Below, in pieces: positions 1 to 35,042 of a stretch of 35,042 bases of DNA. The notes under the pieces are model-generated. The model was given only the letters and a program-made list of their open reading frames with translations, was not told the origin of the DNA and did no database searches. The stretch is from assembly GCA_020723015.1 (NCBI GenBank), contig DYJR01000003.1:20269-55310 (forward strand), in the 5' to 3' direction. The stretch comes from Arcobacter nitrofigilis. Lineage in GTDB: Bacteria > Campylobacterota > Campylobacteria > Campylobacterales > Arcobacteraceae. The position numbers and the translations under genes were made by a program. The first letter of the stretch is position 1. Each line of letters starts with the position of its first letter.

Positions 1-38
1 TTACCAAAAAACTCCACTATGTTACCAAAAAACTCCAT
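1..38 (-). CDS. Start of an unidentified leftward gene, cut by the window edge
   Basis: Only the first 12 codons are inside the window, reading MEFFGNIVEFFG. The ATG lies at 36-38 on the minus strand. It is preceded by AAGGA with a 5-base gap to the start, and by a TACAAT -10 box about 40 bases upstream (77-82, minus strand). These signals make a real start likely although the product cannot be named. The nucleotide sequence holds a 16-base direct repeat (1-16 and 22-37, period 21), which in this frame becomes a seven-residue repeat, EFFGNIV then EFFG. The gene would be divergent from nadA. The call rests on the initiation signals alone. Confidence 0.45.
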   Translation of the reverse strand, partial: MEFFGNIVEFFG

Positions 39-76
39 TTGAATCCTTCAAAATTTTAATCTTTGTAATTTATGTG

Positions 77-82
77 ATTGTA
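77..82 (-). promoter_or_regulatory. -10 box for the divergent left-edge gene
   Basis: The minus strand reads TACAAT here, preceded by a T-rich stretch. The distance to the ATG at 38 leaves a leader of about 30 bases. It matches the -10 boxes before rpsA, pheS and ppiA in this window. No -35 box is visible. Confidence 0.4.
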
Positions 83-153
83 ACTAAAAATTTGTTATAT
101 TTAGATAAATGTAAGTTAAAGTAAGTGGGTTTGTAAGGTTTGGTATTTGGAGT

Positions 154-181
154 TTTTACCTTTTACCTTTTACCTTTTACC
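154..181. repeat. Perfect heptanucleotide tandem repeat, TTTTACC x4
   Basis: Four exact copies of TTTTACC lie head to tail in the nadA leader and end about 19 bases before the nadA start codon. Reading GGTAAAA on the other strand, it sits between the two divergent genes. The 7-base period cannot keep a reading frame, so this is not coding. The rest of 39-199 is plain AT-rich leader. Confidence 0.85.
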
Positions 182-199
182 CAATATAAAGGTTAAGAG

Positions 200-1186
200 T
201 TGGATTTAAAAGAAGAGATAAAAAGACTAAAACAAAAGCTAGACGTGACCGTGGTAGCCCATTTTTATCAAAAAGATGAGGTTTTTGAACTTGCGGATAT
301 CGTCGGTGATAGTTTGGAACTTGCACGTAAAGCATCTCAAACAAATAGTGAGTATATAGTATTTTGCGGTGTGGGATTTATGGGGCAAAGTGTTAAGATA
401 ATAGCACCTGAAAAAAGAGTTTTGATGTCTAAAGTAGCTTGTTGTTCAATGGCAAGAATGATAGACGTGGCATATTTTGATGAAAATCTTGCTAAATTAA
501 ACTCATACGGCATAAAAAACGAGGATATTTTACCTATTACGTATATTAATTCAAGTGCCGAAGTAAAAGCTAGAGTAGGGCAAATGGGTGGGCTTGTATG
601 TACAAGTTCGAATGCTTTTAAGATAATAGAACAAGGGCTTAAAAGCGGTAAAAAAATCTTTTTTGTACCTGATCGTTGTTTGGGGCAAAATTTTGCTATC
701 AAAATGGGGTTGAAATCGTGTGTGTTGGGTGACGGTACGAATCCAAACGATGCCGATATTATATGTTATGACGGGTTTTGTGCCGTACATCAATTATTCA
801 CTCCTGAGGATATAGATTTTTATAGGTCAAAGTATCCTGGGATTATAGTAGCGGTTCACCCTGAGTGTGACGTAAAAGTAGTTGAAAAAGCTGATTTTGT
901 CGGTAGTACAAGTCAACTTATACAATATATCAAATCTTTACCGGAAGACCAAAAGGTAGTAGTCGGTACCGAGTATAATATGGTGAATCGTTTAAGAGAG
1001 AAAAATACTTATATTTTAAGTAGCACTAAGCCGGAGTGTCCTACTATGAACGAAACAACTTTGCAAGATTTATATGATACGTTGAAATCGATAGAAGATG
1101 GAAAGCCTACTAATGAAGTTTTCGTATCGGAAGATGTTGTGCATTGGGCAAAGATTGCACTACAAAGAATGTTTGAAATAAGCTAA
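200..1186 (+). CDS. nadA: Quinolinate synthase NadA
   Basis: NadA condenses iminoaspartate with dihydroxyacetone phosphate to quinolinate, the second step of de novo NAD synthesis in the cytosol. The 328 residues match the short NadA type. The [4Fe-4S] ligands expected for the family are visible: Cys82 (in a CC pair at 81-82), Cys194 in DGFCAVH and Cys280 in PECPTMNET. The start is TTG, chosen because AAAGG (188-192) stands 7 bases upstream and the protein begins as the family does. It is followed 22 bases later by nadC. NadB, which supplies iminoaspartate, is not in the window. A perfect 7-bp repeat lies just upstream. Confidence 0.95.
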   Translation: MDLKEEIKRLKQKLDVTVVAHFYQKDEVFELADIVGDSLELARKASQTNSEYIVFCGVGFMGQSVKIIAPEKRVLMSKVACCSMARMIDVAYFDENLAKLNSYGIKNEDILPITYINSSAEVKARVGQMGGLVCTSSNAFKIIEQGLKSGKKIFFVPDRCLGQNFAIKMGLKSCVLGDGTNPNDADIICYDGFCAVHQLFTPEDIDFYRSKYPGIIVAVHPECDVKVVEKADFVGSTSQLIQYIKSLPEDQKVVVGTEYNMVNRLREKNTYILSSTKPECPTMNETTLQDLYDTLKSIEDGKPTNEVFVSEDVVHWAKIALQRMFEIS

Positions 1187-1208
1187 AAAATCTAAGGATT
1201 CGTTAAAA

Positions 1209-2030
1209 ATGATAAATATTAGGAAGTTTGTTAAACAAGCTATAATTGAAGATAACGGTAGAGGGGATTTGTTTTTTGATATAGCCCCAAAAGGTAGATT
1301 TACGGCCCGTGCAATTTGTAAAGATGACGGTATTTTAGCCGGTGTCAAATATGCTAGAATATTGGCAAAAACTGAAAAATTTGATTGTAGGTTTTTAAAG
1401 CGTGACGGTGATGAGATAAAAAAAGGTGACATAATAGCAGAGCTTGAGGGGAAAGCTTCTATCCTTTTAAGTAGTGAAAGAACGTTCCTTAATATGCTTC
1501 AACATGCAAGCGGAATTGCTACTATGGCAAGTAAATATGCAAAAGCTATAGAAGGAACCGGTGTGGTTTTACTTGATACAAGAAAAACAAGACCACAGCT
1601 TAGGGATTTTGAAAAGTATGCAAGTAGAGTAGGAGGAGCTATTAATCATAGGCTTGGGCTTGATGATTGTTTGATGCTTAAAGACACCCACTTAAAAACA
1701 ATACCTGATTTAAAAGAGTTTGTCAAAACCGCAAGAAAAAGAATATCTTGGGTAACAAAAATCGAGATAGAGTGTGAAACTTTCGAACAAGTTCAAGAAG
1801 CTATGGACGCAGGTGCCGATATAATAATGTGCGACAATATGGACACGGAACAAATCAAGCAGGTGGTAGAGTTTAGAAATCAAAATTATCCCCATATTCT
1901 TCTTGAAGCAAGCGGTAATGTAAATTTAGATACAATAAGAAACTATGCAATGAGTGGAGTGGACGCTATAAGTTCAGGGGCTATTATTCATCAGGCTACT
2001 TGGTTAGATTTCTCCATGAAATTCGATTGA
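1209..2030 (+). CDS. nadC: Nicotinate-nucleotide diphosphorylase (carboxylating) NadC
   Basis: NadC converts quinolinate and PRPP to nicotinate mononucleotide, CO2 and pyrophosphate, the step right after NadA. The length of 273 residues is normal for a QPRTase. The N-terminal half has the open-faced domain with ERTFLNMLQHASGIAT around 90-105. The barrel carries TRKTRPQLR (124-132), NHRLGLDD (146-153) and Lys158 in MLKDTHL, the phosphate and quinolinate binding signature. It starts with ATG 22 bases after nadA and is very likely cotranscribed with it. Confidence 0.95.
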   Translation: MINIRKFVKQAIIEDNGRGDLFFDIAPKGRFTARAICKDDGILAGVKYARILAKTEKFDCRFLKRDGDEIKKGDIIAELEGKASILLSSERTFLNMLQHASGIATMASKYAKAIEGTGVVLLDTRKTRPQLRDFEKYASRVGGAINHRLGLDDCLMLKDTHLKTIPDLKEFVKTARKRISWVTKIEIECETFEQVQEAMDAGADIIMCDNMDTEQIKQVVEFRNQNYPHILLEASGNVNLDTIRNYAMSGVDAISSGAIIHQATWLDFSMKFD

Positions 2031-2063
2031 TAGATTGGAAATAAAGCTAAAAAAAGGAATGAT

Positions 2064-3002
2064 TTGACAAAAGCCTTAGAGCTTATAAAAGCTTCGAGAT
2101 ATATTTTGATAGTAACCCATATAAATCCGGATCCTGATACCATAAGTTCCGCCTTGGCTCTTTCAAATTACTTTCACGATGCAAAAATCAAACATACCGT
2201 TTATAATAAAGATATAAAAACATTTACTGCACTCAAATTTTTAAACAGATTTGATAAGATAACAGACGTTTTGCCGAAATTTTACGACCTTATTATATCG
2301 GTAGATTGCGGAGATAAAAAACGCTTTGGTTTTGTTCCTATTGACGGTATTCCTATACTAAATATCGATCATCATATCTCAAATGAAGACTTTGGAACAT
2401 TAAATATAATCGAAAGTAATAGCGCAAGTACGGCTGAACTGATTTATGATTTTTTTGTTAAAAATTTTTTGGATATTACAAAGGATATTGCAAAATGTCT
2501 ATATGTAGGTATCTATAGTGATACACAAGGATTTTCTACATCAAGAACTAATAAGAGGACTTTTGATATTATTTCTCATTTAGTTGACTTTGGAATGAAT
2601 CCCGGAGAGATGGCAGATTTGCTGTTACGTAATGATTCGTTGGCAAAGTATAGGGTGATACCTAAAGTTCTTGAAACGTTGACCTTACATAAAGAGGGGC
2701 GAGTCGCTACAATTTATGTGGAAGATAATACGTTGCAGGAGTGTGGAGCAAGTTTAAGAGAGTGTGAAGATGCTCTAAATATGGTTTTAAATATTGCAGT
2801 TGTGGATATTGCAATGTTTTTTAGGGTACTTGGCAAAAAAACAAGAATCTCAATAAGAAGCAAACACAACACTGATGTATCGACATTAGCCTCTAAATTT
2901 GAAGGCGGCGGGCATAAATTTGCTGCAGGATGTTCGATAAAAACGACAAATATACAAGAAGCGATAAGTATGATAATAAAGGAAATTGATGAGAAGAACT
3001 AG
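2064..3002 (+). CDS. DHH/DHHA1 phosphoesterase, NrnA-like
   Basis: This is a cytosolic DHH-family phosphoesterase of 312 residues. The family includes NrnA (nanoRNase and pAp phosphatase), the most likely role here, though substrate cannot be fixed from sequence. The metal site is complete: His19, Asp23 and Asp25 in HINPDPD, Asp81 in SVDCGD, and the DHH triad at 102-104. The DHHA1 substrate domain ends with GGGHKFAAG at 281-289. The second acidic motif reads PDPD rather than the commoner PDGD. The start is TTG with AAAAGGA upstream. Its end overlaps the start of the M23 peptidase gene by 14 bases, so translation is probably coupled. Confidence 0.85.
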   Translation: MTKALELIKASRYILIVTHINPDPDTISSALALSNYFHDAKIKHTVYNKDIKTFTALKFLNRFDKITDVLPKFYDLIISVDCGDKKRFGFVPIDGIPILNIDHHISNEDFGTLNIIESNSASTAELIYDFFVKNFLDITKDIAKCLYVGIYSDTQGFSTSRTNKRTFDIISHLVDFGMNPGEMADLLLRNDSLAKYRVIPKVLETLTLHKEGRVATIYVEDNTLQECGASLRECEDALNMVLNIAVVDIAMFFRVLGKKTRISIRSKHNTDVSTLASKFEGGGHKFAAGCSIKTTNIQEAISMIIKEIDEKN

Positions 3003-4368
3003 AAATAGCGGAAATGTTGTAAGCTATATTTTGGGTATATTATTTTTAGGTTTAGTAGGTAGTGGTGTCTATATTTATAACTCATCTGCATTTGAACAAA
3101 ATGAACCAAAGATTTTGATAGAAGATAAGATTTATTGGAATTTAAGGGACAATTTAAAATTAACGATAAGTGATGATACTGGTATTAAATACTATAAAGT
3201 GACATATATTGATGGGGAAAATGATAAAGTTCTTGATACACAAGTTTTAACTGCTCCACAAACCGATATAGCACTAAATCTTAAAGCACCTAAGCTTAGT
3301 ATGTTTAACCAAAAGCAAAATGTAAAACTTGTCGTAGAAGCCACTGATATAAGTAAATGGAATTTTTTTAACGGTAATAGCATAGTAAAAGAAGTAGAAT
3401 TAATAGTAGATACTACAAGACCTACGGCAAACGTCATAGCAAATACTTATGCTATCGTTAGGGGTGGAAGCGGAGTAGTAGTAGTTGAAGTAAAAGATGA
3501 TAACTTATCGGATATGTATATTACTTTTAACGATAAAGTTAGGTATGAATTGACACCTTTTTATAAACAAAACTATTATGTTGCACTTATAGCATGGCCT
3601 ATGGATATAGAGGAATTTTCACAAGTTTCTTTGGTGGCAAAAGATAGTGCGAATAATGTTACGACTACAAAAGTTCCCCTTTATATAAGAGAGTACAAGT
3701 ATAAAACTGATGATTTGAAAGTCGATGATAGATTTATAGAAAATGTCTCTACAGAGGTTTTAGTGAACTCACGTAAACCGATAGATAATGATTTGGTTGC
3801 AAGATTTTTGAGGGCAAATTTAGAACTTCGTGCAGAGAATTTAGCTACAATTAGAAAAGTGAGTATAGCGGGAATGGATACTGCACAAGTTGATTCGTTT
3901 AATATATCACCGTTTAGAAGACTTCACAATTCACGAACAGTTGCCGGATACGGAGATAGAAGAAACTATTTTTACAACAATCAACTAATAGATACCCAAT
4001 GGCATCTAGGTGTTGACTGGGCTAGTGTAAAACAAGCACCTATATATACTACGAATGCAGGTAAAGTTATTTTCCAAGATTATTTAGGTATTTACGGTAA
4101 TACTTTAATAGTTGAACATGGTTTAGGTCTTGCTACTTTATATGCTCATACAAGTAGCTATAACGTAAATTTAGGCGATAAAGTTCAAGCCAATGCTCAA
4201 ATAGCAAATACCGGTGCAACGGGAGCAGTTTTTGGCGACCATTTACATTTCGGTGTTTTAGTTCAAGGTATTGAAGTAAATCCTTTGGAGTGGATGGACG
4301 GTAATTGGATTAGAACAAGAATTACGGATATAATGCAAACTTCAAAAAAGGTAATAGACACTAAATGA
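2989..4368 (+). CDS. Membrane-anchored M23 (LytM-type) peptidoglycan endopeptidase
   Basis: A zinc metallopeptidase of about 459 residues expected to cut peptidoglycan cross-links in the periplasm. One N-terminal membrane segment (about 11-30) acts as anchor or uncleaved signal. A long beta-rich region follows, and the M23 domain is at about 315-430. All metal and catalytic residues are present: His339 and Asp343 in HLGVD, His418 and His420 in HLH, so it looks active. Related Campylobacterota proteins (Csd1/Csd2 in Helicobacter) set cell shape; this one sits where C. jejuni has Cj0131, before lpxC. The ATG at 2989 is preferred over the adjacent TTG at 2986 because AAAGGA is 5 bases before it. 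The stop overlaps the lpxC start by 4 bases. Confidence 0.9.
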
Positions 4369-5261
4369 AACAAAGAACTATAAATAAACCTATAGAGATA
4401 GTCGGAATAGGACTCCATAAAGGAGTTCCCGTCAATATGAGACTGGAACCTTTAGAGAGCGATATGGGAATAGTATTTTATAGAAAAGATGCGGGTGTTA
4501 CTATACCTCTTAGCCCTGAAAACGTGATAGATACAAAAATGGCTACCGTAATAGGTAAAGACGGGGTAAAAATATCTACGATAGAGCATTTATTGTCTGC
4601 CATTTATGCTTACGGTATAGATAATTTAAGAATCATTCTTGATAATGATGAAGTTCCCGTACTTGACGGCAGTAGTAGCGGTTATTGTATGCTTATAGAT
4701 GAAGTAGGTATAAAAGAACTTGATAAATCTAAAAAAGTAATGGTTATAAAAAAAGAGATTACAGTCGAGGATAAGGGTAAGGTGGTTATTTTAAAACCTT
4801 CAGGGCATATAGTTTTTGATTTTGCAATCAATTTCGACCACCCCGTAATCGGGGAACAAAAATATCATTTTGATTATAGTCTCAAAGAGTATAAAGAGAA
4901 TATTTCAAGGGCTAGAACGTTTGGATTTTTACATGAAGTGCAATATTTGCGTAGTATCGGGTTAGTGCTTGGCGGAAGCTTAGAAAATGCAATAGTTCTT
5001 GATGAGAATAAAATTCTAAATCCGGAAGGTCTTAGATATGACGATGAGTTTGTAAGACATAAAATCCTTGATGCAATAGGTGATTTATCGTTGCTTGGAT
5101 ACACAGTGGTGGGGTATTACAATGCTAAAGCCGGAAGTCATCATCTTAATCATCTTCTTACAAAAAAAGTTTTAGAGTCAAGTGAAAACTATGAAATAGT
5201 AGATTTGGAAGAGGCAATAGCACATCAAGAGATGTTTGAGGTTGCTTATGCAAGAAGTTGA
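4365..5261 (+). CDS. lpxC: UDP-3-O-acyl-N-acetylglucosamine deacetylase LpxC
   Basis: LpxC performs the committed zinc-dependent deacetylation of lipid A synthesis in the cytosol. At 298 residues it has the usual length. The zinc ligands are visible as His75 in IEHLLSA and His232 with Asp236 in [11 protein letters not shown]. The RARTFGF element typical of the first half is present at about 181-187. The ATG overlaps the previous stop (ATGA), indicating translational coupling with the peptidase. LpxK, another lipid A enzyme, is encoded at 29214. The place in the operon agrees with Cj0132. Confidence 0.96.
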
Positions 5262-5703
5262 AGTCGTAGTAGTTTCTATTGCAAATCCGCTTTTGATAGG
5301 TATTTATAAAGATAAAAAACTTTATAAAGAGCATACAATTGCAGGTAAAACAAGTGATATAATAGCTGAAATTTTTAGTGATATTTTAGAAACTTACAAA
5401 ATAAAAAAGATTTATTACGTAAATGGACCCGGAAGCTATATGTCTATAAAAGTAAGCTATATATTTTTAAAAACTATTAGTATAGTAAAGCAAATAGAAC
5501 TGTTGGCTATTAACGGTTTTGAACTCAACCAAAATTCACCTATAAAAGCAATAGGTAAAAAGTATTTTATACAAAAAGATGATAAAATAGTACTATCGGA
5601 TTTGGATGAGGTGGTGTTGAGAGATTTTGAATTGCCTCAATCTTTAGAAAATATAAAGAGCAGTTTGGATAATCTACCAAACTATGTTTTACCGGCAGTA
5701 TAA
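5248..5703 (+). CDS. tsaB: Short TsaB-type protein (tRNA t6A synthesis)
   Basis: TsaB is the ASKHA-fold partner of TsaD in making threonylcarbamoyl-adenosine at position 37 of ANN-decoding tRNAs. The 151 residues are much shorter than the roughly 220-230 of enterobacterial TsaB. The diagnostic loop is recognisable but altered: [16 protein letters not shown] at about 54-69 replaces the usual GPGSFTGLR. The ATG at 5248 is chosen over upstream TTG codons because GAGG (5238-5241) stands 6 bases before it. It begins inside the lpxC end (14-base overlap) and precedes thrB, as Cj0133 does. The identification leans on the loop and on gene order. Confidence 0.7.
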
Positions 5704-5715
5704 TAAAGGAGTTAA

Positions 5716-6600
5716 GTGTTAAAAGTTAGTGTACCGGCAACAAGTGCAAATCTAGGACCAGGATTTGATACTTTGGGTGTTGCAGTAAGTCTTAGAAATA
5801 TGATTATTATAAAGCCGTCTAAGTTCCATAGTGTTTCTTTAAGAGGTGAGGGTGCAAATAATCCTGTTTTGAAAGACAATAATATGTTTATTTCAATTTT
5901 CAATGATTTTTATAATAATCTGACTACAAAAACTCAGCATTATAGATTTGAATTTTTAAACGAAATACCTATTTCAAGAGGTTTGGGAAGTTCATCGGCC
6001 GTCATTGTAAGTGCCATTGTATCGGCTTATGCCTGTGCAGGGATTAAACTAAGTCGTAGTAAGTTGTTAAATTTGGCATTGGCTTATGAATCTCATCCGG
6101 ACAATATAACACCTGCGGTGATGGGTGGATTTAATGTTGCTACGGTTAGAGATAATGAGGTCAAATATATCAAAAAAGATATGCCTAGCAATTTAAATGC
6201 AGTCGTCGTAATACCTAATCGACCTATATCAACGGCAAGTTCAAGAAAGGTTTTACCTTTTAAATATACGAAAGAAGATACGGTGTTTAACGTTTCTCAT
6301 TCATCCCTTTTAACTGCCGCTTTTATGTCGGAAAAGTGGGATATGTTAAGAGAAGCTGCTCAAGATAGAATGCATCAGTACTTTAGAATGAAGCAAATGC
6401 CGGAGCTTTTTGAAGTACAAAAAGTGGCATTAAAAAACGGTGCTTTGATGAGTACGCTATCAGGAAGCGGTTCTACTTTTTTCAATATGTGTTATGCAAG
6501 TGAAGCAAAAAGATTACATTCCATACTTGCAAAAGAGTTTGTCAGATTCCAAGTATTAACCCTAGATTTTGATAATAATGGTATAATGATAGAAAATTAA
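5716..6600 (+). CDS. thrB: Homoserine kinase ThrB
   Basis: ThrB phosphorylates homoserine with ATP, the step before threonine synthase. It is a 294-residue GHMP-family kinase. The N-terminal [16 protein letters not shown] at 6-21 is the homoserine kinase signature, and the ATP loop [11 protein letters not shown] lies at 85-95. The C-terminal GHMP motif reads LSGSGSTFF, near residue 250. The start is GTG, with AAAGGAG directly upstream. Product inhibition or regulation cannot be read from the sequence. Confidence 0.95.
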
Positions 6601-6618
6601 GCTATTTTAGGGTAGAAT

Positions 6619-6858
6619 GTGCAACCAATAAGAATGTGTGTAGTTTGTAGAAACAGGTTTGAACAAAAAAAGTTGTTAAGACTTCAATGTGTTGAACAAT
6701 CGTTGGTTTTATTTACGGGTACTAAAAGAAGTTTTTATATGTGTCTCGATTGTTTGAAAGAGGACATCAAGAAATTAGACAAGCAGTTAGCTAGGGCTTG
6801 TAGAGGTAGGGTTAATAACCTTCAAGAATTTATATTACGGAGTAATAGTATATGTTAG
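6619..6858 (+). CDS. YlxR-family (DUF448) RNA-binding protein
   Basis: A 79-residue basic protein of the YlxR family, small RNA- or nucleoid-associated proteins usually encoded next to infB. It carries RMCVVCRNRF (5-14), a second cysteine pair in MCLDCL (41-46) and the basic RACRGRV stretch near 59-65. The usual GRGAYLC motif is replaced by a sequence ending SFYMC. The start is GTG with a weak ribosome site. Its end overlaps the infB start by 7 bases. Its position matches Cj0135 of C. jejuni. Function in this phylum is not established. Confidence 0.8.
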   Translation: MQPIRMCVVCRNRFEQKKLLRLQCVEQSLVLFTGTKRSFYMCLDCLKEDIKKLDKQLARACRGRVNNLQEFILRSNSIC

Positions 6859-9413
6859 ATAAAGTTAGAGTTTATGAGATTGCAGAAGAAGCCGGTGCTA
6901 CTAGTGCAGAGGTTGTTGAAAAAGCAAAAGATTTAGGGATAGAACTTAAATCGCCTCAAAGTGCAGTTTCATACGAAGAGGCTGAGGAGATTACCAATTA
7001 TATAATGACGGGTAAAAGCAAATTATTAAAAGTTGTTGAACAGCCTAAGAAAAAAGCTCCTAAACAAAAGCCGACGGAACAACAAGAACAAGTGCAAGAG
7101 GATTATTCTCAAACTCAAGCTCAAACTCCTGTAGAAGAAAAAGTTGAAGTGGATGCGAGCGTAAAAGTTCAAGAAGAAGAGAAAATTAGCGACGGTTTAA
7201 TTATGCCGAAAAGAAGAGGTCTTAAAATAGTTAAGAAAAAAGAACCTGTTGTTAGTGAGGCTTATGACGCACCTAAAAAACAAACAAAATCTTTAAGTGA
7301 ACTGCTTAATTCTAATATGGAAGCAAAGCTTGATAAAGTAGATAGAAAAGAGCAATTTGTAAAACCTAAAAAAGAGAAGAAAAAAGCTCTTCCTAAAGCT
7401 CACGAACACGGGCATAAATTGGACGTCGATAGAGCAAACAATGAATTTAGAAGTTCCGATGATTTACTTGAAGCGGATGAAGTGGTTTTACTTGATTTGG
7501 ATGAGACTGAGATCAATACAAAATTCTTTGAAGAACCTAAACCTCTTGATATTCGTACATCTAAACCTAGCTCGTTTATCAATCAGCCTCAGACATTAAG
7601 AAGAAGTAAAAAGCGAAAAAGACCAAAAGAGAATAAAGTAGCGGAAGAAGTTACAAACGTAGATATTTCTGAAAATATTAGGGTATATGAATTCGCCGAA
7701 AAAATAGGTAAAAGCGTAGGTGAAGTGATAGGAAAACTATTTGCTTTAGGTATGCTAGTTACTAAAAACGACTTTTTAGATAGTGATGCTATAGAAATAC
7801 TAGCTGATGAATTCGGTATTGAAGTAAACGTAAAAGATGACTTTGAAGATTTGAATTATGCAGATGATGAAGAAGGGTATGAGGAAGAAGATAGCGATTT
7901 AGTGACTCGTCCACCGGTTGTTACTATTATGGGACACGTTGACCACGGTAAAACTACTTTACTTGATACTATCAGAAATTCAAACGTAGCTTCAGGTGAA
8001 GCAGGCGGTATCACACAACATATTGCTGCATATACCGTAATCAAAAACGGACAAGAGATAACGTTCGTTGATACTCCTGGGCATGCCGCATTTAGTGCTA
8101 TGAGAGCAAGAGGTGCAAGCGTTACCGATATTATTATTATAGTGGTTGCTGCCGATGACGGTGTAAAACCTCAAACAAAAGAGGCTATAAAACATGCAAA
8201 AGAGAGCGGCGGACCTATTATAGTAGCTATCAATAAAGTTGATAAACCGGCTGCCAATATAGATATGGTCAAAACTCAAATGGCTGAATCAGGTCTTATG
8301 CCTGTTGAATGGGGTGGTGATACAGAGTTTGTTGAAGTTTCTGCTTTGAAAAAAATAGGTATTGATAATTTACTTGATACTATTTTGATACAAGCTGAAA
8401 TGATGGAACTTAAAGGTAACCCTCATGCAAAAGCGAAAGCCGTTGTAGTTGAAGCATCATTAGAGGTGGGTCGTGGAGCCGTTGCTACGATTATAGTTCA
8501 AAACGGTACTATCAAAGTAGGTGATTCAATAGTTGCAGATACTACGTACGGTAGAATTAAAGCTATCAATAATGACAAAGGTCAAAAAGTAAAAGAGTTG
8601 ACGTTAAGTCAAACAGGACAAATTCTAGGCTTAAATGAAGTTTCTATGGCAGGTGCAATAGTTGCCGTGATGGATAGTGAAAAAGAAGCTAGAGAAATAG
8701 CTACGAAAAGAGCAGAGCTTGCTCGTGCAAAAGAGCTTTCAAAATCTACAAAAGTTTCACTAGAAGAACTTAGCGGTATGATTGCGGAGGGTAGAATTAA
8801 ATCTCTTCCTGTTATAGTAAAAGCAGACGTTGCAGGCTCGTTAGAGGCTATTAAATCATCTTTAGAAGAGATAAGAAACGATGAAGTAAAAGTGAACGTG
8901 ATTCATAGCGGTATAGGCGGAATCAGTGAAAATGACTTGACTCTAGCAGGTGCAAGTAGTAATTGTATCATTTTAGGATTTAATATAAGACCTACCGGAC
9001 AAGTAAAAAATAAAGCAAAATCACTTGGTGTAGAGATAAAAACATATACGGTAATCTATGATTTACTTGATGATATCAGAGCAACATTATCAGGTATGAT
9101 GAGTGCGGTAGTAAGGGAAGAAAATACTGGTCAAGCACAAGTTAGAGAAACGTTTGTAGTGCCAAAAATCGGGACGGTTGCAGGATGTATAGTAAGTGAC
9201 GGTAAAGTAATACGTGGCGGAATGGCTAGAATTATCCGTGATGGCGTTATTGTTTACACCAGTAAGATATCATCTCTAAAAAGATTTAAAGATGATGTTA
9301 AAGAGGTTAGTAACGGTTATGAGTGTGGTATTATGTTTGAAAAATTCAACGACATTCAAGTCGGTGACTATATAGAGACATTTATTCAAATTAAAGAGCA
9401 AGCAAGTATCTAA
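6852..9413 (+). CDS. infB: Translation initiation factor IF-2
   Basis: IF-2 is the GTPase that brings fMet-tRNA to the 30S subunit and promotes subunit joining. The 853 residues include a first IF2_N domain (1-55), a charged low-complexity linker (about 60-270), a second IF2_N-like domain (about 275-325) and the GTPase domain. The G motifs are GHVDHGKT (about 361-368), GGITQHI, DTPGH, NKVDK and SALKKIG. The C-terminal beta-barrel and fMet-binding domains follow. It heads the conserved infB, rbfA, rimP set, and its TAA overlaps the rbfA ATG by one base. Confidence 0.97.
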
Positions 9414-9769
9414 TGAAATCTGTTAATATTCAAAGAACCGAATCTTTGTTGATGGAGCTTGTCCCCGAGGCTCTAAGTGAACTAAGCGATAGCAGGATAA
9501 ACTCCCTTGCTATTACCGCCGTTGACTGCAAACACGGTAAATATGATGCTACCGTATATTTTGACGGAAGTGATTTCGATAAAAACGAAATAAAAGAGAT
9601 TATATCATCTTTAAATAAAGCAAATGGAAGAATAAAGAGTTACATCTTAGCTGCCACTAGTTGGTATAAGTGTCCTAATTTTAAGTTTGTAAATGATGAT
9701 AGTCTAGATAAAATAAAACATATGGATAAATTATTTGATATGATATCAAAGGGCAAAGATGGAGAATAA
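9413..9769 (+). CDS. rbfA: Ribosome-binding factor A
   Basis: RbfA is a KH-domain protein that binds the immature 30S subunit and helps 16S rRNA 5' end maturation, notably in the cold. The 118 residues fit the family. The beginning SVNIQRTESLLMELVPEALSE (split here only by sense) gives the helical N-terminus and VYFDGSD at about 48-54 lies in the KH core. The ATG overlaps the infB stop (TAATG) and the gene overlaps rimP by 11 bases, so the three are translated together. Confidence 0.9.
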   Translation: MKSVNIQRTESLLMELVPEALSELSDSRINSLAITAVDCKHGKYDATVYFDGSDFDKNEIKEIISSLNKANGRIKSYILAATSWYKCPNFKFVNDDSLDKIKHMDKLFDMISKGKDGE

Positions 9770-10199
9770 CGAATTATATAATGCACTGGAAACGGCTATA
9801 AAAGGGTGTGGTGTAGAGGTTTACGATATTGAAAAACTAAGGGAGAACGAGAATTATATTTTAAGAGTATCTATTACGTCTCCTGATGGTGTAAACCTTG
9901 ATAAGTGTGCTCAAGTAAGTAATGTAATTTCTCCTATATTAGATATTTATGAGCCTATGAGCGGTAAATATAATCTTGAAGTAAGTTCTCCCGGTATTGA
10001 AAGAAAACTTAAAAATCCTAGACAATTTCAAGCAAGTGTCGGTGAACTTGTAGAGATAAAAGATTTTGAAAAAAATAAAGTAAAAGGTAAATTAGTATCT
10101 GCCGACGATGAATCTATTACAATAGAGTTGGAAGACGGGGAAAGCAAGTCTTATAATTACAGTGAAATATCACAAGCAAAAACATATTTTCAATGGTAA
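9759..10199 (+). CDS. rimP: Ribosome maturation factor RimP
   Basis: RimP aids 30S assembly. The 146-residue protein has the two expected domains. The N-terminal part contains GVEVYDIEKLRE and a DKCAQVSNVISPILD helix. The hallmark LEVSSPGIERKLK is at about 72-84. The C-terminal SH3-like part holds GKLVSADDESITIELEDG. It overlaps rbfA by 11 bases and ribD by 7 bases, continuing the translation block. Confidence 0.93.
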   Translation: MENNELYNALETAIKGCGVEVYDIEKLRENENYILRVSITSPDGVNLDKCAQVSNVISPILDIYEPMSGKYNLEVSSPGIERKLKNPRQFQASVGELVEIKDFEKNKVKGKLVSADDESITIELEDGESKSYNYSEISQAKTYFQW

Positions 10200-11197
10200 T
10201 AAATGATGAATTTTACATGTCTTTAGCTATCGCCGAGGCATGGAAATATCAACTTCTCACTTATCCAAACCCTGCGGTCGGGGCTTTAGTACTTAAAAAC
10301 GGGGAAATAACTTCACTTGAAGCTCATCAAAAAGCAGGGAATGCCCATGCTGAAGTTTTAGCATTAAAAAGTGCTTATCTAAATAAAAATCCAAAAAGTG
10401 ACTTACAAGCTATAAATAATCCTTTTGCAATACACGACTATTTAAAAGAAAATCACAACGGCTTTTTTGAAGATTGTGAAGTATATATAACGTTAGAGCC
10501 TTGTAATCATACCGGTAAAACACCTGCATGTAGTGACTTATTGGTTGCATTAAAACCAAAAAGGGTTATTATTAGCGTACTTGATCCTAATAAAAAAGCA
10601 TCAGGCGGCATAGAAAAACTAAAAGCTTTCGGTATTGACGTAACGACTGATATTTGTAAAAAGCAAGGTGATGATTTATTGTTTCCTTTTTTACGATATA
10701 TGAGCGGCAAATTTGTATTTTTTAAATTAGCTGTAAGGGCAAATGGTTCTATTGATGGTGGGTATATTACATCTAAAGAATCGCTTACGTATGTACATGA
10801 ACTAAGAAATGTTATTGATACATTGGTAATAGGTGGAAATACCGTAAGAATAGATAGACCTACCCTTGATTGTAGATTTATTGAAAACGGAAAAGCACCG
10901 AATATTATAATTTATTCTAAACAAAAGGAATTTGATAGAACGATACCGTTGTTTCAAATACCTAATAGAGAAGTTGTTATTAGTGATACATTGGACACGA
11001 GTAGCGGTTATAAAATGATAGAAGGCGGTTATAGCCTTTTGGAACGGTTCTATGATAGGATAGATATGCTTGTATTATTTATTTCACCAAATTTTAAAAA
11101 TACTAATGATATACTGCTAAGTGAATTAAAATTTCAAATACTTTATTCAACGCGAATTGGTGATGATGAGCTTATGCTTTTGAAAAAAAGATTATGA
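10193..11197 (+). CDS. ribD: Bifunctional riboflavin deaminase/reductase RibD
   Basis: RibD deaminates the GTP-derived pyrimidine and reduces the ribosyl group, two early steps of riboflavin synthesis. The zinc deaminase domain (1-145) is complete, with His52-Ala-Glu54 and Cys104 plus Cys113 in EPCNHTGKTPAC. The reductase domain (about 165-334) contains KLAVRANGSIDG and VIGGNTVRIDRPTLDCR. At 334 residues it is slightly short but not broken. The ATG overlaps the end of rimP. Its stop lies immediately before the promoter of the next gene. Confidence 0.92.
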   Translation: MVINDEFYMSLAIAEAWKYQLLTYPNPAVGALVLKNGEITSLEAHQKAGNAHAEVLALKSAYLNKNPKSDLQAINNPFAIHDYLKENHNGFFEDCEVYITLEPCNHTGKTPACSDLLVALKPKRVIISVLDPNKKASGGIEKLKAFGIDVTTDICKKQGDDLLFPFLRYMSGKFVFFKLAVRANGSIDGGYITSKESLTYVHELRNVIDTLVIGGNTVRIDRPTLDCRFIENGKAPNIIIYSKQKEFDRTIPLFQIPNREVVISDTLDTSSGYKMIEGGYSLLERFYDRIDMLVLFISPNFKNTNDILLSELKFQILYSTRIGDDELMLLKKRL

Positions 11198-11203
11198 TAT
11201 AAT
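11198..11203 (+). promoter_or_regulatory. -10 box for the diguanylate cyclase gene
   Basis: TATAAT lies right at the ribD stop, inside a 15-base palindrome (ATGATAT, one base, ATATCAT; 11194-11208). The leader to the ATG at 11252 is about 40 bases. The palindrome could be an operator or chance in AT-rich DNA. It implies the cyclase can be expressed apart from the ribosome-factor operon. Confidence 0.5.
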
Positions 11204-11251
11204 ATCATGAGATTACGTTAAAGAAGATAGAAGAATATATAGGAAGACACA

Positions 11252-12559
11252 ATGCCGACATCAATAAGAGATATAGTTAAAAGTGTTTTAGAAGAATTAA
11301 AAAAGAATAAGATACTTCCTACGCCTGAAGAATATAGAAAAGTTTTTTGTGAAAAGGCGAAAGATTTTGGCTTTAATGTCAAAGAATGTGATAGGTTGTC
11401 GGTTTTGGCAAATAAATTATCACAAAGTGAGAAAGAAGAGATAGAGAAGAGGGATATAGATAATATAGACTCGTTATTTGATTATATTGTAGGTAAACTA
11501 AGAGAAAAAGAAGAGAAGATACTACTTACTCAAAGACCCGTATTGTCTAATGTAACTTTGGAGAAGCTAGCATCTTTGATGATTGCTTCTATAGTTCCTA
11601 GTTTTTACGATGATGAGCTTGAGCAAAATATCGACTCTATTACATCTAAAATTATGTCGGATCCGAATACTCTTGATGATGCTAAAACGCAAGAAAATTT
11701 GCAAAATCTAATAGAACAAAGAAAGTACAAAGATAGAAAAGTAATATCTGAAAAGACTCAGAAACTAAATCAATTTATACAAAATATGAGTAGTTTTATA
11801 GAAAGTACAATAGAAAAAAGCAGTGATAGCGATAAAAGTTTATCGAAAATTTTAGATGAGCTCAATAATATATATTACGAAGATATCACTGCTGATTCAT
11901 TTGAAGCCTTGAAAACTAAGATGATAGATGTAAATACTTCTATGCGACAAGAGATGAGTGATTTATCTAGTAAGTTAATTAAAGAGAGAAATGAAGTAAC
12001 CGTTTTAAAAGAAAAAATTAATGCGTTGGAAGCAAATCTCAGAGTAGCTCAGAAAGAGAGTTCTACCGACTTCTTGACCGGCGTTATGACAAGAAGGAAA
12101 TTTGATATAGAACTTAAAAAAATAGAAGAACACTTCCAACAAACGGGTGAATCGTATTCGATTGTTTTTATAGATATTGACCATTTTAAATCTATTAACG
12201 ATATTTATGGTCATAATGCCGGTGATGTTGTTTTATCGACATTCGGGAAAATATTGCAAACAAAAGTCGGTACTAAAGGTATTGTTGCTAGATACGGCGG
12301 TGAAGAGTTCGTAATAGTACTTAAAAATGAAGGTTTAGATACACCTTTAGATCTTTGTGATAAGATAAAAGAGTTAATCGTAAAAAGCAAATTCATTTAT
12401 AATGAGATTAAATTAAAAGTTACATTTTCTGCGGGAATAATACAAAGAGAAGATTTTGAAGACTTAGACAGTGCCATGAAACAAGCAGATAAATATTTAT
12501 ACACGGCTAAAAATAGCGGTAGAAATATAGTTTTGTATAAAAAGAAGAGCGCTAAGTAA
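11252..12559 (+). CDS. Soluble GGDEF diguanylate cyclase with helical N-terminal region
   Basis: The C-terminal 165 residues are a GGDEF domain that makes cyclic di-GMP from two GTP. It begins with SSTDFLTGVMTRRKF and carries DIDHFKSINDIYGH and RYGGEEF, the active loop being GGEEF at 349-353. No RxxD inhibitory site precedes it (the place reads GTKG), so product inhibition through the classical I-site is not expected. The N-terminal 260 residues are charged and largely helical, with a likely coiled coil at about 210-262, and have no membrane segment. I do not recognise the N-terminal domain. The ATG follows AGGA. Confidence 0.88.
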   Translation: MPTSIRDIVKSVLEELKKNKILPTPEEYRKVFCEKAKDFGFNVKECDRLSVLANKLSQSEKEEIEKRDIDNIDSLFDYIVGKLREKEEKILLTQRPVLSNVTLEKLASLMIASIVPSFYDDELEQNIDSITSKIMSDPNTLDDAKTQENLQNLIEQRKYKDRKVISEKTQKLNQFIQNMSSFIESTIEKSSDSDKSLSKILDELNNIYYEDITADSFEALKTKMIDVNTSMRQEMSDLSSKLIKERNEVTVLKEKINALEANLRVAQKESSTDFLTGVMTRRKFDIELKKIEEHFQQTGESYSIVFIDIDHFKSINDIYGHNAGDVVLSTFGKILQTKVGTKGIVARYGGEEFVIVLKNEGLDTPLDLCDKIKELIVKSKFIYNEIKLKVTFSAGIIQREDFEDLDSAMKQADKYLYTAKNSGRNIVLYKKKSAK

Positions 12560-12583
12560 GGGAAAACCTTACTTAACTTTTTC
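12553..12583 (+). terminator. Intrinsic terminator between convergent genes
   Basis: A 9-bp perfect stem (TAAGTAAGG with CCTTACTTA), 5-base loop and a following ACTTTTTCT run. It starts at the stop of the cyclase gene and overlaps the 3' end of efp, which converges on it. The T-run favours termination of the rightward transcript. Confidence 0.75.
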
Positions 12584-13129
12584 TATATATTCACCAGTTC
12601 TTGTGTCAACTCTAATAACATCACCCTCTAAAATATGAAAAGGTATTTGAACTACGGCACCGCTTTCTAGTGTTGCAGGTTTTTTACCGCCTTGAGAATC
12701 GCCTTTGAAGTTTGGTGGAGTATCAACAATTTTTAGCTCTACAATCATCGGAGGCTCAACCGTAATAGCTTCACCGTTAAAAAACATTATATCACAGTTC
12801 ATACCGTCGATAATCCAGTCAATCGTATCACCTACTTGATCGTGTGTAAGAGCTATTTGTTCATAAGTTTCTGTATCCATAAATTGGCAAAACTCACCGT
12901 CATCATAAAGATATTGCATTGTTTTTTGTTGTAAGTTAGGTTGTTCACACTTATCACCTGCATGGAAAGTTTTTTCTATTACTTTACCGTTAATGAATGA
13001 TTTGATTTTACATCTAACAAAAGCTGCACCTTTACCTGGTTTAACGTGTTGATATTCCGTAATTTTGTATGGAATACCGTCTAATTCTATTTTAAGACCT
13101 TTTTTAAGGTCACTCATTGAATAAGCCAT
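12569..13129 (-). CDS. efp: Elongation factor P
   Basis: EF-P binds between the P and E sites and rescues ribosomes stalled at polyproline. The 186 residues give three beta-barrel domains. Lys33, in the loop KPGKGAAFV (30-38), is the residue that is modified in species with EpmA/EpmB; whether it is modified here cannot be told. The C-terminal signature reads [13 protein letters not shown]. The ATG follows AAGGAAAA. It is the last gene of the leftward block, 33 bases after the membrane protein gene. Confidence 0.96.
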
Positions 13130-13162
13130 TTTTTTCCTTTTTTAAAATTAAATTTTATTTTT

Positions 13163-14323
13163 TTATAAATCAAACTTTGATTTAAGTCTGAAAAAGTAAA
13201 TAATCGTTTTATATTGTATATAAACAAAAGGTATCATTAATATGTAATAAACAATAGAATATTTATCTACTACACCGTTTAATACAAGACCCATATTTAT
13301 AAAAAACATACCAAATACAAAAAATGCTACACCTGGGCAAATTAGTGCAAATGAAACAACAGATTTCTTTTCTGCATTTATAAATTCTTCAAAGTATCCT
13401 ATTCTTTTCATAACGAAAAAACCAAGCATACCAAAGATTAATTGAAGAGCTACAACAAAGCTTGTAAGCGTAAATAGCGTCGCTTTTCCCATAGGTTGAC
13501 CAAAATGGTGATCTAGCCCAAATATAATTCTTATAAATGTTATACCGAGTAAAGTTAAAATAGGTATCATAATCCATAAAGAAGGACTAGCTTCACTACC
13601 TATTCCATGTTCAAACATATTTTTAAAGCCCAAAATCAGTTTTATGATAACAAGTAGTACCGATATTGATGCAAAGAAAATAGCACAAAATATACCTATT
13701 GCATTAATTGCTATATTATGACTCATAGCACCTGGTGCTGCAAATCCAACAGCAATCATAGAAAATGCAAAAATAGAAATCATTTGTGATAAGTTGTTAT
13801 TTTTAGTAAAATCAAATTCTCCTGTGGTTATGATTCTACTAAAATAATCCATAAAAAACTTAATACCGTAATAACCTGTTATCACAAAACCAAGTAATGC
13901 ACCAGGGAAAAGGTATTCTACTATATCCCAAAGTCCAGGTACAAAAACAGCACCTAAAACAAAACAGACGTTAATAGTCATTGTAAATGTTAAAGGTAAA
14001 GTCATTAATGTAACTTCAGCATTAGAACTTTTTAATTTAATAAATGCATCCGTTTCTTTAAATGCTTTATATTGTTTTATATTCCATATAAGAAGTTTGA
14101 AATGTAAATAAGCAAAAGCTACAATAAAAACAAGAGCAAAAGCAGTAATAAATGATAACATAGAACCTTGAGCTAAAATAGGCATAATGTGACTATATGT
14201 TGCCATCGGAGCATCCGGATGTGATATTAAAAACATCAAGTACATATAAAAAGATACGCTAAGTCCACCGGCACTGAGTGCCGCTAGGTAATACATAGGA
14301 GAATACTGTTCTTTTAAAAGCAT
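13163..14323 (-). CDS. Ten-helix membrane protein, possibly TsoY/TDT-like
   Basis: An integral membrane protein of 386 residues with about ten hydrophobic segments (roughly 9-33, 52-80, 107-129, 136-160, 180-200, 206-233, 247-270, 282-305, 320-345, 353-378). The topology resembles the ten-helix TDT/SLAC1 transporter fold. From memory it looks like the TsoY family, in which some members are selenoproteins; here Cys120 in NVCFVLGAVFVPGLW could be the matching position. Both points are recognition, not proof, and no substrate can be given. The ATG at 14323 is chosen over the adjacent TTG because AAGGGG precedes it by 5 bases. It follows serA with a 9-base gap. Confidence 0.6.
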   Translation of the reverse strand: MLLKEQYSPMYYLAALSAGGLSVSFYMYLMFLISHPDAPMATYSHIMPILAQGSMLSFITAFALVFIVAFAYLHFKLLIWNIKQYKAFKETDAFIKLKSSNAEVTLMTLPLTFTMTINVCFVLGAVFVPGLWDIVEYLFPGALLGFVITGYYGIKFFMDYFSRIITTGEFDFTKNNNLSQMISIFAFSMIAVGFAAPGAMSHNIAINAIGIFCAIFFASISVLLVIIKLILGFKNMFEHGIGSEASPSLWIMIPILTLLGITFIRIIFGLDHHFGQPMGKATLFTLTSFVVALQLIFGMLGFFVMKRIGYFEEFINAEKKSVVSFALICPGVAFFVFGMFFINMGLVLNGVVDKYSIVYYILMIPFVYIQYKTIIYFFRLKSKFDL

Positions 14324-14332
14324 CAAAACCCC

Positions 14333-15913
14333 TTAAATATTAACGTATGATACACTAATAGCTGCTTTCAGTTTTGCCATTTTATTTAGTATATCGCTAT
14401 TTACTTCTTCATCGACAATAATAACCGCCAATGCACCTTTAGAGTTTCTTCCGAGTCTAAAGTCTGCAATATTGATGTTATTATCACCAAGAAGTTTGCC
14501 TACTTCACCTATAACACCAGGAACATCAGAGTTGCTAAATAATATCATATGACCGTTTGGCTCAATATCTAGTGAAAAACCGTTAATCTCTACTATTCTT
14601 TGTACGTCTTCGTCAAAAATAGTACCGCTTACGCTGTAAACACCGTTTTGAGTAGTAAGTTTCACTGATATTTTATTTTTATAACCGCTGGTATTTGCGG
14701 TTTTACTTGAGCTTACTTCTATTTCTCTCTCTTTTGCTACAAATAACGCATTAATATAGTTAATTTGTTCTGCTAAAGATAATTTTAACGCACCAACCGT
14801 TGCAAATGTCTCTATAGAATCAAGATAATCGGCTATATCTCCGCTTGCTTCAAGTTTTATTGACTTAATAGCATTTTTGTCTGTTTGTGCAAGTAAATAA
14901 GCCATTTTTTGAGTAAGTTCAAGATACGGTTTTACAAATGAAGGTATTTTTGTTTCATCTATCGGTAAATTTAAAGCATTTGGATAACTTGCTCCGATAG
15001 CTGCTTCAATAGCATTTTCAGCCGCTTGAATAGCTATTTTTTCTTGTGATTCTAATGTATTAGCACCAAGGTGTGCGGTAACTGTAACATTAGGTAAATC
15101 TAATAACGGGTGATTTGTTGCAGGTTCTTTTGAAAATACATCAATCCCCGCCATAGCAATTTTACCGGATTTCAAGCCTGCAACAAGAGCGTCTTCATTG
15201 TATAATCCACCTCTTGCACAGTTTATTAGGATAACTCCGTCTTTCATTTTTGCAATTTTATCTGCATCAATCATATTTGTTGTTTCAGAATTTTTAGGCG
15301 TATGTATAGTGATAATATCACACGCTAAAATATCATCAAAGTTTTTAGTATAGGTAACTCCAACATCTGTTGCTTTTGAAGGGTTAATATATGGGTCATA
15401 TGTAATAACATTCATTCCGAACGCTTTTGATCTGATACCTACACGACTACCTATATTACCGAAACCTATGATCCCGAGTTTTTTACCGTATAATTCAGTA
15501 CCGTACCAATCTTCTCTTTTCCATACTCTATCGTTTTTAAGTTGTGCATGAGCATAAGGAAATTTTCTAACGCAAGAGAGCATATGTGCCATTGTAAGTT
15601 CAACAGCTGCAATAGTATTTGCAGTCGGAACATTCATAGCAATAACACCCCTTTTGCTACATTCGTTTAAATCAACGTTATCAACACCTACCCCTGCTCT
15701 AACGACTGCTTTTAATTTTTTTGCTGCATCTAAAAATTTAGCATCAACATCGGTAGAACTTCTAGTAATACATACATCTGCGTCTTTGATAACATCAAGT
15801 AGTGCTGTTTTATCAAGGTCAGCCGCAAACACGTAATTTATTTGGCTGTTCGTTTGAAGTATTTTCAAACCTTTTTGATGTATATGGTCACATACTACAA
15901 TAGTGTATAACAT
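14333..15913 (-). CDS. serA: D-3-phosphoglycerate dehydrogenase SerA
   Basis: SerA oxidises 3-phosphoglycerate with NAD, the first step of serine synthesis. The 526-residue protein is the long type: catalytic and NAD domains (1-315), an intervening domain (about 320-450) and a C-terminal ACT domain (about 455-526) that usually senses serine. The dinucleotide loop is GFGNIG at 150-155, and the catalytic trio is Arg234 (NCARGG), Glu263 (SKEP) and His281 (TAHLGANT). AGGAGA precedes the ATG. It lies 8 bases after rpsA. Confidence 0.96.
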   Translation of the reverse strand: MLYTIVVCDHIHQKGLKILQTNSQINYVFAADLDKTALLDVIKDADVCITRSSTDVDAKFLDAAKKLKAVVRAGVGVDNVDLNECSKRGVIAMNVPTANTIAAVELTMAHMLSCVRKFPYAHAQLKNDRVWKREDWYGTELYGKKLGIIGFGNIGSRVGIRSKAFGMNVITYDPYINPSKATDVGVTYTKNFDDILACDIITIHTPKNSETTNMIDADKIAKMKDGVILINCARGGLYNEDALVAGLKSGKIAMAGIDVFSKEPATNHPLLDLPNVTVTAHLGANTLESQEKIAIQAAENAIEAAIGASYPNALNLPIDETKIPSFVKPYLELTQKMAYLLAQTDKNAIKSIKLEASGDIADYLDSIETFATVGALKLSLAEQINYINALFVAKEREIEVSSSKTANTSGYKNKISVKLTTQNGVYSVSGTIFDEDVQRIVEINGFSLDIEPNGHMILFSNSDVPGVIGEVGKLLGDNNINIADFRLGRNSKGALAVIIVDEEVNSDILNKMAKLKAAISVSYVNI

Positions 15914-15921
15914 AATTTCTC

Positions 15922-17598
15922 CTAGTTTTGAGCGATTTGATCTCTTAAAATATCACCAAGAGTCATACCTGATTCGTCATTTATAGATTTTAGAGTTTCT
16001 CTTTGTTTTAAAGTTTCAACTTTTCTTGCAGATAGTCTTACTCTATTTTTCTTTGTATCTATGTTTACGATAACTGCTTCTATTTCATCACCTGCTTTTA
16101 GTTCGTTTGCATTTAGAGTACCTAAATCTTCAGTTCTAATAAGTCCGTCTATCCCGTTTTCTAATACTACGAATATACCGAAATCTTTGATATCTTTAAT
16201 AGGTGCTTTTATTATATCGTTGATAGAGTGTTTTTTTGCAAATGCAACCGTAGGAGAATCTATCGTATCTTTTACTGAAATTGAAACATTCTCTTTTTCC
16301 GTATCTATTTTGATGATTTTAGCTTTTATAGCATCACCTTTTTTGAATAGTGCTTTACATTTTACGTTTGAATCCCAACTAGCTTCTTCATTGTGTAAAA
16401 GGGCATCTATATCACCAACCGTTACGAATGCACCGAAATCCGTGATAGTTGCAACTTTACCTTCTACTACATCACCTACTTTGTGTTCTTTTACGAATTT
16501 AGAAAATGGTTTTTCTTGTAGATTTTTTAAGCTTACTCTTAATTTTCTTTTATCAACATCTAGTTCGATTACTTCAACATTGATTTCATCACCAATATTT
16601 AAAAGTTCTTTTGGATTTTTTACGTTTTTATTCCAACTAATTTCTGAAATGTGTAGTAAACCTTCGATATCGTTTCCAAGGTCAACAAATGCACCGTAAC
16701 TTTCAAAATTGCTTACAGTTACAGTTATAGCATCACCCACGTCAAGCTCATCTTTTATCTCTTTCCAAGGATCAGGAAGTGCTGCTTTGATTGATAATGA
16801 AAGGTGTTGTTTGTCTTTGTCGTAACTTAAAACTTTTACGCTTACTTCGTCACCTTCTTTGTAATAGTTAGCAGGATTAACAGGACCTTTATAACTTATT
16901 TCATTGTAGTTTACAAGACCGTCGATACCGTTAACATCCACAAACATACCGTAACTTGTGATTTTTTTCACCGTACCGTTTAGTGTTGAATTAGTATCTA
17001 AGATTGAAGATACTTTATCTTCTTTGTCTTTTTTACTATCATCAACAAGTTTTTTTCTTGAAATAACTATAAAGTGTTGATTTTTATTAATTTTTAAAAC
17101 TTTAGCTTTGATTTTTTTACCAACGGCTCCATAAGGTTTCATATAGCTTTGAGCTGCCGGAAGGAAATACTCTATACCGTCTTTATCAACTACAGTAAAA
17201 CCGCCTCTTTTTTTAGCTTCTGTTATTTTACCTTCTATAACTAAATCTTCAAAGTTTTCACCGTATTTTTCTACAAATGAATTGAATTTTTGTCTTTGAA
17301 GTACATTTCTATAAGAAATTGACGGTCTTTCACCACGATTTCCCATAATCATTACGCTTAGAGTGTCACCAACGTTAAATAACAACTCACCTTTTTCATT
17401 TTTTATTTCATTGATATTTAAAATACCTTCTATTTTTTGACCGACATCAACAAGTACGTTATCACCGTTGATTTCTACAATAACACCACCGACAATAGCG
17501 TTATTTTCGCTGTTCTCAAAAGATTTATTGAGCATTTGCTCAAAAGACATTTCTTGAAAATTTGCTTCTTGCTCAATATCTAATCTACCGATACCCAT
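15922..17598 (-). CDS. rpsA: 30S ribosomal protein S1
   Basis: S1 binds mRNA and unfolds its leader on the 30S subunit. The 558 residues hold six S1/OB repeats. Repeat-ending phrases such as YGMFVDVNGIDGLVNYNEIS, YGAFVDLGNDIEGLLHISEIS and FGAFVTVGDIDALLHNEEAS are easy to see in the middle of the protein. The first two repeats are more diverged, as is usual. It has its own promoter in the spacer after ispH. The ribosome site is AAAGGGTAAGAA before the ATG. The 212-residue open frame on the opposite strand is a shadow of this gene. Confidence 0.96.
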   Translation of the reverse strand: MGIGRLDIEQEANFQEMSFEQMLNKSFENSENNAIVGGVIVEINGDNVLVDVGQKIEGILNINEIKNEKGELLFNVGDTLSVMIMGNRGERPSISYRNVLQRQKFNSFVEKYGENFEDLVIEGKITEAKKRGGFTVVDKDGIEYFLPAAQSYMKPYGAVGKKIKAKVLKINKNQHFIVISRKKLVDDSKKDKEDKVSSILDTNSTLNGTVKKITSYGMFVDVNGIDGLVNYNEISYKGPVNPANYYKEGDEVSVKVLSYDKDKQHLSLSIKAALPDPWKEIKDELDVGDAITVTVSNFESYGAFVDLGNDIEGLLHISEISWNKNVKNPKELLNIGDEINVEVIELDVDKRKLRVSLKNLQEKPFSKFVKEHKVGDVVEGKVATITDFGAFVTVGDIDALLHNEEASWDSNVKCKALFKKGDAIKAKIIKIDTEKENVSISVKDTIDSPTVAFAKKHSINDIIKAPIKDIKDFGIFVVLENGIDGLIRTEDLGTLNANELKAGDEIEAVIVNIDTKKNRVRLSARKVETLKQRETLKSINDESGMTLGDILRDQIAQN

Positions 17599-17637
17599 TT
17601 CTTACCCTTTATTTACCATTTAGTTTATGTAGCTAAT

Positions 17638-17643
17638 ATTGTA
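17638..17643 (-). promoter_or_regulatory. -10 box for rpsA
   Basis: The minus strand reads TATGATACAAT ending here, about 40 bases before the rpsA ATG. The same 11 bases occur before the response regulator gene at 32321-32331. It shows that rpsA and serA can be transcribed without the upstream pheS block. Confidence 0.65.
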
Positions 17644-17668
17644 TCATAAAGTTTCTTAAATTTAGTAT

Positions 17669-17802
17669 TGGTGTATTGTCCTCGGGCTTTGCCCTGCGGG
17701 ATTTTTTCAGTGGGATTTGCCTACGGCTACATTGCTTCGCTACATGGTGTATTGTCCTCGGGCTTTGCCCTGCTGGATTTCGCTTCGCTACATGGTGTAT
17801 TG
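17669..17802. repeat. GC-rich duplicated hairpin repeat between ispH and rpsA
   Basis: A 36-base unit occurs at 17669-17704 and again at 17745-17780 with one mismatch. A second, 21-base unit is repeated exactly at 17734-17754 and 17782-17802. The shared phrase TGGTGTATTG occurs three times. Each long unit contains the small hairpin GGGC-TTT-GCCC, and between them are GCC-TAC-GGC and GC-TTC-GC. The patch is far richer in G and C than the flanking DNA. No open frame or RNA gene is recognised. The rest of 17599-17834 holds the rpsA promoter and AT-rich DNA. Confidence 0.85.
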
Positions 17803-17820
17803 GAAGAATAATTAATTTTC

Positions 17821-17841
17821 TTACTAATAACCAATTACCCT
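17821..17841. repeat. Degenerate heptanucleotide repeat at the ispH end
   Basis: Three consecutive 7-base units related to TTACCAA (TTACTAA, TAACCAA, TTACCCT). They cross the ispH stop codon at 17835-17837. The units resemble those after lpxK and the TTTTACC array before nadA. Confidence 0.45.
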
Positions 17842-18662
17842 ATATTAGATAGTTTATCCACACATTTTTGTATAACCCAATTAGGAGTACTAGCACCTGC
17901 CGTTATACCGCATAGTTTTTTATCCTTAAACCACTCTTCTTTGAGTTCAGTTTCATCTTCTATCAAATAGCTTTCACTACAATTTGCTTTACATATATCA
18001 AAAAGTTGTTTTGTGTTTGAAGAGTTCTTGCCGCCTATTACTAGCATTATATCAGCTTCGCTAGATAGTTCTTTGGCTGCTGCTTGATTTTCGAAAGTTG
18101 CATCGCAAATTGTATTAAATGCTCTTACTTCTTTGTGTGTAAGGATAAGTTCATTAATAATCGCTACGTATTCCTCTTTTTTTCTTGTAGTTTGTGCGAC
18201 CGTAGCAATTTTATCGTTTTTGAATTTTATCGTTTTTAGTTCTTCAGGTTTAAGGACGACATAAACATCTTCACCGTAACTTTTTACCCCTTTTACCTCT
18301 GGGTGTGAACTATCTCCGAATATAACTATACTATACCCTTCACTCGACATTTTTTTGACTATATTTTGTGGAGTTGTAACAAATGGACAAGTGGCATTGA
18401 TGACTTTAGCATCTTTATCTTTTAGTGTTTTGAGGTCATCTTTAGGGATACCGTGAGTTCTTATTATCACCGTATCACCGTTTGTTACGTCGTCTATATT
18501 TTCATAAAGACCGACATTGTGTTCACTTTTTAGCCTGTCTATCTCTTTTTGATTGTGTATCAGAGGTCCCATCGTAAAAGAGTTTTGGTGTTCACTAGCT
18601 ATTTGAATAGCTCTTTTTACGCCAAAACAAAAACCGTAAGATGAAGCGAGTTTTATTTTCAT
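17835..18662 (-). CDS. ispH: 4-hydroxy-3-methylbut-2-enyl diphosphate reductase IspH
   Basis: IspH (LytB) performs the last step of the non-mevalonate isoprenoid pathway, giving IPP and DMAPP. It is a 275-residue cytosolic iron-sulfur protein. The three cluster cysteines are Cys12 (GFCFGVKRA), Cys92 (NATCPFV) and Cys186 (TICDATFENQ). The pocket motifs RTHGIP, VAQTT, GGKNSSNT and TAGASTP are all present. The ATG lies 4 bases after the aroA stop. In many relatives ispH directly precedes rpsA; here a repeat-filled spacer parts them. Confidence 0.97.
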   Translation of the reverse strand: MKIKLASSYGFCFGVKRAIQIASEHQNSFTMGPLIHNQKEIDRLKSEHNVGLYENIDDVTNGDTVIIRTHGIPKDDLKTLKDKDAKVINATCPFVTTPQNIVKKMSSEGYSIVIFGDSSHPEVKGVKSYGEDVYVVLKPEELKTIKFKNDKIATVAQTTRKKEEYVAIINELILTHKEVRAFNTICDATFENQAAAKELSSEADIMLVIGGKNSSNTKQLFDICKANCSESYLIEDETELKEEWFKDKKLCGITAGASTPNWVIQKCVDKLSNIG

Positions 18663-18666
18663 GATA

Positions 18667-19944
18667 TTACCTAAGTGTTTTTAATAAATCCTCAAAATTA
18701 GGGAAAGAGGTCATAATACACTCGGTATCTTCTATTGTCATTCCACATAATAATCCGGCTATTGCAAAGCTCATAGCTATCCTATGATCACCGTGACTAT
18801 CTATGGTAGCACTGTTTAATTTACTTCCGGTTATTGTATAACCGTCTTCAAATTCGCTACATTCTATACCGCATTTTTTTAAGTTCGTTATAACGGATGT
18901 TATTCTATCAGACTCTTTTACACGAAGTTCTTTTGCATTTTTCACAGTACTAGTCCCTTTTGCTACCGCCATTGCGATAGAAAGAGCAGGAAGTTCATCT
19001 ATAAGCCACGCAATATTTTCACTAACCTCTATACCGTTTAGTTCATTATTTGAAATCACTATATCGCCTATAGGTTCATATACGTTTGTATGTTCTATAA
19101 ATTCTACTTTAGCACCCATTTTTTGTAACATCTTATAGGCTTCAACACGGGTTTGATTTAACGTTACGTTTTTTATAGTTACCTTTGCGTTAGGTACAAT
19201 TGCAGCGGCAACAGCAAAGAAAAATCCGCTAGACGGGTCAGCCGGAACCGTAATATCAAGAGGTTTTAGAGGAGCTGTTATAGGGTGTATTTCTATCCAA
19301 CCGTCACTATTAGTTTTGACTGTAGCACCCATACCGTTTAACATTCTCTCCGTATGGTCACGACTCAGTTTTTCCTCTTTGTAGTAGCAAATACCGTCAG
19401 CTTTTAGGGCAGCTAAAATAAGAGCAGATTTAACTTGCGCCGAATCTATAGGAGATTCGTATTTAAATGATTTTAGAGAGCTACCACGTATATGTAGAGG
19501 GGCTTTGTTGCCGTGTTCTACACCGTCTATTTTTGCACCGATACTTATAAGTGGTTTTGTTACCCTTGCCATAGGACGATTACGTAGATATTTATCTCCC
19601 GTAAGTACAAAAGAACCGTTAAATGCACTTAAAAGACCGCAAAATAGCCTCATACCCGTACCGCTATTACCGCAATCAAGTACATCATTCGGCTCTTTCG
19701 GTTTTTGTGGAGGAGTTAATATAAAATCAGCTTTACCTATTTGTTCCACTTCAACACCGAAGCTTTTTACTATATTAAGCGTATTGAGCGTATCTTCAGC
19801 CATTAAAAAGTTTTTTATACGGCTTTGTTCGTTGCTCAGTAAGCTAAACATAGCACATCTGTGTGAAATAGATTTATCGCTAGCGATATCGCTTATAGTC
19901 GTGTCAAAAGGTTTTTGTATAGGTGTGACTTCTAAAGTTTTCAT
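18667..19944 (-). CDS. aroA: 3-phosphoshikimate 1-carboxyvinyltransferase (EPSP synthase)
   Basis: AroA transfers the enolpyruvyl group from PEP to shikimate 3-phosphate, the sixth step to chorismate. The length of 425 residues is normal. Visible motifs are SDKSISHR (22-29), GNSGTGMRL (92-100), RNRPM (121-125) and LRVKESDRI in the C-terminal half. The second glycine of the PEP loop is kept (GNSGT, not GNAAT). Its ATG overlaps the pheT stop (TAATG), so it is translated from the pheST message. Confidence 0.96.
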
Positions 19945-22262
19945 TATCTTAATCCTATGTTTAACTTCTCATTTAAGCCTTTTAAAATTTGATCCATAAT
20001 AGCCGTTATATCTTCTTCAGCCAAAGTTTTTTCATGTGATTGAATATAAAATCTTACGGTCAAACTCTCATTATCACCAAGTTTTTCATCACTATAAATA
20101 TCTACTAGATTAAACTGCACTAGTTCCGGTATTTTTAAATCATTGATTACGCTTTTGATAAATTTATATTCCATACTTTTTGGAACGACAAGACTTAAAT
20201 CTCTAGAAATTCCTTGGAATTTAGATATGGCACTTGCTAGTTTTAATTCGTCTTTGATAAGTGAGAAATCTATCTCTGCTATGAAAGTATCATTTAAATC
20301 AAATTCTGAGGCTACGACAGGGTGTAGCTTATAAATTTCACCTATAGACTCCGAATCTATTATTATTTTTGCACATTGATAAGGGTGGGCAAATTTATGT
20401 GAAGCTTGATGGTCTTGTAGCTCAAAATTGCCTATGATAGACGATACGTATCCTGCAAATTCAAAGAATGTGATATTTGAAGGCTTACCGTGATTTGCAA
20501 CGGTTTCATTATCTTTTTTACCGCTAAAAAGTATGCATAATTTTGAACTCTCTTTTCTGTTAGAATCAAATACGGAACCTATCTCAAATAACGGTATTCT
20601 ATCAAAGCCGTTTTTGACATTGTGTGATGCCGATAATACTAGATTTAAAGCCATAGTCGATCTAAATGTATTGAGTTCGTTTGTAATAGGATTTAATATA
20701 TCCATTTTTTCGCTAACCGTTGCAAAGCCGTATTTTTCAAGAAGTTCACGTGAGCTAAAAATATATGTAATAGTTTCAAAAAAACCGTTACTTACTGCTC
20801 TTGCTCTTATATTATTGAGCTTATTCAACATATTAGAAGTAGAGTTGGTTCTATTTACTTCATCTATTGCTAGAGGTTTCGCTTGTATATTATCTATACC
20901 TATGATTCTTACTATCTCTTCCGTTACGTCTGCGATATTTTTTATATCATGTCTAAAGGCAGGAATGGTAACGTTTATGGTATTCGAACTGTGGTCTTTT
21001 AGCTCAAAACCAAGAGATTTTAGTATTTTTTCTATTTGAGCTTTACTAATCTCTTGACCGATAATAGAGCTTATTTTAGATGAGCTTATATCCAGTGAGT
21101 GTTTCTCAGGCTCGGTTATGAAGAATTCCGTTCCTTTGTAGATTTTTGCTTGATATTTAGATAATAATGAAACAAATGAGTCAATACCGAAATTTAAATT
21201 AGGTTCACTACCGCGTGAAACTCTATAAAAAGGGTCTTTATTGGTTTTTACTTTTGTTTCAAATACTTGCTTTGCAATCATATCAGGATTTACGTAGCTA
21301 GCTTCAATTAGTATTTTGTTAGATTTTAATTCACAATTACCTTTATCTATCCCTATAGTAGAGAGCTTCTCTTTTGAATACATTGAATCGAAGCCGTTTT
21401 CGTCTTTGTTAAGATTAAAAAGTGCTAGATTATTTGAATCAATCTCTGCATTGTCTAAATCATAAACGTTAAGGATTACACCACTTTCATAAGTTGCATA
21501 ATTTATAGTGTCTTTTATGTTATCACCGCTAAATTCATCTACAAAAGCTAGTCTTAATTTATGTAGTAAAGGTAAAGTAAAATCGGTAATATCTGCGACT
21601 TTATAAAGCAAAGAACTCTCTATTTTGGAGTCACAGTTTATAACAACTGTTTGACCTATGCTTAATTCATGTTCGTTGATTTGTAACTCTTTAGCCGTTA
21701 TTTGTAGGTTGTAGTAGGCACTAAGTTCTCTTACGATACCGTGTATGCTTAGACAGTCACCTCTATTTGGTGTTAAGTCAATCTCTATTACATCATCGTT
21801 TAAATATGGTATTTGGGTAAGCGGAGTTCCTGCTTTTAACTCACCGAATGATTCGTCAAGTTCTAGTATTCCGTCATTGATTTTTGGAAGACCTAATTCG
21901 GTAGAAGAACAAATCATACCCGAACTTTCTACACCCCTTAGTTTTGCATCTTTGATTGTAAGGTCACCTATTTTTGCACCTACTAAAGCTATGGGAACGA
22001 ATAAATCGGCTCTTACGTTTTTTGCACCGCAAACTATTTGAAGGATTTTATCACCTACATCTACACGACAAACGCTTAGTTTATCGGCATCTGGATGCTT
22101 TTCACAGTTTAATACTTTCCCTACGACCGTCATTTCCGGCATTTTATAGTTTGTAAGTCCACCTATTTCAAGTCCTACGGATGTTAGAGTTGTACATAAC
22201 TCATCTGTGGTAATATCTTTAATATTTATAAATTCGTTTAACCATTCTCTTGTAACTATCAT
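19944..22262 (-). CDS. pheT: Phenylalanyl-tRNA synthetase beta chain
   Basis: PheT forms the alpha2-beta2 enzyme with PheS. The 772 residues start with an EMAP-like tRNA-binding OB fold (about 40-150, including [15 protein letters not shown]). B3/B4 editing and B5 regions follow in the middle, then a catalytic-like domain, and an FDX-ACB anticodon domain at about 680-772. The ATG overlaps the pheS stop by 4 bases (ATGA), as is usual for this pair. Confidence 0.96.
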
Positions 22263-23254
22263 TTAAACTGTCCTAATAATCTCAAATCACTCTCAAATAA
22301 AGATCTCAAATCTCCGATTTTATGTATAAGCATCGCAAATCTCTCAACGCCTAGACCAAAAGCATAACCGCTTACGTTTTCATAACCTACGGCTTTAAAT
22401 ACGTTTTCGTCCACTATACCGCAACCTAGAACTTCTAGCCAACCGGTGTGTGAACATACTCTACATCCGTCACCGCCACAGAAGATACAGCTTATATCAA
22501 CCTCTGCACTCGGTTCGGTAAACGGGAAGAAACTTGGACGAAACCTTACTTCTACGTTTCCAAACATATGTTGTAGAAATTCCGTCAAAACATGTTTTAA
22601 ATTTGCAAAAGATATTTTATCGCTACTATCAACCACCAGACCCTCTATCTGGTTGAACATAGGTGTGTGGGTAAGGTCAAAATCTCTTCTGAAAACACGT
22701 CCCGGAGCAATCATTCTAATAGGTGGTTTTTGACTCATCATTGTTCTTATTTGAACAGGGCTTGTATGAGTTCTTAGTAACATCATATCTTTACAGTAAA
22801 ATGTATCTTGCATATCCCTTGCAGGGTGGTATTTAGGAAGGTTTAAAGCTTCAAAGTTATGAAAATCATCTTCAACCATCGGTCCTATTTCAACGGCAAA
22901 GTTTAGGTTTTGAAAATATTTTATGATTCTATCCATTGTATAGGCAACAGGGTGGTAAGCTCCTATATTTGCACCGTTTGAGTCGAATCTTGTTACATCT
23001 ATTTTATCCGCTAGAAGTGTTTTTTCAAGTTCTTTCGCATCAAGCTCGGCTTTTTTTATTTCAAGGGCTTTTGTTAAAACATCTCTTTGTTCATTGAGAT
23101 TTTGTGCAAACTCTTTTTTTTGCTCATTCGGTATCTCTTTGAGTCTTGCAAACTCTAACGTAAGCAACCCTTTTTTTCCGAACAAATCAACTCTAATTGT
23201 TTCTAATTCATCAATATTTGAAGTTTTGTAAATCTTATCTAACCATTCTTGCAA
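22259..23254 (-). CDS. pheS: Phenylalanyl-tRNA synthetase alpha chain
   Basis: PheS is the catalytic class II subunit, 331 residues long. Motif 2 reads [21 protein letters not shown] split around residue 210, and motif 3 is [11 protein letters not shown] near 300. Between them is a four-cysteine insert ([12 protein letters not shown]), a known feature of many PheS proteins that may bind zinc. The N-terminal coiled coil for tRNA binding is at about 1-90. The start is TTG, supported by GGAG 7 bases upstream and a -10 box at 23282-23287. It heads the long leftward block. Confidence 0.95.
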
Positions 23255-23281
23255 TGTAATACTCCGTCTTAAAAGTGCGAT

Positions 23282-23287
23282 ATTGTA
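23282..23287 (-). promoter_or_regulatory. -10 box for pheS
   Basis: The minus strand reads GGATACAAT here, about 28 bases before the TTG start. It is divergent from the promoter of the HIT gene 25 bases away. Confidence 0.6.
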
Positions 23288-23311
23288 TCCAAAATTTTAT
23301 TAGAAATAGGT

Positions 23312-23317
23312 TATAAT
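23312..23317 (+). promoter_or_regulatory. -10 box for the HIT-aguAB operon
   Basis: TATAAT in GGTTATAATAAAC. The leader to the ATG at 23427 would be about 100 bases and would carry the heptanucleotide array at 23331-23365 in the RNA. Confidence 0.55.
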
Positions 23318-23330
23318 AAACAAAATAATA

Positions 23331-23365
23331 GGGTTAAGGGTTCAGAGTTAAGGGTTTGGAATTCA
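23331..23365. repeat. Degenerate heptanucleotide repeat, five units
   Basis: Five consecutive 7-base units start at 23331, 23338, 23345, 23352 and 23359. They vary around GGGTTAA (for example GGGTTCA, GAGTTAA, GGGTTTG). They lie in the predicted leader of the HIT-aguAB message. No frame is open through them. Confidence 0.65.
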
Positions 23366-23426
23366 GAAAAAGTTCACATATAAGCCTACTTTAACCTTTA
23401 AATTTTAGTAAAAAAAAGGAATAACC

Positions 23427-23753
23427 ATGTGTGTATTTTGTGCTATAGCAGAGGGTAAAATCCCTTCAAAAAAAATATTAGAGAGCGATAAATTTTTGGC
23501 ATTTTATGATATCAACCCACAAGCAAAAGTTCATGCTTTGGTAATTCCAAAAGAGCATTTCAAAGACTTCAATGACGTTACACCTTCGGTAATGGCTGAG
23601 ATGACTACTTTTATGCAAGAAGTAGTATCTGTTTTGGGTGTAAAAAATAGCGGTTATAGAATGATTACGAATATCGGTGTTGATGGTGGACAAGAAGTTC
23701 CGCATATCCATTTTCATATTTTAGCGGGAGAAAAACTTGGAAAACTTGTCTAA
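23427..23753 (+). CDS. HIT-family nucleotide-binding protein (HinT-like)
   Basis: A 108-residue histidine triad protein, likely a purine nucleoside phosphoramidase or similar nucleotidyl hydrolase; the natural substrate is unknown. The triad is HIHFH at 93-97 (His93, His95, His97). The N-terminal MCVFCAI with Cys2 and Cys5, together with His44, matches the zinc-binding form. The ATG follows AAAAAAGGA. Its last 17 bases overlap the start of aguA, so the two are translationally coupled; I know of no biochemical link between them. Confidence 0.92.
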   Translation: MCVFCAIAEGKIPSKKILESDKFLAFYDINPQAKVHALVIPKEHFKDFNDVTPSVMAEMTTFMQEVVSVLGVKNSGYRMITNIGVDGGQEVPHIHFHILAGEKLGKLV

Positions 23754-24720
23754 CAAAAGATTACCGGCAGAGTGGGAAGCTCAAGAGTTTGTTCAGCTTA
23801 TGTTCCCACACTCAAATAGCGACTGGGGGCAGTATCTTGATGAAATGATACCTGTTTTTGAACAAATCGCTATAAACATAGCTAAATACCAACCTTGTAT
23901 TGTATGCTATATGGAAGATGATACAATCAAAAATATTAAAAATATAGACAATATACTGCTCAAAAAAGTTGAGTCAAATGATACTTGGTGTAGGGATTTC
24001 GGCGGTATTACTATAGAAAACAACGGCAAAATAGAGGTTCTTGATTATATTTTCAACGGTTGGGGAAATAAATTTGACGCTTCAAAAGACAATCTACTTA
24101 CAAAACAATTATTTCAAGATGTAAAAAGCTACGACTTTGTTTTAGAAGGCGGTAGTATAGACTCAAACGGTAACGGTGTTATTCTTACGACTACCAATTG
24201 TCTTTTGGAAGAAAATAGAAATCCAAGTTTTACAAAAGATGAAATCACCCAAAGACTAAAAGATGATTTGGGTTTAAGTGAAGTTATTTGGATAGAAAAC
24301 GGATTTTTAGAAGGCGATGATACGGATTCTCATATCGATATGTTGGTGAGGTTTACCGATGCTAATACGATAGTGTATCAATCTTGCGATGATAAGGATG
24401 ATATACATTATGAAGCATTAAAAGCTATGGAAGACGAAATTAAAAAATTGCCTTTTAAATGCGTAGCACTACCTTGGATAAGTGCAAAATATTATGATGA
24501 TGAAAGATTACCTGCTAGTTATGCAAACTTTTTGGTTATAAACGGTGCGGTATTAGTACCTATTTATAACGATAAAAGTGATAAAAAGGCTTTGGATTTG
24601 TTTACGGAGTTATTTCCAAATCGTGATATAATAGGAATTGATTGTTCTAAGATAATAAGACAACACGGAAGTTTGCATTGTTGTACTATGCAGTACCCAA
24701 AGGGAACTAGATTAAAGTAA
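23737..24720 (+). CDS. aguA: Agmatine deiminase AguA
   Basis: AguA hydrolyses agmatine to N-carbamoylputrescine and ammonia. The 327-residue protein belongs to the guanidino-group-modifying family. Family residues are visible: WCRDFGG at 84-90, EGGS at 137-140, SHIDMLVRF at 198-206, and the catalytic cysteine in HGSLHC at about 315. The start is TTG within the end of the HIT gene, supported by GGGAG six bases upstream. The next gene encodes the following enzyme, which strengthens the call over a peptidyl-arginine deiminase. Confidence 0.93.
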   Translation: MENLSNKRLPAEWEAQEFVQLMFPHSNSDWGQYLDEMIPVFEQIAINIAKYQPCIVCYMEDDTIKNIKNIDNILLKKVESNDTWCRDFGGITIENNGKIEVLDYIFNGWGNKFDASKDNLLTKQLFQDVKSYDFVLEGGSIDSNGNGVILTTTNCLLEENRNPSFTKDEITQRLKDDLGLSEVIWIENGFLEGDDTDSHIDMLVRFTDANTIVYQSCDDKDDIHYEALKAMEDEIKKLPFKCVALPWISAKYYDDERLPASYANFLVINGAVLVPIYNDKSDKKALDLFTELFPNRDIIGIDCSKIIRQHGSLHCCTMQYPKGTRLK

Positions 24721-24754
24721 AATCTAATATCTAAAAAGTAAAAAAGGATAATAT

Positions 24755-25648
24755 ATGGCAAATAACAATTCACTACTCAAAACTGCACTTATTCAACAAA
24801 AATTTCATGGCTCAAAAGAGGCTACCATAGCCGTAACCTCTTCTTTGGTAGCAGAGGCTGCAAAGGGTGGGGCGAAGCTTGTAGTACTGCAAGAGTTGCA
24901 TCAAACAGAGTATTTTTGTCAAAGTGAAAATACTGAATTTTGCTCTTATGCAAACAGCTTTGAAGAAGACGTAAAATACTGGTCAAATGTAGCAAAGCAG
25001 AACAATGTAGTATTGGTAAGTTCACTTTTTGAGGCACGAGCACCTGGGCTTTATCACAATACGGCAGTAGTATTTGAGTGTGACGGAAGTGTGGCTGGAA
25101 AATATAGAAAAATGCATATTCCCGATGATCCTGGGTTTTATGAAAAGTTTTATTTTACACCGGGTGATCTTGGATTTGAGCCTATAACTACAAGTGTCGG
25201 TAAGCTTGGTGTTTTGGTATGTTGGGATCAGTGGTATCCGGAAGCGGCGCGACTTATGGCTTTAAGAGGTGCGGAGATACTTATATACCCTACTGCTATA
25301 GGTTGGTTTGACGGTGATACTACTGAAGAAAAAGATAGACAACTAAACGCTTGGATTACTATCCAAAGGTCACATGCGGTAGCAAACGGCTTACCCGTAA
25401 TTTCGGTAAATCGTGTAGGATTTGAAAAAGATAGTACAGGAGTACTTGACGGAATTAGATTTTGGGGTAATTCATTTGTTTGCGGACCTCAGGGTGAGTC
25501 TTTGGTGCATGCAAATAGCGAAGACGAAAAAGTAATATTCGTGGAGATAGATAAACAAAGAACTACGGATGTAAGAAGAATATGGCCTTTTTTAAGGGAT
25601 AGAAGAATAGAAAACTACTCAGGGCTTACAAAAAGATATTTGGATTAA
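24755..25648 (+). CDS. aguB: N-carbamoylputrescine amidase AguB
   Basis: AguB is a carbon-nitrogen hydrolase (nitrilase superfamily) that cuts N-carbamoylputrescine to putrescine, CO2 and ammonia. The catalytic Glu47 (LQELHQTEYF), Lys119 (YRKMHIPDDP) and Cys156 (LVCWDQWYPEAAR) are all present. The length of 297 residues fits. The ATG follows AAAAAGGA, 34 bases after aguA. With agmatine from an arginine decarboxylase encoded elsewhere, the pair would complete putrescine synthesis. Confidence 0.95.
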   Translation: MANNNSLLKTALIQQKFHGSKEATIAVTSSLVAEAAKGGAKLVVLQELHQTEYFCQSENTEFCSYANSFEEDVKYWSNVAKQNNVVLVSSLFEARAPGLYHNTAVVFECDGSVAGKYRKMHIPDDPGFYEKFYFTPGDLGFEPITTSVGKLGVLVCWDQWYPEAARLMALRGAEILIYPTAIGWFDGDTTEEKDRQLNAWITIQRSHAVANGLPVISVNRVGFEKDSTGVLDGIRFWGNSFVCGPQGESLVHANSEDEKVIFVEIDKQRTTDVRRIWPFLRDRRIENYSGLTKRYLD

Positions 25649-25661
25649 TCGGCATAAGCCG

Positions 25662-27193
25662 TTAGTCCATAACGATACAGTTTCTACCGCTTTGTTTTGC
25701 TTTATATAAGTTTTCGTCGGCTCTTTTTAGTAAAGTGTCTTTTGTATCTTCTTGTGTTGCTACTGCTACACCGAAGCTACTACTTATAAAACCTACTTTT
25801 GTAAAGTTGAATTGTGTTATAGCATTTTTTAGTTTGTTAGTTAGTAGTTGTAAATGTTTATTATTTTTATCTTTGACTAAAATAATAAACTCTTCACCAC
25901 CCTATCTATATATCATATCATTGCCTCTTAAAGTTTGTTTGATTGTATTTGAAAATTCTTCTAATACAATATCTCCTATATCATGACCGTAAGTATCGTT
26001 AACGTGCTTGAAATGATCTATATCGAATAAAATAAAACTATAATTTTGGAGCTCATCTTCTTCGATTATTTTTGATATGTCATAATTGAATTTTACCCTT
26101 GTATATACTTTTGTTAATGAATCAATATATGCTTTTTCATAAACTTATTTTTTTCATCAAAAAAGTACCTTAGCATATACATCATAAATAAAGATATAAA
26201 GAGAATATGGGAGAAAAATAGAAATAAGTAGTAAGCTTTTTGTTCCTGATAGATAGAATCATCTTCCATATAAGACACTACGTATGTGTTAACTGTTTTA
26301 TTAAAATCGCTTACAGGTAGAAAAGTTATTATATAATGTTTATTGCTTAGTTTTAAAGATTTTACAAAAGCTTTTTTAGTTTGCAAATCACGTTCTATAT
26401 AGATATTTTTTAGTTCTTTGTCTATATTTTCAAGTTGAATTTTATTGATATATCTATTATTTGTTTTAATAGAATTTTCTTCATAGAAGAAATTGCTGAT
26501 TGTTGACGGTTTATAATATTTATTGATTAATTCAGGGAATACTTTACTATTTACGTACTCTTTGGTTATCAGTAATTTGAATTCTAACGGGAAGTTTTTA
26601 TGTAAAGTAGTACTAAAAGTATCAAAAGAGTTTAAAAGCTCAACTGTTCCGTAAAATTCACCATCTAGTATTATAGGAAAAACATTTCTAAAACCGTTTA
26701 ATATTTTACCCTCTTCAAATCCGAATTGAGGTTTTTTTGTTTTATTTGCTTCAAAGATAGTAGCTCTAAAAGGAAACAAATTATCACCGTAGTTTTCTAC
26801 TGAATGAAACCTCAAAAAACTATTACCGACCTTATCGTGAAAATGAAGTTGTCTGAAACCATGATTCGTTAGTCTATCATAAGTAGGCTTGAGTATAGTG
26901 AGTAGTTTATTTCTTAACTCTTTTTGCTTTGTCTCGTTGTTTGTATTTATATCAATAAGAATAGATTTAATATTTTCGTTGTTTAAAATTTCATCTATAA
27001 CAATGGTAGAAGTTGTAGAATAAAAACTTATTACTGATTTTAACTGTGTATTGAGCCTTTTAATATATCTATCTTTTATATCTTGTATATTATAGTCTTT
27101 ATTATATGTAAGTGCCGATACCAAAACGACTTCTAATAAGATGAACAACAAGATAAAGTACATATTTTTCAAGTTAAACATTTTTGATTTCAT
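25662..27193 (-). pseudogene. Broken membrane sensor-diguanylate cyclase
   Basis: The leftward gene encoded a membrane sensor with a GGDEF domain. The intact first part (27193 to 26114, 359 residues) has membrane segments at about 11-30 and 318-345 around a periplasmic domain of Cache-like size. The GGDEF frame resumes one base out of phase near 26141-26143; restoring one base in an A-run there (T-run on the coding strand) would join the frames. It continues with AYIDSLTKVYTR, DIDHFKHVNDTYGHD and, after an in-frame TAG at 25902-25904, GGEEF. The stop replaces the tyrosine of RYGGEEF. The frame ends at 25662 with SGRNCIVMD. An RGND I-site is kept. The ATG at 27193 has AAGGA five bases before it. 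Two lesions argue for decay, although one could be a read error. Confidence 0.85.
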
Positions 27194-27212
27194 TTTTGTC
27201 CTTATAATGAAT

Positions 27213-27218
27213 ATTATA
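27213..27218 (-). promoter_or_regulatory. Possible -10 box for the sensor-cyclase pseudogene
   Basis: The minus strand reads TATAAT in GTTATAATATTC, 20 bases before the ATG, which would leave a very short leader. The box is intact although the gene is broken. Confidence 0.4.
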
Positions 27219-27271
27219 ACATAAAAAGTCAAAAACAATAAATACATATCCTTTATTTTTGGTTTTTATGT

Positions 27272-27277
27272 TATAAT
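27272..27277 (+). promoter_or_regulatory. -10 box for nadE
   Basis: TATAAT in ATGTTATAATCTAAC, about 30 bases before the nadE ATG, preceded by a T-rich track. AGGAAAAGG is the ribosome site. Confidence 0.65.
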
Positions 27278-27307
27278 CTAACACAAAAAATAGGAAAAGG
27301 TATTGTT

Positions 27308-28063
27308 ATGAATTGGGAGCTTTTAAAACAACAACTTGTAGAATTTTTGAAAAGTGAAGTAAACAAAGCAGGGTTAAACAATGTGGTCGTAGGACTCAGC
27401 GGAGGACTAGATAGTGCCGTAGTAGCAGTTCTTTGTAAAGAAGCATTCGGCGATAACGTACATTGTGTTCTGATGCCTTCACACTATTCAAGTACGGCTA
27501 GTGTCGAGCATGCAAAAGAGCTTTGCGATAAGTTTAATTTATCTTATGAATTAGTAAGTATTGCACCTATGGTTCAAGCTTATGAGAGTTATATGGATGG
27601 GGATAAACTAAGAATAGGTAATTTTAGCGCAAGGATGAGAATGTCCGTTTTGTATGATATTTCTGCAAAACATAAAGCATTGGTTGTAGGTACTAGTAAT
27701 AAAAGTGAAATATTGTTAGGTTACGGAACAATTTTCGGGGATACGGCATGTGCAATCAATCCTATAGGTGAGCTTTACAAAAGTGATGAGTTTGAGTTTG
27801 CTAGATATTTAGGGATACCTGATAGTATTATATCAAAACGTCCAAGTGCCGATTTATGGGAAGGTCAAGCCGATGAAGATGAGCTTGGATTTACTTACAA
27901 AGAACTTGACACGGTACTAAAAGAGATTTTTGAAAAAAATAAAACAAAAGAAGATTTGTATAAAGATGGTTTTAGCCAAAAGATTGTAGAATTTGTCTTG
28001 TTCAGATATAATTCAAATGAATTTAAAAGAAGATTGCCTAAAATAGCACAAATAAATATTTGA
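27308..28063 (+). CDS. nadE: NH3-dependent NAD synthetase NadE
   Basis: NadE amidates nicotinate adenine dinucleotide to NAD using ATP, the final step of the pathway begun by NadA and NadC at the left of the window. The 251 residues form only the synthetase domain with no glutaminase, so ammonia is the donor. The ATP pyrophosphatase loop SGGLDSA is at 31-37, and GTSNKSEILLGYGTIFGD and RPSADLWEGQADEDELG follow. It leads a unit with the DegT-like gene (17 bases on) and lpxK. Confidence 0.95.
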   Translation: MNWELLKQQLVEFLKSEVNKAGLNNVVVGLSGGLDSAVVAVLCKEAFGDNVHCVLMPSHYSSTASVEHAKELCDKFNLSYELVSIAPMVQAYESYMDGDKLRIGNFSARMRMSVLYDISAKHKALVVGTSNKSEILLGYGTIFGDTACAINPIGELYKSDEFEFARYLGIPDSIISKRPSADLWEGQADEDELGFTYKELDTVLKEIFEKNKTKEDLYKDGFSQKIVEFVLFRYNSNEFKRRLPKIAQINI

Positions 28064-28080
28064 GGGTTACGGAGTAAAAT

Positions 28081-29217
28081 ATGACAAAAGAGATACCTTT
28101 TTATATCCCGTCGGTCGGTAAAGAAGAGATTGACCAGATTGATGAAGTTCTAGAACTTAACAGTGAGTCAAAAGTTGAAGAGTTTGAGAGTGAAATAGCA
28201 AACTTCGTAGGTGCAGAACATGCTATTGCTACGTGTAACGGAACCGCTGCAATGCATCTAGCTTTGAGTGCTATGGATTTAAAAAGAGGCGATAAAATAA
28301 TTATGTCCGTAAACTCTTTTCCCAATGTTCCCGAAGTTGTAAGACATTTTGATGCTGAACCTATTTTTATAGATATAGAGCCAAATTCTATGAATATTGA
28401 TTTAAATAAGCTTGATGACTATTTATCAAAAAATAAATCAAAAAAACTTAGAGGTGCTATAATATCTTTTATCGCAGGTCAAACTCCAGACCTTGACAAA
28501 CTTTATGAGATAGTAGCAAAGTATAAAATCGTTCTTATAGAAGATGCTACAAATGCTTTAGGGGTGACCTATAAAGATGATACTATAGGCTCACTAAAAG
28601 CTGATATGACTATTTTTTCTATGAACCCATCAAATGGTAGAAGTTTGGTAAGTAACGGTGGAGTTATAGTAACTAATAACGAAGAGTATGCACAAAGATC
28701 TAGATTATTAAGAACTCATGCTATCAGTACTACTTATGATGATTACGGTAATTTAGATTATATTTACGATGTGGTTGATATAGGATACAAGTATGATATG
28801 AGTGAGCTTGAAGCTGCATTTTGTCTGGCTCAACTCCAAAAAACAAACAAATTCATCAAAAGAAGAAAAGAAATAGCATCTATTTATGCAAAAAAATTGT
28901 CAGGTATTAAGCATGTAAATGTACCTTCCTTTAATGAAGAGCATATTTTTACTCAATATATTATCAAAATAAGTAAAAATAGAGATGCTTTTGCAAGAGC
29001 TTTAAAAGAAGAGGGTATCTCAACGGGGCTGAATTTTATTCCGCTACATCTTTTGAGCTACTATAAACATAAATACAATTTGAAAGTAACATCATATTTG
29101 AATGCTTTAAATTCCTATCAGCAAATATTATCGTTGCCTATATACCCATCATTGAGTGATGAAGATGTAAATTATATATGCGATAAAGTAATATCTATTG
29201 CTAATAAGTGGATATGA
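28081..29217 (+). CDS. DegT/DnrJ/EryC1-fold protein lacking the PLP lysine
   Basis: The 378 residues have the full DegT-family aminotransferase fold. Family marks are CNGTAAMHLALSA (52-64), EDATNALG (154-161), GYKYDMSELEAAF (about 255-267) and the C-terminal region. The PLP lysine, normally in a phrase like HPTKN before the glycine-rich turn, is missing: the matching stretch is MNPSNGRSLVSNGG (181-194), with Asn185 where lysine is expected. It is therefore unlikely to be a normal transaminase. It could be a dehydratase-like or non-catalytic relative (ColD uses histidine instead). The stop overlaps the lpxK ATG. The neighbours suggest a sugar or lipid A link, which is inference only. Confidence 0.8.
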   Translation: MTKEIPFYIPSVGKEEIDQIDEVLELNSESKVEEFESEIANFVGAEHAIATCNGTAAMHLALSAMDLKRGDKIIMSVNSFPNVPEVVRHFDAEPIFIDIEPNSMNIDLNKLDDYLSKNKSKKLRGAIISFIAGQTPDLDKLYEIVAKYKIVLIEDATNALGVTYKDDTIGSLKADMTIFSMNPSNGRSLVSNGGVIVTNNEEYAQRSRLLRTHAISTTYDDYGNLDYIYDVVDIGYKYDMSELEAAFCLAQLQKTNKFIKRRKEIASIYAKKLSGIKHVNVPSFNEEHIFTQYIIKISKNRDAFARALKEEGISTGLNFIPLHLLSYYKHKYNLKVTSYLNALNSYQQILSLPIYPSLSDEDVNYICDKVISIANKWI

Positions 29218-30176
29218 GATTTAAACAAAAATTAATACTTTGGATAGAAGAGTATCTTTTTTATCCAACGCCGTTACAACAACTTCTTAGTGCCTTACTA
29301 CTCCCCGTTACCGTTATTTATTGTTTTATTAAGTTTGTCCAAAAAAGTAGTGCAAAAACTTATGATTTCGGCATCAAAGTAGTAAGTATAGGAAATCTTA
29401 TACTAGGCGGTACCGGTAAAACACCTTTTACTATAGCTTTATCAAAACATTTTGCAAATACCGCAATAGTCCTTAGAGGATATAAAAGAAAATCCAAAGG
29501 GTTGTATGTGGTGTCCAATAAAGGTAAGATTCTTCAATCTCAGGAGATAAGCGGTGACGAAGCTTACGAGTATGCTTTGAGTTGTCCTGATTTGATAGTA
29601 ATCGTAAGCGAAAATAGAGGAGCAGGAGTTTTAAAAGCAAAAGAGCTAGGGGCGAAGGTCGTTTTTCTTGATGATGGATTTTCCAAAAGAGAGATTTTGA
29701 AATTTGATATTTTACTTCATCCTAAAAATGAGCCTACAAATCTTTTTTGTTTACCTAGCGGAGGTTATAAAGAGCCTAAAATAGAGTATCTAAATGCAGA
29801 TATAGTGGCACGTGAAGAGGTTGACTATAAAAGACATATAAATTTTTCTTTTTATAATGCTACAAATAGAACGTTTGTGAGAATAAATACGTTACCCGAA
29901 AATTTAGTATTAGTTAGTGCCATATCAAAACCGCAAAGGTTGTTTGAATTTTTGCCTGAGGGGATAAAATATGAGTTTTTTGAAGACCATTATGATTTTG
30001 TAAAAGAAGATATTATGCAAATTCAAGCAAAATATAATACACGCAATATAATAGTAACAAAAAAAGATTTTGTTAAGCTACAAAAGTTTGATATGGATTT
30101 ATATGTTATTGATTTGGAAGTTGAGATAAATACGGATATTATAGGGCAAGTATCTGAATATCTAAGTAGGTTATGA
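29214..30176 (+). CDS. lpxK: Tetraacyldisaccharide 4'-kinase LpxK
   Basis: LpxK phosphorylates the 4' position of the lipid A disaccharide at the inner face of the cytoplasmic membrane. The protein has about 320 residues. A hydrophobic N-terminal segment (about 23-43) gives membrane attachment, and the P-loop GGTGKT is at 65-70 after SIGNLIL. LDDGFSKREI matches the family's DDGFQHR-type motif. The ATG at 29214 overlaps the previous stop (ATGA), and I prefer it to the GTG at 29208. The heptanucleotide hairpin region follows directly. Confidence 0.93.
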   Translation: MRFKQKLILWIEEYLFYPTPLQQLLSALLLPVTVIYCFIKFVQKSSAKTYDFGIKVVSIGNLILGGTGKTPFTIALSKHFANTAIVLRGYKRKSKGLYVVSNKGKILQSQEISGDEAYEYALSCPDLIVIVSENRGAGVLKAKELGAKVVFLDDGFSKREILKFDILLHPKNEPTNLFCLPSGGYKEPKIEYLNADIVAREEVDYKRHINFSFYNATNRTFVRINTLPENLVLVSAISKPQRLFEFLPEGIKYEFFEDHYDFVKEDIMQIQAKYNTRNIIVTKKDFVKLQKFDMDLYVIDLEVEINTDIIGQVSEYLSRL

Positions 30177-30180
30177 AAAA

Positions 30181-30272
30181 TAGTAATTAGTTATTAGTGT
30201 ATTGGTTATTGGGAAGAAACTACATCCCTTTATTACTAATACATTAATATACCAATAACTAATATACAAACT
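30181..30272. repeat. Inverted pair of degenerate heptanucleotide arrays
   Basis: Five 7-base units related to TAGTTAT run from 30181 to 30215, and about six complementary units related to AATAACT run from 30233 to about 30272. The two arrays face each other, so the transcript can fold into a long imperfect hairpin; for example ATTAGTTATT (30187-30196) pairs exactly with 30254-30263. This fills most of the lpxK-fbaA spacer. Confidence 0.6.
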
Positions 30273-30304
30273 AGCAAAACCCAGTCATATACTGAGTTTT
30301 TGCT
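30273..30304 (+). terminator. Bidirectional terminator between lpxK and fbaA
   Basis: A hairpin with stem AGCAAAAC-CCAGT and ACTGAGTTTTTGCT around the loop CATAT, with one bulge and one mismatch. It lies between the convergent ends of lpxK and fbaA and can serve both strands because its arms are A-rich and T-rich. Confidence 0.65.
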
Positions 30305-30310
30305 ATACGG

Positions 30311-31381
30311 TTAACACTTACCGATGCAGTTTAAGTCGTTAAATGCAACTTCAAGTCTAGCTATAAGAGTTTTTTGCCCTTCTCTTATCCAAACTCTTGG
30401 GTCATAGTATTTTTTATTAGGTTTATCTTCACCTTCAGGGTTACCGATTTGACCTTGTAGATAGCCTCTGTTTTTTGCTTCGTAAGCTCTTATTCCATCC
30501 CAAAATGCCCATTGAGTATCTGTATCTATGTTCATTTTGATTACGCCGTAACTTATAGCTTCTCTTATCTCTTCTAGGCTACTTCCGCTACCTCCGTGAA
30601 ATACGAAATCAACAGGTTTATCACTTGCAAGGTTAAATTTTTCTTTGATGAATTTTTGTGAGTTATTTAGAATTTTCGGCTCTAGTTTTACATTTCCCGG
30701 TTTATATACACCGTGTACATTTCCAAAAGATGCAGCTATCGTAAAATTTGGACTTATTTTACTTAGTTCTTCATAGGCATAGGCAACTTCACTAGGTTGA
30801 GTATATAAAAGTGCATTATCAACACCGGTGTTATCGACACCGTCTTCTTCTCCACCGGTAATGCCTAGTTCAATTTCAAGCATTTGTCCTATTGCAGACA
30901 TTTTTTTCAAGTACTCTTTGCAGATTTCGATATTCTCTTCCAAAGGTTCTTCACTAAGGTCAAGCATATGCGAACTATAAAGGGGCTTACCTGTTTCTTT
31001 AAAATGCTCTGTACTAGTCTCAATCAAGGCATCTATCCAAGGAAGAAGTTTTTTTGCTGCATGGTCTGTATGAAGTACTACCGGCACTCCGTAAGCCTTT
31101 GCCATAATATGTATATGTTTTGCACCGCTTATTGCACCTGCAACCGCACCTATTTTACTATCAAGCCCTTTTCCTGCAAAAAATGCAGCTCCACCGTTGC
31201 TAAATTGTAAAATTACCGGAGATTTTACCTTCGCAGCAGCTTCAAGAACACCGTTTATAGAATCCGTACCTACTATATTAACGGCAGGAATAGCAAAGTT
31301 ATTTGCTTTAGCATAGTCAAAAAGTTTTTTAGTTTCATCTCCGCTTAGTACGCCTGGACTTAAAAATTCTAACACACCCAT
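30311..31381 (-). CDS. fbaA: Class II fructose-bisphosphate aldolase
   Basis: Zinc-dependent aldolase of glycolysis and gluconeogenesis. The 356 residues match the E. coli FbaA type (class IIA). The metal and catalytic residues are visible: Asp106 and His107 in HTDHAAK, Glu171, His223 in SFGNVHG, His262 in FHGGSGSS and NIDTDTQWAF at 284-293. GGAG precedes the ATG. It lies 13 bases after the PpiC-type chaperone gene, the same pairing as peb4 and fba in Campylobacter. Confidence 0.95.
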   Translation of the reverse strand: MGVLEFLSPGVLSGDETKKLFDYAKANNFAIPAVNIVGTDSINGVLEAAAKVKSPVILQFSNGGAAFFAGKGLDSKIGAVAGAISGAKHIHIMAKAYGVPVVLHTDHAAKKLLPWIDALIETSTEHFKETGKPLYSSHMLDLSEEPLEENIEICKEYLKKMSAIGQMLEIELGITGGEEDGVDNTGVDNALLYTQPSEVAYAYEELSKISPNFTIAASFGNVHGVYKPGNVKLEPKILNNSQKFIKEKFNLASDKPVDFVFHGGSGSSLEEIREAISYGVIKMNIDTDTQWAFWDGIRAYEAKNRGYLQGQIGNPEGEDKPNKKYYDPRVWIREGQKTLIARLEVAFNDLNCIGKC

Positions 31382-31394
31382 TTTCTACTCCTGA

Positions 31395-32204
31395 TTATTT
31401 AATATCTACTTTAGCTTTTTTTCTTAGTTCAGCTGCTATTTTTGAGATTTCATTTCTAAATTTCTCTTCAACAAGCATTTGTCTAACGTTTTCTTTTACA
31501 TCTGCAAGTACTAATGTTTTAGAAGGTTTCATGTCATTAAGCATAATGATATGAAAGCCAAATTGTGATTTAACCGGAGTTTTAGTAAATTCACCTTTTT
31601 TAAGTGCTGATGCTGCTTTTGAAAATTCAGGTACCATTTGATTTTCAAAGAACCACCCAAGTTCTCCACCTTTTTTTGCAGTTCCTTTATCTTCAGATTT
31701 TGCAGTAGCAAGTTCTACAAATTTTGCTTTTTTATCTTTTGCATTGTTTAAGTCTTTGATGATAGCTTTTGCTTCATCTTCCGTTTTTACTAGTATATGG
31801 TTTGCATTTAGTTCATTAGGTATTATGAATTGTTCAGGATTGTTTTTGTGAAATTCATTGATTTCTTCATCTGTAACTTTTACTTTTGAGAATTTTTCTT
31901 GCATCCATATCTCTAATGCTAAGTCACCTTCAACTCTCTTTAAAGCCTCAATATATTGTGGATTTGATTTTACTCCGCTTTTTAAAGCCTCTTTTGCTAA
32001 AAGTTTTTTCTCTACGGCTTGATTTATAACCGCATTTTGAGTATCTTTAGGTAATTGAGCAAAATTTACTTGAGGGTTTCTGATAACTAAAGCTACATCA
32101 TCTGCAGTAACTTCTTCTCCGTCAACCGTCGCATATACAACAGCATGTGACATCGACAAACACAAAGCCAATATTGAAATGGCCGTTAAAAACTTGATTT
32201 TCAT
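31395..32204 (-). CDS. Exported PpiC-type prolyl isomerase and chaperone (PEB4/SurA-like)
   Basis: A periplasmic folding factor of 269 residues. It has a signal peptide (1 to about 20-25, ending SHA or VYA), a helical SurA-like N-terminal part (about 30-125) and a parvulin domain (about 128-235, with ANHILVKTEDEA, GGELGWF, VPEFSKAA and QFGFHIIML). Family members such as PEB4 of C. jejuni help outer-membrane protein folding. The ATG has AAGGATG upstream and a TATAAT box at 32236-32241. Confidence 0.9.
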   Translation of the reverse strand: MKIKFLTAISILALCLSMSHAVVYATVDGEEVTADDVALVIRNPQVNFAQLPKDTQNAVINQAVEKKLLAKEALKSGVKSNPQYIEALKRVEGDLALEIWMQEKFSKVKVTDEEINEFHKNNPEQFIIPNELNANHILVKTEDEAKAIIKDLNNAKDKKAKFVELATAKSEDKGTAKKGGELGWFFENQMVPEFSKAASALKKGEFTKTPVKSQFGFHIIMLNDMKPSKTLVLADVKENVRQMLVEEKFRNEISKIAAELRKKAKVDIK

Positions 32205-32235
32205 AAATACATCCTTAGGGTTTTTTGTAGCCGTG

Positions 32236-32241
32236 ATTATA
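32236..32241 (-). promoter_or_regulatory. -10 box for the PpiC chaperone-fbaA operon
   Basis: The minus strand reads TAGATATAATC, about 32 bases before the chaperone ATG. Confidence 0.65.
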
Positions 32242-32325
32242 TCTAAAATTAGTTAAATTACACAAAAAGATGTAAAATATTGAAAATTTTGCTTAAAAAT
32301 ACTTTAAATTTTTAAAAAAATATGA

Positions 32326-32331
32326 TACAAT
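32326..32331 (+). promoter_or_regulatory. -10 box for the response regulator-kinase operon
   Basis: TATGATACAAT ends here, identical over 11 bases to the rpsA promoter. The leader to the ATG at 32366 is about 28 bases. Confidence 0.65.
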
Positions 32332-32365
32332 TTCGCAAAAATTAATCTTTACTTAAGGGAAACAG

Positions 32366-33061
32366 ATGAGAATATTGATTGTCGAAGATGAGATTACGCT
32401 AAATAGAACCTTACAAGAGGGGTTACAAGATTTCGGATATCAGGTAGATATTGCCGAAAATTACAAAGATGCGGAGTATTTCGTAGAAATTAGAAATTAT
32501 GATTTGGTTCTTACAGATTGGATGTTACCGGATGGTGACGGTATAGATTTAGCTAAAGTAATAAAAAGTAAAAGTGCTAAAACTTCGGTTGTGATACTTT
32601 CTGCAAGAGATGATAAAGATAGTGAAATAGCTGCTCTTAGAGCAGGAGCAGACGATTATATCAAAAAACCTTTTGATTTTGATATTTTACTTGCTAGAAT
32701 TGAAGCAAGATTAAGATTCGGCGGAACAAATGTTATTGAAATAGAAGATTTGATTATCAATCCTGATGAAGAAAAAATCATCTACCAAGGTGAAGAGATA
32801 GAATTAAAAGGTAAACCGTTTGAAGTTCTTACGCATTTGGCACGTCACAGAGACCAAATCGTATCAAAAGAACAATTACTTGATGCTATATGGGAAGAGC
32901 CTGAACTTGTTACTCCAAACGTTATAGAAGTTGCAATCAACCAAATTAGACAAAAAATGGACAAACCTTTAAATATAGCTACTATTGAAACTATTAGAAG
33001 AAGAGGTTATAGATTTTGTTATCCAAGTGTAGAGCCTGAAGGTTTGGACGAGGATTTATAA
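32366..33061 (+). CDS. OmpR-family response regulator
   Basis: A 231-residue two-domain regulator. The receiver (1-120) has the acidic pair EDE at 7-9, the phosphorylated Asp51 in LTDWMLPDGDG, Ser79 in VILSARDD and Lys101 in KKPF. The winged-helix DNA-binding domain (about 130-225) ends with the ETIRRRGYRF motif. AAGGGA precedes the ATG. It pairs with the histidine kinase 9 bases downstream. The target genes are unknown; the flanking prolyl isomerase genes are candidates. Confidence 0.95.
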   Translation: MRILIVEDEITLNRTLQEGLQDFGYQVDIAENYKDAEYFVEIRNYDLVLTDWMLPDGDGIDLAKVIKSKSAKTSVVILSARDDKDSEIAALRAGADDYIKKPFDFDILLARIEARLRFGGTNVIEIEDLIINPDEEKIIYQGEEIELKGKPFEVLTHLARHRDQIVSKEQLLDAIWEEPELVTPNVIEVAINQIRQKMDKPLNIATIETIRRRGYRFCYPSVEPEGLDEDL

Positions 33062-33070
33062 TAATTTATT

Positions 33071-34369
33071 ATGAATATAAGAAGCATTTATAAGGAATTT
33101 TATACAAAGCTTATAATTGCGACCACTTTTTTTATTATCATGCTCTCTTTTATCTTTTACGGCTTTACAAGGGCTACGATTTACGAAGAGATAAAAGACG
33201 AGATGGTAAAGGATGCAGAACTTATATACAGGGTGTCATACGATACCGGTACCAATCATGCAAATTTCAATGTAATTACCAGTAATAATGTTTTTGTCGA
33301 CCTTGTGAAAGTCGAACATTTGACCACTACTAGATTTACAGAGTATAAAAAAGGGAAAGAAACGTTTGTAGAACTTTTATATCCTTTCAATTTTGCCGAT
33401 CAAACTTTTATAAAAATAGTAAAAAACACTACTTCTCAAGAAAAAATGTTGAGTCGTATTTCTAATAATCTCATATTTTTAATTGTAGGCGGAGCTATAT
33501 TGATTATCTTGTATGCTCTTGCCATATCAAAAACTCTCTTATTACCTATTTTGCAACTTACTAGTAAATTATCCAAAATGAATGAAAATTTCCTTGAAGA
33601 GATTAATATTAAATATCTTCCTATAGAGTTTCACCCATTGGCAAACTCTATCAACGGACTTACCAATAGAATTAAAACCTTTGTCAAATATCAAAAAGAG
33701 TTATTTATAGGATCAGCCCATGAATTAAAAACTCCCTTGGCGGTTATGAAATTGAAAAATGAAGTAACTTTGATGAAAAAAAGAGATATTGAGCAGTATG
33801 AAGATGTATTACGTCTTAATATCAACTCCATAAATGATATGAATAAAATGATCACCTCTTTTTTAGATATAGGAAGACAAGAGGGGGCACAATTTGAGAA
33901 ACCCGTAGAGATTGATATGATAGCATTTTTGGAGAGTAAATTAAAAGATTATAAGCTTTTGACAACAGAAAAAAATATTAATTTAGAGTTTTTTACCAAT
34001 ACCGATGAGTTTAGCACTATTATACAACCTACGCTTGTAGTGCAGATTATACAAAATTTTGTTCAAAATGCCATTAAATTTTCACCCAAAGATAGTACGA
34101 TAAAAGTGATAGCAAAAAAGAAAAACGATACCTTAAAAGTAAGTGTTATAGATGAGGGAAGCGGTATAGATGAAAATATAGACCTTTTTGCACCGTTTAA
34201 GAGAGTTGGTAATCAAGCAGGGGCAGGTCTTGGACTATTTTTAGCCAAAAGTGCGGCCGATGCTTTGGGGGCTGTTATAAATCTAAAAAATAGGAAAGAT
34301 GGTAGTAGTGGTACGGTAGCATCTATTATATTTTATAGTAATCCTGTTTGTAAAGTAGGAAAAAAGTAA
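33071..34369 (+). CDS. Membrane sensor histidine kinase
   Basis: A 432-residue kinase partner of the regulator. It has transmembrane segments at about 14-34 and 134-152 with a roughly 100-residue periplasmic sensor region between them that I do not recognise. A HAMP-like linker follows, then the phosphorylated His217 in GSAHELKTPL. The ATPase domain carries Asn333 in QNFVQNAIKFSP, DEGSGID at 361-367 and GAGLGLFLAK at 384-393. No clear Shine-Dalgarno lies next to the ATG, so it may depend on coupling with the regulator gene. Confidence 0.94.
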   Translation: MNIRSIYKEFYTKLIIATTFFIIMLSFIFYGFTRATIYEEIKDEMVKDAELIYRVSYDTGTNHANFNVITSNNVFVDLVKVEHLTTTRFTEYKKGKETFVELLYPFNFADQTFIKIVKNTTSQEKMLSRISNNLIFLIVGGAILIILYALAISKTLLLPILQLTSKLSKMNENFLEEINIKYLPIEFHPLANSINGLTNRIKTFVKYQKELFIGSAHELKTPLAVMKLKNEVTLMKKRDIEQYEDVLRLNINSINDMNKMITSFLDIGRQEGAQFEKPVEIDMIAFLESKLKDYKLLTTEKNINLEFFTNTDEFSTIIQPTLVVQIIQNFVQNAIKFSPKDSTIKVIAKKKNDTLKVSVIDEGSGIDENIDLFAPFKRVGNQAGAGLGLFLAKSAADALGAVINLKNRKDGSSGTVASIIFYSNPVCKVGKK

Positions 34370-34379
34370 GTATATGATG

Positions 34380-34420
34380 TTTAGTGTGGCTGTATGCCAC
34401 ACTAAAATTATTAGTTTTTG
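34380..34420 (+). terminator. Strong terminator between convergent kinase and cyclophilin genes
   Basis: An 11-bp perfect stem (TTTAGTGTGGC with GCCACACTAAA) with loop TGTAT, followed by ATTATTAGTTTTT. It lies between the kinase stop and the end of the convergent ppiA gene. Confidence 0.8.
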
Positions 34421-34944
34421 ATATAGGCTTTTATGATTTTTTGAGTCTCAAGAGGTCTATCTCCACCGCTTCTACCGCTTGTTTGTACTGCCTCGATTTT
34501 TTTGACTACATCCATACCTTTTACGACATACCCAAATATCGTATGATACCCGTTTAACCATGGTGTCGGTATGGTAGTGATAAAAAATTGGCTACCGTTG
34601 CTATTTGGTCCGGCATTTGCCATAGCTAATATACCTGATTTATCAAAAACCGCTTTTGGTGAGAACTCATCTTTGAAAGGTTTATTCCAAATAGACTCAC
34701 CGCCTCTTCCTGTACCGGTGGGATCACCGCCTTGAAGCATAAAGTTTTTTATAACCCTATGAAAAATAAGGCCGTCGTAATAACCGTTTTTTACATGTGT
34801 CAGGAAATTTTCCGATGCTAAAGGTGCAATATCTTGTTTTATTTCAAGTTCGATGTCACCTTGATTTGTTTGTAATACAACTATAGGATTTTGGGCAAAT
34901 GCTATACAAAATCCAAAAAATAAACCGATTAAAATCTTAATCAT
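34411..34944 (-). CDS. ppiA: Exported cyclophilin-type prolyl isomerase
   Basis: A 177-residue cyclophilin with a signal peptide (1 to about 17, ending CIAFA), so probably periplasmic. The active-site arginine is in FHRVI, followed by MLQGGDPTGTGRGG; the core also has ANAGPNSNGSQFFITT and WLNGYHTIFG. It catalyses cis-trans isomerisation of prolyl bonds. AAAGGAG precedes the ATG, and a TACAAT box lies at 34970-34975. It converges on the two-component system. Confidence 0.93.
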   Translation of the reverse strand: MIKILIGLFFGFCIAFAQNPIVVLQTNQGDIELEIKQDIAPLASENFLTHVKNGYYDGLIFHRVIKNFMLQGGDPTGTGRGGESIWNKPFKDEFSPKAVFDKSGILAMANAGPNSNGSQFFITTIPTPWLNGYHTIFGYVVKGMDVVKKIEAVQTSGRSGGDRPLETQKIIKAYIKN

Positions 34945-34969
34945 ATAAAACTCCTTTTTTTGATTGTTT

Positions 34970-34975
34970 ATTGTA
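34970..34975 (-). promoter_or_regulatory. -10 box for ppiA
   Basis: The minus strand reads TTTGATACAAT, about 26 bases before the ppiA ATG. The last bases of the window (34976-35042) are AT-rich with no gene visible. Confidence 0.6.
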
Positions 34976-35042
34976 TCAAATTACTCCATACAATCCAAAA
35001 TTTAAATCTGAAGTGCAATTTTTTGACCTAAAAAATTATACC

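Follow-up and report, generated by a model that had tools for sequence, protein, structure and literature searches.

Background

ArnB, a sugar aminotransferase of the DegT/DnrJ/EryC1/StrS type, has as substrates the precursors from which lipid A modifications are made. Members of this family usually carry a Schiff-base lysine within the pattern FSFH-x-x-K-x5-EGG. The 3-dehydratases ColD, E1 and SpnQ have the same fold without the lysine, and a conserved catalytic histidine stands at the site (excerpts of PMC8987622). In the family member Spr1654, His173 contacts PLP O3' and Glu205 lies near the phosphate (excerpts of PMC5936713), and these residues served here as a guide to the pocket contacts. 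A genome paper on A. butzleri names a degT among other cell-surface genes (PMC6477937), which may or may not be the gene beside lpxK; a literature search of open-licence papers found none on the lpxK-side gene.

Here we describe this gene in a window of 35,042 nucleotides from Arcobacter nitrofigilis (the whole stretch of DNA that was analysed) and in related genomes. Judged from sequence, it is part of a family-wide, strongly held branch of DegT proteins that lack the lysine and whose gene position links them to lipid A synthesis. Family models name the gene an aminotransferase, and the textbook mechanism would be impossible in most of a bacterial class.

The gene and its locus

The gene lies between nadE and lpxK, with the following features.

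27308..28063, plus strand: nadE, NH3-dependent NAD synthetase, the usual upstream neighbour
28071..28074, plus strand: probable ribosome-binding site ggag, found by eye
28081..29217, plus strand: DegT-fold protein without Schiff-base lysine, 378 residues (ORF translation, PF01041 profile, orthologue alignment and AF2 model)
28282..28296, plus strand: residues 68-72, KRGDK, conserved charged loop specific to the orthologues (K68, R69 and D71 invariant in 151)
28342..28359, plus strand: residues 88-93, RHFDAE, conserved loop specific to the orthologues (R88 and D91 invariant in 151)
28543..28545, plus strand: Asp155, counterpart of the aspartate binding the PLP ring nitrogen (143 of 151 orthologues retain it; role from excerpts of PMC5936713)
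28615..28662, plus strand: residues 179-194, the old Schiff-base segment FSMNPSNGRSLVSNGG (translation and alignment)
28633-28638, plus strand: Asn185/Gly186, place of the missing lysine (translation and alignment)
28978..28995, plus strand: residues 300-305, NRDAFA, small-domain motif whose conservation is specific to the orthologues (conservation comparison)
29214..30176, plus strand: lpxK, lipid A 4'-kinase, its ATG overlapping the DegT stop; an alternative GTG start lies upstream at 29208

The open reading frame is genuine, being full length, preceded by the ggag site and strongly matched by PF01041. Its stop codon (TGA, 29215-29217) overlaps the in-frame ATG of lpxK (29214-29216) as ATGA, confirming the overlap described in the first-pass annotation. 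Upstream of nadE, a dCache-GGDEF diguanylate cyclase (25665-27247, minus strand) is broken in the window: its reading frame changes near 26132-26138, and a stop immediately precedes GGEEF. The related loci L037 and L038 have this gene open.

The full family fold that had been claimed for the protein is borne out by both profile and model. The protein scores 279.6 bits with PF01041 (DegT/DnrJ/EryC1/StrS; cut-off 19.8), and the AF2 model (pLDDT 86.9, pTM 0.87) has DesV, PseC, ArnB and similar proteins as its nearest solved folds, with Z of 41-43 and a best Z of 42.8 (DesV among others), which places it in the fold type I sugar-aminotransferase fold. Confidence is low at residues 214-219 and 223-235 and averages about 70 pLDDT at 181-190; the model is poor over the old Schiff-base loop and over region 211-240. 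Scores fall below the NCBIfam equivalog cut-offs for PseC (265.9 against 423.5 bits), ArnB (218.9 against 631), LegC (200.3 against 420) and WecE (139.1 against 434.85).

Orthologues, gene order and loss

The search covered 100 related genomes, 298 genomes of the class and GTDB contigs. A match at E <= 1e-100 was found in 179 of the 298 class genomes, the weakest being a diverged version in genus f13 g52, and part of the matching class genomes were fetched. The 186 orthologue loci encode 151 distinct proteins. Scores are bimodal, with orthologues at 442 bits or more and paralogues at 332 or less, and the orthologues form a single clade (SH-aLRT 100, stem of 1.13 changes per column). lpxK follows directly on the same strand at 183 of the 186 loci, the other three stopping at a contig edge, and nadE is the common upstream neighbour. 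The proposed link to lpxK is thus supported through gene order.

Two database records deserve mention. Locus L049 (CAMCYD010000168.1) is titled as a Helicobacter pylori PMSS1 MAG, yet its nadE-DegT-lpxK genes are Arcobacteraceae-like, with 53-65% identity to those of the window, and the title looks wrong. Genome G080, listed with 8% contamination, holds two lpxK-side DegT copies (L092 and L106), each with its own lpxK.

LpxK was found in 28 of the 29 genomes without a clear DegT-like orthologue, one of which holds a decayed version. Genomes that lack the DegT-like gene often have nadE and lpxK side by side with nothing between them. In gene content, the groups without the gene may resemble bacteria of the C. 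jejuni type, the H. pylori type and the Nautilia type. On the LpxK tree, gene presence changes state at least eight times, four of the changes being forced by starred branches. In one genome of f13 g52 a strongly diverged DegT-like gene (L215:250-1440, 276.7 bits) still lies between nadE and lpxK and keeps the KR and R-x-FDAEP motifs; in the LpxK tree it adjoins a clade that lost the gene.

The Schiff-base segment

The segment from F179 to G194 of the window protein contains no lysine. It is 16 residues long, against 15 in 13 of 14 paralogues, so counting from F179 puts the place of the lysine at Asn185, and counting back from the GG end puts it at Gly186. In the full MAFFT alignment, Gly186 occupies the column. 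The first-pass annotation, which put Asn185 at the lysine position, was therefore right that no lysine stands there, but Asn185 is the result of one gap placement.

Lysine is missing from the column in 144 of the 151 distinct Campylobacteria orthologues, so the window protein is no lone exception, and it is present in all 14 paralogues of one set and in all 34 fetched paralogues of a larger one. Nor does asparagine act as a conserved replacement, the column being mostly S, G, L or M across the orthologues (S43, G36, L21, M13, A8, V7, K7, T4 and others). With an entropy at the 97th-98th percentile it is among the most variable sites, while it is invariant in the 34 paralogues. As no residue is conserved there, no conserved acid or base occupies the place of the lysine. 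The neighbouring column 187 holds K in 72 orthologues and R in 18 (the window has Arg187), the rest having N, Q, S, T or others; it therefore does not supply another conserved lysine at the site. In 61 of the 151 there is no lysine anywhere between F179 and G194.

The seven orthologues with K at the column are L104, L107, L189, L190, L177, L112 and L119. Four belong to one genus, whose fifth member (L188) has arginine, and all seven are nested inside the clade rather than basal. These exceptions look incidental.

Other residues of the cofactor pocket

Asparagines 158 and 192 stand in the window protein in place of the histidine at PLP O3' and the phosphate-side glutamate. The His158 column is kept in one of 151 orthologues and the Glu192 column in none, against 12 of 14 paralogues for each. 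Other contacts are held better: the window has D155 (ring nitrogen), F80 (aromatic stack), S180 and T55 (phosphate), all four positions being kept in all 14 paralogues. Among the 151 orthologues, Asp155 is kept in 143 (the losses include L113, L118 and L120-L123), Thr55 in 128, an aromatic at 80 in 126 and Ser180 in 102, with 49 losses. In the 60 Arcobacteraceae-like orthologues, T55, F80, D155 and S180 are 94-100% conserved by weight, every sequence has N182, and 98% carry K or R at position 187, Lys187 alone accounting for about 78% by weight within Arcobacteraceae. Because the aspartate, phenylalanine, serine and threonine of the pocket remain, the Arcobacteraceae proteins may hold PLP or PMP non-covalently, or another phosphate ligand.

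Selection and newly conserved loops

Constraint on the gene is strong in the genus of the window. Against G001 (L256), dN/dS is 0.026 for DegT, 0.025 for PheS (a gene named by eye), 0.026 for aldolase, 0.066 for nadE and 0.136 for lpxK. The values against G002 (L258), where dS exceeds 1, are 0.058, 0.044, 0.049, 0.080 and 0.199 in the same order; those against G003 (L257), again with dS above 1, are 0.050 for DegT, 0.217 for nadE and 0.169 for lpxK. Of 11 further pairs with a value, 10 have a DegT ratio below that of lpxK, the exception being L193/L194 (0.118 for DegT, 0.111 for lpxK); L097/L100, the twelfth pair, yielded none. Constraint is weaker in some lineages, reaching 0.154 in L120/L121 and 0.118 in L193/L194. 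Loss of catalytic residues across the clade under purifying selection is, as far as sequences can tell, the pattern of a pseudoenzyme.

Compared with the paralogues, conservation rank has been lost at the lysine, histidine and glutamate columns among others, and gained at H278, R69, N300, D302, F90, R88 and K68. The mean entropy percentile is 11 in orthologues against 43 in paralogues for the loop before strand 72-76, and 10 against 50 for the loop before strand 93-97. In fold type I proteins these loop ends are found at a distance from the cofactor pocket, which suggests that the conserved loops form a new working surface. This is a lead, since the contrast in whole-face conservation between the PLP side and the opposite side of the central sheet was not significant (circular-shift p = 0.065).

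Links to LpxK and lipid A genes

A connection with LpxK itself is drawn from gene order. Distances between DegT proteins track LpxK somewhat more strongly than NadE: in 58 taxa the correlation of DegT with LpxK given NadE is 0.44 and that of DegT with NadE given LpxK is 0.16, with a shared species tree and no null distribution behind these values. No signature of gene presence was seen in LpxK: the 43 columns conserved beside the gene all stay at 0.6 or above in the group that lacks it. Likewise, no phyletic pattern emerged for LpxB (42 of 42 genomes) or the PF03279 acyltransferase (41 of 44). DUF374, which we take to be the LpxJ type, occurs in all 27 genomes that have the DegT-like protein and in 12 of 17 without (Fisher p 0.006); as the test on these 44 genomes makes no correction for kinship and a single family contributes three of the five negatives, the association is a lead only. 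The name LpxJ also occurs in PMC6148475. In G106, G108 and G129 (f13 g53), LpxB and the PF03279 acyltransferase score far above most other genomes searched (E to 1e-122 and 1e-104), which would fit acquisition from another source.

Possible functions

It seems moderately probable that the protein is a sugar aminotransferase which has retired from catalysis and now serves lipid A synthesis as a non-catalytic or ligand-sensing partner. Its ancestor would have been a DegT/DnrJ/EryC1/StrS sugar aminotransferase with an ArnB/PseC-like fold, whose gene joined a nadE-X-lpxK operon early in Campylobacteria. The clade-wide loss of the Schiff-base lysine and two other cofactor contacts, the strong purifying selection and the lasting place beside lpxK are seen directly in the sequences. 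For a protein without the lysine, a transamination that proceeds via an internal aldimine is very improbable. The protein, presumably co-translated with LpxK, may instead serve in lipid A assembly through the clade-specific loops K68-R69-x-D71, R88-H89-F90-D91 and N300-R301-D302, with the old pocket perhaps still holding a nucleotide sugar or phosphate ligand. Between such a partner or sensor and an enzyme that needs no lysine the evidence is uneven; for the former it comprises the missing conserved base, the loss of histidine and glutamate, the conservation gained elsewhere, the lpxK overlap and the distance correlation. Counting against it are the genomes that have LpxK without the protein, the lack of a matching signature in LpxK, the pocket residues retained in Arcobacteraceae, the seven orthologues with lysine and the weaker constraint in some lineages. 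A more far-reaching version, possible but doubtful, would make this Campylobacteria-wide pseudo-aminotransferase a regulator or scaffold dedicated to LpxK and co-translated with it. Acting as a lipid A checkpoint, it would read a nucleotide sugar or lipid A precursor via the old pocket and signal via the newly conserved basic surface, and would have been lost independently where LpxK now works alone. The first-pass annotation had offered a different reaction, a regulator or a scaffold; the clade-wide loss strongly supports a changed role and singles out none of the three.

Continued enzymatic activity is unlikely, though far from negligible: with PMP, PLP or another phosphate ligand bound non-covalently, the protein could catalyse a lysine-independent reaction, as ColD and E1 do with histidine. 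The retained pocket residues of the Arcobacteraceae-like proteins, the invariant N182, the K or R at 187 and a constraint equal to that on core enzymes are all in keeping with this, as is the use of histidine for lysine by ColD, E1 and SpnQ on the same fold (excerpts of PMC8987622). Against it stand the lack of any conserved residue at the lysine column, the disappearance of His158 and Glu192, the 49 losses of Ser180 and the loss of the pocket aspartate in L113, L118 and L120-L123. A ColD-like reaction in particular is not supported, because no conserved base replaces the lysine across the 151 orthologues.

Improbable too is a lysine that still works in some lineages (f18 g37, L112, L119 and L177) and was repeatedly lost elsewhere. 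The seven K-bearers would be its remnants, but their nested positions and the arginine of L188 speak against it, as does the loss of His158 in all but one and of Glu192 in all orthologues; both are missing in at least five of the seven. It is harder still to see an ordinary aminotransferase with its lysine shifted one residue to 187: Lys187 is frequent, above all in Arcobacteraceae, but the column is mixed, with arginine in the window and in 18 of the 151 overall, and 61 orthologues have no lysine in the whole segment. A decaying pseudogene, for which the diverged L215 beside a clade without the gene could be cited, is scarcely credible, since the DegT gene is constrained like PheS or aldolase in the genus of the window; most orthologues are also full length, and decay is already contradicted for the window's lineage.

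The retired-aminotransferase reading carries wider consequences. Selection in the window's genus is as tight as on core enzymes despite the lost lysine, and because the gene keeps its position ahead of lpxK, the idea of a regulator or partner for an essential step in lipid A synthesis can be tested directly. The branch is also a caution to anyone who would deduce amino-sugar chemistry from a DegT annotation.

Comparison with known systems

The loss of the lysine is shared with ColD, E1 and SpnQ, but these conserve a histidine, whereas the lpxK-adjacent clade conserves no residue at the site: the window has Asn185/Gly186 and column 186 is mainly S, G, L or M. The closest tree relatives outside the clade are lysine-bearing Campylobacterota DegT paralogues (L125-L130), with about 36-37% identity, a canonical TKTLSTGEGG and fetched loci without lpxK. 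PseC (UDP-4-amino-4,6-dideoxy-N-acetyl-beta-L-altrosamine transaminase; 2fn6) is the top NCBIfam match and a close structural one (Z 41.9), from which the window protein differs in its missing lysine and a score under the equivalog cut-off. ArnB (1mdo), whose model cut-off likewise lies far above the score obtained, has the same fold end to end (Z 41.1, rmsd 2.7, 354 aligned residues) and is the top PDB profile match (4.5e-64); it carries the PLP-site lysine (K188), histidine and glutamate that the orthologue clade has given up.
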